The translations under genes and the position numbers were made by a program. Below, piece by piece: positions 1-58,950 of a stretch of DNA of 58,950 nucleotides. This DNA comes from Halobellus captivus (GTDB lineage: Archaea; Halobacteriota; Halobacteria; Halobacteriales; Haloferacaceae), in assembly GCF_007655485.1 (NCBI RefSeq), contig NZ_VJXQ01000001.1, positions 669,571 to 728,520 on the forward strand. Direction: 5' to 3'. The notes beneath the pieces are model-generated. The model searched no databases. It was not told the DNA's origin and saw only the letters and a program-made list of their open reading frames with translations. The stretch's first letter is position 1. Every line of letters starts with the position of its first letter.

Positions 1-288
1 ATGCGACCGGTCGACCCGAAGAAGTACGTCCCGCGGTTCTGTTCGGAACTCGAACTCTCCAAAGAGGTCCAGTCGAAGGCCGACGAGATCATCGAAACGA
101 CGGCCGAGAAGGGGCTCCTCTCGGGGAAGTCGCCGACGGGGTTCGCGGCGGCCGCGATCTACGCCGCCTCGCTGCTGTGCAACGAGAAGAAGACCCAACG
201 CGAGGTCGCCGACGTCGCGCAGGTGACCGAAGTCACCATCCGTAACCGCTACCAAGAGCAGATCGAAGCGATGGGCCTTCCCAACTGA
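1..288 (+). CDS. tfb: Transcription initiation factor IIB (TFB), C-terminal fragment
   Basis: The 3' end of a TFB gene cut by the window edge; 95 residues are visible. They match the second cyclin-like repeat of TFB: compare [15 protein letters not shown] here with PEQYVPRFASELGLS in the complete TFB encoded at 6.5-7.6 kb, and the shared ending [11 protein letters not shown] recruits RNA polymerase to TBP-bound promoters; this repeat contacts TBP and the BRE DNA. The ATG at base 1 is almost certainly an internal Met, because the zinc ribbon and first cyclin repeat must lie upstream. Haloarchaea usually carry several TFB paralogs with different promoter preferences; which one this is cannot be told from the fragment. 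Confidence 0.93.
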
Positions 289-436
289 GCTCCGAGACGC
301 GTGTCGGTACCTCGGCTGTGTGACGTCACGGTCGGTGCCGCGACTGCGAACAGCCAACGGTGGCCGCGACGACGAACGGCCAACAGTGGCCGCGAACGCC
401 GAAGCTTCATATCCGTCGACGCCGCAGTGTCACCCG

Positions 437-1705
437 ATGAAGCTGGACGAGTACGTCGACATCGAGCGCAACGAGCGGGCGGAGCGTCGGCGACTCGCGC
501 AGGAGAAGTCCTACGACATCCTCGATCAGTTAGAGACGTTTCAGGACCGGTTCGAGGAGACGTTACAGGGTGATTCGCTGTACGGCGGCGTCTCGCCGTC
601 GATCTTCGTCGGCGCGTCGAACTACCCGCGGGTTTCGACCGGGCTGCTCTCGCCCGTCGGTCACGACGACGACGCCGAGCGCTTCGAGACCTCCGGCGCG
701 TGGTACGACGAGGGCGTCTCGATCAACGACGTGTTCGCACGTCGGACGTCGCTTCTCAACTCCAATCGCTCGCAGAAGGTGACCAACGTCGCCGACTCGT
801 GGAACGGGTTTCTCGGAACGCAGCGGGAAGTCGCGATCTCCGATCGACCGGTGACCGTCGAGATCGGCCTCGACGAGCGCCCCGACGTCGACCTCGACGT
901 CGGCATCGAGGACGTCGCGACGCCGGTCGGGCCCCGAGCGCGCGCCCGCTCGGCGGACCTCGCGGAGAACCCGCACGTGCCGCGGTTGGTTCAGAAGACG
1001 CTCGAAGACGACGACTGGAACGCCGAGGGCGCGATCAACTACCTCTACCGCCGCGGCTTCGACGTCTACGACATCAACACGATCCTCTCGGCTGGCGCGC
1101 TCGGGCAGACGGAGCAGCGCCGACTCGTCCCCACGCGGTGGTCGATCACCGCCGTCGACGACACCGTCGGGCAGTATCTCCGCGGGCGGATCCGGGGGGC
1201 ACCCGGAATCAACGAGGTCGAAGTTCACCGCAACGAATTCATGGGCAACGCCTTCTGGGTGATCCTCGCACCCGGGAAGTGGGAGTACGAACTCGTCGAG
1301 ATGAAAGCGCCCGGGAGCGTCTGGAACCCCGACCCCGAGGCGGGAATGTACCTCGCGGCCGACAGGGAGGGCTCGGAGGGCCGGACGGGCTACGTCGACG
1401 AGACGGCGGGGGCGTACCACGCCGCGCGGCTCGGCGTCCTCGAACACCTCGAAGAACGGGGCCGACAGGCGAAGGCGCTCGTCCTGCGACACGTCTCCGA
1501 CGACTACTGGGGGCCGGTCGGCGTCTGGCAGGTGCGCGAGACCGTCCGCGACGCCTTCGACGACGAGCGCGGGACCGCCGGGACGTTCGCCGAAGCGGTC
1601 CGCGGCGTTACCGAGCACCTTCCGGTGTCGCTGTCGACGCTCCGCCGAAAGTCGACAATGGCGGCCGGACTCCAGACGACGTTCGGTGACTTCGCCCGAC
1701 AGTGA
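437..1705 (+). CDS. nreA: DNA repair protein NreA (Nre family)
   Basis: A 422-residue protein of the archaeal Nre family (COG1602), linked in haloarchaea to survival of DNA damage. Family features seen are the N-terminal RRRLAQEKSYDIL segment, the GGVSPSIFVGASNYPRV stretch near residues 50-70, and the core VWQVRETVRDAF. The last ten residues, QTTFGDFARQ, form a PCNA-interacting (PIP) motif of the pattern Q-x-x-hydrophobic-x-x-F, so the protein probably acts at the sliding clamp. The start at MKLDEYVDIERN is preferred over an in-frame ATG 39 codons earlier, because the upstream part is low quality and a TATA-like element (tcatat) lies about 27 bases before the chosen ATG. Confidence 0.9.
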   Translation: MKLDEYVDIERNERAERRRLAQEKSYDILDQLETFQDRFEETLQGDSLYGGVSPSIFVGASNYPRVSTGLLSPVGHDDDAERFETSGAWYDEGVSINDVFARRTSLLNSNRSQKVTNVADSWNGFLGTQREVAISDRPVTVEIGLDERPDVDLDVGIEDVATPVGPRARARSADLAENPHVPRLVQKTLEDDDWNAEGAINYLYRRGFDVYDINTILSAGALGQTEQRRLVPTRWSITAVDDTVGQYLRGRIRGAPGINEVEVHRNEFMGNAFWVILAPGKWEYELVEMKAPGSVWNPDPEAGMYLAADREGSEGRTGYVDETAGAYHAARLGVLEHLEERGRQAKALVLRHVSDDYWGPVGVWQVRETVRDAFDDERGTAGTFAEAVRGVTEHLPVSLSTLRRKSTMAAGLQTTFGDFARQ

Positions 1706-1743
1706 CCGTTTCGTCCGGTTCGCCTCCCAGTGCGGCGGTACTA

Positions 1744-1776
1744 CTTTAACGGTTCACCGAGAGGTACCATCGGAGG
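1744..1776 (+). promoter_or_regulatory. TATA-like box and Shine-Dalgarno site of the TRAM gene
   Basis: A ctttaa element at 1744-1749 and a cggagg Shine-Dalgarno site at 1771-1776 precede the GTG at 1785. The promoter lies inside the space after nreA, so the TRAM gene probably has its own short leadered transcript. The Shine-Dalgarno site decides the start: ATG codons further upstream lack one and lie before the TATA-like box. Confidence 0.55.
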
Positions 1777-1784
1777 TCTGCACG

Positions 1785-2183
1785 GTGGAAATCTCAGATA
1801 AACTCTTGTGTCTGTTCAACGCGGATGTTCGTGAGGAAGACGGTCGATACGTCGTCGAAGTACCGAAGCGGGAGGTCGAAACCGGATCGATCGGCCCCGG
1901 CGAGGCCTACCGCGTCGCTCTCATCTCTCGTGCGGTCGAATCACCATCGGAGCCAGCCGAGACGGAGCAACCATCCACGGAACCGCAGCCGCCGGTCGAA
2001 CCGGGCGAACTGCGCTACGTCGAGATCGAAGACATCGGCAAGCAGGGCGACGGCATCGCGCGAGTCGAACGGGGCTACGTTATCATCGTCCCCGGCACCG
2101 AGATCGGCGACCGGGTGAAGATCGAGGTCAGCGAGGTCAAATCGAACTTCGCGGTCGGCGAAGTGATCGAAGAGGAAGCCTGA
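1785..2183 (+). CDS. TRAM domain RNA-binding protein
   Basis: A 132-residue protein with a C-terminal TRAM domain (residues about 74-132; ELRYVEIEDIGKQGDGIARV, then PGTEIGDRVKIEVSEV). TRAM is an OB-like beta barrel that binds RNA; small stand-alone TRAM proteins are abundant in archaea and have been proposed to act as RNA chaperones. The N-terminal half (EISDKLLCLFNADV) is typical of haloarchaeal family members and is followed by a Pro/Glu-rich linker (SEPAETEQPSTEPQPPVEP). The GTG start is chosen from the Shine-Dalgarno match nine bases upstream. The gene follows nreA in the same direction; no functional link is evident. Confidence 0.85.
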   Translation: MEISDKLLCLFNADVREEDGRYVVEVPKREVETGSIGPGEAYRVALISRAVESPSEPAETEQPSTEPQPPVEPGELRYVEIEDIGKQGDGIARVERGYVIIVPGTEIGDRVKIEVSEVKSNFAVGEVIEEEA

Positions 2184-2212
2184 TTCGCTCCTCGGACTGA
2201 CTCGGCCCGCCG

Positions 2213-3976
2213 CTACTCCCCGGCCGCCCGCGTATCGAGCGGATAGTCGCCGGTGAAGATCTCGAAATCGATCTCCGGACTCGAAACGGCCGCGGCGGAT
2301 TCGTACGGCCGATTGACGACGATGTCGCCAGCGGTCCGATCGCCGATGCCCGGAATTGCGGTCAGCTCGTCCATCGTCGCCCCGTTCGGATCGAGCGGGA
2401 ACGGAACCCCCGTGACCGAGCGGTAACCGTGATCGACGACCGCGATGTCGATGGTCGTCCCGAGTTCGCGCTCGCCCGGAATCCCGACGAGGAGCGGATA
2501 CGTCCCGAGCTGGCGGCCGAACGTCCGCCCGTCCTGATGGTATTCCAGGTGGACGTTCGGAAGCACCGTCCCGACGGGTGCGAGTCGGCGCAGCATCGGT
2601 CGATCGATCTCCTCGCGGACCTCGCGTTTGTACCGTTTGAAGCGCTTCTTGTGAGCGTTCGCGATGTTCGCTCCCTCGTCGGCCATCTCCGTCCCCTCGA
2701 AGGCCATCACCTGCCGGATGTTGATCCGGCGGACCATCAGCCCGGCGTCGTAGACGCGCTGGAGGAACTGTTTGTTGTGCTCGAACGTCTCCGTGCGCTC
2801 GCCCTTCAGTCCGTGCAGGAGGTTGATTCCGGGCAGGAGTTTCGGCAGTCGGTTCGAAGGGTCGCTCGCATTCGAGCCGTGCGGCGTCTCGCCGTCGCCG
2901 TGGGTCGGCGCGTCGGCGGGGTCGTCGCCGGGTCGCCAGCCCGCCTCCTCGTTGACGATCTCGATCGCCCGGAAGCACTCGTCGGCGGTGACGTTCAGGT
3001 GGTTCTCCTCCTGTACCACGGGATCGGCGGATTCGAGGCCGAACGCGGCCGTATCGCCCGGCGTATTGTGCTCGGCGATGATCCGGATGCCCTCTCTGGA
3101 CTTCTCGGGCCACTTCACCACCGTGATCGGGTTCATATTGTCGAGGTGCAGCGTTCCCAGGTTCGGCGCGACCTCGCGGATCCCGCCGTACAGTCGCCGG
3201 AGCGCATCGGGGTTCGGGGCCTCGCCGTCGCCGCCGTACGCGAGGATGTCTGCCTGACGTCCGAGTCGGAGGTGCCGCACGCCGCGCTCGTAGAGCGCCT
3301 CGACCTCGCCGACGACTGACGCCGGGGATCGAAAGGCCGGATTGCCGTACATCGGTTCCGTGCAGAACGAACAGCGGTAGGCGCAGCCCCGTGACGTCTC
3401 CAGTTCACAGATGAGATAGTCGGGATGGTTCGGGTGCTGCTCGACGACGAACGCCCCTGCCGCGGCCCAGCGGTCCAGTTCCTCGTTGTCACGATAGCGG
3501 TTCTCGAAGCCCTCTAACCCGTTGTCGACGAGGTCGTAGGCGGCCGCCTCGACGTCGGCCATCGCGAGGAAGTCGTAGTCGAGGCCCTGCCGCTGCATCT
3601 CCTGTGCGCCCGCGTTCTCCTCGCCGACGCCGAAGCGGATCGGCCCGCCCATCACGGAGACGCCCTCGGCGACCCACGCGAGTTCGCGCACCTCGTCGGG
3701 TTCGGCGGGCGTCCCGCCGACGTACTTTCCGGGGACGGTCATCCCGCCGAGGTAGACGAACAGGTCCGCGTCGGCGACGTCGGCCCACTTCTTCCGATCG
3801 TCGCGGAGTTCGTCGATCGTGTGGTACGTCACGTTCGACTCGGGGACACCGGCGTCGACGATCGCACCGGCCGTGAACCGCGGGTACGTCGAGATGTACG
3901 GGGGCACACCGAAGTGTGCGGGCTCGTCGACGTAGCCGTCGACGAGCGTCACCGAGAGATCGGCCGGATCGGTCAT
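2213..3976 (-). CDS. Radical SAM enzyme with C-terminal helix-hairpin-helix
   Basis: A 587-residue protein of the COG1031 type: a radical SAM superfamily domain followed by a helix-hairpin-helix. The [4Fe-4S] cluster motif is Cys198-AYR-Cys202-SF-Cys205, the CX3CX2C signature whose cluster cleaves S-adenosylmethionine. Before it lies a long domain (about 190 residues, LVDGYVDEPAHFGVPPYIS onwards) similar to the B12-binding-like N-termini of related enzymes. The HhH (IPGIGDRTAGDIV, about 541-553) suggests contact with nucleic acid. The substrate is unknown. The start at MTDPADLS was chosen because the reading frame upstream of it resembles no protein and overlaps the divergent acetyltransferase gene. 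It ends 30 bases from the TRAM gene, tail to tail. Confidence 0.85.
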   Translation of the reverse strand: MTDPADLSVTLVDGYVDEPAHFGVPPYISTYPRFTAGAIVDAGVPESNVTYHTIDELRDDRKKWADVADADLFVYLGGMTVPGKYVGGTPAEPDEVRELAWVAEGVSVMGGPIRFGVGEENAGAQEMQRQGLDYDFLAMADVEAAAYDLVDNGLEGFENRYRDNEELDRWAAAGAFVVEQHPNHPDYLICELETSRGCAYRCSFCTEPMYGNPAFRSPASVVGEVEALYERGVRHLRLGRQADILAYGGDGEAPNPDALRRLYGGIREVAPNLGTLHLDNMNPITVVKWPEKSREGIRIIAEHNTPGDTAAFGLESADPVVQEENHLNVTADECFRAIEIVNEEAGWRPGDDPADAPTHGDGETPHGSNASDPSNRLPKLLPGINLLHGLKGERTETFEHNKQFLQRVYDAGLMVRRINIRQVMAFEGTEMADEGANIANAHKKRFKRYKREVREEIDRPMLRRLAPVGTVLPNVHLEYHQDGRTFGRQLGTYPLLVGIPGERELGTTIDIAVVDHGYRSVTGVPFPLDPNGATMDELTAIPGIGDRTAGDIVVNRPYESAAAVSSPEIDFEIFTGDYPLDTRAAGE

Positions 3977-4078
3977 TGGTGGTGAAAGACGGGCGAACGG
4001 TAAAACGCTCACTCTCTCGGGGCGGGTCGAACAGCCGGAATCGTAAGACCAGTTACCAACCGCGCCGACCCGACAGCT

Positions 4079-4744
4079 ATGCCCGAAGACGCCACCGACG
4101 ACGTCCGGTTGCGACCCGCTCACCCGGACGATGCGGCCGCCGTCCGCGACATCTACGCGCCGTTCGTTCGCGACACCCCCGTGACGTTCCGAACCGAAGT
4201 GCCCACCGTCGAACACATCGCCGACGAGATCCGCCAGAACCGCGAGGACGACGCGTACCCGTGGTACGTCGCCGTCGCGGAGGCAGGCGATAATACGAAC
4301 GCATCCGACGAGAATGGCACGAACGCGTCCGACGACGATAGTACGAGCGCGTCCAATGTCGTCGGCTACGCGTACGGCACCCAACTCCGCGGCCGCCGGG
4401 CGTACCGGTGGGCCGTCGAGACGTCGGTCTACGTCGATTCTGACGCACATCGCGGTGGGATCGGAACGGCGCTCTACGACCGACTGTTGGACACGCTCCG
4501 CCGACAGGGATACTGCGGCGCGTACGCGGCGCTCGGAATGCCGAACCCCGAGAGCGAGGCGTTTCACGAGCGACGCGGGTTCGAGCGGGTCGGAACGTTC
4601 CCCGCCGCCGGGTTCAAACTCGGCGACTGGCACGACGTCGTCTGGTACCACCGACGGCTGCGAGAGCCCGAAGGAGAACCGGAGGAACCGCGCCCGGTGT
4701 CGGCGGTCGACCCCGACTTCGCTGCTTCCGGGTTCGAGAGCTAA
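4079..4744 (+). CDS. GNAT N-acetyltransferase (phosphinothricin acetyltransferase-like)
   Basis: A 221-residue GNAT-fold acetyltransferase. The start VRLRPAHPDDAAAVRDIY and the segment ETSVYVDSDAHRGGIGTALY, containing the acetyl-CoA pyrophosphate loop (R-G-G-I-G-T), are typical of the PAT/Bar branch, which acetylates small amines such as phosphinothricin or methionine sulfoximine; the true substrate is not predictable. The helix GMPNPESEAFHERRGFERVG also fits. Residues about 70-93 are an acidic Asn/Ser/Asp insertion built from a 24-base unit repeated three times (repeat feature at 4289), placed between two beta strands, so probably a surface loop. It is divergent from the radical SAM gene. 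Confidence 0.85.
   Translation: MPEDATDDVRLRPAHPDDAAAVRDIYAPFVRDTPVTFRTEVPTVEHIADEIRQNREDDAYPWYVAVAEAGDNTNASDENGTNASDDDSTSASNVVGYAYGTQLRGRRAYRWAVETSVYVDSDAHRGGIGTALYDRLLDTLRRQGYCGAYAALGMPNPESEAFHERRGFERVGTFPAAGFKLGDWHDVVWYHRRLREPEGEPEEPRPVSAVDPDFAASGFES
4289..4360 (+). repeat. Three tandem 24-bp units inside the acetyltransferase gene
   Basis: Units start at 4289, 4313 and 4337, each carrying a variant of acgaacgcgtccgacga. They encode NTNASDEN, GTNASDDD and STSASN-like blocks. The period is a multiple of three, so the frame is kept. It looks like a recent slippage or duplication expansion of a loop. Confidence 0.8.
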
Positions 4745-4812
4745 CCGTCGCCGCGGCAAACCTCCGGAGAGTCGCCACGTTCAAGCGCTCCGGCCGAGTG
4801 GGGCCGATAACG

Positions 4813-6000
4813 ATGACACGAAGCGTCTGGCTCAAAGCCGACGACACCGTCGGCGACTGGGAGACACGGAAGCGGCGGATCACGACGGGCCTCGAAGCGG
4901 GCGTCGACTGGGTGCTCGTCGACGATGCCGACGTCGCCCGCGTGCGATCGCTCGGCGACGTCTCGGTGGCAGCGTTCAAAACGAACGCCGATAGCAGCCT
5001 CATCGACGACGTCGAGGCCGATGAGGACGATGACTCCGAAGAATCGATCGCCGACGCCTACATCGTCGGCAAAGCGGGCGAGGGCGACGGTACCGTCGAC
5101 CTACCGGGGGACTTCTCGGGATCGGCCGACCTCACGACCCTCCGCCGCGAGGACGAGCGAGCGCAGGGCGCGTACGTTCGGATCCTCTCGAAGGAGTACG
5201 AGTCCTTCGCGGAAGAAGCGGCTAAGGACGCCGAGTACACCATCGTCATCGGGGAGGACTGGACGATCATCCCCCTCGAAAACCTCATCGCGCGTATCGG
5301 CGAGGAGACCGACCTGATCGCGGGCGTGACCTCCGCGGAGGAAGCGAAGACGGCGTTCGAGACGCTCGAACTCGGGTCCGACGGCGTCCTTCTCGATTCC
5401 GATGACCCCGACGAGATCCGGCGGACGGTCGAGATCCGCGACGAGGCCGAGCGAGAGACGCTGGATCTCGAGTGGGCGACCGTGACGGCGGTCGAACGCA
5501 CCGGGATGGCCGACCGCGTCTGCGTCGACACCGGGAACCTGATGGAACACGACGAGGGGATGCTCGTCGGCAGTATGGGCCGCGGGCTCTTCTTCGTCCA
5601 CGCCGAGACCGCCGAGTCGCCGTACGTCGCCTCGCGGCCGTTCCGCGTCAACGCGGGCGCGGTCCACGCCTACGTCCGAACGCCCGACGGCGGCACCAAG
5701 TACCTCTCGGAACTCAAGAGCGGCGACGAGGTGCAGATCGTCGGCGCGGACGGCAAGACCCGCGAGGCCGTCGTCGGCCGCGTGAAGATCGAGAAGCGCC
5801 CGATGTTCCGCATCGAGGCTGAGATCGGCGACGACCGCATCGAGACCCTGTTACAGAACGCCGAGACGATCAAGGTCCCGACCCGCGAGGGCCGGACGTC
5901 GGTCACGGACCTCGAAGCGGGCGACGAGGTGTTGGTGTACTACGAGCAGACCGCTCGACACTTCGGCGAGGCCGTCGAAGAGAGCATCATCGAGAAGTAA
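4813..6000 (+). CDS. aroB2: 3-dehydroquinate synthase II (archaeal DHQ synthase)
   Basis: A 395-residue protein of the archaeal DHQ synthase II family (homologs of MJ1249), which converts 2-amino-3,7-dideoxy-D-threo-hept-6-ulosonate into 3-dehydroquinate, feeding the shikimate route to aromatic amino acids where the DAHP pathway is absent. Evidence is the family start MTRSVWLKADDTVGDWETRK, the conserved VCVDTGNLMEHDEGMLVGSM and SRPFRVNAGAVHAYVRTPDG, and the C-terminal barrel-like region ending EGRTSVTDLEAGDEVLVYYE. An in-frame GTG five codons upstream is less likely than this ATG. The length matches haloarchaeal homologs. An acidic loop (ADEDDDSEES, about residue 75) is an adaptation to salt. 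Confidence 0.95.
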   Translation: MTRSVWLKADDTVGDWETRKRRITTGLEAGVDWVLVDDADVARVRSLGDVSVAAFKTNADSSLIDDVEADEDDDSEESIADAYIVGKAGEGDGTVDLPGDFSGSADLTTLRREDERAQGAYVRILSKEYESFAEEAAKDAEYTIVIGEDWTIIPLENLIARIGEETDLIAGVTSAEEAKTAFETLELGSDGVLLDSDDPDEIRRTVEIRDEAERETLDLEWATVTAVERTGMADRVCVDTGNLMEHDEGMLVGSMGRGLFFVHAETAESPYVASRPFRVNAGAVHAYVRTPDGGTKYLSELKSGDEVQIVGADGKTREAVVGRVKIEKRPMFRIEAEIGDDRIETLLQNAETIKVPTREGRTSVTDLEAGDEVLVYYEQTARHFGEAVEESIIEK

Positions 6001-6429
6001 CTATTCTTCTGTCTCCGGGTACTCCCACTCAAGTTCGATCGTACACCACGGACAGAAGTCGATCTCGGGGTCGAGGTCGCCGCCACAGTTCGGACACTGG
6101 AGGCCGTCACTCGTCTGCGGTCCGGCGATGGCGAGCCGATAGGCGTCGACCGTGCTGACCATCAGCAGTCCGAAGATCGGCGCGGTGACCGTCGCTGGGA
6201 GTGATCCCGGATCGAGCGACGCGATCGCCGCGGGGTCCGCGAGTGCGACCGTTGACGGGTCCACGAACGCCCAGAGCAGGACGATCGCCGCGCCGATGAC
6301 GAACGCGAACCACGCCGCGGCGCGACGCCACCGACGCAAGTAGAGATGTCCGGCACCGGCGACGCCGACGCTCGCGCCGAGAACGGCGACGAGCGCGGCG
6401 ATCACTGCACGACGGCGCGTTCGGGTCAT
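6001..6429 (-). CDS. Membrane protein with C-terminal zinc ribbon
   Basis: A 142-residue haloarchaeal protein of unknown function. Two to three hydrophobic segments (about residues 8-28, 38-56 and 80-98) are followed by a zinc ribbon with Cys112-PN-Cys115 and Cys126-PW-Cys129. The layout suggests an integral membrane protein with the ribbon in the cytoplasm; it resembles the domain I recall as DUF7575. Its stop codon touches the stop of aroB2 with no space between them, so the two transcripts converge and must overlap. A tataaat-like element lies about 27 bases upstream of the chosen ATG (plus-strand cgtataaatc), supporting that start over one 23 codons earlier. Confidence 0.75.
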   Translation of the reverse strand: MTRTRRRAVIAALVAVLGASVGVAGAGHLYLRRWRRAAAWFAFVIGAAIVLLWAFVDPSTVALADPAAIASLDPGSLPATVTAPIFGLLMVSTVDAYRLAIAGPQTSDGLQCPNCGGDLDPEIDFCPWCTIELEWEYPETEE

Positions 6430-6536
6430 ATCCGGTGACGACGGCGTGGGCGCGTATAAATCTCCGGAATTACTGACGGACAGAAAAACGGGCGTCAACC
6501 GCCGAGCGGGGCGAAACGACCGGTCTCCGCGACGGA

Positions 6537-7586
6537 CTATGCGAGGCCGATGCTCTCTTCGGCTTCGAGCAGCTCGTGATAGCGGTTGCGGATCGTGACC
6601 TCGGAGATGTCGGCGACGTCGCTGACGGCCGCCTGGGTCGTCTTCTCGTTGGTGAGAAGCGCCGCGGCGTAGACGGCCGCCGCCGCGAGGCCGACGGGCG
6701 ACTTCCCGGAGTGTACGCCCTTCTCCTTGGCGTTCTTCAGGAGCTGTCGCGCGCGGAGTTTCGCCTCGTCGGAGAGTCCGAGCTCGGAGGCGAACCGGGG
6801 GACGTACTGTTCGGGGTCCGCGGGCTTGACTTCGAGCGAAAGCTCGCGGGCGATGTATCGGTAGGTGCGCGCGACCTCGCTCTTGGGGACGCGAGAGACC
6901 TCCGAGATCTCATCGAGCGAGCGGGGAACCCCCGCCATCCGCGCCGCGGCGTAGACACACGAGGTGGCGACGCCCTCGATGGAGCGACCGGGGAGCAGAT
7001 CCTCGTCGAGCGCGCGACGGTAGATGACCGACGCGGTCTCCCGGACGTTCTCGGGGAGGCCGAGCGCCGAGGCCATCCGGTCGATCTCGCCGAGGGCCTG
7101 CTTGAGGTTGCGCTCTTTCGAGTCCCGCGTGCGGAACCGCTCGTTCCACTTGCGGAGGCGCTGCATCTTCTGGCGCTGATTCGACGACAGCGAGTTGCCG
7201 TAGGCGTCGCGGTCGCGCCAGTCGATGTTCGTCGACAGGCCCTTGTCGTGCATCGTGTTGGTCGTCGGCGCGCCGACGCGGGACTTCTGGTCCTTCTCCT
7301 TGGCGTCGAACGCGCGCCACTCGGGGCCGCGGTCGACGGAGTCCTCGGTGATGACCAGTCCGCAGTCGTCACACACAGTCTCGCCGTGCTCGTCGTCGAC
7401 GACGACGTTGCCGCCGCACTCCGGGCACGCCAGTTCTTCGTCAGCGGTCTCGGATTCGGTTTCGGTTTCCTCTTCGTCGGGCCGAACCCACCGCTGACCG
7501 GCCGAGCTTCCGCTTCGGCCGTCGTTCGTTCGCGATTCGTCTCTCGTTCTCGCATTCACGCGAGTGTACGTACTCTTCTCGCTCAT
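6537..7586 (-). CDS. tfb: Transcription initiation factor IIB (TFB)
   Basis: A complete TFB of 349 residues. The N-terminal 50 residues are acidic and disordered. A zinc ribbon follows with Cys54-PE-Cys57 and Cys72-DD-Cys75, then the B-finger region (PEWRAFDAKEKDQKSRVGAP) and two cyclin-like repeats (about 150-245 and 250-345). It binds TBP-promoter DNA and positions RNA polymerase. The start MSEKSTYTRV is chosen because the upstream reading frame resembles no TFB. It is a paralog of the fragment at the left edge, 6 kb away, in opposite orientation. A good TATA box lies about 85 bases upstream, implying a leader of roughly 60 bases. Confidence 0.96.
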   Translation of the reverse strand: MSEKSTYTRVNARTRDESRTNDGRSGSSAGQRWVRPDEEETETESETADEELACPECGGNVVVDDEHGETVCDDCGLVITEDSVDRGPEWRAFDAKEKDQKSRVGAPTTNTMHDKGLSTNIDWRDRDAYGNSLSSNQRQKMQRLRKWNERFRTRDSKERNLKQALGEIDRMASALGLPENVRETASVIYRRALDEDLLPGRSIEGVATSCVYAAARMAGVPRSLDEISEVSRVPKSEVARTYRYIARELSLEVKPADPEQYVPRFASELGLSDEAKLRARQLLKNAKEKGVHSGKSPVGLAAAAVYAAALLTNEKTTQAAVSDVADISEVTIRNRYHELLEAEESIGLA

Positions 7587-7968
7587 CGGTATAGCGACGA
7601 ATGCTCCGTGCCACAGATACGGGTAAGAGAGGCCCGGAGCGGTCCGTACCAACCCAACCGACGGAGAATATAAAAGCGGTTCGGAATCGTTCGCGCGAAG
7701 TGGACGCACAGCCCCGGATCGCGCGATCTTTCGACAACGACCGTTATGATTTATATATCGGCGTAACCCCCCGCGAACGCGGTCGTTTCCGTGATCCACG
7801 CGGCCGATTCCGCCGCCACCGAAAACGCACTTTCACGCACCCGACTCCGTCGCCACCGACAGCGCATTCAGACGCGCACGCCGCCACGGCGATCCCGCGC
7901 TTCTCGTCTCCACAACGCACTGCCACCACAACGCACTTGGTCGTCGCCCGCGCGGTGTCGTTCGTACG
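7587..7968. other. Divergent intergenic region between tfb and the BtuF-like gene
   Basis: About 380 bases without a supported gene. It holds the tfb promoter (7667-7676) and a very AT-rich island, tttatatat at 7750-7758, that can be read as a TATA box on either strand but is over 200 bases from the rightward gene. Further right are short repeats of acaacgcact (about 7911-7937). No open frame extends the BtuF-like gene upstream. The length and AT island suggest a regulated promoter region, possibly with a small unannotated transcript. Confidence 0.5.
7667..7676 (-). promoter_or_regulatory. TATA box of tfb
   Basis: On the minus strand the sequence reads cttttatatt, a strong haloarchaeal TATA element, preceded by a purine-containing BRE-like stretch (ccgaaccg). 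The spacing predicts transcription starting near 7645-7650. Confidence 0.6.
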
Positions 7969-8784
7969 ATGGACAGCCGACGATCGACGACCGTGACTCC
8001 CGAGAGCGCCGAGAAGACCGTCGCGACGGGCGGAGGACCGAATACGACCGTCGTTTCGCTCGCCCCCAGCGCGACGGCGACGCTGGCGGCGATGGGTGTC
8101 GGAGATCGCATCGCGGGCGTCACCGCCCACTGCGGGCTCGACCGTCCGGTCGTCGGCGGCTGGTTGAGCCCCGATTACGATCGACTGGCCGAACTCGATC
8201 CCGACCTCGTCTGTACCGCCGACGGTCTTCAAGCGGAAATCTGCGAGGACCTCCGCGACCGCGGCTACGACGTCTGTCACGTCGAACCCGACACCCTCGA
8301 CGCCGTCGTCGACTCCTTCGAGACGCTCGGACGGGCGGTCGGCGAGGCCGAGGCCGGAGCGCGGCTCGCGGTCGACGCGCGTGCGCGAATCTCCGACGTT
8401 CGGCGTCGCGTCGACACGTCGCGAGAAACCGACGGCGTCGAACGGCCCGTCGTCTACTGCGAGGAGTGGGGCGATCCGCCGATGGCCGCCGGGAACTGGG
8501 TCCCCGACGCGGTCGAGGCCGCGGGCGGACGGTATCCGTTCTGCGACTCCGGCGAGCGCTCCCGCGAGGTATCTCGCGAGCGCGTCGAGCGCGCTGACCC
8601 CGACCACGTGATCCTCCACCACTGTGGACGCGGCGACCGCGTCGATCCCGGTGCCGTCGACGCACGCGGGTGGGCGCTCGACGCCGCCGTTCACGTCTTC
8701 GACGACGACCTCCTGAACCAGCCGAGTCCCGCGCTCATCGATGGCATCGAAACGCTCTCGGCACTCTGTTATCCGGACGAATAA
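7969..8784 (+). CDS. BtuF-like helical-backbone metal receptor (cobalamin/iron-siderophore binding protein family)
   Basis: A 271-residue protein of the ABC-transporter periplasmic binding protein family with a helical backbone. Seen are TTVVSLAPSATATLAAMGVGDRIAGVTAHC, LSPDYDRLAELDPDLVCT, and VYCEEWGDPPMAAGNWVPDAVEAAGG, all typical of cobalamin or siderophore binders. There is no signal peptide, lipobox or Tat motif at the N-terminus, so the product should be cytoplasmic; such signal-less members are common in archaea near B12 genes, and a role as cobalamin-binding or salvage protein is an inference. No permease or ATPase lies next to it. Substrate unknown. Confidence 0.75.
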   Translation: MDSRRSTTVTPESAEKTVATGGGPNTTVVSLAPSATATLAAMGVGDRIAGVTAHCGLDRPVVGGWLSPDYDRLAELDPDLVCTADGLQAEICEDLRDRGYDVCHVEPDTLDAVVDSFETLGRAVGEAEAGARLAVDARARISDVRRRVDTSRETDGVERPVVYCEEWGDPPMAAGNWVPDAVEAAGGRYPFCDSGERSREVSRERVERADPDHVILHHCGRGDRVDPGAVDARGWALDAAVHVFDDDLLNQPSPALIDGIETLSALCYPDE

Positions 8785-8849
8785 CGCGGGCCGGGGAACG
8801 TCCCATCGCGAAGCGACACACGTTTGCGCGGAGAGCGGGAGATGCGTCT

Positions 8850-9413
8850 ATGCGAATCGCAGTGGGTAGCGGAAACCCGGTGAAGCGCGATGCGACGGCG
8901 CGCGTCTTTCCCGAATCGACGGTGGTCGCCGAGTCGGTTCCGTCGGGCGTCGCCGAGCAACCGATCGGCCACGACGAGACGCGAACGGGCGCGCGAAACC
9001 GCGCAGATGCGGCGCTCCGGACCGATGCGTACGACCTCGGTGTCGGCATCGAAGGCGGCGTTGCCGGGTTCGGCGAAGGGGGCGTCACTGCACTCGGCGA
9101 GGATGTCGGTTCCGAGCGGCGGTCGTCGCTCGAATCACACGAGCTGTTTCTCGTGATGTGGGCCGCCGTCACCGACGGCGAGCGCTGGGGCGTCGGGGCC
9201 GGACCGAGCCTGTCGCTCCCGGCGTCGATCGCGGACCGAGTTCGGGACGGCGAAGAGTTGGGGCCGGTGATGGACGACGTCCTCGGCGAGTCGAACGTCG
9301 CGAAAAAACAGGGGGCGGCGGGGGCGTTCACCGGCGGGTTGATGACCCGCACGGACGCGCTCGACGCCGCGGTGACCGCCGCCGCCGCACCGTTTCTGAG
9401 CGAGTTGTACTGA
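8850..9413 (+). CDS. DUF84 inosine/xanthosine triphosphatase (YjjX-like)
   Basis: A 187-residue protein of the DUF84/YjjX family, which hydrolyses ITP and XTP to keep deaminated purines out of nucleic acids. Evidence is the N-terminal SGNPVKRDA motif (substrate phosphate binding), GIEGGVAGFGEG, and the C-terminal VAKKQGAAGAFTGGLMTRTDA, which is highly characteristic. The length matches the family. The start at MRIAVGSGNP places the first beta strand right at the N-terminus, as in homologs. It follows the BtuF-like gene in the same direction by 65 bases. Confidence 0.88.
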   Translation: MRIAVGSGNPVKRDATARVFPESTVVAESVPSGVAEQPIGHDETRTGARNRADAALRTDAYDLGVGIEGGVAGFGEGGVTALGEDVGSERRSSLESHELFLVMWAAVTDGERWGVGAGPSLSLPASIADRVRDGEELGPVMDDVLGESNVAKKQGAAGAFTGGLMTRTDALDAAVTAAAAPFLSELY

Positions 9414-9432
9414 CGTCCGCTCCCGCCTCGCG

Positions 9433-11340
9433 TTAATCGAGTTCGACGGCTTCGTCCGTTCCCTCGCGCGCGTCTCTGCTCTCCTCGACGGCGGTCGTCA
9501 GCGAGACGTTGAGACCAAGCATCGAGGCGTAGCCGCCGATGACGGTGACGATGTTCTTCACGGCGTGATCGAGGACGGCCGCGCCCAGCGCCAGTTCGGG
9601 CCCGAGCGGCGTCAGCGCGACCACCAGAAGCGTGAACGCGCCCTCGTAGAGACCGACGCCACCGGGCGACAGCGGCAGCACCTTCGCGAGGTTGCCGACG
9701 CTGACGGCGAAGAAACTCACCGCCACGAGTTCCACGACCGGCAACCCCGGCGCGAACGCCGCGAGAACCAGCAGCGCGGTCATCACGTCGAGCGTCCAGA
9801 TGAGGACGCTCATCCCGCCGACCCGAGCGAATCCAGCCCGCGTGCCCGCCACCGTCTGGAGATCGCTGACGAACTGACCGATGATTCCCGCGACGAAGTC
9901 GGCGTAGGAGTCCGTGCTCATTCGGTGGACGAGCGCGGTGACCAGATCCCGATCGCTCCGCGCGGAGAACGCGATCACACCGACCGCGCCGATCGCAACG
10001 AGGCTGACGGCCACCGAGACGAAGACCGCCACGCGACCCGCGCCCTCGGCGCCGACTATCGTCTGCGCGAGATCGGCCGTCTGCCCGGTCACCGTGTATC
10101 CGATGAGGACGACTCCGGCCATCGCGGCGATCGTGAGCAGGTCGAACACCCGTTCGGCGGCCAGCGACGCGAACCCTGACGGATACGGGATGTTTCGGCG
10201 TGCTTTGACCACGTACGCGCGGATCAAGTCACCGGCGCGGGCCGGGAAGACGAGGTTCCCGGTCTGGCTGATGAACACCGCGCCCGTCAGGAATCCCACC
10301 CGCTCGCGATACCCGAGCTCTGAGAGGATGTCGCGGTATCGGAGCCCGCGAAGCGGCCACGAGAGGAGATACACGAGCGTGGCCGCGGCGACGAGTCCCC
10401 GGTTCGCCTCGCGCATCTCGGAGAGAACCGCACCGAAGTCGATGTACTGCGTCATCAGAGCGAGCGCGAGCACCGCCAGCGCCGCTCCAGCGACGAGCCC
10501 GACGCGGCGCGAGAGGCGCGGCCGGACCGACAGCTGCCACCACGTCCGGAAGATCTGACTCCCCATTCCGAGGACGTCGCGGACGAGATCGACCTTCGTG
10601 TCGCCCTTCGGCGTCCAGTCGACGGGGAACTCCGCGACCTCGTAGCCGTGTCGCTGCGCCCGTACGAGCATCTCGGTGTCCCAGAACCAGTGTTCGTCCT
10701 CGACGTCCTCGCGGAGCGTCTCGAACGCCTCCCGACTGAACGCCTTGAACCCGCACTGGTGGTCCTGGAGGTCCGAGCGAAGGAACGTCCGCACGAGCCC
10801 GTTGTAGGCTCGGCTCGGAACGCCGCGTTTGGCCGGTCTGTCGGCGACGTTTCCGGGCATCCATCGCGATCCCGTCGCGACGTCCGCGTCGCCGGAACGG
10901 ACCCGTTCGATGAGCTCTTCGAGGTGTCGCATATCGGTCGCCAGATCCGTATCGAAGTACGCGAGGACGTCGCCGTGAGCCGCCTCGAACGCCCGTTCGA
11001 GCGCGCCGCCACGGCCGAGTCGCTCGCCGCTGTGGAAGTGCCTGACGCGGTCGTCCTCGGTCGCCAACCGATCCGCGATCTCCGGTGTCCGATCGTCGCA
11101 GCCGTCCTCGGCGACGATGACCTCGAACGTCCCGGGAGCGAGAAACGACGCGAGCGTTTCGAGAGTCGTCTCCACGGTCGATTCGATGGTCTCCTCCTCG
11201 TTGTACGCCGGAAGCACGACGCTCACGGACGGAACACCCGGACGCGATGACGACTCCTTCGGAGACTCGTTGTGGTTCGTCGGCTCCCCGCCGCTCGTCG
11301 GTCGCGGTTCACGCTCGGCTCCGTGACGGGGACCGCTCAT
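9433..11340 (-). CDS. GT2 glycosyltransferase fused to an UPF0104 flippase-like membrane domain
   Basis: A 635-residue two-part protein. Residues about 36-270 are a family 2 glycosyltransferase of the dolichyl-phosphate mannosyl/glucosyl transferase type: SVVLPAYNEEETI, the nucleotide-binding AEDGCDDRT, the DTD metal motif at 130-132 and the GSRW motif. Residues about 285-620 are a multi-spanning UPF0104/LPG-synthase-TM domain (FPARAGDLIRAYVVKARRNI; LPLSPGGVGLYEGAFTLLVV). The likely role is to make or move a polyprenyl-linked sugar for surface glycosylation. The start MSGPRHGAERE was chosen because the frame upstream resembles no protein and lies in AT-richer DNA. The N-terminal 35 residues are low complexity. 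Confidence 0.88.
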   Translation of the reverse strand: MSGPRHGAEREPRPTSGGEPTNHNESPKESSSRPGVPSVSVVLPAYNEEETIESTVETTLETLASFLAPGTFEVIVAEDGCDDRTPEIADRLATEDDRVRHFHSGERLGRGGALERAFEAAHGDVLAYFDTDLATDMRHLEELIERVRSGDADVATGSRWMPGNVADRPAKRGVPSRAYNGLVRTFLRSDLQDHQCGFKAFSREAFETLREDVEDEHWFWDTEMLVRAQRHGYEVAEFPVDWTPKGDTKVDLVRDVLGMGSQIFRTWWQLSVRPRLSRRVGLVAGAALAVLALALMTQYIDFGAVLSEMREANRGLVAAATLVYLLSWPLRGLRYRDILSELGYRERVGFLTGAVFISQTGNLVFPARAGDLIRAYVVKARRNIPYPSGFASLAAERVFDLLTIAAMAGVVLIGYTVTGQTADLAQTIVGAEGAGRVAVFVSVAVSLVAIGAVGVIAFSARSDRDLVTALVHRMSTDSYADFVAGIIGQFVSDLQTVAGTRAGFARVGGMSVLIWTLDVMTALLVLAAFAPGLPVVELVAVSFFAVSVGNLAKVLPLSPGGVGLYEGAFTLLVVALTPLGPELALGAAVLDHAVKNIVTVIGGYASMLGLNVSLTTAVEESRDAREGTDEAVELD

Positions 11341-11632
11341 TAGCACAGTCTGAAACAGCGTTCGATATGAACCTTCTGTCTCGATGGTTGCCGCTTGCTC
11401 GCACAGGAGCACCGTCAGTACGAACGCGAGAGCGTCCCGGCGCTGCCGTCCGGGGTGTTCGCCCCACGCGACATCAACGTGTTAACGTATCTCAGTGTGC
11501 GTTAGGCAACTGTACCCGGAACTGTGATCTGGGGTGATGATATCCAGTATTTCTCACCAGTAACCGCATTACAGCACCGTGTTAACTACATGTACCAAAC
11601 CGTTCTTAGGCCGATATCCCGTGAGAGTAGAT

Positions 11633-11878
11633 ATGAGCGCGACCGTCGCCGCAACGACTGCATCGAACCTCAGCGAGAAACAGCGCCGGATCCTCCGGTA
11701 CCTCCGATCGAACGCCGACGACCGAACGTACTTCAAATCGCGGCTCATCGCTGAAGACCTCGGGCTGTCGGCGAAGGAGGTCGGAGCCAATATGCGCGCG
11801 CTGCTCGACGGAGACGTCGACCTCACCGTCGAAAAGTGGGGGTACTCCTCGGGGACGACCTGGAAAGTCACGCGGTAG
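11633..11878 (+). CDS. Small winged-helix-like protein (DUF7123 type)
   Basis: An 81-residue protein found widely in haloarchaea; I recall the family as DUF7123. It reads LSEKQRRILRYLRSNADDRTYFKSRLIAEDLGLSAKEVGANMRALLDG, a helix-turn-helix pattern, ending VEKWGYSSGTTWKV. It is probably a small DNA-binding protein. The start at MSATVAATT is preferred over an ATG 18 codons earlier because the upstream residues are not conserved-looking and a TATA-like ttcttag lies about 27 bases before it. Upstream are nearly 300 bases of AT-richer DNA with two gtgttaac copies (about 11478 and 11579), possible binding sites. Confidence 0.8.
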   Translation: MSATVAATTASNLSEKQRRILRYLRSNADDRTYFKSRLIAEDLGLSAKEVGANMRALLDGDVDLTVEKWGYSSGTTWKVTR

Positions 11879-11949
11879 ACCTGATACCGATCGGTGGACG
11901 GGTGAAACAACAGTCGTTATCTGTCTCGGACCGTGATTTTCGATCGGTA

Positions 11950-12459
11950 ATGGACGATCTGACTCCGACGAACCGTCGGCGGTTCCTCGAAGGCGCGAGT
12001 ATCGGTGGCGCGACGCTTCTCGCCGGGTGTACAGACCAACTCGATCTCGGTGGTCAGGAGGCGAGCGACGCCCAGAGCGAATCCCCCAACGAGTCGAGTA
12101 GTGACGGTGTCGGTGCGATCGCCGCAGTGGATCAACAAGCGATGCAAGAAGAGCAGGTCAGACTGCAAGAGGAGATCCAGAGCGGGAACCTCACTCAGGA
12201 GGAGGCCCGAGAGGAGTACGCCACGATCCAGTCGGAGTACATCGAAGAGGCGATAACGGCGTTAACAGACGCTGCCGAGGCCCAGGAGGGCGTGAGCGTC
12301 GAAGAAGAGTACGATTCCTTCGGCGCGGTGATCGTGTCTGGCGACGCTGGCGGCATCCTACAGTTACTAAACAGCGACGAGGTGAGCGCGCTCGTCTCGC
12401 AGGCGGACATCGAAGCACAGACGCAAGCAGCGGCCGGGACCGGAACCGCCGAGGCGTAA
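11950..12459 (+). CDS. Tat-exported lipoprotein of unknown function
   Basis: A 169-residue protein with a Tat signal (TNRRRFLEGASIGGATLLAGC): twin Arg, hydrophobic core and a lipobox LLAGC, so probably exported folded and lipid-anchored through the Cys near residue 22. The mature part begins with an acidic Ser-rich linker, then a strongly helical, Glu/Gln-rich region (EEQVRLQEEIQSGNLTQEEA, ALTDAAEAQEGVSVEEEYD) and a C-terminal helix (LLNSDEVSALVSQADIEAQ). No known family was recognised. It follows the small DUF7123-type gene by 71 bases and converges on a winged-helix gene that also has a Tat-like N-terminus. Confidence 0.7.
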   Translation: MDDLTPTNRRRFLEGASIGGATLLAGCTDQLDLGGQEASDAQSESPNESSSDGVGAIAAVDQQAMQEEQVRLQEEIQSGNLTQEEAREEYATIQSEYIEEAITALTDAAEAQEGVSVEEEYDSFGAVIVSGDAGGILQLLNSDEVSALVSQADIEAQTQAAAGTGTAEA

Positions 12460-12488
12460 CTCACGGCGACGGCGCGTCTTCCGCACCG

Positions 12489-13112
12489 TTACGGGTCGTA
12501 TCGAACGAGGGAATCGGCTTCTGCGGCCAACTCGACCGCGTCGGACCCGAACGAATCGGCGTATCTGACGACGAGCGTGAGAACCGTCTCCGGTCGCTCG
12601 ATCACGTACCCGTCCTCCCGTGAGAGCAGTCCGGCGGCTTCGAGGTCGCCCGCGTAGCCGCTCACGGTCGCTCGCGAGACGTCAAGTCGGTCTGCGAGGG
12701 CCGACCCGGTCGTCGACGGGTTTCGGAGGAGTTCGATCACCATCCCGCGCGGCGTCCGTCGTCGGAGGTACCCGAGCGCGGTCTGTTCGAACGCGGAGAA
12801 CCGCTCGGCGGGGAAGAACCGCTTGTAATCGCCGTCGCGGGTGAACACGAGCACCCCGTCGTCGACGAGTCGGCGGAGGTGGTGCTGCGTCTCGCCCGTT
12901 CCGAGGCTGAGATCGTCGCGGATCTTCGAGAAGTGCGCGCCCGGCGTCGACGCGACATAGCCGACGATCGCGTCGCGGGCGTCGCTCGTCGTGTCGGTCT
13001 CGGCGGCCGCGTTCCCGGCGGCGCCGAGCCCGGCAAGCGGTGAGGCCGCCCCCAACGCTGCGAAGCGTCTGAGCGTCGCCCGTTTCTCCTCGTCGATTGC
13101 GCGATCCGGCAT
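12489..13112 (-). CDS. Tandem winged-helix regulator with Tat-like hydrophobic N-terminus
   Basis: A 207-residue protein. Residues 15-38 (RRFAALGAASPLAGLGAAGN) look like a Tat signal or a membrane anchor. Two winged-helix units follow: about 45-105 (ARDAIVGYVASTPGAHFSKI; GETQHHLRRLVDDGVLV, an ArsR/MarR-like helix-turn-helix and wing) and 112-175 (RGMVIELLRNPSTTGSALAD; RATVSGYAGDLEAAGLL). Cytoplasmic DNA-binding proteins do not normally carry such a segment, so it may be tethered to the membrane by an uncleaved N-terminus, sensing something at the envelope. Twin Arg at 15-16 but no lipobox. The convergent neighbour is a Tat lipoprotein. Confidence 0.75.
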   Translation of the reverse strand: MPDRAIDEEKRATLRRFAALGAASPLAGLGAAGNAAAETDTTSDARDAIVGYVASTPGAHFSKIRDDLSLGTGETQHHLRRLVDDGVLVFTRDGDYKRFFPAERFSAFEQTALGYLRRRTPRGMVIELLRNPSTTGSALADRLDVSRATVSGYAGDLEAAGLLSREDGYVIERPETVLTLVVRYADSFGSDAVELAAEADSLVRYDP

Positions 13113-13250
13113 CGGTTTCGATCGTACAAACGGCTGATTCAGTCAAAAGCGCTTCGTTCGGTCCACTTTTCGAGGGGATGACGCGGCAGTACGAACGCGA
13201 AAAAGATGGGAGAGCGGTACCGCAGCGGCCTCGGACGACAGCCGACCGCC

Positions 13251-14492
13251 TCACTCCTTCTCGGTTTCGACCGCCGGTTCGGCGTCGTCGGCCGATCCGG
13301 AATCGTCAGCGGCCGAGTCGTCTCCGGCCGCCGAACCGTCGCTGGGAGCGTCACCGACGACCTCATCGGGGTCTTTGATCGTCGCTTCGTCCGCGTTGTC
13401 CGCCTGGGCGACGATCTCGTCGGCGCTCTTGATGTCGGTGCCGCCGCCCTGCTTGATCGCCTCCGCTTCCTGTTCGAGTTCTTCGACGTCCATCTCCGTC
13501 GCCTGGTCGATCTGGCCGAGGATCTCCTCGATGTCGTCGAGACCGAGCAGTTCGCGGGTCTCCGAGTCGAATTCGAGGCTGTCGAGTCCGGCGGACTCCT
13601 GCACGTCGGAGTCGGTCAGCTGCCGACCGTACCGACCGAGGAGGCTCGTGAGCTCCTGCGGGAGGACGAACGTCGTCGACTCGCCCTGTCCGATCGCCTC
13701 TAAGCTCTCCATTCCCTTCTCGATGATGGCGCGCTCGCCCATCGATTCGGCGGATTTCGCGCGCAGCACCGTCGAGATGGCGTCACCCTGCGCTTCGAGA
13801 ATCTGACTCTGCTTTTCGCCCTGCGCGCGAATGATGTTCGACTGCTTCTCACCCTCTGCCTGCTCGACCGCGGAGCGTCGTTCACCCTGCGCTTCGAGGA
13901 TCATCGCGCGGCGACGGCGCTCGGCGGAGGTCTGCTGCTCCATCGCCTGCTGGACGTCCTGAGAGGGGTTGACCTCCCGGACTTCGACGCTCTCGACGCG
14001 GACGCCCCACTCGTCGGTGGGCTCGTCGAGTTCGCGGCGGATCCGACCGTTGATCTCCTGTCGCTTGTTGAGCGTGTCGTCGAGTTCCATATCGCCGATG
14101 ACTGCGCGCAGCGTCGTCTGTGCGAGGTTCGAGACCGCGCGCTTGTAGTCGTCGACTTCGAGGAACGCCTTCTTCGCGTCCATCACCTTGATGTAGACGA
14201 CGGCGTCCGCAGTGACGGGGGAGTTGTCGCGGGTGATCGCCTCCTGTCGGGGGACGTCAAGCGTCTGGGTCCGCATATCGAACGGGTACGTTCGCGAGAC
14301 GAACGGCGGGATGAAGTTGATACCCGGCTCTAAGAGTTTCCGGTACTCGCCGAACACCGTCAGCGCCTTCTTCTCGTAGGCGTCGACGATCTCGACCATC
14401 TGATAGACAGTGACGATCGCGAGGAGGAGCACGAGTATCCCGATCGTCGGGATACCGATGCCTATCTGTAGCGGAATGGGACCAAATGCCAT
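13251..14492 (-). CDS. SPFH/Band 7 (stomatin-like) membrane protein
   Basis: A 413-residue stomatin/prohibitin-type protein. One N-terminal membrane segment (GIPTIGILVLLLAIVTVYQM) is followed by the SPFH domain (about 35-230; RKLLEPGINFIPPFVSRTYP, DMRTQTLDVPRQEAITRDN, VYIKVMDAKKAFLEVDDYK), then a coiled coil of repeated EAQGERRSAVEQAEGEKQ-like blocks that drives oligomerisation. The C-terminus (about 355-413) is acidic and low complexity. SPFH proteins organise membrane microdomains and modulate proteases. A NfeD gene lies next in the same orientation, the classic partner, but about 150 bases apart with its own promoter. A cgcttatg TATA-like box sits 27 bases before the start. Confidence 0.93.
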   Translation of the reverse strand: MAFGPIPLQIGIGIPTIGILVLLLAIVTVYQMVEIVDAYEKKALTVFGEYRKLLEPGINFIPPFVSRTYPFDMRTQTLDVPRQEAITRDNSPVTADAVVYIKVMDAKKAFLEVDDYKRAVSNLAQTTLRAVIGDMELDDTLNKRQEINGRIRRELDEPTDEWGVRVESVEVREVNPSQDVQQAMEQQTSAERRRRAMILEAQGERRSAVEQAEGEKQSNIIRAQGEKQSQILEAQGDAISTVLRAKSAESMGERAIIEKGMESLEAIGQGESTTFVLPQELTSLLGRYGRQLTDSDVQESAGLDSLEFDSETRELLGLDDIEEILGQIDQATEMDVEELEQEAEAIKQGGGTDIKSADEIVAQADNADEATIKDPDEVVGDAPSDGSAAGDDSAADDSGSADDAEPAVETEKE

Positions 14493-14640
14493 ATTTCGCC
14501 TTGGTGTGTCGCTCTCATAAGCGTTGGCCCCTGCGTGGTGGATGGACTTGGTCCTCGCGACCACTGTAATCGAATTGCGGAGGGGAGCAGCCAAAACACG
14601 GCCACCCACATCAACGCTGACCAGCCGGTTATCGGCCCGT

Positions 14641-15324
14641 TCAGGCCCGTTCGGTCTCGGTATCTACGTCCTCGTCTCGATCTTCGTCTGTCATCTCCGC
14701 GTCGTCGCTGCTGGCCCCCATCTCGGCGTCTCGATCTCCGCTTGCCGTCTCCGCATCGCCTTCCGTCATTTCCGCGTCACCTTCTTGCTCCCGCCCGCGA
14801 GCGAGTTCGCGATCGATCTCGTCGTAGTTCGTCGACATCGATTCGACGGTCACGACGTTCCCGCCGCCGGGGTGAATGACGACGACTTCGGTTCCGACGT
14901 CCAGTTCGCCGTCGACCGATCGAGCGGCGTAAAAGGGGTTGAAACCGCCGTCGTCGAGTTTGACCTCGCCCTCGGTCGGCGTGACGCGCTCGGTGACGCG
15001 CCCGGTCCGGCCGCGGAGGCTCGTCGAGTCGCTCGTCTGTCCCGAGCCCTTGCCGCCGTAGAAGTCGAACTCGCGGTACCCGTAAAGCGCCAGCGAGCCG
15101 AAGACGAGGACGAGCACCCCGAGAACGATCGGCGAGGCCAACGGGCCGAGAACGAGGCCGACGAGGCCCGCCGCGAGGAGTGCGACCCCGAGGACGATGA
15201 AGTGCGCTCCGGGCGCGAACGCTTCGAGCACGCTCAGCCCCAACCCCGCGGCGACGAGCAGCAGCGGTAGCGTCTCCGGCGGGATCGAGAGCTGCAGGGC
15301 GACCGAGACGGCACCATCGAGCAT
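14641..15324 (-). CDS. NfeD family membrane protein
   Basis: A 227-residue NfeD-type protein: three membrane segments between residues about 15 and 82, then a small OB-fold domain (SLRGRTGRVTERVTPTEGEV; DVGTEVVVIHPGGGNVVTVE). NfeD proteins partner with SPFH proteins, and the stomatin-like gene follows directly downstream, so the two probably form one membrane complex. Residues from about 180 to the end are an acidic tail with repeated DAEMTEGD/DAETASGD/DAEMTDED blocks, another short tandem expansion. The promoter cgcttaat lies 27 bases before the ATG. Confidence 0.88.
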   Translation of the reverse strand: MLDGAVSVALQLSIPPETLPLLLVAAGLGLSVLEAFAPGAHFIVLGVALLAAGLVGLVLGPLASPIVLGVLVLVFGSLALYGYREFDFYGGKGSGQTSDSTSLRGRTGRVTERVTPTEGEVKLDDGGFNPFYAARSVDGELDVGTEVVVIHPGGGNVVTVESMSTNYDEIDRELARGREQEGDAEMTEGDAETASGDRDAEMGASSDDAEMTDEDRDEDVDTETERA

Positions 15325-15370
15325 ACCCGTCGTTAGGCTGGCGGCGGATTAAGCGTTGTCACGCGGGGGA

Positions 15371-17179
15371 TCACTCGTGGTCCGGTTCCGGCGCGTCGGA
15401 AGCCTCAGGCGCGTCGGAAGCTTCCGACGCTCCGGACGCTCCGTGTACTTCGGATGCACCGGGCACTTCGGACGCTTCGAATACCGCACCAGCCTTCGGA
15501 AGGTCGATCCGGACACTCGTCCCGACCTCGGACACGTCGAACGCCACCGACCCGCCGAGCGCGTCGACGCCCCATTTGACGATCCAGAGCCCGAGTCCGC
15601 TCCCGTGTTCGAGCGCGGTCTCTTCGGTGTCGTCGAGAACCGCGAGTTCGTGCTCCGGGATCCCCGGCCCGTCGTCGCGGATTTCGACGGTGAGAACGTC
15701 CTCGGTAGCGCCGGGATCGAGCAGTCGGACGGTCGCGGTCGGCGTCGTCGAGTCGCCGTGTTCGAGCGCGTTTTCCAGTACGTTTTCGAGCACGATTTCG
15801 AGGAGCGACCGCCGCGCCCGAACCGCGGTATCCGAAGGGATCTCGACGTCGACGGTCCCGTTCGGATGTGACGCTCGCAACTCGTCTCGTAGCGATTCCA
15901 CCAGCGGGAGCAACGCGACGGGGCCGGTATCCCCGGTATCGGCCTGCATCGCGCCTTCGATCTGACGCGCCTTCTCGCCCAGCGCGACGACGCCCGCGGT
16001 GTTCCTCGACGCGGTTCGGATCATTCGGTCGAGTTCGGGGTCGTCGATCCGCTCTGCCGCGATCTCCAGATAGCCCTGCACGACGTTCAGGTCGTTCCGC
16101 AGATTGTGCCGCAGCACGCGGTTAAGCACGGCGAGCCGCTGTTCGCGCTGTCGTTCATCGGTGATGTCCTGGAAAACGATCGTGTCGCCGACGCGAGTCT
16201 CCGAGGCGTCCGTGAGCGGTGCGGTCGTGACCGCGTATATCCGCTTCCGTCCGTCGATCCGACGCGAATACGTCTGCTTGCCGCCCGCGGGATCGACGTC
16301 GGGGAGATACTCCGAAACGGGCCGACCGAGCGCCGCGGTCGCCGTCGCGTCGACGAGCCGCGCGGCCTCCTCGTTCAGTTCGATGATCCGGTGGCCGCTG
16401 TCGACGATGACGACCGGCGAGCCGAGGTTCTCGATGGCGGCGCGATCCGCCGTCCGCCGAGCCGCGGGAACCAGATCGAACATCTCCCGCGAAAAGAAGG
16501 CGTACATATCGAACGCGAGATGGACGGGAAACACGAGCGGCGTGAGGTTCACCGGGGGAGACGCCCCGATTTCCGCCAGCCACAGGAGGAAGGGAAGACC
16601 AGGAAAGACCGGTGAAACCGCGATTGCTGCGGCCTGCGAGCGATACAGCGGACCGTAGCTGAAGACCGTGTCGGCGAGGAGAAAGGAGCCGACGGCGATC
16701 ATCAGGATGAACCCCGCCGCGTTCACGAACAGCCACGGCTGGTGCGCGTAGACGACGGTCGCCGCGCCGAAGGTCGGTTCGATCCGGTACCCGCTCCACG
16801 CGACGTGGTGCAGCGAGTTGGTGACGACGACGAGCGTGTGGAGTATCTGCAGGCCGACGACGGCCGCCATCGTCTTCGATCGGAGGAGCTTCCGGCGGCC
16901 GGTGTACTCCAGCGCGAACGCGAGGAAGAACACGCCGATGAAGTTGATGGCGACCCAGATCGGGATCTCGAACACCTCTCTGAGCGCGGGATCGAACACG
17001 AGAAGGGCGACACCGTACGACAGCGCCCACAACGCCTCACACCCGATCGTCGCGATGAAGAAGCGGCCCCCCAGGCGGTTCCGATACGGCCACAGGTACC
17101 AGATAAACCCCGCAGAGACGACCCCCGAAAGCACCGAGGCGGCCGCCAACCACGAGATCGATTCAAGCACGGACGTCAC
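15371..17179 (-). CDS. Membrane sensor histidine kinase: 7TM-PAS-HisKA-HATPase
   Basis: A 602-residue sensor kinase. Residues 8-230 are an N-terminal seven-helix membrane domain of the histidine-kinase 7TM type. A PAS domain follows (about 245-340; NLGSPVVIVDSGHRIIELNE), then a dimerisation helix with H-box LRHNLRNDLN (phospho-acceptor His358) and a GHKL ATPase domain with N-box ENVLENALEH (465-474), DDGPGIP (502-508) and GSGLGLWIV (526-534). From about 568 the tail is a repeated Ala/Ser/Glu/Pro sequence. No receiver-domain partner lies adjacent, as is usual for haloarchaeal orphan kinases. Start codon is GTG; a strong ttaaaaaatta box lies upstream. The ligand is unknown. Confidence 0.93.
   Translation of the reverse strand: MTSVLESISWLAAASVLSGVVSAGFIWYLWPYRNRLGGRFFIATIGCEALWALSYGVALLVFDPALREVFEIPIWVAINFIGVFFLAFALEYTGRRKLLRSKTMAAVVGLQILHTLVVVTNSLHHVAWSGYRIEPTFGAATVVYAHQPWLFVNAAGFILMIAVGSFLLADTVFSYGPLYRSQAAAIAVSPVFPGLPFLLWLAEIGASPPVNLTPLVFPVHLAFDMYAFFSREMFDLVPAARRTADRAAIENLGSPVVIVDSGHRIIELNEEAARLVDATATAALGRPVSEYLPDVDPAGGKQTYSRRIDGRKRIYAVTTAPLTDASETRVGDTIVFQDITDERQREQRLAVLNRVLRHNLRNDLNVVQGYLEIAAERIDDPELDRMIRTASRNTAGVVALGEKARQIEGAMQADTGDTGPVALLPLVESLRDELRASHPNGTVDVEIPSDTAVRARRSLLEIVLENVLENALEHGDSTTPTATVRLLDPGATEDVLTVEIRDDGPGIPEHELAVLDDTEETALEHGSGLGLWIVKWGVDALGGSVAFDVSEVGTSVRIDLPKAGAVFEASEVPGASEVHGASGASEASDAPEASDAPEPDHE
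15379..15475 (-). repeat. Short imperfect repeats in the histidine kinase tail
   Basis: The 3' end of the kinase gene is built from variants of gcgtcggaagc and cgctccggac, encoding alternating SEVPGASEV, SEASDAPEASDAPE blocks. It is a degenerate tandem expansion keeping the frame; probably a disordered tail. Confidence 0.55.
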
Positions 17180-17197
17180 TCTGGAAGGTCGTCGTCG

Positions 17198-17208
17198 TTA
17201 AAAAATTA
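17198..17208 (-). promoter_or_regulatory. TATA box of the sensor kinase gene
   Basis: On the minus strand the element reads taattttttaa, centred about 25 bases before the GTG at 17179, so the mRNA is probably leaderless. Its strength stands out in a G+C-rich region. Confidence 0.6.
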
Positions 17209-17238
17209 CGTAACCCGGCGCGTCTGCAAAACGGGAAC

Positions 17239-18435
17239 TCACGCCCCGTCGTCGGGCACCGTCGCCTCCGGCGCGATCGAACGGTCGCGAGTGAATCGAA
17301 CGCCCTCCGCACTGGACGTCAGGAGTGTCACGCTTTCGCTGTCGGCCGGGACGCTGAACACCGTCCACACCTCTCGGTTCTCCTGCGGTTCGTACAGCCC
17401 GGCGCGCGGGAAGCCGGTCACTCCTTGAAGGGGCTGATGCCCGTAGCGTTCGCCAGCGACCTCGACTGAGAGGGACGGTTGGTCGAACTGCGTGGGTGAC
17501 TCGTTCGTGTTGGTGACGTTCATCCGTACGAGGACGAGGGTCTCCCCCTCGGGAGCGTCGTAGGTGGTGCCGTTCACCTCCAGCGAGTCAACCGTGCGCG
17601 CGTTCCATCGAACGTCCAGCGTCGCGTTCGCGCCCGCCGTCGACACCGCGGAGGCGTCGATCCCATCGCCGCTACCGACGTCCAAGGGCGCACCGATACC
17701 GACACCGGGGCCCACCGTGGCACCCAGGACGAACGCGATGACGAGGATCACCGGGAGCACGACGGCAGGGATCGACTTGGTAGAGAGCCCCCGCAGCGCC
17801 GCTATGGGGCTTCCCGCCAGGGGAAGTCTCGACTCCTCGTCGGGGTGACCGGAATCACCCTGGTCGGCGTCGCCCTGATCGCCGCCGCCCGCGGCGGATC
17901 GACCGCCGTCAGCGCCACCATTGTCGTCGCCACCCCCGAGTTTCGCTCGGACCGACGCGAACGCTTCGTCGACGTCGCCGACGCGGTCCAGAATCGACTC
18001 AGGGAGAGGAAGCCCGAGCGCGACGAGTCGTTCGGCGACCGATTCGAGCGGCCCCGCCTGTGTGTAGCGTCCCAACACGTCTTCGAGTCCGCCCGCCGCG
18101 ACGGTATCGGCGAGAGCCGCGCGGTCGAGGAGGTGAACGCTTCGCTGGGCGGCGGTCCGCTCGGCCTCGGGCGCGAACGCCCCCTGCGTCGCCACGACGG
18201 CGACGTCGATCCCGCGCTTGCGGCAGAAGCCGACGAACTGTTTGAGATGTCGGTCGGTGACCGTCGCCGTCGCCGTGGGGAAGACGTAGATGACGCCGCG
18301 CTTGCCGTCACCGCGTTTGCCGATCACGAAGTACGACTCGTCGGCGCGCTCGCGAACGGACGTCTTCCAGCCGCGTTCGTCCCACAGATCGGCGAGGAAG
18401 GCGACGAACTCCCGCGGTTCGAGTTCGGGGATCAC
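17239..18435 (-). CDS. Degenerate Mrr-like nuclease domain + membrane helix + DUF4352-like domain
   Basis: A 398-residue protein with three parts. Residues 1-115 resemble the restriction-endonuclease (Mrr_cat) fold: FVAFLADLWDERGWKTSVRE, YFVIGKRGDGKRGVIYVFP, DRHLKQFVGFCRKRGIDVAV. The usual catalytic Q-x-K is replaced by Y-x-F, so nuclease activity is doubtful. After a Gly/Asp linker comes one membrane helix (221-248), then an extracellular beta domain (about 272-375; LEVNGTTYDAPEGETLVLVR, MNVTNTNESPTQF), similar to DUF4352. The GTG start overlaps the stop of the upstream surface-protein gene (GTGA), so the two are translated together and probably act together. Confidence 0.7.
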   Translation of the reverse strand: MIPELEPREFVAFLADLWDERGWKTSVRERADESYFVIGKRGDGKRGVIYVFPTATATVTDRHLKQFVGFCRKRGIDVAVVATQGAFAPEAERTAAQRSVHLLDRAALADTVAAGGLEDVLGRYTQAGPLESVAERLVALGLPLPESILDRVGDVDEAFASVRAKLGGGDDNGGADGGRSAAGGGDQGDADQGDSGHPDEESRLPLAGSPIAALRGLSTKSIPAVVLPVILVIAFVLGATVGPGVGIGAPLDVGSGDGIDASAVSTAGANATLDVRWNARTVDSLEVNGTTYDAPEGETLVLVRMNVTNTNESPTQFDQPSLSVEVAGERYGHQPLQGVTGFPRAGLYEPQENREVWTVFSVPADSESVTLLTSSAEGVRFTRDRSIAPEATVPDDGA

Positions 18436-20249
18436 GGCGCGTCACCCCGGCGGGCGAGGAGTGCCGCGGCCCCGACCAGCGCCGCGACCGCGACGCCCGG
18501 CGACAGCGGCAGGCTCGATTCGGTGGTTCCACCGGGTTGCAGCGGCGTCCGGGTCACGACCGGATACGCGGTCGCGGTCGGCGTCCCCGTTTCCGTCTCG
18601 GTCCGCGTCAGCGTGGCGGTCTCGGTCGGCGCGGGCGGGAAGTCGATCATCGCCGTGTCGTTCACGGTGACCCCGTCGAGTGCGTACGCCGCCGCGCTCG
18701 GATCGTAAGAGCCGTCCTCGTCGGCGCGGACCAGTTCCGCACGGAGCAGTTGGTCCTCGAAGACCACGGTTTCGAGCTCCGCCGACACGTTCGCGTGCTG
18801 GCCGGGTGCGAGGTAGTCGCTGCGGCCGATCGCCTCTCCGCCCTCGTCTTCCAGCCTGACGAATCCGCCAGACGGGACTTCGGCGCGTTCGATCTCGACG
18901 GCCGTCCCGTTCACCGTCTGATTCTCGATGTCGACCATCGGATCGGGGGCGACCAAGTGCACCTCCTGAGCGGTCTCAAGGAAGTGATCGCGAACCCACA
19001 GTGTCGCGTTCGTGCCGCGAGAGAGCCCGGAGAAGTCGAAGGACGCCTCGAATTCGCCGTTCTCGTCGACGGTCGCGTCGGCGAGTTCGAGGAACGCGTT
19101 CGGATCCGTCGAGCGCAGGCGGACTTCGAGTTCCGTGTTCGGCGCGCGCGTCGTCGATCCGGTCACCGGGAAGGCGTCATCGTCCCACGGGTAGTGGACG
19201 GAATCGTTCGCTGGCGACAGCGACACCCTCGGCTCTCGGAGGAAGAAGGTCGCCGTCGCGACCGTCTCCGAGCCGTCGGAGAGCCCGCTCTCCTCGGTGA
19301 GCGTCAGTGCCGCACGGTAGCGGTTGCGTTCCGACTGCGATTCGAGTTCGACGTCCGAGGTGTCCCAGAGGACGTACAACTCGTCGTTCGCGAGGTTCGG
19401 GAGCACGGTGACGTTCGCCGAGTCGGTCGCGACGTACTCGCGGGCCGCGTGGTTCGGTCCGGGATCCGTCTGCGTGAAGTTCACCTTGAGTCCGTTGGCT
19501 GCGGCGCTCCCGGTGAGATCGCTCGCGTTCAGGGCCGTCTCCAGCCCACTCTCTTCGACCCGCATCACCGCGTAGTCGCCGCGGGCGACGGCGGATCCGG
19601 CCGTCATCGTCGACTGCAGCGGGCCGACGTCGGCGTCGCCGTCCTCGCCGCCGCCAGCGGATTCGGCTGGCTCGAACGACCCCGGCGCGCGGAAGGATTC
19701 CGCGCGCAGATCGCCGCGCGGTTCGACGGTGAGCGTGCTGACGTCGCGTTCGACGCCGTCGACGTCGACGCGGACCAGGTAGTCCTCGGGTTCGATCGGC
19801 TCGTCGAGCGGCGGCGTGTGCATCGTCGCGGACCCGCCATCGATGAACGCGTTCGGGTCCGAATCGGTGGTCCGGCGCGTGTCGATGACGATTTCGTCGG
19901 TGCCGCTACCGCCGAGGTTGACAGTGACGTGGAAGCCGTACTCCGGGCCGCCGATCGTCACCGTCGCGGCGGCGGAGTGCGAGACGGCGATAGTCACCTC
20001 GTCGCCGCGCGTGACGCTGACGTTGCCATCGGGAAATGAGCCCGAGTCGTCGTCGACCTGTCTGCGGATCGGGTTCGCGGTCTCCGACGTGGCGGCGGCT
20101 TCCGCCGACACGTGCGAAGGTGCGTCGCCGACGGCCTGGACCCGCTGTTCTCGGTCCGCGTCGATCCCCAGGCCCGAGACGGGGGTCGCGCTCCCGAGGA
20201 GGAGCGAGATGGCGATTGCGAGGACCAGCGGTGTGGGGGCGTGAGGCAT
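18432..20249 (-). CDS. BGTF-like surface protein
   Basis: A 605-residue exported protein. Residues 1-26 are a Sec signal peptide (LVLAIAISLLLGSATPVSG). The ectodomain carries repeated Ig-like beta units typical of haloarchaeal surface proteins with BGTF-type domains (DEVTIAVSHSAAATVTIGG; DYAVMRVEESGLETALN; VSLSPANDSVHYPWDDD). A Thr-rich stalk (TETATLTRTETETGTPTATA), a likely O-glycosylated spacer, precedes a C-terminal membrane helix (GVAVAALVGAAALLARRG). It is probably an S-layer associated or adhesion-like protein. It is the first gene of a two-gene operon with the Mrr-like membrane protein. TATA-like ctttatgtag lies about 40 bases upstream. Confidence 0.8.
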   Translation of the reverse strand: MPHAPTPLVLAIAISLLLGSATPVSGLGIDADREQRVQAVGDAPSHVSAEAAATSETANPIRRQVDDDSGSFPDGNVSVTRGDEVTIAVSHSAAATVTIGGPEYGFHVTVNLGGSGTDEIVIDTRRTTDSDPNAFIDGGSATMHTPPLDEPIEPEDYLVRVDVDGVERDVSTLTVEPRGDLRAESFRAPGSFEPAESAGGGEDGDADVGPLQSTMTAGSAVARGDYAVMRVEESGLETALNASDLTGSAAANGLKVNFTQTDPGPNHAAREYVATDSANVTVLPNLANDELYVLWDTSDVELESQSERNRYRAALTLTEESGLSDGSETVATATFFLREPRVSLSPANDSVHYPWDDDAFPVTGSTTRAPNTELEVRLRSTDPNAFLELADATVDENGEFEASFDFSGLSRGTNATLWVRDHFLETAQEVHLVAPDPMVDIENQTVNGTAVEIERAEVPSGGFVRLEDEGGEAIGRSDYLAPGQHANVSAELETVVFEDQLLRAELVRADEDGSYDPSAAAYALDGVTVNDTAMIDFPPAPTETATLTRTETETGTPTATAYPVVTRTPLQPGGTTESSLPLSPGVAVAALVGAAALLARRGDAP

Positions 20250-20387
20250 CGGCGAGGGCGTTGTCTCCCTACGGTACCGACCACGCTACATAAAGTACTG
20301 CGGTCAAACCATCAGATTTGATAACAGACCGGTCGACGGCGGGGATCCCGCCTGCGAAATGCGACTCGCTGCTCCGCCGACGACCGG

Positions 20388-20699
20388 TCAGATGAGCCCC
20401 GGTGCGACCGCGCTGACGAGCAGGAGGACGGTCCCGATCACGCCGAGAACCACGAACAGCGCGTTCTCTGCGGACGGATCCTCGGGTTCGATCGGGGCCG
20501 GAGTCCACCGCTGATCGTCGCCGTTGCCGTTACCGGTGTCGTCGCCGTTCCCACCGAGACCAGCATCCGATCTCGAATCGGTCCGTACGGCCGTCTCAGC
20601 GCTGACAGAGCCGTCTCGCCCCTCACGATCGGATCCGTCGTCGGCCCCGGCGATCGACACGCCCGTCGGTCGTGGTTTCTCCCCGTCGCTCTCAGTCAT
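20388..20699 (-). CDS. Small acidic protein with C-terminal membrane helix (DUF7312-like)
   Basis: A 103-residue protein. The first 75 residues are acidic and low complexity (Gly/Asp/Asn-rich, GNGDDTGNGNGDDQRW), followed by one C-terminal membrane helix (ALFVVLGVIGTVLLLVSAV), so it is a tail-anchored or single-pass protein. I recall similar haloarchaeal proteins as DUF7312; the function is unknown. The start MTESDGEK is taken because upstream codons fall in the tandem repeat region. It sits between the surface protein and pyruvate kinase, all on the minus strand. Confidence 0.65.
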   Translation of the reverse strand: MTESDGEKPRPTGVSIAGADDGSDREGRDGSVSAETAVRTDSRSDAGLGGNGDDTGNGNGDDQRWTPAPIEPEDPSAENALFVVLGVIGTVLLLVSAVAPGLI

Positions 20700-20739
20700 T
20701 ACCCGCTCTACGTTCCTCGCGGGAAAAGGTCTGCCGTCC

Positions 20740-20839
20740 GACCGCGACGCTCGTCTCCCACTCTGATCGCAACGCTCGTCTCCCACTCCGACCGCAACGC
20801 TTGACCCCGACTCCGAACGAGACAGTCGCTCCAAACTCT
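20740..20839. repeat. Four tandem 25-bp units upstream of the DUF7312-like gene
   Basis: Units begin at 20740, 20765, 20790 and 20815. Each has the form ga(c/t)cgcaacgct followed by cgtctcccactc, the first two nearly identical and the last two progressively diverged. They lie in the 167-base gap between pyk and the small membrane protein gene, in front of the latter's start. They may be a chance slippage product or a regulatory array. Confidence 0.75.
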
Positions 20840-20866
20840 GATCGGCGGTCATATCCGCTCAGCATC

Positions 20867-22633
20867 TCACTCCCGCGCGAGCGACTGCCCGCGGTGGCTG
20901 ATGAGATCCCCCTCGTAGACCACGCCGCGTTCGGCGTGCAGCGTCAGTGTCGTTCCGTCGGAGAGCCGTCGCGGCAGCGGTGCACCGGAGATCATCGGAA
21001 TGTCGAGTTCCCGCGCGACGAGCGCAGGGTAGCCGGTCATCCCGGGCCGCGCGTCGACGATCCCCGCGATCTTGGCGGTTCCTCCCTCGAACTCGCCCTC
21101 GAAGTGCGCCGGGAGCGCGAGGATCGCCCCGTCGGGAATCGCCGAGAGGTCGCCGTCGTCGACGGTCGCCATCGGACCGGCGGCGCGGCCGCCGACGACC
21201 TTGCGCCCGGTGGCGACGGTCTCGGCGGCAACGTGGAGCTTCAGCATATTCGTCGTATTCGTGCTCTCCAGTTCGGTCATCATCCCCGAGAGGACGACGA
21301 GCGTGTCGCCCGAGCGGGCGACGTTGGCGTCGAGCGCGGCGTCGACGGCGTCCTCCATCATCTGATCGATATCCTCCCGGTAGGCGGAGTACTTCGGCAC
21401 GACGCCCCACGAGAGCGCGAGCTGTCGACGCACGCGGTCGGTGGGCGTCGTCGCGACCACGGGAACCGCAGGTCGGAACTTCGCCGTCTTCCGCGCGGTG
21501 TAGCCGGACTCGGAGGCGGCGACGATAGCGCTTGCTCCGACGTCGCGGGCGAGGTACCGCGCCGAGCGCGCGAGCGCCTCAGTCCGGGACTCGCTGTCGG
21601 CGGTCGGGATGTGCTGCTCGCGGCTTTCGGAGTACTCCTCGCTGGCTTCGACCTGCCGGACGATCCGGTCCATCGTCTCGACGACGCGGACGGGGTCGTC
21701 GCCGATCGCCGTCTCCCCGGAGAGCATCACCGCGTCGGTGCCGTCGAGCACCGCGTTGGCGACGTCGGAGGCCTCCGCGCGGGTCGGCCGCCGCGCGTGG
21801 ATCATCGAATCGAGCATCTCGGTCGCCGTGATGACCGGCGTGCCCGTCGCGTGGCACTTTCTGATGATCCGCTTTTGGATGATCGGGACGTCCTCTAAGG
21901 GCATCTCGACCCCGAGGTCGCCGCGGGCGACCATCACGCCGTAGGCCGCGTCGATGATCTCGTCGAGGTTTTCGACCGCACCCGCGCGTTCGATCTTGGC
22001 GACGACCGGGATGTCGGCACCGAGTTCGTCGAGCGCGTCGCTGATCGTGTAGACGTCGGCGGCGTCGCGGACGAACGAGGCCGCGACGAAGTCAGCGTCG
22101 GTCTCGGCCGCGACGGCGAGTTCCCGCCGGTCTCCCTCGGTGATGAGATCGATGTCGAGGTTGACACCCGGGAGGTTGACGCCTTTCCGCCCGCCGAGGC
22201 TCCCGCCGGAGACGACTCGCGCGACGACGGTGTCGCCCTCGATTCGGCGCACCGTCGCCTCGATCCGACCGTCGTCCAGCAGGATCGTATCGCCCGGTTC
22301 CGCGGCAGCGATGGAGTACGAAAGGCCGACGGTCTCCGGCGTCGCCTCGCTTCCTTCGACGAATCGGACCTCGGAGTCGGTCTCCAGCGCGATCGGCTCT
22401 TCCAGGGGCGCAGTCCTTACTTCCGGCCCCTGTAAGTCGACCATCGCGGCTATCGGCCCGTCGGTCACGTCGTCGACCGCGCGGATGCGGCTGATCACCT
22501 TGCGGCGGTGGTCCGGCGTCCCGTGGCTCGCGTTGAGCCGCGCGACGCTCATCCCCGCATCCGCGAGTCCGCGAATCGTGGCCTCCCCGTCGGAGGCCGG
22601 GCCGAGCGTACAGACGATTTTGGCCTTGCGCAT
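20867..22633 (-). CDS. pyk: Pyruvate kinase with C-terminal PEP-utiliser-like domain
   Basis: A 588-residue pyruvate kinase (PEP + ADP to pyruvate + ATP). The N-terminus RKAKIVCTLGPASDG, SVARLNASHG, the signature GVMVARGDLGVEMP and the metal/substrate barrel residues are intact; the regulatory C domain spans about 350-470. Residues about 490-585 are an extra PEP-utiliser (swivel) domain, known in some pyruvate kinases. Here the phosphorylatable T-S-H is T-G-Tyr535, so this domain cannot carry phosphate on His. PEP synthase, the reverse-direction enzyme, lies 4 kb away on the same strand. A cctttttaac TATA box sits 27 bases before the ATG. Confidence 0.96.
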   Translation of the reverse strand: MRKAKIVCTLGPASDGEATIRGLADAGMSVARLNASHGTPDHRRKVISRIRAVDDVTDGPIAAMVDLQGPEVRTAPLEEPIALETDSEVRFVEGSEATPETVGLSYSIAAAEPGDTILLDDGRIEATVRRIEGDTVVARVVSGGSLGGRKGVNLPGVNLDIDLITEGDRRELAVAAETDADFVAASFVRDAADVYTISDALDELGADIPVVAKIERAGAVENLDEIIDAAYGVMVARGDLGVEMPLEDVPIIQKRIIRKCHATGTPVITATEMLDSMIHARRPTRAEASDVANAVLDGTDAVMLSGETAIGDDPVRVVETMDRIVRQVEASEEYSESREQHIPTADSESRTEALARSARYLARDVGASAIVAASESGYTARKTAKFRPAVPVVATTPTDRVRRQLALSWGVVPKYSAYREDIDQMMEDAVDAALDANVARSGDTLVVLSGMMTELESTNTTNMLKLHVAAETVATGRKVVGGRAAGPMATVDDGDLSAIPDGAILALPAHFEGEFEGGTAKIAGIVDARPGMTGYPALVARELDIPMISGAPLPRRLSDGTTLTLHAERGVVYEGDLISHRGQSLARE

Positions 22634-22655
22634 AGAAACCCTACTCGGGAGCGAG

Positions 22656-22664
22656 TTAAAAAGG
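22656..22664 (-). promoter_or_regulatory. TATA box of pyk
   Basis: Minus-strand cctttttaa about 27 bases before the ATG; spacing fits a leaderless transcript. Confidence 0.6.
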
Positions 22665-22720
22665 TCGACGGTGAGGCGGTGCCGCTCGAAACGGCCGCAG
22701 GCGGAGATTTTCGGACCGGT

Positions 22721-24874
22721 CTATCGGATCTTCGTCCCGGGGACGGCGTCGCCGTGCGTCGTGAGCAGATCGGCCTGCTCGCCCGCCGCGAGCAGCATCC
22801 CGTTCGATTCGACGCCGAACAGCTCGGCCTTCTCCAGGTTGGCGACCACGACGATCGTCTCTCCGACGAGGGAGTCGAGATCGTGGAGCTGTTTGATCCC
22901 GGCGACGATCTGGCGCTCCTCGAGGCCGATGTCGACGGTCAGCTTCGCGAGCTTGTCGGCGCCCTCGACGCCCTCGGCGGCGACGATTTCGCCAACGCGG
23001 ATGTCGAGCGCCTGGAAGTCCTCGAACCCGATGCGCTCGTCGGCGATCGGTTCGAGGTCCGCGGCCGACGCGTTCCCCGCGCCGCCGTCCTCGCGGTCGC
23101 CGTCGGTATCGTCGTCAGCGCCGGAGTGATCGTCCTCGGTCGCCGCTTCGACCCGCTCTTCGAGCTTCTCGTTCAGCTCCTCGACGCGCTCCGCGGGGAT
23201 CTTCTCGAACAGCTCCGTCGGCTCGTCGAACGCCTGCGTAGCGGGATCGAGCGCGGCATCGATGCCCGCGGCGTGGACGTCGCCGTCCTCGTTGAGATCG
23301 CTCCAGATGTTCTCGGCGGCCTCTGGCGTGACCGGCTCGAAGAGCACGGCCACCGCTTTCGCGATCTGGACGCAGTCGCGGATGACCCGCGCCTTCTCGG
23401 GATCGTCGTCGTCGAGCTTCCAGGGCTCGTTGCGCTGGATGTACTCGTTGCCGAACTGCGCGAGCCGGACCGCGCTCTCGCCGACCGCACGGACCGAGTA
23501 CTCGTTGACACCGGCCTCGAACTCCTCGATCGCGGTCTCGATCCGCGCGCGGACGTCCTCAGAGACGTCGACGTCGGGCGAGCCGCCGAACTCGCGGGCG
23601 GCGAAGAGCAGCGAGCGGTAGACGAAGTTGCCGACGGTGCCGACGAGTTCGTTGTTCACGCGTTCGCGGAAGCGGCCCCACGAGAAGTCGACGTCCTGCT
23701 GGAAGCCGCCGTTGGTCGCGAGGTAGTAGCGGAGGAGGTCGGGGCGAAAGCCCTCGTCTAAGTACTCGTCGGCCCAGACGGCCCGGTCCCGCGAGGTCGA
23801 AAAGCCCTTGCCTTCGAGCGTGATGAAGCCGGAGGCCATCACGGCGCGCGGTTCGGCGTAGCCCGCGGCGCGCAGCATCGCGGGCCAGAAGACGGTGTGG
23901 TGCTGGATGATGTCGCGACCGATGATGTGGACGATCTCGCCGCCCCCGGTCGGTCCACCCGCTCCGTCCGATCCGCCCGCTCCGTCACCGTCGACCGCGC
24001 CCGAACCGCTCGCTTTCCACGCCGCCTCCCAGTCGAAGACGTCGCTCCCGACGCGTTCGGTGTACTGCTTCGTCGAGGAGATGTACTCGATCGGCGCGTC
24101 GACCCAGACGTAGAGGACGAGGTCCTCCTCGCCGGGGTAGTCGACGCCCCAGTCCATATCGCGGGTGATACACCAGTCCTGGAGTTCGCCCTCGATCCAC
24201 TCGCGGGGCTGGTTCTGGGCGTTCGAGGTGCCTTCGAGGCGGTCGATGAATTCGACGAGGTACTCTTGCAGGTCCGAGACGGCGAAGAACTTGTGCTCGC
24301 GGTTTCGGTACTCCGCGGCGTTCCCCGTGACCGTCGAGACGGGGTCTTCGATCTCGCCGGGTTCGAGGTGGCGGCCGCAGCCCTCGTCGCACTCGTCGCC
24401 GCGGGCGTGCTCGCCGCAGTACGGGCACGCCCCCTCGACGAATCTGTCGGGCAGCCACTGGTCGGCCTCGGGGTCGTAGGCGACGGGGATCTCCTTCTCG
24501 TAGACGTAGCCCTCCTCCTCCAACGTCCGGACGATCTCCTGGGTCGTTTCGAGGTTCGTCTCGTCGTGCGTGTGGCCGTAGTTGTCGAACTCGACGTCGA
24601 ACTTCGGGAACGTCTCCTCGTACCGCTCGTGGTGTCGAAGGGCGAACTCCTCGGGGGTGACGCCCTCCTCAGCGGCGTTGACGGCGACCGGCGTGCCGTG
24701 CATATCGGATCCGGAGACGAACGCGGTCTCCTGGCCGAGCCGCTTCAGCGCGCGGCTGTAGATGTCGCCGCCGACGTACGTTCGGAGGTGACCGATGTGC
24801 AGGTCGCCGTTGGCGTACGGCAGCCCGCAGGTCACCACCGCCGGGTCCTCGGTGGGAAAGTCCTCGTGGCTCAT
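22721..24874 (-). CDS. metG: Methionyl-tRNA synthetase
   Basis: A 717-residue class I synthetase charging tRNA-Met. Seen are the HIGH motif (residues 26-29 within NGDLHIGHLRTY), the knuckle CPYCGEHARGDECDEGCGRH for zinc, the KMSKS-equivalent GKGFSTSR, and the C-terminal tRNA-binding EMAPII-type domain (DIRVGEIVAAEGVEGADKL). A Gly/Asp-rich insertion (about 20 residues, GDGAGGSDGAGG) lies in the catalytic part just before GEIVHIIGRDI, unusual in a conserved region. A second acidic linker precedes the tRNA-binding domain. The start MSHEDFPTED fits the family; a ggattttgg TATA-like element precedes it. Confidence 0.97.
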   Translation of the reverse strand: MSHEDFPTEDPAVVTCGLPYANGDLHIGHLRTYVGGDIYSRALKRLGQETAFVSGSDMHGTPVAVNAAEEGVTPEEFALRHHERYEETFPKFDVEFDNYGHTHDETNLETTQEIVRTLEEEGYVYEKEIPVAYDPEADQWLPDRFVEGACPYCGEHARGDECDEGCGRHLEPGEIEDPVSTVTGNAAEYRNREHKFFAVSDLQEYLVEFIDRLEGTSNAQNQPREWIEGELQDWCITRDMDWGVDYPGEEDLVLYVWVDAPIEYISSTKQYTERVGSDVFDWEAAWKASGSGAVDGDGAGGSDGAGGPTGGGEIVHIIGRDIIQHHTVFWPAMLRAAGYAEPRAVMASGFITLEGKGFSTSRDRAVWADEYLDEGFRPDLLRYYLATNGGFQQDVDFSWGRFRERVNNELVGTVGNFVYRSLLFAAREFGGSPDVDVSEDVRARIETAIEEFEAGVNEYSVRAVGESAVRLAQFGNEYIQRNEPWKLDDDDPEKARVIRDCVQIAKAVAVLFEPVTPEAAENIWSDLNEDGDVHAAGIDAALDPATQAFDEPTELFEKIPAERVEELNEKLEERVEAATEDDHSGADDDTDGDREDGGAGNASAADLEPIADERIGFEDFQALDIRVGEIVAAEGVEGADKLAKLTVDIGLEERQIVAGIKQLHDLDSLVGETIVVVANLEKAELFGVESNGMLLAAGEQADLLTTHGDAVPGTKIR

Positions 24875-25026
24875 AGGGGACACTCTCGGCGGCGGCACCA
24901 AAATCCCGCTGATTCGGCGTCGTCGTCGTCGGGGCGGCAACGCGACGACTGAACACGGTGGGCACGACGACCGAACGCGGTGGGCGGCGGCACGCGGAAT
25001 CGAATCCCGTGCGACCGCGGCACCGA

Positions 25027-26133
25027 CTACCGAAGCGCGTCGAGGTCGTCGAGGAACGCCCGAAGCATCTCCCGCGTCACGTGCGGCATCACGACAATCC
25101 GCGCGAGGCCGTCGCCCGTGCGAGAGAGCCGCCAGCCGCCGTCGCGGAGCGCGCGGAAAGTCGGTTCGTCGAGGTCGACCACGACGATCGGGAGCTCCAC
25201 GTCGGCGACGTCCCGGTCACGCGATCTGAGTTCCGCCGCGAACCACCGGGCGAGCCGGTCGGCGCGCTCGTACTCGCGGCGGTAGCCCTCTGGCCACAGC
25301 GCGTCCATCGCGGCGACGGCGCTCGCGACGCCAGCCCCGCTTCGCGTCCCCGTCAGCGACGCCTGCGAGGTCGATTCGAGATACGGCGTATCGACCGCCA
25401 GCGCGTCCATTCCATCCCGTTCGCGGAAGAGCAGTCCGCCCGCGGGGATGACCGCGCGGCCGCACTTGTGCGGGTCGATCGTCATCGAGTCGATCGGGGC
25501 GTGCCCGAAGTGCCACGCGTGGTCGGTGAAGGGGAGGAGGAAGCCGCCCCACGCGGCGTCGACGTGACAGTACGCGTCGGCGTCGTGGGCGATCTCGGCG
25601 AGTTCGGGGATCGGATCGATCCGACCGTACTCGGTCGTGCCCGCGACGCCGACGACGAGGATCGTCTCCGAGTCGACCGCGGCCCCGACGGCGTCGACGT
25701 CAGCGCGGTGGTCGTCGTCCGTCGGGACCGTGCGCAACTCGACGCCGAGAATGTCGGCCGCCTTCGTGAAGGAGAAGTGGACGCTCTCGGGGGCGACGAC
25801 GTTCGGGTCGGTCGCGTCGCTTCGGTGTCGCGCCGAGCGGACCGCCTGGATGTTCGCCTCGGTCCCGCCGCTCGTGACGTATCCGTGCGGGCCGTCGGAG
25901 GCGGCGTTCGGATCCGGAGCCGCCGTCGGGCTGGACGTGGATTGGCCCAATCCGGCGAGTCGACCGAGTCCGTTCACGGCTCGCGCTTCGAGTGCGCTGA
26001 CCTCGGCGTAGGTGGCCGGATCGCCCGGGTTCGTCGCGAGAAACCGCTCTGCGGCCTCCCGTGCGCTCGGATGCGGCTCCGTGCACATCGAGGAGAGAAC
26101 GCGCTCGAACGTCTGCGGGGCCGCCCGCTGCAT
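25027..26133 (-). CDS. mfnA: MfnA-type PLP decarboxylase (L-tyrosine/L-aspartate decarboxylase)
   Basis: A 368-residue group II PLP decarboxylase. The PLP lysine is K223 in [10 protein letters not shown]; the cofactor pocket HVDAAWGG (190-197) and GGTEANI (89-95) are intact. In methanogens MfnA makes tyramine from tyrosine; in haloarchaea, which lack methanofuran, the aspartate-to-beta-alanine reaction for coenzyme A is the likelier role. An acidic/Ser-rich insertion (about 64-80) is not typical. The start [10 protein letters not shown] matches family N-termini; another ATG 11 codons upstream is possible. A ctaaac TATA-like element sits about 25 bases before the chosen start. Confidence 0.9.
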
Positions 26134-26294
26134 AGAACCTCGTAGGATGCGGTCTCGTTTAGTCATTCTGTTCTGGTCGCGCGGTCTTCGATCCCGTTAG
26201 ATCGGTCGACGGGTCGTCCGCGGCTGGAACGGACGAACCGCCGATCTCACGCCCTTTCGGAGGCGCTCCCTGCCGACTATCGAACCCGCCCCAA

Positions 26295-28571
26295 TTACCG
26301 CACCGAATCGAGGAGGAGCCGCTGTTCGACCCGCTTGGCCTCGTGTTGGACGTCGCGGACGGCGTCGATGTTCGCCGACACCGACGAGATCCCCCTCTCG
26401 ACGAGGAACTGAACCATCCGCGGCTTCGAGGCGGCCTGTCCACAGATCGACGTTTTGACGCCGAGTTCGCGACACGTTTCGATCGTGTCGCCGAGGATCT
26501 TCAGCACCGCCGGGTGCAGTTCGTCGAAGCGGTCGGCGACGCGCCCGTTGTTTCGATCGACCGCGAGCGTGTACTGCGTGAGGTCGTTCGTCCCGAACGA
26601 GGCGAAGTCGATGCCCGCCTCGGCCATCGACTCGACTTCGTAGGCGGCCGCGGGCGTTTCGATCATAACGCCCCACTGGCGCTTCTCCGGATCGACGCCC
26701 GCCTGCTCCATCAGGTTGCGTGCGCGCACGACATCCTCAGCGTCGTTGACGAGCGGGAACATTATCTCGACGTTGTCGTAGCCCATCTCGTAGATGCGAC
26801 GGAACGCCTCCAGTTCGTGTTTGAACAGCCCCGGGTTGTCGAGCGAGCGGCGGATCCCCCGGTAACCGAGCATCGGGTTGTGCTCCCGGGGTTCGTCCTC
26901 GCCGCCTTCGAGCTGCCGGAACTCGTCGGTCGGCGCGTCGAGCGTTCGGACGCGGACGGGACGGGGGTAGAACTCCTCGGCTGCCGTTCGGATGCCGTCG
27001 ACGAGCTCGTCGATGTAGGCGTGCTCGCCGTTGTCGGCGATATACTTCGTCGGGGTCTTGCCGAGCGAGAGGACCATATGCTCGATCCGGAGGAGACCGA
27101 CGCCGTCCGCGCCGGTCGCAGCGGCGCGTTCGGCCGCTTCCGGGATCGAAACGTTGACTTTCACCTCAGTCGCCGTCATCGGCTTGACGGGCGTCTTCGG
27201 GCGCGCCTCCTCGATGGGTTCGTGCTGCTCCTCGACGGGTTCGACGCCCTCGCGAATCGTCCCCTTGTCGCCGTCGATGGTGATCGGCTGGCCGTCTTCG
27301 AGCTCGCGAGTCGCCGATCCCACGCCGACGACGGCCGGAACGCCCAGTTCGCGGGAGACGATCGCCGCGTGGGAGGTCATTCCGCCCTCGTCGGTGACGA
27401 TTCCGGAGGCGCGCTTCATCGCCGGAACCATATCCGGCATCGTCATCTCGGTCACGATGATGTCGCCGTCGCCGACCTGATCGAGGTGATCGAGCTTCGT
27501 GACGATGCGGGCCTCGCCGGAGGCGATGCCGGGGCTGGACCCGAGCCCTCGGAGGATGACGTCGCCGGAGTTCGCATCGTCTTTGCCGCCGTTAGCTTCC
27601 GCGGACGCGGCCGCCTCGGACTCCTCTTCGCCGATCGTCGTGATCGGCCGCGACTGGAGCATGTACACGTCGCCGTCGTAGATGGCCCACTCGACGTCCT
27701 GCGGCGTCCCGTAGTGATCCTCGACGCGAGCGCCGATTTCGACCAGTTCCTCGATCTCGGCGTCCGTGAGGACGCGGGCGCTCCGTTTCTCGTCGGGGAC
27801 GTCGCGGTCGACGGTCTCGCCGGTCTCCTCGTCTTTGACCATCATCATCTTCTTGTCCGCGACGGTGACGGTCTCGACCTCTGCAGTCTCGCGATTGACG
27901 ACGTAGTTATCCGGGGAGACCGAACCGGAGACGACCGCCTCGCCGAGACCCCACGCCGCCTCGATGATGATCTGCGGCTCGCCCGTCGACGGGTGGGAGG
28001 TGAAGAGGACGCCCGACTTCTCCGCGTCGACCATCTCCTGAACGACGACCGCGATGTCGACCTCCTCGTGGGGGAAGCCCTGTCGGTTCCGGTAGTAGAT
28101 GGCGCGCTGGGAGAACAGCGACGCCCAACACTCCTTGACGCGCTCGACCAGCGCGTCCTCCTGGACGTTCAGGAACGTCTCCTGTTGCCCCGCGAAGGAG
28201 GCGTCCGGGAGGTCCTCGGCGGTCGCAGACGAGCGGACGGCTACGAAGCGCTCGCCGTCGCCCAGGTTGCCGTACGCCTCGAGGATCTCGTCTCTGACCG
28301 CGTCCGGGACGGGCGTTTCCATAATGAGTTCGTGAGCGCGCTCGTGCGCCTCGCGGAGCGCCGAACTGTCCTCGTGGTCCACGTCGACAACCGAAAATAG
28401 TTCCTCGTCGATACCCGCGTTTTCGATGAATTCGCGGTAGGTCCCGGCGGTCACGACGAATCCCGACGGCACGGGTAGCCCTGCACCTGTGAGTTCGCCC
28501 AGTGAAGCCGCCTTGCCGCCGACTCGATCGATGTCGGCGGACCGCACGTCGTCCAGCCAAGCTACTGCCAT
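26295..28571 (-). CDS. ppsA: Phosphoenolpyruvate synthase
   Basis: A 758-residue PEP synthase (pyruvate + ATP + water to PEP + AMP + phosphate), the gluconeogenic entry step. Domains in order are the ATP/pyruvate-binding region (1-330; DRVGGKAASLGELTGAGLPV), the swivel domain with phospho-His401 (GGMTSHAAIVSRELG), and the PEP-binding barrel with the catalytic Cys710 (SICGQAASK). A Gly/Glu linker lies near 335-350. The start MAVAWLDDVRSADIDRVGG is the family N-terminus. A ctttacg TATA-like box lies 27 bases upstream. The promoter region is shared with the divergent DnaJ-like gene. Confidence 0.97.
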   Translation of the reverse strand: MAVAWLDDVRSADIDRVGGKAASLGELTGAGLPVPSGFVVTAGTYREFIENAGIDEELFSVVDVDHEDSSALREAHERAHELIMETPVPDAVRDEILEAYGNLGDGERFVAVRSSATAEDLPDASFAGQQETFLNVQEDALVERVKECWASLFSQRAIYYRNRQGFPHEEVDIAVVVQEMVDAEKSGVLFTSHPSTGEPQIIIEAAWGLGEAVVSGSVSPDNYVVNRETAEVETVTVADKKMMMVKDEETGETVDRDVPDEKRSARVLTDAEIEELVEIGARVEDHYGTPQDVEWAIYDGDVYMLQSRPITTIGEEESEAAASAEANGGKDDANSGDVILRGLGSSPGIASGEARIVTKLDHLDQVGDGDIIVTEMTMPDMVPAMKRASGIVTDEGGMTSHAAIVSRELGVPAVVGVGSATRELEDGQPITIDGDKGTIREGVEPVEEQHEPIEEARPKTPVKPMTATEVKVNVSIPEAAERAAATGADGVGLLRIEHMVLSLGKTPTKYIADNGEHAYIDELVDGIRTAAEEFYPRPVRVRTLDAPTDEFRQLEGGEDEPREHNPMLGYRGIRRSLDNPGLFKHELEAFRRIYEMGYDNVEIMFPLVNDAEDVVRARNLMEQAGVDPEKRQWGVMIETPAAAYEVESMAEAGIDFASFGTNDLTQYTLAVDRNNGRVADRFDELHPAVLKILGDTIETCRELGVKTSICGQAASKPRMVQFLVERGISSVSANIDAVRDVQHEAKRVEQRLLLDSVR

Positions 28572-28710
28572 TAGCGTGTGCAATTCCGCGGATGTTCGTA
28601 AAGTACTTTCCGAAGAGCGCAACCGTGAATAAAACGTACTCGAATATGAGTATATTATTTATGACTGTTCCGCCGAGAGGTTCTTTACCGGCGAAGCCCT
28701 TCGTTGCACT
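28572..28710. promoter_or_regulatory. Divergent promoter region of ppsA and the DnaJ-domain gene
   Basis: The 139 bases are AT-rich. Leftward, the minus strand carries agtactttac about 27 bases before the ppsA ATG. Rightward, ttctttacc at 28681-28689 lies 27 bases before the GTG of the J-domain gene. Between them is gaatatgagtatattattta (28642-28661), an extra AT-rich element that could hold a regulator site. Confidence 0.55.
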
Positions 28711-29316
28711 GTGCTCCCGGAGTGGGTCTCATCGCTGCCGTCGTGGCTCGTATTGGGCCTTCTCGGCGGCGGCCTCGCCTCGGTCGTCGTCGCCGGAGTG
28801 TTCCTCGTCGGCGGTCGCTTGTTCCCGGACGCGCCGCCGACGAGCGGCCATCGGATCGACGGCCCGTCGCGGCGTCGGATGGAGATCCGCAGCTACCTCC
28901 GAACGATCTCCGAGCCGTTCGTCGAGGATCACCCGATCGACGGTGAGATGGTCGAATTCTACCTTCCACAGCGGGGGGTCGCGCTCACGTTCGACGCGCA
29001 GGCGTACTTCCGACTCGAACGCGCGGGGACGTACACGGTGCTCTGCGAACACGAGATGCCAGCGCACGCCCTGGGTCGCCGACTCCCCTTCGAGGTACCG
29101 GAGTTCGAGTTCGGCAGGCACCGACCCGCACGCGACGACCCCGTGACGGAGGCGTTCGATTACCTGAACCTCGCACCCACCGTCGCCCCCGAGGAGGTCA
29201 AAAGCGCCTACCGCGACCGCGTGAAGTCGGCCCATCCAGATCACGGCGGGTCGCAAGCGGAGTTCAAACGGTTACAAGAGGCGTACGCGACCGCCAGAGA
29301 ACACGCTGCGGAGTAG
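28711..29316 (+). CDS. Membrane-anchored J-domain protein
   Basis: A 201-residue protein. One N-terminal membrane helix (residues about 12-35, LVLGLLGGGLASVVVAGVFL) is followed by an uncharacterised middle domain (RSYLRTISEPFVEDHPIDGE) and a C-terminal J domain (about 147-200; YLNLAPTVAPEEVKSAYRDR) with the HPD motif at 175-177, which stimulates Hsp70 ATPase. It is probably a membrane-bound co-chaperone recruiting DnaK. The start is GTG, with the TATA box at 27 bases, so translation is probably leaderless. The middle domain belongs to no family I can name. Confidence 0.85.
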   Translation: MLPEWVSSLPSWLVLGLLGGGLASVVVAGVFLVGGRLFPDAPPTSGHRIDGPSRRRMEIRSYLRTISEPFVEDHPIDGEMVEFYLPQRGVALTFDAQAYFRLERAGTYTVLCEHEMPAHALGRRLPFEVPEFEFGRHRPARDDPVTEAFDYLNLAPTVAPEEVKSAYRDRVKSAHPDHGGSQAEFKRLQEAYATAREHAAE

Positions 29317-29547
29317 GTTTATATGCGATGGCGAGGCCAGACGCGTCGTGATCTGACCGACGCCACGGCGCGTTTCGCGGTTGTGTGACACATCGCGCCG
29401 TGTTCGGAGTGCCGTTCGCGCCTCGCATACAGTGCGCGCTCCGCCGTGTCACCTGTTCGCCCCGACGGCCAGACTACCGTATCGCCCACCGCCCGGGCAC
29501 CGGGCCGTCCCACCTCTCACCACCCAGTGGCGACGTCCGCGTATCCC
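29317..29547. other. Convergent intergenic region without a supported gene
   Basis: About 230 bases between two tail-to-tail genes. A tttatat box at 29319-29325 is followed by no convincing frame. No tRNA cloverleaf was found. A short inverted gtgtgacac pair is present near 29382. Nothing more can be supported. Confidence 0.4.
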
Positions 29548-30360
29548 TCACCGCTCGGGCGTGACACCGTCGCGCTCGTCCGTCATCTCCGTCACCTCGT
29601 AGCGCACCTCGGCGTCGCGCAGCGCGTCGGTCACCCGGCCGACGAGATCCGGCGTCGCGACCACGACGCTGTCGACGCCGCGGGCGGCAGCCGCGGCCGC
29701 GACGTCGCCAGCGGCGAAGGACGTCTCGACGTCGACGTCGGCCGCGCGGAGCGCTACCACCGCTTCGACGCCCGCGGCGACGACCACGTCCGCGTCCGCA
29801 CAGCGGACCGCGAGTTCGTCGGCCGGGACCGCCCGACTGCCGCCAGAGCGGGCCGACGGGATCTGTACCACGGTGACGCGGCCGGGGTCGATCTCGATGA
29901 CGCCCTCGAAACCGGTGACGCTCACGTCGCCTCCCGGGTCGGCGGCGGTGGTGGCCACGCCGGTCGCGGGGCCGTCGTCACCGGGCGTCGCGTGAAGGAG
30001 TCCGTCGCGGAGCGACAGCGTCACCGTGTCACCGACGTCGATCCGCTCGGTGGCCACGGCGGCGTCCTCTTGGACGCTCTCTAAGACGTCCTCGGTCACG
30101 TGCTCGGCGAATCGACGGAGCCCCTTCGCCTCCTGAAACAGCCAGTCGACACCCTCCTTCGTCACCCGGTAGCGGGAGCGCGCCTCCTTGTCGACGTAGC
30201 CGTCGTCGACGAGTTCACGGATGTACTCGCTGACGGCTTGGCTCGTCACCCCGACCGCGTCGGCGATCTCCCCCTGGCTCACCGCCGGCTGTCGGTCGGC
30301 GATCTCGACGAGGATCCGAAACCGCGTCGCCGTTCGTTTGTCATCGAGCGCGCCGCTCAT
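29548..30360 (-). CDS. Winged-helix transcriptional regulator (COG1777-like)
   Basis: A 270-residue archaeal regulator. Residues about 1-75 form a MarR-like winged helix (RFRILVEIADRQPAVSQGEI; SQAVSEYIRELVDDGYVDKE). The rest (80-270) is an alpha/beta domain of unknown ligand, with Val/Ala-rich strands (VEAVVALRAADVDVETSFAA) resembling a nucleotide- or small-molecule-binding Rossmann-like fold. I place it with the COG1777-type predicted regulators common in haloarchaea. Targets are unknown. A ggtttttctc TATA-like box lies 27 bases upstream of the ATG. Confidence 0.75.
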   Translation of the reverse strand: MSGALDDKRTATRFRILVEIADRQPAVSQGEIADAVGVTSQAVSEYIRELVDDGYVDKEARSRYRVTKEGVDWLFQEAKGLRRFAEHVTEDVLESVQEDAAVATERIDVGDTVTLSLRDGLLHATPGDDGPATGVATTAADPGGDVSVTGFEGVIEIDPGRVTVVQIPSARSGGSRAVPADELAVRCADADVVVAAGVEAVVALRAADVDVETSFAAGDVAAAAAARGVDSVVVATPDLVGRVTDALRDAEVRYEVTEMTDERDGVTPER

Positions 30361-30484
30361 ACCGGACCCTCGGCCGCCGCCGAGAAAAACCCCAACGGAA
30401 TGGCGACGGTCCGGACGCGATCTCGAGTCGCAACTGCAACGCCGCTGCCGTCAGTGATTTCACCGCCTCGATCCAAGGGCCGCC

Positions 30485-31189
30485 GTGGACGCCGTGGACG
30501 ACGTCGAGTTCCTGCCGCGCGCCGTGTACCTCCGCCGAGCCGACGCGCTCGTCCTCGCGGACCTCCACGTCGGGCGCGGAGAATCGTCCAGCCTCCGCCT
30601 CCCGGTCGGCGAGCGACGCGATCTCGTCGAACGGCTCGACGCACTGCTCGCCGCGACCGGCCCCGCGAGGACCGTTTTCGCTGGGGACGTCCTCCATCGG
30701 TTCGGAACCGCCTCCGCGCGGAGCCGCGAGACCGTCGAGGCGCTCCGTGGCTGCTGCGACGACGCGGGAAGCACGCCCGTCTTCGTTCGCGGGAACCACG
30801 ACACGGCACTCGAATCCGTCAGTGACGACGTTCGAGAACACTACGTCGCCTGTGATGATCCCCGGACCGTCGTCTGTCACGGTCACGAGGAGCCATCGGT
30901 CGACGCCGACCGATACGTGATCGGCCACGATCACCCGGCGATCGAGATCGAAGGACAGCGACGGCCCTGTGCGCTCGACGCTCCCGACGCGTACCGCGGC
31001 GCAGACGTGCTGATGCTGCCAGCGTTCTCGCGGCTCGCGCCGGGCGTCGAGATCAACGCCGCGCGCGCCGCCGACCTGTTGTCACCGCTCGTCGACGACC
31101 TCGACAGCGCCCGGCCGGTCGTCTACGACGAGGGGCGCGAGGTTGCGCTCACGTTCCCGCCGCTGGAGTCGTTTCGGCGGATGCTGTGA
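30485..31189 (+). CDS. Metallophosphoesterase (COG1407 type)
   Basis: A 234-residue calcineurin-like phosphoesterase. Metal ligands are seen in DLHVGRG, GDVLHRF, RGNHD and CHGHE/GHDHP, the standard order of motifs. COG1407 members are archaeal, often beside helicase or DNA-repair genes, with undefined substrates (phosphomonoesters, nucleotides or DNA ends). The GTG start gives VDAVDDVEFLPRAVYLRRAD, matching family N-termini; no better ATG is in frame. The divergent neighbour is the COG1777-like regulator. Confidence 0.85.
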   Translation: MDAVDDVEFLPRAVYLRRADALVLADLHVGRGESSSLRLPVGERRDLVERLDALLAATGPARTVFAGDVLHRFGTASARSRETVEALRGCCDDAGSTPVFVRGNHDTALESVSDDVREHYVACDDPRTVVCHGHEEPSVDADRYVIGHDHPAIEIEGQRRPCALDAPDAYRGADVLMLPAFSRLAPGVEINAARAADLLSPLVDDLDSARPVVYDEGREVALTFPPLESFRRML

Positions 31190-31253
31190 GCGGTACTGAC
31201 ACAGCGAGCCGCCGACAGTGGCGATACTGACGCAGGGGATCGGCTGACCGAAT

Positions 31254-32528
31254 TCAGCGGTCGCGCTCGACGGCGCGCGCGGCCTCGCGGCCGCTCCGCA
31301 GCGCACCCTGAATCGACGACCACGCGGTGTAGTCGCCAGCCAGATACGTCGATCGGCCCGGCTCGCGGACATCCGGGAGCGTCTCGTGAACGCCGGGCGG
31401 CTGCGCGAACTGCGCGAACTCGATTCGGTGCGTTCGGACCGGTTCCAACGCGGAAAAGTCTCGCTCTGGATACCACGCTTCGAGCGTCAGCCGCGTCTCC
31501 TCGGCGAGCGCCGACGCGTCCCGATCCAGCGCCGACTCGCCGAGGAACGTCGCGTTGAGCAGCGCGGACCCGTCCGGCGCGTACTCGGGCGCGACCTCCG
31601 AGACGGGCACGACCGTGTTCGGAGAGGGATCGGCCGCGTTGAGCAGGATCTTGCGTCGCGTCCGCGGCGCCGAACCGTCCGGGAGCCGATAGTACTGCGT
31701 TACGCAGCCGCGTGCCTCTCGGGGAATCGAGTCGACGCCCGTGAGCCGATACGCTTCCTTGGGGTCGGTGGCGACGACGGCCGCGTCCGCCGTAATCGTC
31801 TCCCCGTCTTTTTTGACGGTCACGCCGTCGCCGTCCTCGTCGACCGACGCGACCCGCTCGCCGAGGCGGATCGCGACCCCCGCATCGCGGGCCCGGTCGG
31901 CTAACTGCTCCGCGATCGCGCCCATCCCGCGCGCGGGGAGCGCGATCCGCCCCTCCGAGAGCGCCTTGAACGTGTACTCGAAGACGCGCTTGGAGGTCGA
32001 GAGCGACCGGTCGAGCGTAATTCCGCCGTAGAAGGGCGCGACGAAGTGCTCGATGTAGTCGTCGGTGAAGCCCCACTCCCGGAGGGAGGACCGGATGGAC
32101 TGGTCCGCCGAACGGAAGATCTCCGATTCCGTCCGCGTGCCGACGTGCTGTCTGAGGAGCAGCGTTCGGAGCTTATCGCTCAGCGTCACCTCGCCGTTTC
32201 GGAGCGACGCTCCGGCGGCGCGGACGTCGCGGAAGGGGTCCGAGAGCACCGACCGCGATCCGGGGCGCGCGATCACCGCACCGGGGCGGAAGAACCGCAG
32301 GTCCAGCGCGTCGAGATCGAGTTCCAGACGAACCGCGGGGTAGGCGGTGAAGAGGACCTGGAACCCGCGATCGAGCGTGAACCCCTCTCGCGTCTCGGTC
32401 CGCACACGTCCGCCGACAGTCCGACCCCGCTCTACGACGGTCACGTCCGCGCCCGCAGTCGCGAGTCGGCGGGCGGCGACGAGACCGGCCAGCCCCGCGC
32501 CGACGACCACGACGGAATCTCCATCCAT
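31254..32528 (-). CDS. FAD-dependent amine oxidase/phytoene desaturase-like oxidoreductase
   Basis: A 424-residue flavoprotein. The dinucleotide motif VVVGAGLAGLVAARRL (residues 7-22) binds FAD ADP; ERGRTVGGRVRTE continues the fold. The C-terminal FAD motif is YLAGDYTAWSSIQGALRSG. Family members include protoporphyrinogen oxidases, phytoene desaturases and amine oxidases; haloarchaea have several, and this one is closest to the unassigned NAD(P)/FAD-dependent group. There are no membrane segments. The ATG start gives the motif close to the N-terminus as usual. Convergent with the metallophosphoesterase. Confidence 0.87.
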   Translation of the reverse strand: MDGDSVVVVGAGLAGLVAARRLATAGADVTVVERGRTVGGRVRTETREGFTLDRGFQVLFTAYPAVRLELDLDALDLRFFRPGAVIARPGSRSVLSDPFRDVRAAGASLRNGEVTLSDKLRTLLLRQHVGTRTESEIFRSADQSIRSSLREWGFTDDYIEHFVAPFYGGITLDRSLSTSKRVFEYTFKALSEGRIALPARGMGAIAEQLADRARDAGVAIRLGERVASVDEDGDGVTVKKDGETITADAAVVATDPKEAYRLTGVDSIPREARGCVTQYYRLPDGSAPRTRRKILLNAADPSPNTVVPVSEVAPEYAPDGSALLNATFLGESALDRDASALAEETRLTLEAWYPERDFSALEPVRTHRIEFAQFAQPPGVHETLPDVREPGRSTYLAGDYTAWSSIQGALRSGREAARAVERDR

Positions 32529-32656
32529 ACGGAACCTTCGGTCGGCGGCCACTAAGAGACTGCGAGTGTCGTGACGGCTTCGAAAGCCTCGGCGCGAGTG
32601 CTCGCAAGCGAGCGCGAAGTGAATAGGGATTTGTTCGTCGGGTCGAAATTTCGGCT

Positions 32657-33829
32657 ATGCCGACCAACGACGCGTTTCTGGGACTCGTCTGTACCGAGAC
32701 CGGAGAACGCTACGACGCGACCGCGACGGGACATAGCGACGCGGGCGCGCGACTCGAAGCGGCCTACGAGTACGACGCCGTCGACTGGGCCGACGGGACG
32801 CCCGCGGACGAATCCGACTCGATGTGGCGCTACGCCGACCTGCTCGCGTTCGAAGAACCGGTCACGGCCGCGGAGGGCGGAACACCGCTCGTCTCGGCAC
32901 CGACGCTCGCGGCGGAGGCCGATATCGGTGCGCTCTCGATCAAAGACGAGGGGCGGAATCCGACTGGGACGGTGCTGGACCGCGGCCTCGCCCCGGCCGT
33001 GACCGCCGCGCGCGAGGCCGACGCGGACCTCGTCGCGCTCGCGACGCCCGGGAACGCGGGACAGTCGGCCGCGTCCTACGCCGGACTCGCCGAGTTGCGC
33101 TCGTACGCGTTCGTCCCCTCGCGGGCCCCCTTCCCGAACAAGGCGATGATCAACGTCCACGGCGGCGAGATGCGCGTCGTCGGCGGGCGCTACCCAGACG
33201 CCGAGTCCGCCCTTTCCGAGCAGTTGCAGTCGGCGTGGTACACGCTCCAGGAGTTCGACAACCCGCACCGACACGACGGGATCAAGACCGCCGCCTTCGA
33301 GATCGCGGAGTCGCTCTCGTGGGCGACTCCGGACGGCGTCGTCGTCCCCGCGGGCACCGGCGAGGTCGTCGCCGGAATCGCGAAGGGATTTCGCGAACTG
33401 CGGGAGCTCGGACTGACCGCAGACGTACCGCCGATCTACGCCGCGCAGCCTTCGGGCTGTGCGCCCATCGTCGCGGCCCATCAGCGAGATTCCGACGCGA
33501 TCGAGTCCTGGGAGTCGCCGGACACGATCGTCGGCGAACTGGAGATCACCGACCCGAAGGGCGGGGACGCCGCGCTCGAAGCGGTCCGATCGACAGGCGG
33601 CGGGGTCGTCGCCGTCGACGACGAGGACAGTCTGGAGAGCGCCGTGCTCGCCGCACAGCGGGTGGGCGTCGAAGCGGGACCGGCTGGCGGCGTCGCGCTC
33701 GCGGGTGCCGCGGCGCTCGCCGACGAGGGCGCGTTCGGAAGCGATGACGACGTCGTCGTCCTCAACACGGCGTCCGGGACTAAAAGCGCCGACGTGCTCC
33801 GGAGTCACTTGATGGGGAAGGGGATATAA
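32657..33829 (+). CDS. Threonine synthase-like protein lacking the PLP lysine
   Basis: A 390-residue fold-type II protein closest to threonine synthase, which turns O-phosphohomoserine into threonine. Much of the cofactor pocket is visible (SIKDEGRNPTGT, 94-105; ATPGNAGQSAASYAGLA; PAGTGEVVAGIAKGF). But the catalytic lysine of the canonical NPTGSFKDRG is Leu107 (NPTGTVLDRG), and the N-terminal zinc-ribbon-like CxxC has lost its second Cys (LVCTETGERYD). It therefore cannot form the usual internal aldimine. It may be a pseudoenzyme or use another residue. The gene is intact, with no frameshift. A true ThrC presumably lies elsewhere in the genome. Confidence 0.8.
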   Translation: MPTNDAFLGLVCTETGERYDATATGHSDAGARLEAAYEYDAVDWADGTPADESDSMWRYADLLAFEEPVTAAEGGTPLVSAPTLAAEADIGALSIKDEGRNPTGTVLDRGLAPAVTAAREADADLVALATPGNAGQSAASYAGLAELRSYAFVPSRAPFPNKAMINVHGGEMRVVGGRYPDAESALSEQLQSAWYTLQEFDNPHRHDGIKTAAFEIAESLSWATPDGVVVPAGTGEVVAGIAKGFRELRELGLTADVPPIYAAQPSGCAPIVAAHQRDSDAIESWESPDTIVGELEITDPKGGDAALEAVRSTGGGVVAVDDEDSLESAVLAAQRVGVEAGPAGGVALAGAAALADEGAFGSDDDVVVLNTASGTKSADVLRSHLMGKGI

Positions 33830-33913
33830 CGGGGAGAACTGGATCTAACACGGAGTCCACAGTACCGACGTCGGTCGGGTTTCGATTCGATTTCCCGGAA
33901 GTTTCCACCGCCA

Positions 33914-33938
33914 GATTATTACTTTAGACGGGTCTAAA
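33914..33938 (+). promoter_or_regulatory. Promoter and palindromic operator of the MntR-like gene
   Basis: The inverted repeat TTTAGAC-GG-GTCTAAA (33923-33938) begins just after an attatt TATA-like element (33915-33920) and ends seven bases before the ATG at 33946. The arms are perfect seven-base complements. This is the expected size and place for a dimeric DtxR/MntR-family operator that blocks its own promoter. Confidence 0.7.
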
Positions 33939-33945
33939 CCGGGGT

Positions 33946-34668
33946 ATGTTGAGCGACGTGATGGAGGACTACCTCAAGGCGATCTACCAGATACAGGCGC
34001 GCTCTGGACCGCCGGTATCCACCTCCGCGATCGCGACGGCGCTCGATAAGACGCCCGCGACGGTGACGAGTATGCTCGGTACGCTCGAAGAGCGCGGGCT
34101 GATCACGCGAGAGAAGTACAAGGGGGCCGAACTCACTCGCGAGGGCGAGACCGTCGCGCTAGAAGTGCTTAGACACCACCGACTGCTGGAAGCGTACCTC
34201 GCCGAACAGCTCGATTACTCCTGGAGCGAGGTCCACGAGGAGGCCGACGCGCTGGAACACCACATCAGCGAGGAGTTCGAGCGGCGCGTCGCGGCCGCCC
34301 TCGACGACCCCGTCGTCGACCCGCACGGCGACCCGATCCCGTCGGCGGATCTCACGCCGCTGGAAGAGGACGAGGCGACGCCGCTGTCGACTCGGGAGGT
34401 CGGCGACCGCGTCGTCGTCTCCCGCGTCAGCGACCGCGACCGCGAGGAACTCGAATACCTGGCCGACGCGGGAATCACGCCCGGAACGGCGCTGGAAATC
34501 GTCGATGTCGCTCCCTTTGGAATGATCACGGTTCGAACGGACGAGGGGGTCGAACAGAGCCTCCCCGAATCGATTGCCGAGGCAATCTACGTCGCCGCCG
34601 ACGCCGACGCGACCGACTCCGAGCAGCGAGGCGACACCGATCAACGGGGAGGCGTCGGCAACGCGTGA
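33946..34668 (+). CDS. DtxR/MntR-family metal-dependent regulator
   Basis: A 240-residue repressor: winged helix (1-65; EDYLKAIYQIQARSGPPVST), dimerisation and metal domain (66-125; LEVLRHHRLLEAYLAEQLDY, EADALEHHISEEF), and a C-terminal FeoA/SH3-like domain (about 150-220). The residue matching DtxR Met10 is Asp8, as in manganese-responsive MntR, and E-H-H matches MntR ligands, suggesting Mn(II) as ligand (inference). Haloarchaeal SirR proteins of this family respond to manganese. The stop codon overlaps the start of the GDT1-type gene, so the two are co-translated. Confidence 0.9.
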   Translation: MLSDVMEDYLKAIYQIQARSGPPVSTSAIATALDKTPATVTSMLGTLEERGLITREKYKGAELTREGETVALEVLRHHRLLEAYLAEQLDYSWSEVHEEADALEHHISEEFERRVAAALDDPVVDPHGDPIPSADLTPLEEDEATPLSTREVGDRVVVSRVSDRDREELEYLADAGITPGTALEIVDVAPFGMITVRTDEGVEQSLPESIAEAIYVAADADATDSEQRGDTDQRGGVGNA

Positions 34669-35366
34669 GCGCGTACCTCGAAATCGTCGTCATCGCGTTC
34701 GTTGCCCAGTTGGCGGTGCTCCCCGGCGAGAAAGTCCAGTTCATCATCGCCGGACTGTCAACCCGTTACGACCCGAAGGTGGTCGTCGCCGCCGCGGGCT
34801 CGGCGTTCGCTGGCTGGACCGCCCTCGAGATCCTCTTCGGACGGGCGTTGCAGTCGGCGCTCTCCCCGCAGGTCCTCGACGCGGTGACGGCGGCGCTCTT
34901 TCTGACGTTCGCCGTCCTGCTGTACCGTTCTGCCCCCTCGTCCGGCGACCGCTCGGCGTCGCCGACGACCGACGGCGGGACCGCCGATCTCGACGGCTTG
35001 CGGCTGCCGGAGCCGCTCGACCGCTACTCGGGGTCGTTCGGCGGCTTCCTCCCGATCTTCGCGCTGATGGTGACCGGCGAGTTCGGCGATAAGACCCAGT
35101 TGATCACCATCGGGCTGGCCGTCCAGTACGGCGCGACCTCCGCCATCTGGGTCGGCGAGATGCTGGCGATCATCCCGATCAGCCTCGCGAACGCGTACTT
35201 CTTCCACACGTTCGCACACCGGGTCGATATGCGGAAAGCACACCTCGCCGCGGCCGCGCTGTTCGCCCTCTTCGGCCTCGACGTCGTGCTCTCGTTACTG
35301 ACGGGCTTCTCGGTCTGGGACTCACTCATCGGCGTCGTCAGCGCGGCCGCCGCGGGACTCGTCTGA
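34665..35366 (+). CDS. GDT1/TMEM165 (UPF0016) family cation transporter
   Basis: A 233-residue membrane protein with six to seven helices. The family has two copies of the E-x-G-D-K-T motif, used to move Mn2+ or Ca2+ against H+. The second copy is perfect (EFGDKTQLITIG, from Glu139), the first is changed to LPGEKVQFII (19-28), lacking the leading Glu and Thr. The central linker (about 92-115) is Ser/Asp-rich. The GTG start overlaps the regulator's TGA (GTGA). Bacterial members export manganese, fitting the MntR-like partner. No separate promoter is seen. Confidence 0.88.
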   Translation: MSAYLEIVVIAFVAQLAVLPGEKVQFIIAGLSTRYDPKVVVAAAGSAFAGWTALEILFGRALQSALSPQVLDAVTAALFLTFAVLLYRSAPSSGDRSASPTTDGGTADLDGLRLPEPLDRYSGSFGGFLPIFALMVTGEFGDKTQLITIGLAVQYGATSAIWVGEMLAIIPISLANAYFFHTFAHRVDMRKAHLAAAALFALFGLDVVLSLLTGFSVWDSLIGVVSAAAAGLV

Positions 35367-35378
35367 TCACCAGTGGAA

Positions 35379-35458
35379 CGTCCTCGTAGATCGTTTCGCG
35401 TCCCCGCAGATCGTTTCGCGTCCCCGCAGGTCGTTTCGCGTCCTCGCAATCCGTCTTT
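35379..35458. repeat. Four tandem 20-bp units downstream of the GDT1 gene
   Basis: Units start at 35379, 35399, 35419 and 35439, each close to cgtccccgcagatcgtttcg; the last copy is diverged. They fill the 130-base gap before the LysE-like gene and end just before its TATA-like cctttttctc (35467-35476). Function unknown. Confidence 0.85.
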
Positions 35459-35499
35459 CTTCGGATCCTTTTTCTCGGTATGCTCCCGTTGTTAGTGTG

Positions 35500-36192
35500 A
35501 TGACGAGTCTCGTTGTGACGCTTACGGCCGGTCTCATCTTCGGCGTCGCACTCGCGGCACCGCCGGGGCCGATGAACGCGATCATCGCCGAGGAGAGCGT
35601 TCTCAGCGGCTGGATCGCGGGGTTCAAAGCAGGACTGGGTGCGATGACCGCAGACGCGATCTTCTTCGTCCTCGCGCTCCTTGGCGTCGTCGCGTTCGTC
35701 GAGCAGTTCCCGATCGTCCGCGCGGTGATGATCGGCGTCGGCGGCGGGTTGATGCTGTACTTCGCCTACGGCGCGCTCGTCGAGATGCGATCGTCGTTCC
35801 GGGCGGACAGCGGAGTCGAACCGCGGGAGTCGCGCGCGGGAACGGGTTTTCGGAAGGCGTTCGTGCTGGCGCTCACCAACCCCTACCAGATCCTCTTCTG
35901 GCTCACGATCGGCGTCGGGATGCTCCAACCGGGACGCGTCGACGTCCTCGCGCAGACGCCGTACCTCGGCGAGTCGATTGCTGGACTCGTCGTCGTCGAC
36001 ACCGGCTCGCCAGCGCTCATCGCGGGCTTCTTCGGGGGTATTGTGGTGTGGATCACGGGCTTCCCGGCCGCCCTCGTCGGTGCCGAGCGCCGCGTCGACG
36101 CCTTCGCGCCGATCGTCGCGGGCGTCAGCGCCGTCGTGCTCGCCGCCTTCGGCATCCTCTTCGTGACGCAGAGCGCCGGAATCCTGCTGTAG
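35500..36192 (+). CDS. LysE-family amino acid exporter
   Basis: A 230-residue membrane protein of the LysE/RhtB family with six helices. Family features are the N-terminal LTAGLIFGVALAAPPGPMNA, AGLGAMTADAIFFVLALLG, and the helix 4-5 region ALTNPYQILFWLTIGVGML. The family exports basic amino acids, homoserine or related solutes. The substrate is not predictable; a link to the adjacent threonine-synthase-like or metal genes is not supported. The ATG is chosen over an adjacent in-frame GTG three bases earlier. The TATA-like box lies at about -27. Confidence 0.88.
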   Translation: MTSLVVTLTAGLIFGVALAAPPGPMNAIIAEESVLSGWIAGFKAGLGAMTADAIFFVLALLGVVAFVEQFPIVRAVMIGVGGGLMLYFAYGALVEMRSSFRADSGVEPRESRAGTGFRKAFVLALTNPYQILFWLTIGVGMLQPGRVDVLAQTPYLGESIAGLVVVDTGSPALIAGFFGGIVVWITGFPAALVGAERRVDAFAPIVAGVSAVVLAAFGILFVTQSAGILL

Positions 36193-36270
36193 CGCCCAGA
36201 TCGACGGAATATCTCGGTAGCAGTTGTCACCGAAGGGAAACCCTTTGAGCCACCCGACGAAACGGGCGGT

Positions 36271-37317
36271 ATGTTCGAGAAGACGACGTGGATCAAGCTC
36301 CCGCGGAACGTCCTCGTCGGTCACGGCGTCCTCGACGACCTCTCGGCAGCGGTCGAGGAACTCTACCTCTCGGGGAGGCCGCTCGTGGTGACGAGTCCGA
36401 CGCCGAACGAACTCGTCGGCGAGCGAGTCCGAGCGCAGTTCGACGTCGCCGGGACGATCGTGATCGAAACGGCGAGCTTCGACGCCGTCGAGCGCGTCGT
36501 CGACGCCGCGTCGGACGCAGACGCGGGCTACCTCGTCGCGCTCGGCGGCGGCAAGCCGATCGACACCGCGAAGATGGCGTCCGATCGGCTGGGCTGTGGG
36601 TTCATCTCGGTCCCGACCGCCGCCAGCCACGACGGGATCGTCTCGGGGCGTTCGTCGATCCCCGAGGGCGACACCCGCCACTCGGTCGCCGCCGACCCGC
36701 CGCTGGCGGTCGTCGCCGACACGGAGATCCTCGCAGAGGCCCCGTGGGAACTCACCACAGCGGGCTGTGCGGACATCATCTCGAACTACACCGCCGTCAA
36801 GGACTGGCAGCTCGCCCATCGGCTGAAGAACGTCGAATACAGCGAGTACGCGGGGGCGCTCTCGCAGATGACCGCGGAGATGCTCGTCGAGTCCGCCGAC
36901 GCGATCAAACCCGGTTTCGAGGAGTCGGCGTGGCTCGTCGCGAAGGCGCTCGTCTCCTCCGGCGTCGCGATGTCGATTGCCGGGTCCTCGCGGCCCGCCT
37001 CGGGCGCTGAACACCTCGTCTCACATCAACTCGACCGACTCGTCCCCGGTCGGGCGCTCCACGGCCACCAGGTCGGCGTCGCGTCGATCGTGACGGAGTA
37101 CCTCCACTCCGGCGAGCGCGGCGAGTGGGCCGACATTCGTAACGCCCTCGAAGCGATGGGCGCGCCGACGACCGCATCCGGACTGGGAATCGGCGACGAC
37201 ACGTTCCTGGAGGCGGTGACGACCGCGCACTCGATTCGCGACCGGTACACGATCCTCGGCGACGGCGTCAGCGAGGCGGCCGCTCGCGAGGCGGCGACGT
37301 TGACCGACGTGGTCTGA
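36271..37317 (+). CDS. egsA: sn-Glycerol-1-phosphate dehydrogenase
   Basis: A 348-residue NAD(P)-dependent zinc enzyme reducing DHAP to sn-glycerol-1-phosphate, which sets the archaeal stereochemistry of membrane lipids. The family start WIKLPRNVLVGHGVLDDL, the cofactor GGGKPIDTAKM, SVPTAASHDGIVSGRSSI, the zinc-site GCADIISN, and SHQLDR, ALHGHQVGV are intact. The length is normal. TATA-like ccctttgag lies 27 bases upstream. The last codons are repeated downstream (a 23-bp exact direct repeat, see the repeat feature). Confidence 0.97.
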   Translation: MFEKTTWIKLPRNVLVGHGVLDDLSAAVEELYLSGRPLVVTSPTPNELVGERVRAQFDVAGTIVIETASFDAVERVVDAASDADAGYLVALGGGKPIDTAKMASDRLGCGFISVPTAASHDGIVSGRSSIPEGDTRHSVAADPPLAVVADTEILAEAPWELTTAGCADIISNYTAVKDWQLAHRLKNVEYSEYAGALSQMTAEMLVESADAIKPGFEESAWLVAKALVSSGVAMSIAGSSRPASGAEHLVSHQLDRLVPGRALHGHQVGVASIVTEYLHSGERGEWADIRNALEAMGAPTTASGLGIGDDTFLEAVTTAHSIRDRYTILGDGVSEAAAREAATLTDVV

Positions 37318-37352
37318 GCGTCGGCGCGTCGGCCGCTCGCGAGGCGGCGACG
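37277..37352. repeat. 23-bp direct repeat spanning the egsA stop codon
   Basis: cggccgctcgcgaggcggcg plus acg occurs at 37277-37299 inside egsA and again at 37330-37352 after its stop, 53 bases apart. It looks like a partial duplication of the gene end. Confidence 0.85.
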
Positions 37353-37432
37353 CGATCAACACGGTGACGGGCGATCCGTTCGGGGACGACCCGTTCCGAA
37401 GGACCGATTAGGAACGGCTGCCAACCCGAGGT

Positions 37433-38053
37433 ATGGCAACCTCCAGCGCCGACAACGCGGCCAAACGTCACCCGCTCGCCGTGACCGGTTTGCTGTCCAT
37501 CGTCGGATACGCGGCCGTCATCGGTACCTTTCTCGGTGCCGTCCCCGGGAGCGTGTTCCCGGAGCTATCGCTGTGGGAAGTGAATCGCCTCTCGGACGCG
37601 ATCGCCGTCGTCAACGCCGCGAACGTCGTCGTGATCGCCGCGGGCTGGCGCTGGATCCGCCGCGACGACGTGCGAAAGCACGCTGCCGCGATGGTGACGT
37701 CGTTCCTCCTCATCCTCGTGTTTTTGGTTATGTATCTCACCAAAATCGGCGGCGGCGGCACGAAGGAGTTCGTGGGGCCGACGCTCGTGTACTACCCGTA
37801 CCTGGCGATGCTCGCGATCCACATCGTGCTCTCGATCGTAGCGGTTCCGGTCGTGTTGTACGCGCTCGTGCTCGGCGCGACCCACTCGCCCGAGGAACTC
37901 AGGCGCGAGACGCCGCATCGACGCGTCGGCCGGATCGCGGCCTCGGCGTGGCTGTTCTCGCTCGCGCTCGGGGTGCTCACGTACCTCCTCCTCAACCACG
38001 CGTTCAGTTGGGAGTACGTCGAAGCCGCCGCGGCGGTTCTGGTCATCCGATGA
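37433..38053 (+). CDS. DUF420 family membrane protein
   Basis: A 206-residue protein with five to six membrane helices, typical of DUF420. Motifs are SLWEVNRLSDAIAVVNAANV, RKHAAAMVTSFLLILVFLVM (with His), TKIGGGGTKEF and YPYLAMLAIHIVLSI. Members are often found with heme-copper oxidase assembly genes; the conserved His residues suggest heme or copper binding (inference). The last codons lie in the first unit of a 26-bp tandem repeat, so the C-terminus may have been altered by duplication. Confidence 0.82.
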   Translation: MATSSADNAAKRHPLAVTGLLSIVGYAAVIGTFLGAVPGSVFPELSLWEVNRLSDAIAVVNAANVVVIAAGWRWIRRDDVRKHAAAMVTSFLLILVFLVMYLTKIGGGGTKEFVGPTLVYYPYLAMLAIHIVLSIVAVPVVLYALVLGATHSPEELRRETPHRRVGRIAASAWLFSLALGVLTYLLLNHAFSWEYVEAAAAVLVIR

Positions 38054-38107
38054 CTGCGGCGGTCCTTTTTATTCGATGACCGCGGCGGTTCTCTTCGTTC
38101 TCTGAAC
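38030..38107. repeat. Three tandem 26-bp units across the end of the DUF420 gene
   Basis: Units start at 38030, 38056 and 38082; each begins gcggcggt. The first contains the DUF420 stop codon, and the second would encode nearly the same C-terminal residues. The third is diverged. Confidence 0.8.
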
Positions 38108-38174
38108 TCGACAACCACGCCCGTGTCACGCGATGGGATCGAGTGAATTCGGGGCGGGCACCGAATGTCGAGGA

Positions 38175-38180
38175 TTTTTA
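38175..38180 (+). promoter_or_regulatory. TATA box of the GT4 gene
   Basis: ttttta lies 24-29 bases before the ATG at 38204, so this transcript is probably leaderless. It decides the start: an ATG at 38165 precedes the box. Confidence 0.6.
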
Positions 38181-38203
38181 TCGCCGCGACGAAACCCACG
38201 GGT

Positions 38204-39262
38204 ATGCGCGTCGCGTTCGTCTCGCTGTACACCGATCAACGGCGCTCCGACGGCGCGACGCAACGGCTTCGACGAGTCGCCGAACGGCTCGCCGCGCGCG
38301 GCCACGACGTCTTCATCTGCTGTGCGAAATGGTGGGAAGGGCCGATCGACGCCTTCGAACAGAACGGCGTCGAATACGTCGGCGTCGTCGAGACACCCGC
38401 AGTTCGGTCCTTCGCCTCAAGGCTCCCCTTCGCGCTTCGGCGCGTGTCGCCGGACGTGATTCACTGCACCAACAGCCCGCCCTCGCAGGTCGTCGCCGCC
38501 AAGACGGCCGCGAGGTTCCTTCGGGTGCCGGTCGTCGTCGACTGGTGGGCGCGCCGCGACGACGACACCGATCGGATGACCCGCCGCGCCGCGACCGGCG
38601 CGAACCGGGTGATCGCTCCCTCTCGGCTGGTCAAAACCGAGGCGCGCGAGTGCGGCGCGCCCGCGGATGCCGTCACGCTCGTCCCGGAGTCGATCGACTT
38701 CGACCTCGTTCGGGAGGCGGAGGTGGACAACCGTGCCGATCTCGTCTACGCCCGCCGACTCGACGAGCACGCGAACGCGGAGACCTTCCTGCTCGCCTTA
38801 GCGGAGCTCCGCGACCGCGAGTGGCGCGCGGTCGTCATCGGTGACGGGCCCGAGCGTGACGCCGTCGAGCGGACCGCGGCCGACCTCCGGATCGACGACC
38901 GCGTGTCCTTCCTCGGCGACCTCACGCCCGAGGAGTACGTGCCGATTCTGAAGGGCGCGCGCGTGTTCGCCCAGACGGCGACGGTCGAACCGTTCGCCCG
39001 AGAGCTGCTCTGGGCGCTCGCCTGCGGCTGCGTCGGGATCGTCGAGTACCAGGCCAGATCGAGCGCGCACGAGCTCGTCGAGAACTTCGACCGCGGCGTG
39101 CGCGTGACGAGCCCGCAGGAACTCGCCGACGAGGTCGCGGCCGCGGCCGCGCACGAACCGGCGTCGGTCAACGAGGCGTTCGCGGGTTACGATCACGAGC
39201 AGATACTCGAGTCGTTTCTGCGGATCTACCGGTCCGAGATCGACGAGTTCGGATTCTTCTGA
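38204..39262 (+). CDS. GT4-family glycosyltransferase
   Basis: A 352-residue glycosyltransferase with a GT-B fold. N-terminal GATQRLRRVAERLAARGHDV binds acceptor; the C-terminal donor domain has DLVYARRLDEHANAETFLLA, AVVIGDGPERDAVERTAADL, RVSFLGDLTPEEYVPIL and the E-x7-E like EPFARELLWALACG. It probably adds a sugar to a lipid or protein acceptor at the cell surface. No other glycosylation genes adjoin it, though egsA is near. The start MRVAFVS is the natural beginning of the first strand. Confidence 0.88.
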   Translation: MRVAFVSLYTDQRRSDGATQRLRRVAERLAARGHDVFICCAKWWEGPIDAFEQNGVEYVGVVETPAVRSFASRLPFALRRVSPDVIHCTNSPPSQVVAAKTAARFLRVPVVVDWWARRDDDTDRMTRRAATGANRVIAPSRLVKTEARECGAPADAVTLVPESIDFDLVREAEVDNRADLVYARRLDEHANAETFLLALAELRDREWRAVVIGDGPERDAVERTAADLRIDDRVSFLGDLTPEEYVPILKGARVFAQTATVEPFARELLWALACGCVGIVEYQARSSAHELVENFDRGVRVTSPQELADEVAAAAAHEPASVNEAFAGYDHEQILESFLRIYRSEIDEFGFF

Positions 39263-39324
39263 AGCGAGCGAGCCGAACCGGTCGACCCGGGGAGTTTCCT
39301 ACCCGCCCAACGTACGGGGAGGCG

Positions 39325-39756
39325 ATGTCGAGTTCCCTCCACCTCGTCGTTCGATCGATCCACGTACTCGGGATGGCGATCGCCCTCGGCGGCTCCGTCC
39401 TCGCTTGGCAACTGCTCGGAAGCGACGATCAAGATCCGATTCCGTCGTTGCGCCGCTTCGAGTGGCTCTTCTGGGGCGCAATCGGGCTGCTGGTCGCCAC
39501 GGGCGTCGGAAACCTCGGGACGCTCGGCCCACCGGGACCGTCGACCAGTTGGGGTGCCGTGTTGACCGCCAAGTTACTCGTCGTGTTCGCGCTCGTCGTC
39601 GGCTCGGCCGTCCGATCGCTTGCGGTGTTGCGCCTCCAAGACCGGGATCGAGCGGCGAGCGATCACGCACACGCTCGTCTCCGGACGCTGTACGCCGGGA
39701 CCGCGTGGTCTCTCGTTCTGGTGGTCGCGCTCGCGGAGGTGCTCGCCCATGGGTGA
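39325..39756 (+). CDS. CopD-like membrane protein
   Basis: A 143-residue protein with four membrane helices and family features HLVVRSIHVLGMAIALGGSV, EWLFWGAIGLLVATGVGNLG and LTAKLLVVFALVVGSAVRSL. CopD-type proteins are linked to copper import or to cytochrome assembly. Conserved His in helix 1 and Lys in helix 3 fit. The next gene begins before this one ends (eight-base overlap), so they are translated together. Confidence 0.78.
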   Translation: MSSSLHLVVRSIHVLGMAIALGGSVLAWQLLGSDDQDPIPSLRRFEWLFWGAIGLLVATGVGNLGTLGPPGPSTSWGAVLTAKLLVVFALVVGSAVRSLAVLRLQDRDRAASDHAHARLRTLYAGTAWSLVLVVALAEVLAHG

Positions 39757-40258
39757 CTCCGCGAGTTGGTTCGAGGTCTGGGTCATCGGGACCGTTGATT
39801 TGGCGACGCTCTCGCTCGTCGCGCTTGTCTCCGCTCATCTCTCGGGAGGACTGTCGGGCGCGCTCGCGGGGCTGGGGACGGTCCCTGGGCTGCTGCTCTT
39901 CGGGTACCTGTGGTTCCTCGTCGTCGCCGCCGTGTGGTGGGTGCTGCGCGACGGGGGACTTCGAGAAGAGCGCGCGATCCGAACGCTCATCGTCCGTAGC
40001 GCGGGGGGCGGCGCACTCGCCGGGGGCGGGTTGATCGGCGGGGTCGCCCTCGTCGCCGGGATCGCCGTCGTTGTCACCGATGCGGCGTCTCTCACCGCCG
40101 TCGCGCTCATCGCCACGATCGGTGGAGTGGCCGCCGGGATCGTGGGCGCGATCGTCGGCGTCGTATTCGCCGCGATCAACGTCGCCCTCCAGTGGGTGAG
40201 CGAGCGGGCGGTGCCGACGGCGGAACGCGAGGACTACTCGTCGTCTTCGAGTTCGTAG
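39749..40258 (+). CDS. Membrane protein of unknown family, partner of the CopD-like gene
   Basis: A 169-residue protein with four to five helices: VWVIGTVDLATLSLVALVSA, TVPGLLLFGYLWFLVVAAVW, a Gly/Ala-rich pair (AGGGLIGGVALVAGIAVVVT; IGGVAAGIVGAIVGVVFAAI). It ends in six Ser residues. No family was recognised. It overlaps the CopD-like gene by eight bases and its last 25 bases are antisense to the end of the convergent halocyanin gene. The context suggests a role in copper or respiratory-chain assembly (inference). Confidence 0.7.
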   Translation: MGDSASWFEVWVIGTVDLATLSLVALVSAHLSGGLSGALAGLGTVPGLLLFGYLWFLVVAAVWWVLRDGGLREERAIRTLIVRSAGGGALAGGGLIGGVALVAGIAVVVTDAASLTAVALIATIGGVAAGIVGAIVGVVFAAINVALQWVSERAVPTAEREDYSSSSSS

Positions 40259-40785
40259 TTGCCGCCGTACTTCATGAAGAAGAAGGCGAGGCCCAGCGTC
40301 GCCACCATCGCGAACGTCGTCGCGACGCCGAGGGTTTTCGCGGAATCCGGCACCTGCGGGACGTTCGCGGGTTCGGGCGTCGAAATCTCCTCGACGACGT
40401 CGATGGTCGCCTCCATGCCGGAGACCTGGTGCGGTTCGCAGTAGTACTCGTAGGTGCCGAGCGTCTCGAAGGTGTACTCGTAGGTGAACCCGGTGTTCTC
40501 GAGGCTCTCGGATCCCTCCCAATTGGCGTCTTCGGGCTGGTTCTCGACGACGATGTTGTGGTTGTCCGACTCCCAGACGAACTCGACGGTCGTCCCCGGG
40601 AGAATCTCCAGCGGTTCGTCGGTTCCGGGCGTGAACACGAGCGATCCGTCCGGACCGACGAGAACTTGCTCGGACCCGCCGCCTTCCTGTCCCGCAGCGG
40701 CACCAGTAGCACCGGCGACCGCAGCCGAACCGGCCGCCGCCGTGAGGAAGGCACGACGGGACATATCCGCGTTGCCGTCAGTCAT
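40234..40785 (-). CDS. Halocyanin (blue copper protein), membrane-anchored
   Basis: A 183-residue type I copper protein. N-terminus has a Tat signal (SRRAFLTAAAGSAAVAG). The cupredoxin domain (about 40-133) has ligands His76 (DNHNIV), Cys116, His119 (YYCEPH) and Met124. A C-terminal helix (TLGVATTFAMVATLGLAFFF) anchors it in the membrane, so the copper domain lies outside. Halocyanins are mobile or anchored electron carriers between cytochrome b complexes and terminal oxidases. It is very similar to the copy in the petBD cluster, including 77 identical bases. The TATA-like box is 27 bases upstream of MTDGNADM. Confidence 0.92.
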   Translation of the reverse strand: MTDGNADMSRRAFLTAAAGSAAVAGATGAAAGQEGGGSEQVLVGPDGSLVFTPGTDEPLEILPGTTVEFVWESDNHNIVVENQPEDANWEGSESLENTGFTYEYTFETLGTYEYYCEPHQVSGMEATIDVVEEISTPEPANVPQVPDSAKTLGVATTFAMVATLGLAFFFMKYGGNYELEDDE

Positions 40786-40910
40786 ACACGGGCGTTGGGA
40801 GTCGGCTGTAGTGAATACTTTGGTTTGTCTCTTTCGTCGGGGATGCACGGAGTGGGTCGGGTCGTCGCTGGCGGCAGTCGCAGTCCGTCGTCGGTGCGGT
40901 CGCAGTGCGG

Positions 40911-40966
40911 AACGATGCGGAACGATGCGGAACGATGCGGAGCGGTTGCAGTGTGGAACGATGCGG
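40911..40966. repeat. Tandem decamer aacgatgcgg
   Basis: Three perfect contiguous copies and one more 16 bases later. Too short and too regular for a CRISPR array. Confidence 0.85.
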
Positions 40967-41077
40967 AGTAGTTGGGCGGTCGCGGGACGGTCCCAGTGCG
41001 GTGCGGTCCGCAAGCGGTTGTACCGCGTGGCTCGCCCCTGCGAGCCTCGCGGGTAGTTTTTCCCTCCAGGTTTTTGC

Positions 41078-41102
41078 GCGGAGGGTCCGCTGGACCCTCC
41101 GC
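41078..41102. terminator. Perfect 11-bp hairpin upstream of the MTH865 gene
   Basis: gcggagggtcc-gct-ggaccctccgc, eleven paired bases with a three-base loop, with T runs before it (tagtttttccc, ggtttttgcg) and gtaaaaagg after. It may be a bidirectional terminator, a transcription-regulating structure, or part of a dispersed haloarchaeal intergenic element. Its exact role is not shown by the sequence. Confidence 0.5.
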
Positions 41103-41155
41103 AGTAAAAAGGTGGTTCCGCAACGCTTTTGCGCGTCGTCTGGCACGTCACGGCT

Positions 41156-41413
41156 ATGGCAGACGTAGAGGCGGAGCTCCGCCAGCAGTTCATCGACGCG
41201 TTCAGTGGTGCCGACTTCCCGATCAGCAGCCAGATGGACCTCGTCCCCGCGCTCCCGAACGGTCCGGGCACGAAGTTCGAGGCGGGCGACGTCACGCTCA
41301 CCGCGATGGAAATGGCCGCGAAGCTCGGTTCCCACCAGGACTTCCCCTACGACGACGTCGAAACGCTCGTCGACGACGTCATCGAGGGGCTTAAAGCCGA
41401 AGGGATGATCTGA
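41156..41413 (+). CDS. MTH865-like family protein
   Basis: An 85-residue helical protein of the MTH865 family, conserved in archaea. The sequence VEAELRQQFIDAFSGADFPI, SQMDLVPALPNGPGTKFEAG and DFPYDDVETLVDDVIEGLKA fits the whole family length. The structure of the methanogen homolog is an EF-hand-like helical fold; function is unknown. The ATG at MADVEAEL is preferred over an earlier GTG because of the TATA-like box 27 bases before it. Confidence 0.88.
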   Translation: MADVEAELRQQFIDAFSGADFPISSQMDLVPALPNGPGTKFEAGDVTLTAMEMAAKLGSHQDFPYDDVETLVDDVIEGLKAEGMI

Positions 41414-41435
41414 CAGTCCGAACGGCGGCCCGCTC

Positions 41436-42248
41436 GTGCGCGAAACCAAACGGATTCTCTGGGAGTCGTGGATCGATCGGTACGTCGACAGCGACGACCC
41501 TACGCCGCTTTTTGCAACGGTGGACGGCGACGGAGAACGTAGCGGAGACCGTCTCGGCGACGACGCCACTGACGGACCGCTGACCGTCGCGCTCACCGAC
41601 TACGGCACCCGGCGAAAGCGGCCCGTACTCACACGGAGCGACGCGATGAACGCACGGCTTTTTGACGCCGTCGAAACCGTCGTCGAGGACCACGAGCGTC
41701 GAGAAGGCGACTACGACGGCATCGTGTATCTGATGTACGGGTTGGACGGATCGCGGGTAATACCGTACTACATCGGAAAATCCGGTATGTTCGGACGCGC
41801 AGACGGCCGCCTGAGCGCGAACTTACGGAACATTTCGGAGACGGGTGGCAAGTTCGCACGCTGGGGCTACGGCGACGCGTACCATCTCGGCGATCTGAGC
41901 GCCGCCGTCCTCGACGCTTGCGACGACATCGACACGACCAATCACAGCGATCCGAAGGGGAAGTATCGAAGGTGGGCGGCACAGTTGTTCGAGCCCAGAA
42001 CGCATCGACTCCGCCAGCCGGTGTACTTCTGGGTCAGCCCGTGGGATCGCAGCGAGGGACCGTATCCCGACACGTATCCCTATCTGGCGGAGCTCGAATA
42101 CCAACTCGTCGGCATCGCGTACGAACTGTTTCCGGAGACGCTCCTCAACACAGAGGGCGTCCCGAACAATCCAACAGAGTACGCCAAACTGCGCGGCTGG
42201 ATCGACGACGAGCGGACCTCGTTGGACGATTTCGCGGACCAGGAGTGA
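41436..42248 (+). CDS. GIY-YIG-like protein of unknown function
   Basis: A 270-residue protein. Residues 93-135 resemble the GIY-YIG nuclease core: GIVYLMYGLDG (95-105) and PYYIGKSGMFGRADGRLSAN (110-129), the two strands and Arg-containing loop of the fold. A candidate catalytic Glu is in AELEYQLVGIAYELF near the end. The N-terminal 90 residues (RILWESWIDRYVDSDDP) are not recognised. There is no DNA-binding domain beside it. The GTG start is the only one that fits the frame near the upstream gene (22 bases). It may be a stand-alone nuclease, a defence or repair protein, or an inactive derivative. Confidence 0.65.
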   Translation: MRETKRILWESWIDRYVDSDDPTPLFATVDGDGERSGDRLGDDATDGPLTVALTDYGTRRKRPVLTRSDAMNARLFDAVETVVEDHERREGDYDGIVYLMYGLDGSRVIPYYIGKSGMFGRADGRLSANLRNISETGGKFARWGYGDAYHLGDLSAAVLDACDDIDTTNHSDPKGKYRRWAAQLFEPRTHRLRQPVYFWVSPWDRSEGPYPDTYPYLAELEYQLVGIAYELFPETLLNTEGVPNNPTEYAKLRGWIDDERTSLDDFADQE

Positions 42249-42339
42249 ACGGGGAGACATCGCGACGCGGTGAAACGGCGGCGACGATTCTTTCGGACCC
42301 ACCCGAATGCTTTCGTCCGTATCGCCCGAACATGACGGT

Positions 42340-44142
42340 ATGGCCCACGATATCGAGCGCTACCTCAACATACGGAGCGCCTACGGTGCGTCGTTCAGCG
42401 CGGACGACGAACTCGCCTTTCTGATGGATACGACGGGCGTACCGCAGGTGTGGACGCTTTCGGACCCGGGCGGCTGGCCCGAGCAGCGCACCTTCTTCGA
42501 CGAGCGCGTGACGTTCGTGTCGTGGTCGCCCGAGCGCCCGGCGTTCGCCTTCGGAATGGACCGAGGGGGCGACGAACGCCAGCAGCTGTTTCACTACGAC
42601 GTGTCGACAGGCGAGATCACGAACTGGACCACCGATCCGGACGCGAAGCACCGCTGGGGCGGCTGGAGCCACGACGGCGAGCGCATCGCGTTCGCCGCGA
42701 ACCGTCGCGACGAGTCGGTGTTCGACATCTACGTGCAGGATCGCAGCGAGACGGGTACCGACGCGGAACTGGTCGCCGAGGGCGACGGCTGGCTGACGCT
42801 CGGCGGGTGGTCACCGGACAGCTCCCGGCTGATCGTCACGGAGGCGTACTCGAACTTCGATCAGGACGTCGCCGTCGTGGACGTCGAGACCGGCGAACTG
42901 ACCGAGTTGACGCCGCACGACGGAACCGTCAGGTTCCAGAGCGCGACGTGGGGACCGGACGGCGACCACGTGTATTTCGTCTCCGACCGCGAGAGCGACA
43001 CGCTCGACCTCTGGAGCGTCGACATCGACAGCGGGGCGTTCTCGCTCGTCGCGGCGGACGACGACTGGGAGATCGACGGCGTCGCCGTCGACGACGAGAC
43101 CGGGCGGATCGCCTACTCGACGAACGTCGACGGGTACACCGAACTGACTGTGGGCGAGCTATCGACGCCGACGGCGATCGAGGTGACGGAGACACCCGAG
43201 CTCCCGCGGGGCGTCGCGGGGGGCATCGACTTCGACGCTGCGGGCGAGGGATTCGCGCTGACGGTGACGCGTCGCGGTGACACCGCGAACGTCTACGTCG
43301 GCGGCGGATCCACGGGCGAGACCGAGCGGTGGACGCGCGCCGCGACCGCCGGAATCCCGCTCGATTCGTTCGTCGAGCCCGAACTCGTCCACTACCCGAC
43401 GTTCGACGGCCGCGAAATCCCCGCGTTCTTCTCGCTGCCGGAGACAGACACCGGCCACGGCGAAACGCCGGTGATCGTCGACATTCACGGCGGCCCCGAA
43501 TCCCAGCGACGGCCCTCTTTCAGCGCGGTCACGCAGTACTTCCTCGCGAACGGCTACGCTGTCTTCGAGCCGAACGTCAGAGGCTCTGCGGGCTACGGCA
43601 AGGCCTACGGCCACCTTGACGATGTCGAAAAGCGGATGGATTCCGTCGCGGACATCGAAGCCGCCGTGGAGTGGCTCCACGACCACCCCGCCGTCGATTC
43701 CGATCGAATCGTCGCGATGGGCGGCTCCTATGGCGGGTTTATGGTCCTCGCAGCGATGACCGAGTATCCGGACCTGTGGGCCGCGGGGATCGACATCGTC
43801 GGCATCGCGAACTTCGTGACGTTCCTCGAAAACACCGGCGAGTGGCGTCGAGAGCTCCGCGAGGCCGAGTACGGGTCCTTAGCCGACGACAGGGAGTTCC
43901 TCGAATCCATCTCGCCGCTCACCACCATCGATTCGATCCGCGCGCCGCTGTTCGTCCTGCACGGCGAGAACGACCCCCGCGTCCCCGTCTCGGAGGCGCA
44001 CCAACTCGTCGAAGCCGCGAGGGAACACGTCCCGGTGCGTGAACGCATCTTCGAGGACGAGGGTCACGGATTTACGAAGCTCGAAAACCGTGTCCGCGCC
44101 TACGAGGAGATCGTCGAGTTCCTCGCCGAGCACGTCGAGTAA
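42340..44142 (+). CDS. S9 family prolyl oligopeptidase-like peptidase
   Basis: A 600-residue serine peptidase of the S9 (acylaminoacyl-peptidase/dipeptidyl peptidase) type. An N-terminal beta-propeller (about 20-340; FVSWSPERPAFAFGMDRGGD, WGGWSHDGERIAFAANRRDE, TLGGWSPDSSRLIVTEAYSN) gates an alpha/beta-hydrolase catalytic domain with triad Ser463 (MGGSYGGF), Asp545 (ENDPRVP) and His576 (DEGHGF). There is no signal peptide, so it is cytoplasmic. It probably trims short peptides. The start MAHDIERYL is supported by a TATA-like ctttcg at about -27; an earlier ATG 11 codons upstream is less likely. Confidence 0.92.
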   Translation: MAHDIERYLNIRSAYGASFSADDELAFLMDTTGVPQVWTLSDPGGWPEQRTFFDERVTFVSWSPERPAFAFGMDRGGDERQQLFHYDVSTGEITNWTTDPDAKHRWGGWSHDGERIAFAANRRDESVFDIYVQDRSETGTDAELVAEGDGWLTLGGWSPDSSRLIVTEAYSNFDQDVAVVDVETGELTELTPHDGTVRFQSATWGPDGDHVYFVSDRESDTLDLWSVDIDSGAFSLVAADDDWEIDGVAVDDETGRIAYSTNVDGYTELTVGELSTPTAIEVTETPELPRGVAGGIDFDAAGEGFALTVTRRGDTANVYVGGGSTGETERWTRAATAGIPLDSFVEPELVHYPTFDGREIPAFFSLPETDTGHGETPVIVDIHGGPESQRRPSFSAVTQYFLANGYAVFEPNVRGSAGYGKAYGHLDDVEKRMDSVADIEAAVEWLHDHPAVDSDRIVAMGGSYGGFMVLAAMTEYPDLWAAGIDIVGIANFVTFLENTGEWRRELREAEYGSLADDREFLESISPLTTIDSIRAPLFVLHGENDPRVPVSEAHQLVEAAREHVPVRERIFEDEGHGFTKLENRVRAYEEIVEFLAEHVE

Positions 44143-44306
44143 GCTACTGTCGGAATACATATGTTATACAACCGAATGGTTGTGAGGATTTCAGACGACC
44201 ACTGAATCGATTTTCCAGCGGCTGTGCGTCGGAGGGAAGCGAAAAGTGAATCATAATCATCAGAAAATCGAACGTCTTAATGTGTTGACGAACAAGAAGG
44301 TGAGAT

Positions 44307-45824
44307 ATGACGGGAGATCCGACTGGAGGGCGCGTGCTCGTCGTCGTTCCGTCGGAGTGGGTGCAACCGAGCGGGGGGGAACCCGGCGTCCAGGAGGAGA
44401 GAGAACCGACTCACGGAGACGGGGAATCGACCCAGGGAGAGAGAGGGTCGACAACGGGTACCGGGGGCACCGACTCCGACGCGTCCAACGTGGATGATTT
44501 CTGTCGTGGCGGGAGTTCAGCCCCGAAACCGAGCGAGCGCACGCACCCACAGGAGCGATCTGACGAGAGCAGCGACCGGCGATATGCCGACGAAAGCGAC
44601 TACCAGCGACATACCGACGAGAACGGCGACCGGCGACATACAGGAAGGGGATCAGCGGATTCAGACGGTCCACTCCGAGATAGTTGTGATCCGAGCCGAG
44701 TTATCTCGGAACTCGAGGAGCGACTCTCCGTCGACGTAGTGATGCGCTGTACGGAAACAGCGATCGAGTACGTCGAGGAACTCGGGCCGACCCTCGAATG
44801 CGTCGTCGTCCTCGTCGACGACAGACAGTTGCTTCACGCGCTCGTCGCGGCGGGGTCGGTTCCGACGATCGTCTGCCAGCCGCCGATCGTCGGCCGTATC
44901 GACGAGGGGGCTACCGAGGCGGATTCGATCGAGACGCTTATCGAATACGTCCAGGCCGAGATCCAACGGGAATGCGTCGAAAACGATCTTCAGGAGTCCA
45001 ACGCGCGATTGACTGCACTGAGTCACTACGCCGAGGATATCACCGCCTGTGAGACAGTCGAGGCCGTCGTCGAGCGGACCGTCGAGGCGACCATCGACGC
45101 GCTCGCGTTCGATTACTGTGTCGTCCTTCTCGCCGAGGATACGCTGCTCGTTCCGCGGGCGTCGACCCTCCCGGACCCGCCCGCGAGCCCCTGCGGCGTT
45201 TCGGAGGGGATCGCCGGACGGACCTTAGCGCGGGGGAAATCTGAGATCGTTCCGGATATGCAGACCGATCCGGACGCGATACCGGAACACGACGAGTTGC
45301 ACGCGGTGCTGAGCGTTCCGATCGCCGACCACGGCGTGATCCAGGTCGTTTCGAGCGATTACGACGCGTTCGACGACCGCGACAGGGAGTTCGTCGAAAT
45401 TCTCGCGGGCTACACCCGAGAGGCCCTCGAACGAATCGGGAGAGAGGTGACGCTCCGAAGGGAACGCGATCGACTCCACGCGTTCTTCAGCGACTTCCCC
45501 TCGCCAGCGATCTACGTCGAGCGACGGGGCGGGGTAACCGTCGTCGAAGAGGCCAACCACGCGTATAGCGAACACTTCGGCGGTCTCGAACCGGGCCAAC
45601 AACTCGCCGATGTCGTACAGACCGACGCCGAATTCGAGCAGTACCAGCACGCGTTCGATACGGGAACCGTTTCGACCGGAAGTGCGGAGCGAACGACCAC
45701 AAACGGGGGGACAGAGACGTTCGCGCTCCGCATCATTCCCGTATCACGCCCCACCGTCCACGAATGCGCCTACGGGATCTACGTCGGCGACAGGACCACC
45801 AAAGCGTTCGAATCCGTCCAGTGA
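44307..45824 (+). CDS. Pseudo-receiver/GAF/PAS signalling protein without kinase domain
   Basis: A 505-residue protein. Residues 8-16 (GRVLVVVPS) and 130-192 (VISELEERLSVDVVMRCTET; LECVVVLVDDRQLLHALVAA) look like one degenerate receiver domain split by a 110-residue low-complexity insertion (19-129). A linker helix and GAF domain (about 235-375; ALSHYAEDITACETVEAVVE; AVLSVPIADHGVIQVVSSDY) and a PAS-like domain (about 388-498) follow. No histidine kinase or output domain is present, so it is a sensor or scaffold. An AT-rich upstream region includes cttaatg at -27. The insertion is built from short repeats. Confidence 0.75.
   Translation: MTGDPTGGRVLVVVPSEWVQPSGGEPGVQEEREPTHGDGESTQGERGSTTGTGGTDSDASNVDDFCRGGSSAPKPSERTHPQERSDESSDRRYADESDYQRHTDENGDRRHTGRGSADSDGPLRDSCDPSRVISELEERLSVDVVMRCTETAIEYVEELGPTLECVVVLVDDRQLLHALVAAGSVPTIVCQPPIVGRIDEGATEADSIETLIEYVQAEIQRECVENDLQESNARLTALSHYAEDITACETVEAVVERTVEATIDALAFDYCVVLLAEDTLLVPRASTLPDPPASPCGVSEGIAGRTLARGKSEIVPDMQTDPDAIPEHDELHAVLSVPIADHGVIQVVSSDYDAFDDRDREFVEILAGYTREALERIGREVTLRRERDRLHAFFSDFPSPAIYVERRGGVTVVEEANHAYSEHFGGLEPGQQLADVVQTDAEFEQYQHAFDTGTVSTGSAERTTTNGGTETFALRIIPVSRPTVHECAYGIYVGDRTTKAFESVQ
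44573..44650 (+). repeat. Imperfect repeats of a cgaccggcgacatacc unit in the pseudo-receiver insertion
   Basis: Three copies with variants (cgaccggcgatatgccga, ctaccagcgacataccga, cgaccggcgacatacagg), 24-27 bases apart, encode RRYADESDY, QRHTDENGD, RRHTGRG. They expand the low-complexity insertion in frame. Confidence 0.7.
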
Positions 45825-45946
45825 GCACACGCCAGACAATCCAGTCGCACGCCAGATGATTGTGACACCTCTCGGTAGCGCGACCGAGAGCCCGGAAAGA
45901 CCGCAGCAGCGGTAGAACCAAACCGGCAGACGTCGAACGCTGGGGT

Positions 45947-46378
45947 ATGAGTGCTGACACCGATCCCGAACGGCGGCACCGGCCGATTCGGAGTCTCGTC
46001 GCGAAAGTCGGGCTCGACGGCCACGACCGTGGCGCACACGTCATCTCTCGGGCGTTTCGAGACGCGGGATTCGAGGTCGTCTACTCGGGGCTCCACCGCG
46101 CTCCCGAGGAAGTCGTGCAGGCGGCCGTCCAAGAGGACGTCGACGTTCTCGGTCTCTCGATCCTCTCGGGCGCACACAACACGCTCGTTCCGGCGGTCAT
46201 CGAGGGCTTGCAGTCCTACGACGCGTTCGACGAGATGCTTCTCATCGTCGGCGGGATCGTCCCGGACGAAGACCGCGAACGCTTGCGCGAGATGGGGGTC
46301 GACGCGATTTTCGGTCCCGGTACCCCGATGCGAGACACGATCGAGTTCGTCAGAGAGAACGCACCGCGGCGAGAATGA
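45947..46378 (+). CDS. mcmA2: Methylmalonyl-CoA mutase B12-binding subunit
   Basis: A 143-residue free-standing cobalamin-binding subunit of methylmalonyl-CoA mutase. The motif KVGLDGHDRG contains the His that ligates cobalt (DxHxxG); SILSGAHN and VGGIVPDED continue the fold. The mutase interconverts methylmalonyl-CoA and succinyl-CoA in propionate, odd-chain and branched amino acid metabolism. The catalytic subunit is encoded separately in archaea and is not in this window. It overlaps the MeaB gene by four bases (ATGA), so they form an operon. Confidence 0.95.
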   Translation: MSADTDPERRHRPIRSLVAKVGLDGHDRGAHVISRAFRDAGFEVVYSGLHRAPEEVVQAAVQEDVDVLGLSILSGAHNTLVPAVIEGLQSYDAFDEMLLIVGGIVPDEDRERLREMGVDAIFGPGTPMRDTIEFVRENAPRRE

Positions 46379-47457
46379 TGACCGACGACGACTCCGGGCA
46401 GACGGGAACATCGGAGCGCAACGACCGACTCGTGAACGCGCTGCTCGACGGTGAACACCGGGCGCTGGCGAGAGCGATCACCCGGATCGAGAACCGCGAA
46501 CCCGGGTACCGCGATCTCGTCTCTCGGTTGTACGAACACGCGGGCTCGGCGCGCGTCGTCGGGATCACCGGAAGCCCGGGAGCCGGGAAATCGACGCTGG
46601 TGGACAAACTGGCTGCCGCGTATCGCGAGCGCGGCGAGACAGTCGGCGTCATCGCCGTCGATCCGTCGTCGCCGTTTTCGGGGGGGGCCGTCCTCGGCGA
46701 CCGAATCCGAATGGGCTCGACTGTCGGCGATATGGACGTGTTCGTCCGGTCGATGAGCGCGCGGGGTCGGCTCGGGGGGGTATCGACCGCGACGACCGAC
46801 GCGATCACGGCGCTGGACGCCTTCGGCAAGGACGTCGTCGTCGTCGAGACCGTCGGCGCGGGACAGAGCGAGGTCGACGTCGTCCGAACGGCGGACACGG
46901 TCGCGGTGCTCGTCCAGCCGGGCAGCGGCGACGATGTTCAGATGTTGAAGGCCGGAATCCTCGAAATCGGGGACGTCTTCGTCGTCAACAAGGCCGATAT
47001 GGACGGGATCGAGCGGACGGTGGCGGAACTGACGGAGATGATCCACCGGCGATCGGACGGGCAGTCGCACGCCGACCCGGACGAACCTGCTGTGAACGAC
47101 GCCTCGTGGCAGCCACCCGTCGTGGAGACGGTCGCGACCGCGGGCACGGGAATCGACGACCTCCTCGCGGCGCTCGACGACCACGCCGCGTACTTGACGC
47201 GCTCAGCCGAGGGTGAGCGACGGGAACTCGATCGGATCGCAGAGGAACTCAGACGACTCGTGCGAAACGACGGGAACGAGTTGCTGGAGGCCGAAATCCG
47301 CCGTCGCGGCGGGATCGAGACGCTGGCGCGTCGCGTCCGTGACGGCGAAACCGATCCGTACGCCGTCGCCGAATCGATCCTCGAACCGCTCCGCGACTGT
47401 CTCGGACCCGGTGAGACAGCGACCGAAGCGGAGGGATCCGCGCCGGAACGAGAGTGA
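46375..47457 (+). CDS. meaB: Methylmalonyl-CoA mutase GTPase chaperone MeaB (ArgK-like)
   Basis: A 360-residue G3E-type GTPase that loads and protects adenosylcobalamin in methylmalonyl-CoA mutase. Motifs are Walker A GITGSPGAGKST (63-74), VIAVDPSSPFSGGAVLGDR, the switch region VVETVGAGQSEVDV and NKAD for guanine. The start overlaps the stop of mcmA2. A Met three bases later is equally possible. The C-terminal helices (about 280-345) are the dimerisation arm. Confidence 0.95.
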   Translation: MMTDDDSGQTGTSERNDRLVNALLDGEHRALARAITRIENREPGYRDLVSRLYEHAGSARVVGITGSPGAGKSTLVDKLAAAYRERGETVGVIAVDPSSPFSGGAVLGDRIRMGSTVGDMDVFVRSMSARGRLGGVSTATTDAITALDAFGKDVVVVETVGAGQSEVDVVRTADTVAVLVQPGSGDDVQMLKAGILEIGDVFVVNKADMDGIERTVAELTEMIHRRSDGQSHADPDEPAVNDASWQPPVVETVATAGTGIDDLLAALDDHAAYLTRSAEGERRELDRIAEELRRLVRNDGNELLEAEIRRRGGIETLARRVRDGETDPYAVAESILEPLRDCLGPGETATEAEGSAPERE

Positions 47458-47522
47458 CCACGGGCGGATCCTCCCGACGTTCGTGCCAGTAGGCTGAAAC
47501 CGACCGCGACCGTATCAGGAGT

Positions 47523-48446
47523 ATGCGCCTTCGCTCGCTCGCCGCCGGTGTCGCGCTCGGCATCGGTGCCACCGCCGTCGCGAACGCCGTCCTGAGACGG
47601 AACGCGGCGGAGCTCGAACCGCCGCTCGACGGGACGCAGAACACGGTCGAGTGGAACGGGATCGACGTCCGATACGCCGAAGCGGGCGACCCCGCCGATC
47701 GAGATCTCGTACTCTTACACGGCATCAACGCCGCGGGATCGAGTGGGGAGTTCCGGGCCGTCTTCGACGCTCTCGCCGAGGAGTACCACGTGATCGCCCC
47801 CGACCTCCCGGGTTTCGGCACCTCCGATCGCCCGCCGCTTCGGTACTCCGCGACGCTGTATGAGGAGTTCGTCTGCGACTTCGTCGCTCGGTTCGATCGC
47901 CCGGCCGTCGTCGCCTCCTCGCTCACCGGCGCGTATCTGGCCGCCGGTGCCGCACACCTCGACCTCTCGTCGGTCGTCCTCGTCTGCCCAACGGCGCGGG
48001 GCGGTCCCGACCGCAACCTCCCCGTCAGGGAACTCCTCCGCGCGCCGCTCGTCGGCGAGGCGCTGTTCAACGCGCTCGCCTCGAAGCCGTCGATACGGTA
48101 CTTCAACGCCGACCACGGCTACTACGATCCCGAGCGCGTGAGCGAGTCGTGGATCGATTACGAGTGGCGGACCGCCCATCAGCCGAACGCGCGCTTCGCA
48201 CCCGCGTCGTTCGTCAGCGGCTTTCTGAACAGCGACGTCGACCTCGAAGCCGCGCTCGCGGCCGTCGACGCACCGGTGACGCTCGTCTGGGGCCGCGAGG
48301 CCGAGATCACGCCGCTGCAGCGGGGCAGAGCGCTTGCGGAAGCCGCGGACTGCCGACTCGTCGTGATCGACGACGCGAAACTGCTCCCGCACGTCGAATT
48401 CCCCGCCGCGTTCGTCGATGTCGTCCGCGACGCCATCGAGGAATAA
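47523..48446 (+). CDS. Membrane-tethered alpha/beta-hydrolase with altered catalytic residues
   Basis: A 307-residue alpha/beta-hydrolase. Residues 5-25 are a hydrophobic N-terminal segment, perhaps a membrane tether. The oxyanion region [14 protein letters not shown] and [13 protein letters not shown] are standard. The nucleophile elbow is ASSLTGAY (Ser133). Where the family has W-G-x-x-D and G-H-x-P-H it has WGREAEITP (Ala260-Glu261) and AKLLPHVE (Leu287), so the acid and the base seem lost. His290 remains. Function is unknown. A Shine-Dalgarno aggag lies just before the ATG. It follows meaB by 65 bases in the same direction. Confidence 0.8.
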
Positions 48447-48520
48447 TCGGACCTCGGGACGTGTGCGGCGTAACCGACCGTCAAAAGAATGCTCCGCGTG
48501 GCTACCGGAACCGCTGGGTC

Positions 48521-48604
48521 TTTTTCCCCGGCGGTGTACCGACGGGTATGCGCGAAGTCGAGTCCGAGGAGATGGGGTGCGATCGGACGAGGAGACGCCC
48601 GTGA
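48521..48604 (+). promoter_or_regulatory. TATA-like box and 18-codon leader frame before the NAD-kinase-like gene
   Basis: A tttttcc element at 48521-48527 lies 27 bases before an ATG at 48548 that opens an 18-codon frame (MREVESEEMGCDRTRRRP) ending in TGA at 48602-48604. That TGA overlaps the GTG start of the main gene. Two gaggag Shine-Dalgarno sites (48566, 48589) precede in-frame GTG codons at 48577 and 48601. Confidence 0.5.
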
Positions 48605-49347
48605 GCCTGCGCTGCCTCGTCGTCGGAGACGACGGCTCGACGGACGGCGTCACCGACGCGCTCGGCGCGCGCGACGACGTTCGCGAGGACGTCGTCGCGA
48701 TACGCGAGATTGTCGAGAGCGGCGACGAAACAACTGGTGTCGACGCCGTCTTCGCCGTCGGTTTCGAGGCGCTTTCGGCACTCGCCTCGCGGCGGGTCGA
48801 TTGCCCGATCGTCCCCCTCGGCGTCGACAGCGGCCGCTACGATATCGCGGGCGGGGATATGACCGCGGTCGTCGACGCCCTCCGGGAGGACGTGTTCGAG
48901 ATCGCACGGCATCCAGTTCTCGACGTCGATGTCGACGGCGAATCGGCGGGGTACGCAGTCGCCGACGTGACGCTGATGACGGCCGATCCGGCACGGATCT
49001 CGGAGTATTCGGTTTCGACGGCGGACCGGTGGACTGAGACCGTTCGATCGGACGGCGTCGTCGTCGCCACGCCGCTGGGAAGTACCGGCTACGCGCGCGC
49101 AGTCGGCGGCCCGGTGCTCGCTCCGGAGACGGGGCTCGTTTGCCTCCCCGTGTCGCCCTACGCGATGAACCCCGACGCGTGGGTGCTTCGGGAGCCGATC
49201 ACGCTCTCGGTCGAGCGCGACGAAGCCGACGTATCGCTGCACTTCGACGACGAGGTCGTCCGCTCGGTCCCGACGAACGTTCCCGTCACCGTGTCGGTCG
49301 CCCGAGAGCTGTCGCTCGTCCGTCCACAGCTGTCCGAGGACGACTGA
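48601..49347 (+). CDS. NAD kinase-like protein lacking the GGDGT motif
   Basis: A 248-residue protein with the C-terminal half of NAD/ATP-NAD kinases: SDGVVVATPLGSTGYARAVG (family TPTGSTAYA) at residues 150-169, and VCLPVSPYAMN. The N-terminal Rossmann-like half has GVDSGRYDI where the family has GVNxGxLGF, but the GGDGT catalytic and phosphate loop is replaced by AVGFEALSAL (52-61). It is probably not an active NAD kinase, or it uses another substrate. Start choice is uncertain: GTG 48601 (overlapping a leader stop) or GTG 48577, each with a gaggag site. Confidence 0.75.
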   Translation: MSLRCLVVGDDGSTDGVTDALGARDDVREDVVAIREIVESGDETTGVDAVFAVGFEALSALASRRVDCPIVPLGVDSGRYDIAGGDMTAVVDALREDVFEIARHPVLDVDVDGESAGYAVADVTLMTADPARISEYSVSTADRWTETVRSDGVVVATPLGSTGYARAVGGPVLAPETGLVCLPVSPYAMNPDAWVLREPITLSVERDEADVSLHFDDEVVRSVPTNVPVTVSVARELSLVRPQLSEDD

Positions 49348-49439
49348 GCGATCTCATACGGGTGCGTCGCCTCGCATTGAATCACCCCGGTGCCACCCGG
49401 TGGAGCGCTACCACCGGGGGACAGCGACAACCGTCCGCC

Positions 49440-49889
49440 TCAGACGATCGAGTTCCAGAGCGGCTCGATGAGGAAGAAGAAGCTCTGGTAGCTCGCGTAC
49501 AGGAGCGCAAACACCGACGCGCCGATCGCCGCAGTCGGCCGTTCGAGCGACTTGGACTTCGAGCGCGCCTCGACGAGGCGGGACTCGAACTCGAAGAAGT
49601 CAGAGATGAACACCGACAGCGCGAGGATCGACATTACCATCCCGCCGTGCGGTTCGATGATCATATAGACGAACGAGGAGAGCACGAGTCCCAGATTGGT
49701 CGCGGTGTGCGGCAGCCAGCGACTGACCGACCCGTCTTCGTCACCGGATTCGACCTGCGAGCGGTGCCGCCGGTGCTGGAGCAGGCGCGTCAGAATGTTG
49801 AGGATGACGAAACCGAAGACCACGAGCGGGATGATAGGCTCGAGTGCGTCCAACGCATCGAGTGGGACGAGGAACTGTAGCGGTTGCAT
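49440..49889 (-). CDS. Haloarchaeal membrane protein of the cytochrome b cluster (DUF7313-like)
   Basis: A 149-residue protein with three to four membrane helices (LEPIIPLVVFGFVILNILTR; NLGLVLSSFVYMIIEPHGGM; AIGASVFALLYASYQSFFFL). It lies at the downstream end of the run containing the petBD-type genes, on the same strand, and I recall it as DUF7313, a family seen only in such clusters. It has its own TATA-like ctaatg 27 bases upstream. Role unknown; perhaps an accessory subunit or assembly factor. Confidence 0.75.
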   Translation of the reverse strand: MQPLQFLVPLDALDALEPIIPLVVFGFVILNILTRLLQHRRHRSQVESGDEDGSVSRWLPHTATNLGLVLSSFVYMIIEPHGGMVMSILALSVFISDFFEFESRLVEARSKSKSLERPTAAIGASVFALLYASYQSFFFLIEPLWNSIV

Positions 49890-50010
49890 ACCCGACGTTG
49901 GGTACAGGACTCATTAGAGTTTTTCCAATCCGATGCGGGAGCAATGGGTGGAAAACCGCAGAAATGACATATCCGGTCGCAGGCTGGCGACGGAACGAAG
50001 TCGGCGGAAG

Positions 50011-50286
50011 TTACTGGGCGCGCTCTTGGAGCTTTTCGCGGGCCTGCCGAATGACGGGGATGACGACCCAGAACGTGAGCGCGCCGATGATGGTGAACCA
50101 GAAGAATGCGTCCATGAGCATCACGCCGAGCGTGTCGAACATCGTCGCGGAGTCGCCGAGCGACACCGGCGAGACGAGTTGTTCCTGGCTCTCGAAGCTC
50201 GGTGTGCGGTACCAACCCGCGAGGATCATCCACCCGAGACCTGCTGCCGTGAAGATACCCAGCCCTTTGATGAACTCGTCAGCCAT
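50011..50286 (-). CDS. Small haloarchaeal membrane protein (DUF7314-like)
   Basis: A 91-residue protein with two membrane helices (GLGIFTAAGLGWMILAGWYR; AFFWFTIIGALTFWVVIPVI) joined by a polar loop. It overlaps the preceding gene by eight bases, so the two are translationally coupled, and both belong to the cytochrome b cluster. I recall the family as DUF7314. Function unknown. Confidence 0.75.
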   Translation of the reverse strand: MADEFIKGLGIFTAAGLGWMILAGWYRTPSFESQEQLVSPVSLGDSATMFDTLGVMLMDAFFWFTIIGALTFWVVIPVIRQAREKLQERAQ

Positions 50287-50797
50287 TGGTATCTGAATCT
50301 TCACCGGAGTCCTCTTGAGACTTTCCCATTCCGCGGGCGCGAAACCGCGTTCCGATCACGTACACCCCGGCACCGAACGTGATGATGGCCAGCCCCAGGG
50401 CCGCGAATGCAGTGCTCAACAGTCCGTCACCGATCGTAAGGCCCACGGCGGCGAGCGCGCCCCGGACGATGTTTCCCAGAAAACTCACGTTCAGCGTCGC
50501 CGCGTCGAGCAGCATAAATCCGAGTACGACGCTCACCACGGCGATGAGGGTGGAGAACACGGTCACGGTCTTGTACAGTCGCATCGGGACGACGACGTCG
50601 CGACCGCGTCGGCCGTCCTCGTCGCCTTCGCTACCGCGCGCAGTCGACGCCACCCCACTCTGCGTGGTCGACGCCTCCGTCTCCTTGAGCGGCTCGGGCG
50701 ACGCCTCCGTCTCTCGGGGCGGCTCAGTCGACGCTTCCGTCTCCCGGGAGGGCTCAGTCGACCCCGCGGGGCCCGCTCTCGAATCGTCATCACTCAT
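50279..50797 (-). CDS. Haloarchaeal membrane protein with repeated acidic N-terminus (DUF7315-like)
   Basis: A 172-residue protein. Residues 14-43 are three copies of a ten-residue acidic block, each ending in ETEAS or STEP-like sequence; two membrane helices follow (TVTVFSTLIAVVSVVLGFML; LLSTAFAALGLAIITFGAGV). Part of the cytochrome b cluster; I recall it as DUF7315. The start overlaps no other gene, and a TATA-like aaaagg lies about 27 bases upstream. Confidence 0.75.
   Translation of the reverse strand: MSDDDSRAGPAGSTEPSRETEASTEPPRETEASPEPLKETEASTTQSGVASTARGSEGDEDGRRGRDVVVPMRLYKTVTVFSTLIAVVSVVLGFMLLDAATLNVSFLGNIVRGALAAVGLTIGDGLLSTAFAALGLAIITFGAGVYVIGTRFRARGMGKSQEDSGEDSDTNG
50667..50756 (-). 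repeat. Three tandem 30-bp units in the DUF7315-like gene
   Basis: Units start at 50667, 50697 and 50727; each contains cgacgcctccgtctc. They encode the repeated acidic N-terminal blocks in frame. Confidence 0.8.
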
Positions 50798-50912
50798 TGG
50801 CGGCCATTCGGCCCGACGGGACATGATCCTTTTCGTGTCGGTCGCGAGCGGGTGCGTCGCTCAGGGGTGAGGAAAATCGATCGAAAGCGGGAGAGCTGAA
50901 CGTGCGGTACCG

Positions 50913-51677
50913 CTATTTCGGCGGCCGAAGCCGGTAGTAGCGGCGATTGAGGTCGTACATATACCCTTCGCGCATCGTCTTCAGCACCGCCCAAGTGATG
51001 AACCCGCCGACGATCGGAAGCAGGAACGTCAGGTCGAACGCGAGGTTGACGTTCATCGGCAGGAGGTTCTTCGCGGAGTAGACGCTGATCGTGAGCGCGA
51101 AGATGACGCCGCCGACGCCGATGGCGGCCCAGAAGGGCTGCTCGACCGGCCGCCGCGCGCTCCCCTTGTTGAGGAAGGGGACGATCGCGATGAAGCCGAC
51201 CACGACGACGTTCGCGAGGACGCCGTACATCCGGTCGGACATCAGTTTCTGCCCGCCAAGGATCGACAGTTCGGGATTCAGCGGACCGAGCTTGAGCAGG
51301 CCGAACGACCAGTACAGATACCAGTCGGGGAGGATGATCGCGGGCGTGCTCGAGGGGTTCGCCGGGTCGCCGATGTGCGGCGGAAGCGTCGCGGACAGGA
51401 ACAGCAGCATTCCCACGAAGAAGCTGGCGATGGCCAGGTTTCGAATGATCTCGTGGGGCCACGTCGGGAACGCGAGCACGTCGCGTTCGACGTAGTCTGA
51501 CTCCTGTCTGAGGTCCTGGTCTTCGCGACGGGACCGCTCGAAGTACTCGTAGGTCAGCTGTGAGAGGCCCTGCGTGCGTTCTTTGCGCTCGCGCCACGTC
51601 GGGGTCTCGTCGTCGGGAGCGACGATGCCGCTGCCGTCGGCGCGGACGTCGTCGGTTGATGTGTTTTCGTCGGTCAT
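50913..51677 (-). CDS. petD: Cytochrome b/b6 C-terminal domain subunit (PetD-like)
   Basis: A 254-residue subunit equivalent to subunit IV of cytochrome b6f: three membrane helices carrying the quinol-site motif PDWYLYWSFGLLKLG (usual PEWY). The N-terminal 90 residues are acidic and polar. Together with the PetB-like subunit it makes the split cytochrome b of a quinol-oxidising complex. It begins 4 bases after the upstream gene's stop, so they are one operon. The missing iron-sulphur subunit is discussed in the findings. Confidence 0.93.
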   Translation of the reverse strand: MTDENTSTDDVRADGSGIVAPDDETPTWRERKERTQGLSQLTYEYFERSRREDQDLRQESDYVERDVLAFPTWPHEIIRNLAIASFFVGMLLFLSATLPPHIGDPANPSSTPAIILPDWYLYWSFGLLKLGPLNPELSILGGQKLMSDRMYGVLANVVVVGFIAIVPFLNKGSARRPVEQPFWAAIGVGGVIFALTISVYSAKNLLPMNVNLAFDLTFLLPIVGGFITWAVLKTMREGYMYDLNRRYYRLRPPK

Positions 51678-51681
51678 TGAG

Positions 51682-52476
51682 TTAGTGGGGTTCCGCGATG
51701 CCCTGCACCCACACGATACCGATGTGGATGGCGATGAGCGCCGTCACCACGAACGGGAGCAGGAACACGTGGAGGATGTACATTCGTTGCAGCGTCGCCT
51801 GGCTCAGCGAGAAGCCCCCGAACAGGAGCTGTGCGGCCCATTCGCCGACGAGCGGAACGGACAGCGCCATCTCCACGCCGATCTGTCCCGCCCAGTAGGC
51901 GAGCTGATCCCACGGGAGCAGGTAGCCGGTGTACCCGAACACCATTGTCAGGCTGATCAGGACGATGCCGAGCAGCCAGTTCAACTCGCGAGGCTCCTTG
52001 TACGCCCCGGTGAAGTACACGCGGAGCATGTGGAGGAACACCGCCGCGACCATCACCTGCGCCGACCAGCGGTGGATCGACCGCAGCATAAACCCGAACT
52101 GGAGGTCCTGCATAATGAACGCGATGGAGTTGTAGGCGGTCGAGGGATCGCCGGTCGTCGCCGGGGAGTAGTAGAACCCGAGCAGCGCGCCGCTGATGGC
52201 GGCGACGACGTACGCGAGCGTGGAGAACAGCCCCAGCGTGTACAGGGGGTACCAGTACCAGAACTTGTTGTCCAGGTTGTACTGTTCGGTGTGGCTCTTC
52301 GGCATCTGGAGGTTGACCCGGTAATAAAGGGTCTCGAGCAGTTCCAGATAGTCGACGATGCGGAGTCGCTTGTCGAGCCAGATGAGCGAGGTGAGGAAGA
52401 TCGACTCCACGGGAGTCAGATCCTTCTCCTTCATCCAGCCCTTGTGGTCGTACTCGTCTTTCTTTTCGAGGCTCAT
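51682..52476 (-). CDS. petB: Cytochrome b/b6 N-terminal domain subunit (PetB-like)
   Basis: A 264-residue subunit with four main membrane helices and two hemes. Helix B has His-x13-His (IHRWSAQVMVAAVFLHM) and helix D has His-x14-His (LHVFLLPFVVTALIAIHI), the latter spacing typical of b6 rather than mitochondrial cytochrome b. The conserved GYLLPWDQ motif follows. The subunit oxidises quinol and passes one electron across the membrane. It lies 2 bases from the next gene upstream and 4 from petD. Confidence 0.95.
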   Translation of the reverse strand: MSLEKKDEYDHKGWMKEKDLTPVESIFLTSLIWLDKRLRIVDYLELLETLYYRVNLQMPKSHTEQYNLDNKFWYWYPLYTLGLFSTLAYVVAAISGALLGFYYSPATTGDPSTAYNSIAFIMQDLQFGFMLRSIHRWSAQVMVAAVFLHMLRVYFTGAYKEPRELNWLLGIVLISLTMVFGYTGYLLPWDQLAYWAGQIGVEMALSVPLVGEWAAQLLFGGFSLSQATLQRMYILHVFLLPFVVTALIAIHIGIVWVQGIAEPH

Positions 52477-52478
52477 GG

Positions 52479-52865
52479 TTATCGCTTGTAGTAGGGGTAG
52501 ACCGCACGCTTGACGTGATCCCACGCGCCGTCAGCGAACGGCACGCCGTCGACCTCCTCTTCGCGCACGTAGAGATCTTCCCACTTGCGGCGTCGTTTCT
52601 TGACGATCACGACGTCCGGAAGAAACTCCTTGCGGTACATCGCGAGGATGAACGCGAGGTCGATGAAAATGACCGCCAGCACGGCCCCGAGGTACATATT
52701 ACCCGTGTCGGTCAGTCCCCATCCGGAGAGCAGACCGTACGTGAACAGGAACACGAAAATGACCTCGATGATCGTGAGCAGCACGATCGCGATCGCCGCG
52801 GCAGTGCTCTCTCGCGCCGGTTCGTACCGGTGGATGTCGCCGTAGGTACTCCCGCTCGATGACAT
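52479..52865 (-). CDS. Haloarchaeal membrane protein between halocyanin and PetB (DUF7318-like)
   Basis: A 128-residue protein with two membrane helices (AAIAIVLLTIIEVIFVFLFT; LGAVLAVIFIDLAFILAMYR) and a basic C-terminus (VVIVKKRRRKWEDLY). I recall it as DUF7318, always beside these cytochrome genes. It sits two bases from both neighbours, so it is co-transcribed and presumably a complex subunit. No metal or heme ligand pattern is obvious. Confidence 0.8.
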   Translation of the reverse strand: MSSSGSTYGDIHRYEPARESTAAAIAIVLLTIIEVIFVFLFTYGLLSGWGLTDTGNMYLGAVLAVIFIDLAFILAMYRKEFLPDVVIVKKRRRKWEDLYVREEEVDGVPFADGAWDHVKRAVYPYYKR

Positions 52866-52867
52866 TG

Positions 52868-53521
52868 TCAGTTTCTCCCGGTCCCCGTGTGCGGGGACTC
52901 ACCGTATTTCAGGATGTAGAACGTGAAGATCACCGTCACGAGGATCCCGAGGATCGTCGCCGCGCCGACCCAGTGGGCGTGAATCGGGACGCCGAGATCG
53001 TGCAGTTCCTTCTCGCCGCCGCCACCGCCGCCGGCGTTGGGGTTTTCGGTGACCTCGATCGTGGCTTCCATCCCCGACACTCGGTGCGGTTCGCAGTAGT
53101 ACTCGTAGGTGCCGAGCGTCTCGAAGGTGTACTCGTAGGTGAACCCGGTGTTCTCGAGGGGTTCATGTCCCTCCCAGTTGGCATCTTCGGGCTGGCTGTC
53201 GACGATGATGTTGTGGTTGTCCGACTCCCAGACGAACTCGACGGTCGTCCCGGGAGCGATCTGTAGCGGTTCGTCAGTACCGGGCGTGAACACGAGCGAT
53301 CCGTCGGGGCCGACGAGGACCTCTTCGGTTCCGCCTCCGCCGCCGGAGCCGCTTTCGGTCCCCGTTCCGGTTCCGGTCCCAGTGTCGGTTCCGGTTGCCG
53401 TGCCGGTGGCTGTTCCACCCTCGGTCTCGGTCTCCTGGGCGGCACCGAGTCCGGCGGTGGCAGAGGCCGTCGTGGCAGCAGCAGGGACGCTCGCTGCTCG
53501 CAGAAAGTCCCGCCTCTTCAT
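52868..53521 (-). CDS. Halocyanin of the cytochrome b cluster, membrane-anchored
   Basis: A 217-residue blue copper protein. A Tat signal (KRRDFLRAASVPAAATT) is followed by a Gly/Thr repeat spacer (TGTATGTDTGTGTGTG), the cupredoxin domain (about 66-160) with His103, Cys143, His146 and Met151, a Gly linker and a C-terminal membrane helix (VGAATILGILVTVIFTFYIL). It replaces a cytochrome c as electron acceptor of the complex (inference). First gene of the operon, with TATA-like gtttaag 27 bases upstream. Close paralog of the halocyanin at 40.2-40.8 kb. Confidence 0.93.
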   Translation of the reverse strand: MKRRDFLRAASVPAAATTASATAGLGAAQETETEGGTATGTATGTDTGTGTGTGTESGSGGGGGTEEVLVGPDGSLVFTPGTDEPLQIAPGTTVEFVWESDNHNIIVDSQPEDANWEGHEPLENTGFTYEYTFETLGTYEYYCEPHRVSGMEATIEVTENPNAGGGGGGEKELHDLGVPIHAHWVGAATILGILVTVIFTFYILKYGESPHTGTGRN

Positions 53522-53569
53522 ACGGTTCGACGTCAGGATGGAGCGCGCTTAAACCCACCGACTCCCCCC

Positions 53570-54595
53570 TCACAGCGGACGCTCGGAGTCGGTTCCGTCG
53601 TCCGCTGTTTCCGCGGGGTCGGAGGCGTCTCCCCCGTCGATCGCTTCGGCCTCAGTGGAGGGACCGCCTTCCTCTTCGGCCCTCCCAGCCGTCGGTCTGT
53701 CAGGAAGGAACTCGGGGCGCTCATCTTTGACGGCTTCGAGGGCGCGAAGTCGATTGCGGAACTCCCGCGTTCGAAACCGGTCCGAGAGGCGCGCGTTCGC
53801 GACGACCAGGAACAGGAAGAACCCGATGACGAGAAACCCGATCGCGGCGATCGGCGCGACGATCGTCGAGAGCGACGGCAGCGCGATCCACGCGACGAGC
53901 AGACCGAGTCCGACCACCATCTGCGCGGCGGCGACGATCTGGAGCATCAGGTTGCCGAACTCGCCGCTGCCCTCGACGATTTCGTCGGGGTCCGGAAGCG
54001 ACGCGTCTTCCGGCGCGTCCATCAGTTCGTAGCTCTCCATCGAGCAGAGCGCGACGGTCGGCTTGACGTCCCGAAGGACCGTTCCCTCGCCCTCGACGCT
54101 CCCGTCGGCGTGGACGATCGCATAGCCCTCGTCGGAGTAGGCCACGACCCGGTCGTCGCCCGCTCGAACTCGCTCGACGACGGCGAATATCTCGCGAATC
54201 GCGACCCGCGCGTTCAGTTCCTGTTCGACCCGATCGAGGAGTTCCTCGCCGACGATCCACGTGTCGGGGTCGAACACGGCCTCCCACTCGTCGAGGCTCA
54301 TCTCGGCCATCTCCTGCGGGCCGAAGTCGTCGAAGTCGTAGGTTTTCTCCACTTGGCGGCGGAGCGCATCGAGATCCGCCGACTCCGAGGGGGATTTCGA
54401 GGCCGATTGCGCGTCTCCCGCAGTCGGCGACCCATCTTCATCTCCCGTAGTCGACGACCCATCTTCATCTCCCGCAGTCGACGACCCACCACCATCCCCC
54501 GTAGTCGACGCACTCGCCTCGTCCATCGACCCGTCTGGCGCGCGGGGATCGGATCGACCCTCGGTCGCGTCCGACTCCTCGGAGGACTCCGTCAT
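53570..54595 (-). CDS. Acidic-repeat membrane protein beside the cytochrome b cluster (DUF7319-like)
   Basis: A 341-residue protein. The first 70 residues are low complexity, with 9-residue repeats (SSTTGDEDG). A conserved helical region (about 72-200; KTYDFDDFGPQEMAEMSLDE, DPDTWIVGEELLDRVEQELN) precedes two membrane helices (about 220-270) and an acidic tail. I recall the family as DUF7319, found next to halocyanin-petBD genes. Function unknown. Its TATA-like ccctaagg lies 27 bases upstream of the ATG, in a divergent promoter region with the next gene. Confidence 0.75.
   Translation of the reverse strand: MTESSEESDATEGRSDPRAPDGSMDEASASTTGDGGGSSTAGDEDGSSTTGDEDGSPTAGDAQSASKSPSESADLDALRRQVEKTYDFDDFGPQEMAEMSLDEWEAVFDPDTWIVGEELLDRVEQELNARVAIREIFAVVERVRAGDDRVVAYSDEGYAIVHADGSVEGEGTVLRDVKPTVALCSMESYELMDAPEDASLPDPDEIVEGSGEFGNLMLQIVAAAQMVVGLGLLVAWIALPSLSTIVAPIAAIGFLVIGFFLFLVVANARLSDRFRTREFRNRLRALEAVKDERPEFLPDRPTAGRAEEEGGPSTEAEAIDGGDASDPAETADDGTDSERPL
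54414..54521 (-). repeat. Four tandem 27-bp units in the DUF7319-like gene
   Basis: Units start at 54414, 54441, 54468 and 54495; core tctcccgtagtcgacgaccc. They encode the 9-residue Ser/Thr/Gly/Asp blocks in frame. Confidence 0.85.
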
Positions 54596-54695
54596 TTCCC
54601 GGCTATTGGATCGGCACACTCCTTAGGGTAACGGTTTTTCTCACCACCACGAGTAAGTCGGACACTTTACCCGCCGGGAGTCCGAACGTCGGGCG
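54596..54695. promoter_or_regulatory. Divergent promoter region
   Basis: Minus-strand ccctaagg near 54620 and plus-strand actttac at 54664-54670 lie about 27 bases before the two divergent starts, both fitting leaderless transcripts. Confidence 0.5.
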
Positions 54696-55178
54696 ATGGT
54701 ATCCGAGTCGGCCATCGCGACGGTCGCCGCGCTGATGGTCACGGCCAGTCTACCGTTTTACCTCTACGGCGCGTGGATTATGATCGACGCCGACACCGTC
54801 AGCTGGGGCGTGCTGATCTACCACCTGAAGTTCATCGTTCCCGGACTGGTCCTCACCACGGTCCCGGTCGTCGGATGGATGCTCCCGCGACTGCTCGACC
54901 AACTCGGCGGCGTGATCGTCCTCCACGCGATTTTGGGCTTGCAGGCGTACGCGCTCTTGGTACTCGCGCTGACAGGCATCGTCCGGATCATCCACGTGAA
55001 GCGCGCCGCCGACCTCTACGATGACCCCGGTCAGGACGTCGATCTCGACGAACTCCATCCGGATATGAGTGCGTGGCGGGGTCGACTGCGGATCGGCGTC
55101 TTCGGATACGTGATCTTCTGGATTCTCGCGTGGCTGCTCGGCGTGTATCAGTACCTCGGGCGATACGTGCTCGGGTAG
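54696..55178 (+). CDS. Four-helix haloarchaeal membrane protein (DUF7321-like)
   Basis: A 160-residue protein with four membrane helices: ATVAALMVTASLPFYLYGAW, FIVPGLVLTTVPVVGWMLPR, GVIVLHAILGLQAYALLVLA, and IGVFGYVIFWILAWLLGVYQ. His residues in the helices (YHLKF, LHAIL, IHVKR) could bind heme, resembling DUF420/cytochrome b561-like bundles. Divergent from the DUF7319-like gene and part of the same conserved neighbourhood. I recall it as DUF7321. Function unknown. Confidence 0.78.
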   Translation: MVSESAIATVAALMVTASLPFYLYGAWIMIDADTVSWGVLIYHLKFIVPGLVLTTVPVVGWMLPRLLDQLGGVIVLHAILGLQAYALLVLALTGIVRIIHVKRAADLYDDPGQDVDLDELHPDMSAWRGRLRIGVFGYVIFWILAWLLGVYQYLGRYVLG

Positions 55179-55208
55179 CCGTCGGCGTTCAGGTGTTCAG
55201 ACGCCCCT

Positions 55209-55895
55209 TCAACCCCACGCCTCACCCGACGCGAGATCGACGCCGCCGTCGAGCTTCGACGAGGGACAGATGTCTTCGAGAACGCACGCCTCGCAGTCGG
55301 GGTTGCGCGCCGTGCACACCGCGCGACCGTGACTGATGAACAGATGCGTGAACTGCTGCCAGTCCGATTCGGGGACGAGCGCCATCAGCTCGCGTTCGAT
55401 CTTCGTCGGCGTCTCCTCCTCGGCGATGCCGAGCCGACGCGAGATCCGCTGGACGTGTGTGTCGACGACAATTCCCTCGACAACGTCGTGACCGTGCTGT
55501 AACACGACGTTCGCGGTCTTGCGGCCGACGCCCGAGAGCTCGGTGAGTTCGGCCATCGTGTCCGGCACCTCGCCGTCGTGTTCTTCGAGCAGAGTCTCGC
55601 CGATCGACTTCAGATATCCGGCCTTGTTGTTGTGGAACGTGATCCCGTAGATGTCGTCTGCGAGCTGTTCCTCATCGGCCGCGGCGTAGTCCGCCGCGCT
55701 TTGATACGTCTCGAACAGCTCCTCGGTCACCTGATTGACCCGCTCGTCTGTGCACTGCGCCGAGAGCACGACGGCGACGAGCAGCTCCAGCCGGGTCGTG
55801 AAATTCAGCGAGATCGTCGAGTCGGGGTACTCCTCGTAGAGCCGGTCGAGAACCTCCGCGACCTGTGCTTCGCGATCGGAACGCGGCGTGCCCAT
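55209..55895 (-). CDS. nth: Endonuclease III (DNA glycosylase/AP lyase)
   Basis: A 228-residue bifunctional base-excision glycosylase removing oxidised pyrimidines. The helix-hairpin-helix LSGVGRKTANVVL carries catalytic Lys126; Asp145 is in VDTHVQR. The [4Fe-4S] loop has Cys194-x6-Cys201-x2-Cys204-x5-Cys210. All key residues are present and the length is normal. It converges on the DUF7321-like gene. Rad50 lies next upstream on the same strand, about 130 bases away, giving a repair cluster. Confidence 0.97.
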   Translation of the reverse strand: MGTPRSDREAQVAEVLDRLYEEYPDSTISLNFTTRLELLVAVVLSAQCTDERVNQVTEELFETYQSAADYAAADEEQLADDIYGITFHNNKAGYLKSIGETLLEEHDGEVPDTMAELTELSGVGRKTANVVLQHGHDVVEGIVVDTHVQRISRRLGIAEEETPTKIERELMALVPESDWQQFTHLFISHGRAVCTARNPDCEACVLEDICPSSKLDGGVDLASGEAWG

Positions 55896-56025
55896 ACCCG
55901 GGCATCGATTGCGGCGGTGTTGATACTGTCGAAGGCGGTCGAATGGGGGGAGTGAACGCCGCTTCGCCGCGCGGTCGGGCGGGATCGTATCACCCGGTTC
56001 GATCGTATCAGTCGGGGCGACCGTC

Positions 56026-58725
56026 TCAGTCGTCGGCGCTCGATTCGATCGCCGCGAGCGACGCGTCGGCGACGCGGTCGACCGACGACCGGTTGCTCGT
56101 CGGGTCCTTCTCGACGGTCACGAGGTCGTCCGCGGCGGCGACGAGGTCGTCGTCGTGGCTCACGATGAGGATCTGGGCGACGCCCAGCCGACGCATCTCC
56201 TCGACTAAGTCCACCAGCCGGGAAACGTGCCCCGAGTCGAGGAAGACCGTCGGCTCGTCGAGAATGAGCGGCGGCATCGGCGCGGCGCCCTCGATGCCCT
56301 CCGCGAGCAGTCGGTAGATCGCACAGCGCAGTGAGAGGTTGAACAGCGCGCGCTCGCCGCCGGAAAGCTGCTCGGGATCGAGCGCGGTACCGTCCTTCTG
56401 GAAGACCGTCAGTTCGTACTCGTCGTCGAGGCGGATCCGCGAGTACGCGTCGTTGGCGTAGACGAGGTCGAACGTCTCGTTGAGCATCCGTTCGAGGGTC
56501 TCGACGTTCCGCCGCCGAAGCTCGGCCCGCAGGTCGCTGTACGTCGATTCGAGCGTGGAAATCTCGCCGTGGAGCGACTCCAGGGCGTCGACCCGCTCGG
56601 CGATTCGCTCTCGATCTTCCCGTAGGGATTCCAACTCCGAGATCGACGTCTTCACGCCGCCGACGTCGCTCTGGAGCGCGTTACGCCGCTCGCGGAGTTC
56701 GGCGAGTTTCTCGGCGACGTTGCTCAGGTATTCCTCCGCTTCGGCCTTGTTTTCTCTCGCCGTTTCGACGCGCGCCTCGTCGACCGCCTCGGCGAGTTCC
56801 TCGCGCCGCTCGCGCTTCTCCTGAAGGTACTCCCGACGCTCGTCGTTCCGCTCTGCGAGCGTCTGTCGGCGCTCCCGAAGCCGGTCGATCTCCGATTCCG
56901 CGTCGTCGATCGTCGATCGGAGACGCTCGACCCGATCGAGTCGCTCGCGTGCGGTCTCGATCTCGTCGAGATCCGCTTCGAGCGACGCGACGCGCTCGTC
57001 GGCCTCCGCAGCCGTCGCCGACTGTGTCTCCGCCGCTTCGCGCTTTTCGACCGCCCGTTCGTCGAGGTCGGTCGCTTCCTCGCGGAGCGACTCGGCCTCC
57101 GAGCCGCGTTCGTCGGCCGTCTCGCGCGCGTCCTCGATGCTGTCTTCGATCAGCGATCGCTTCTCCCGGAGGTTCTGCAGCCGCGTCTCGGCGTCGCCGA
57201 GCGACTCGGCGCGCTCCAGATCCGATTCGAGTTCGTCCACCCCCGCACGGAAGTCGTCGAGGTCGGATTCGAGGTCGGCGATCTCCGTCTCGTACTCGCC
57301 GATCGCGTCGACGTGCGGCGACTCCTCGACCGGCTGACCGCACTCCGGGCACTTCCCCTCCGCGCGGAGTTCCCGCGCCTCGTCGAGGCGGTCTCGGACC
57401 GACGACAGTTCCGCCTGCGTCGTCGCGACCCGTTCGCGCGCCTCCCGAAGCGACGCTTGCACCGAGTCGCGGTGTGCGGCCGCCTCCCCGACACTCACCG
57501 GTGCGTCATCGAACTGCGCGCGGAGCGAGTCCGTCTCGCCGTCGAGCGCGTCCAGTTCGTCGGTGCGGTTCTCCACTCGCTCCGCCGCGGCGGCGGCGGT
57601 CGATGCGGCCTCGCTGGCGCGATCTCGCAACTCCGCGGCGCGTTCTTCGAACTCGTCGGCGCGCTCGGCCAGCTTCTCAGCCTGGTTCGACAGCATCGTC
57701 TCGCGCTGGCGGGCGTCTGCGAGATCCTCGCGAAGCTCCGTCTCCCGTTCGTCGAGTACCTCCCGGCGGGCCTCCAGCGCGTCGACGTCAACCGCGGCGG
57801 CGGTCGTCGCGTCCAGCTCGGTCGCCGCCGCCGCGGTTTCGAGCTCGGTTTCGACGTCGTCGATCCGGTCGCGCGCCTCGACGATCGCCTCTCGGAGCTC
57901 GTCGCGTTCGGACTCGTCTGACTGGATCGTCTCTCGGAGGTCGGCGATGTCCTCCTCGATGCCGTCGAGCTTCGCCCGCGTCTCCTCGTAGGATTCCAGG
58001 ATCTCTTCGGCGTCCGCGAGCGTCTCCTCCGCGCGCGCCTCGTTCCCCTCGAAGCGCTCGATTTCGTCTTCGACCTCGGTCAGCTCGGTCTCCAGTTCGT
58101 TCAACCGCGCGTGGAGGTCGGCGTCCTCCTTGGCCTCGATCTGGGAGTCGAGCTTCGCGAGCGCGCCCTTCGTCTCCGAGCGGACGTCCTCGACGCCGAG
58201 GCGCGCCCGACTGGCCCGCTCGCGGTATTCCTCTAACTTCCCCAGTTGCAGCAGGTCGTCGATGGTGTCCTGCCGCTGGGCGGGCGTGGCGTTGATGAGC
58301 TTGTTCACCTCGCCCTGTCGAACGTACGCGCAGTTGACGAACGCCTCCGCGTCCATCCGGAGGAGGTCGGTGACGAACGCGCGGACGTCGGTCGCGCCGT
58401 CGACCGCGATGTCCGGGCCTTCGAGCGTGCAGGTGATCGTCTGAATCCGGTCGCCGGAGCGCCGCAGCTCCCGCTCGATGCGGAACGTCTCCCCCTCGTG
58501 AACGAACTGCAGCGAGATTTCGGCCTCGTCCTCACCGGTCGTCACGACGTCGTCGAGCGTCTCGTCGAGCGCGTGTGCGCCGTAGAGCGCGAAGAAACAC
58601 GCTTCGAGGAGCGAAGACTTCCCGCTGCCGTTCAGCCCGTGAATGACGGTGACGCCGTCGCGGAGGTCGAGATCCGCGTCCGCGTACGGCTTGAAGTTCT
58701 TCAGGTGGAGCCGCTCGAAGCGCAT
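56026..58725 (-). CDS. rad50: DNA double-strand break repair ATPase Rad50
   Basis: An 899-residue SMC-like ATPase. Walker A is GLNGSGKSS (residues 30-38), the coiled-coil arms run from about 165 to 455 and 475 to 710, the zinc hook CPECGQP is at 459-465, the ABC signature LSGGE begins at 787, and Walker B is LILDEP near 820. Rad50 dimers with Mre11 tether and process DNA ends. The ATG is directly adjacent to the stop of the upstream gene, so the two form an operon. In haloarchaea Mre11-Rad50 limits homologous recombination in repair. Confidence 0.97.
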   Translation of the reverse strand: MRFERLHLKNFKPYADADLDLRDGVTVIHGLNGSGKSSLLEACFFALYGAHALDETLDDVVTTGEDEAEISLQFVHEGETFRIERELRRSGDRIQTITCTLEGPDIAVDGATDVRAFVTDLLRMDAEAFVNCAYVRQGEVNKLINATPAQRQDTIDDLLQLGKLEEYRERASRARLGVEDVRSETKGALAKLDSQIEAKEDADLHARLNELETELTEVEDEIERFEGNEARAEETLADAEEILESYEETRAKLDGIEEDIADLRETIQSDESERDELREAIVEARDRIDDVETELETAAAATELDATTAAAVDVDALEARREVLDERETELREDLADARQRETMLSNQAEKLAERADEFEERAAELRDRASEAASTAAAAAERVENRTDELDALDGETDSLRAQFDDAPVSVGEAAAHRDSVQASLREARERVATTQAELSSVRDRLDEARELRAEGKCPECGQPVEESPHVDAIGEYETEIADLESDLDDFRAGVDELESDLERAESLGDAETRLQNLREKRSLIEDSIEDARETADERGSEAESLREEATDLDERAVEKREAAETQSATAAEADERVASLEADLDEIETARERLDRVERLRSTIDDAESEIDRLRERRQTLAERNDERREYLQEKRERREELAEAVDEARVETARENKAEAEEYLSNVAEKLAELRERRNALQSDVGGVKTSISELESLREDRERIAERVDALESLHGEISTLESTYSDLRAELRRRNVETLERMLNETFDLVYANDAYSRIRLDDEYELTVFQKDGTALDPEQLSGGERALFNLSLRCAIYRLLAEGIEGAAPMPPLILDEPTVFLDSGHVSRLVDLVEEMRRLGVAQILIVSHDDDLVAAADDLVTVEKDPTSNRSSVDRVADASLAAIESSADD

Positions 58726-58950
58726 CTAGAAGTCCTCCATCGTCACTTGCCCGTCGGTCGGAGTCGACGCCGACCCCTCGGCCGGTTCAGGTGGCTCATT
58801 CTCACTGGTCTCCGCGTTCTCATCGGTCGCAGGGTTCGAGTCTGCGTCGCCTCCGCCGCCGTCGTCAGCGTCTACTTCATCCGTCGCATCCGTGTCGTTG
58901 CCTTCGTCGGCGTCTCCGTCACCATCGGCCACGGAACCAACGTCTTCGTC
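58726..58950 (-). CDS. mre11: Probable Mre11, C-terminal end (partial)
   Basis: The last 74 residues of a gene that runs off the right edge. The visible part is an acidic, Asp/Gly/Glu/Ala-rich tail ending QVTMEDF, a PIP-box-like motif. The assignment rests on position: mre11 directly precedes rad50 in archaea, and haloarchaeal Mre11 has such an acidic tail. The nuclease domain is not in the window. The GTG at 58932 is not taken as a start, because the frame stays open to the edge. Confidence 0.7.
   Translation of the reverse strand, partial: DEDVGSVADGDGDADEGNDTDATDEVDADDGGGGDADSNPATDENAETSENEPPEPAEGSASTPTDGQVTMEDF

Follow-up and report, generated by a model that had tools for sequence, protein, structure and literature searches.

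What keeps a threonine synthase (ThrC)-like gene in the genome once its product has lost the lysine that forms the Schiff base with PLP, and was that lysine lost in one strain or as part of a wider pattern? The question is raised by an open reading frame at positions 32657–33829 (+) of a 58,950-nucleotide stretch of the Halobellus captivus genome, hereafter the window. The frame runs open from an ATG start to a TAA stop and encodes a lysine-less threonine synthase-like protein of 390 amino acids (P0001), placed in PLP fold type II by Pfam PALP, AlphaFold2 and Foldseek. Residues 98–112 are EGRNPTGTVLDRGLA; the canonical motif NPTGSFKDRG reads NPTGTVLDRG, and residue 107, a leucine encoded by CTG at 32975–32977 (+), aligns exactly with the PLP lysine of ThrC structures. 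A preliminary description of this DNA had noted the leucine codon, the intact frame and a missing second cysteine in the N-terminal CxxC, and these observations are borne out. In the zinc ribbon remnant (32690–32701, +), Cys12 is followed by Thr13-Glu14-Thr15, Thr15 replacing the second cysteine, and the downstream CPxCGG pair is absent as well. The ribbon is eroding within the Haloferacaceae: among 39 non-redundant lysine-less sequences, Cys12 is nearly invariant (37/39) and Cys15 is present in 22 and lost in 17.

Threonine synthases (TIGR00260, NCBIfam PRK08197; structures 2zsj, 1v7c, 6nmx and 2c2b) are the nearest relatives of the window protein by both structure and sequence. Its Pfam PALP match scores 215 bits, and an AlphaFold2 model built with 64 orthologs (pLDDT 94.5, pTM 0.93) finds threonine synthases as its best PDB matches in Foldseek, with target TM scores of about 0.8–0.86 against bacterial ThrC structures; a lysine-bearing relative also models well (89.8). 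Shared with ThrC are the PLP fold type II, the domain order, the NPTG..DRG motif, the Asn loop GN and the arginine of NPYR. Unlike ThrC, the window protein has Leu107 in place of the Schiff-base lysine, and where ThrC has the PLP phosphate loop (GNAGN, or GGGVGL in the haloarchaeal family) it has PAGTGEVVAG with Glu236. In the loop NSxNPYR, whose residues we take to contact substrate in ThrC, Arg205 is retained and the NS pair has become EF. Both curated ThrC cut-offs are missed (PRK08197, 270.1 against 303; TIGR00260, 136 against 167.1). The same genome encodes four further fold-type-II proteins, and the canonical thrC that the preliminary description had proposed to look for is among its genes: the protein at G000:C15:30740-31738 carries NPTGSFKDRGMT and GNAGN and exceeds the TIGR00260 cut-off (290.4 against 167.1). 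Threonine synthesis therefore need not depend on the window gene.

The loss of Lys107 is part of a concerted change. We scored ten other PLP-site positions (F106, A131, A134, K209, Y230, T232, G234, V236, G237 and T371) that are uniform in the lysine-bearing form. Among 67 lysine-bearing proteins, 64 retain all ten, one retains nine and two only four or five, and the 107 lysine-less proteins keep one to five, apart from the Halobacterium salinarum protein with Arg107, which keeps seven; most positions were picked for separating the groups, so this gap is a description and not a test. The window protein retains two of the ten, A134 and T371. The pseudoenzyme with a retained fold and an otherwise intact pocket that had been proposed for this gene thus stands as to the fold, in the AlphaFold2 model and its Foldseek matches, and falls as to the pocket, where the PLP site has been rewritten. 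Residue 209, a lysine in nearly all lysine-bearing orthologs, is isoleucine here (33281–33283, +), and K209 and K107 are lost together in all three large lysine-less families; no substitute or migrated lysine has been gained in any of the three. The former phosphate loop at 33347–33376 (+), PTGGGVGLVG in lysine-bearing orthologs, includes Glu236 (33362–33364), and position 236 is acidic in 59 of 59 lysine-less Haloferacaceae proteins and in 0 of 54 primary lysine-bearing ones. Glu199 (33251–33253, +), a threonine in lysine-bearing orthologs, aligns with an Asn of the canonical NSxNPYR loop; the position is acidic in 88% of the lysine-less Haloferacaceae proteins and in 0% of the primary lysine-bearing ones. 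Position 372 is acidic in 97% of this lysine-less set and Thr234 occurs in 93%. Over the whole protein, exactly four positions that are non-acidic in primary lysine-bearing orthologs have become acidic in at least 80% of Haloferacaceae (199, 236, 294 and 372), and the switch is limited to this family. The window protein has the acidic Glu199 and Glu236, but Ala372. In the ThrC alignment these sites fall in the substrate loop (199), in the phosphate loop (236) and beside a Thr near the pyridine ring (372), roles that we presume for the matching ThrC residues. From these substitutions, proteins of the window type very probably no longer perform lysine-dependent PLP chemistry. The vacated cofactor pocket of the Haloferacaceae, that of Halobellus among them, has become acidic and is probably no longer a PLP-binding site.

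The gene belongs to a family that is nearly universal among haloarchaea. Matches at E ≤ 1e-60 occur in 384 of the 391 Halobacteria genomes sampled; against the family profile, orthologs reach about 380 bits or more, save for a few divergent ones, and canonical ThrC about 230–300 bits. In a search across the phylum, haloarchaeal orthologs scored 389 bits and up, bar one partial, divergent sequence at 336, and among the matches listed those from outside the Halobacteria reached at most 339 bits and ended near profile position 382–385. These low scores and early match ends suggest that the family is confined to Halobacteria, as it appears to be. The C-terminal helix of the window protein (33776–33826, +), ending in RSHLMGKGI, is common to primary lysine-bearing and lysine-less orthologs, and among the matches listed the RSHLMG segment has no counterpart in other archaeal ThrC. 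A plasmid-borne origin was considered and rejected, as plasmid matches are too distant (all below 60% identity, the best listed at 31–40%). Among named loci, Natronococcus, most Natrialba, Halopiger, Halorarius, Haloarchaeobius and others, a slowly evolving set, carry Lys at position 107. The residue is Leu in Halobellus, Halogeometricum and most Haloferax; Tyr in Halohasta; Thr in Halococcus and many Natrinema; and Ala, Arg, Asp, Val, Phe, His, Ile, Gln or Gly elsewhere. The lysine-bearing orthologs (Natronococcus, Halopiger and Halobacterium sp. TGN-42-S1, for example) are recognizable as the same gene from their sequence and C-terminus and, in several families, from their gene order; unlike the window protein they have a complete PLP site, and the Natronococcus member passes PRK08197 (373 against 303).

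Gene order ties the two forms together. In the window, Pfam assigns Amino_oxidase to the neighbor on one side and Fe_dep_repress/Fe_dep_repr_C/FeoA to that on the other; in Haloferacaceae, as in several other families, the gene is flanked by a divergent FAD amine oxidoreductase, a DtxR-family regulator and a GDT1 cation antiporter. Neighbors, most often a divergent FAD oxidoreductase upstream and GDT1 downstream, are shared by lysine-less genes of Haloferacaceae and Halococcus and by lysine-bearing genes of Haloarchaeobius, Halobacterium bonnevillei, Halorarius and Halalkalicoccus; Natronorubrum texcoconense (Thr107) and N. halalkaliphilum (Lys107) have another neighborhood, common to both. 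The presence of both forms at shared loci argues for orthology rather than ancient paralogy. No operon partner is conserved across families, and the search for a partner by operon logic was dropped because the Natrialbaceae neighbors differ. At 33946–36192 of the window, a DtxR-family regulator with a FeoA domain, a GDT1 cation/proton antiporter and a LysE translocator stand in a row, a possible metal-homeostasis cluster beside the gene. In Haloferax volcanii, HVO_0817 is a flavin-containing amine oxidoreductase (PMC4300041) and HVO_0819 is SirR of the DtxR family (PMC11349517); since the gene sits between these two types in the window and in Haloferax loci, we infer that the Haloferax ortholog is HVO_0818. 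A search of the accessible literature found no paper on HVO_0818 or on lysine-less ThrC-like proteins. An insertion in H. volcanii thrC3 (HVO_2969) causes an auxotrophy that is relieved by glycine, serine and threonine together (PMC4300041), so other ThrC-like genes, including HVO_0818 if it is the ortholog, did not compensate.

The number and direction of the changes at residue 107 were read from trees. A first tree of 174 rows gave seven changes between lysine and other residues, but its deep nodes are weak and its long lysine-less branches lie close to the outgroup, a placement suspected to reflect long-branch attraction and gone from the pruned tree. For the second tree the PLP-site columns and the longest rows were left out, and lysine-bearing paralogs served as the root; it gave six changes, with the lysine-bearing form as an ancestral grade. 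We read these as five losses and one regained lysine. The losses fall in Halobacterium salinarum; in Halococcus; in a clade of Natrinema, Natronorubrum texcoconense and Natrarchaeobius; in L055 with L122, at a fork that is not fully resolved; and in a large clade that includes the Haloferacaceae (support 90/97). The order, from lysine to other residues, follows from the root and from the complete PLP site common to the paralogs. The sequences and these trees show at least five lineages in which the orthologous gene gave up its lysine, starting from an ancestral form with a complete PLP site. An rpoA1 species tree of 86 of the genomes requires at least 16 changes, so the losses may be more numerous, or some alleles may have been exchanged between species. 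In H. salinarum DSM 3754 (L037), Arg107 is encoded by AGG, and an 85%-identical protein (L031) keeps Lys (AAG) and the complete PLP site; the H. salinarum loss is apparently the most recent, caught in the act. Natrinema salsiterrestre (L042; codons 106–107 AGC AAG) has Lys107 amid a Thr/Ala clade and four of the ten PLP-site residues, the lysine likely having been regained by chance. In L042 and L200 the lysine looks as if it had arisen again in an already altered site.

Several other explanations could account for a leucine at this position, one being an error of sequencing or assembly. The preliminary description had held that a read-level error, or lysine in close relatives, would make this a local mutation, and had proposed to see whether Leu107 is conserved in an orthologous group. 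Leucine is found in all Halobellus and Halogeometricum orthologs and nearly all those of Haloferax, and across the family it is written with five different codons (CTC, CTG, TTG, CTT and TTA), which points to selection keeping it in place. Shared by relatives, by all Halobellus species and most of the Haloferacaceae, and variously encoded, Leu107 has a practically negligible chance of being an error. Close relatives lack the lysine, which disposes of a local mutation; more distant orthologs at the same locus have it, and its absence is thus a recurrent evolutionary loss. The same distribution could be produced by hidden paralogy, in which a single ancient duplication, one loss of the lysine and differential retention of the copies would mimic repeated loss. 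Some Haloferacaceae and other genomes do hold two copies, one with lysine and one without, and the deep nodes of the 174-row tree are poorly resolved. However, lysine-less proteins are nested with strong support within lysine-bearing clades (H. salinarum, Halococcus and the Natrinema/Natronorubrum texcoconense clade), both forms occupy the same neighborhood, as in the two Natronorubrum species, and the second lysine-bearing copies form a clade of their own with a distinct residue signature. We consider hidden paralogy improbable.

If the lysine was lost repeatedly, the lysine-less genes might simply be decaying under relaxed selection, as pseudogenes in the making. Their sequences do vary more (a mean site entropy of 1.41 bits, against 0.77 for lysine-bearing ones, both in a broader sample), and one Halobellus rufus assembly is frameshifted. 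Against this, pairwise dN/dS by the Nei-Gojobori method (our own script, with pairs that are not independent of one another and a moderately high dS) has medians of 0.114 in lysine-less Haloferax (53 pairs), 0.168 in lysine-less Halobellus (10 pairs) and 0.167 in Natrinema (36 pairs, one member lysine-bearing), compared with 0.112 in the mostly lysine-bearing Natrialba and 0.078 in lysine-bearing Natronococcus; the lysine-less genera, at 0.11–0.17, lie within the lysine-bearing range of 0.08–0.19. Frames are open in nearly every genome sampled, and both forms share about fifty positions with a conservation of 95% or more. The lysine-less genes are under purifying selection, and decay is very improbable. 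Two split orthologs were seen: that of Halobellus rufus (L024, around 4429), an error or a recent break, and that at G303:C25:34770-35788, two overlapping pieces on one contig that are probably frameshifted. A maintained protein might also be an active enzyme that uses PLP with no Schiff-base lysine to hold it, or that dispenses with PLP altogether, its acidic pocket serving as a new active site. The pocket changes are not random but specific, and are conserved within families (in Haloferacaceae, acidic at 236 in 100%, at 372 in 97% and at 199 in 88%, with Thr234 in 93%), and conserved polar residues are left (K96, Q136, R156, K162, H168, R205, Q264 and C268). But different lineages have different residues at 107 (L, Y, A, T, R, V and others), so the catalytic part of the lysine has not passed to any one residue; the acidic switch occurs in Haloferacaceae alone, and no lysine has been gained elsewhere in the protein. 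We consider new chemistry doubtful.

The window protein has two marks of a pseudoenzyme, a missing key catalytic residue (Leu107, with loss of the PLP site) and upkeep by selection, and we favor the reading, with a probability of roughly 0.6, that it is a pseudoenzyme which has arisen repeatedly within a pan-haloarchaeal ThrC-like family and is kept for a non-PLP role that predates the losses. Phe106, Lys209 and the GGGVGL phosphate loop went along with Lys107 in a gene that stayed intact under purifying selection, and a second function, already present in the lysine-bearing primary copies, would keep the protein. Seven residues scattered along the sequence (N166, R178, P288, D289, G293, E296 and M386) may mark it: they are invariant or nearly so in primary lysine-bearing proteins and in the three large lysine-less families, and are altered in most secondary lysine-bearing copies, which accompany a lysine-less copy in some ten genomes of the Haloferacaceae, with one more in another family. 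This is the pattern expected if the primary gene had a non-PLP role before the lysine was lost. The secondary copies branch first among the orthologs in the second tree, however, so the seven residues may instead have changed on the secondary branch, where the pattern could reflect a change of substrate. These copies (L128, L132–L137, L140, L173, L179 and L194), which have Ala296 and mostly Gly386, were possibly acquired horizontally. The most likely mechanism would be that of a homodimeric or heteromeric scaffold, a sensor or a regulatory subunit acting through the retained fold. More tentatively, the ancestor may have been bifunctional, a PLP enzyme with a PLP-independent role that alone kept the gene in nearly all Halobacteria as the cofactor site was given up five times or more, and in the Haloferacaceae the pocket may have been refashioned into an acidic site that takes another ligand.

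Pseudoenzymes are usually known as one-off paralogs that stand beside an active copy, whereas here a near-universal orthologous gene has shed its cofactor lysine repeatedly, and both forms can be found at the same neighborhood. TSB-like offers a partial parallel: a paralog of a PLP enzyme, it no longer catalyzes a reaction of its own but has been retained to activate a partner enzyme allosterically. TSB-like arose by two key-residue changes and its partner is known, whereas in haloarchaea it is an orthologous gene that has lost the PLP lysine, together with most of its PLP site, several times over and in parallel. The moonlighting threonine synthase of Microcystis aeruginosa is reported to have an activity beyond threonine synthesis and is annotated as a PLP-dependent enzyme, unlike the lysine-less window protein (PMC12172450). 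Our results imply that many of the haloarchaeal matches to threonine synthase models are proteins unable to work as threonine synthases. Living orthologs with and without the lysine provide natural replicate experiments on the passage from enzyme to non-enzyme, and the conservation of the gene points to a core function in haloarchaea, one that is approachable in Haloferax volcanii.
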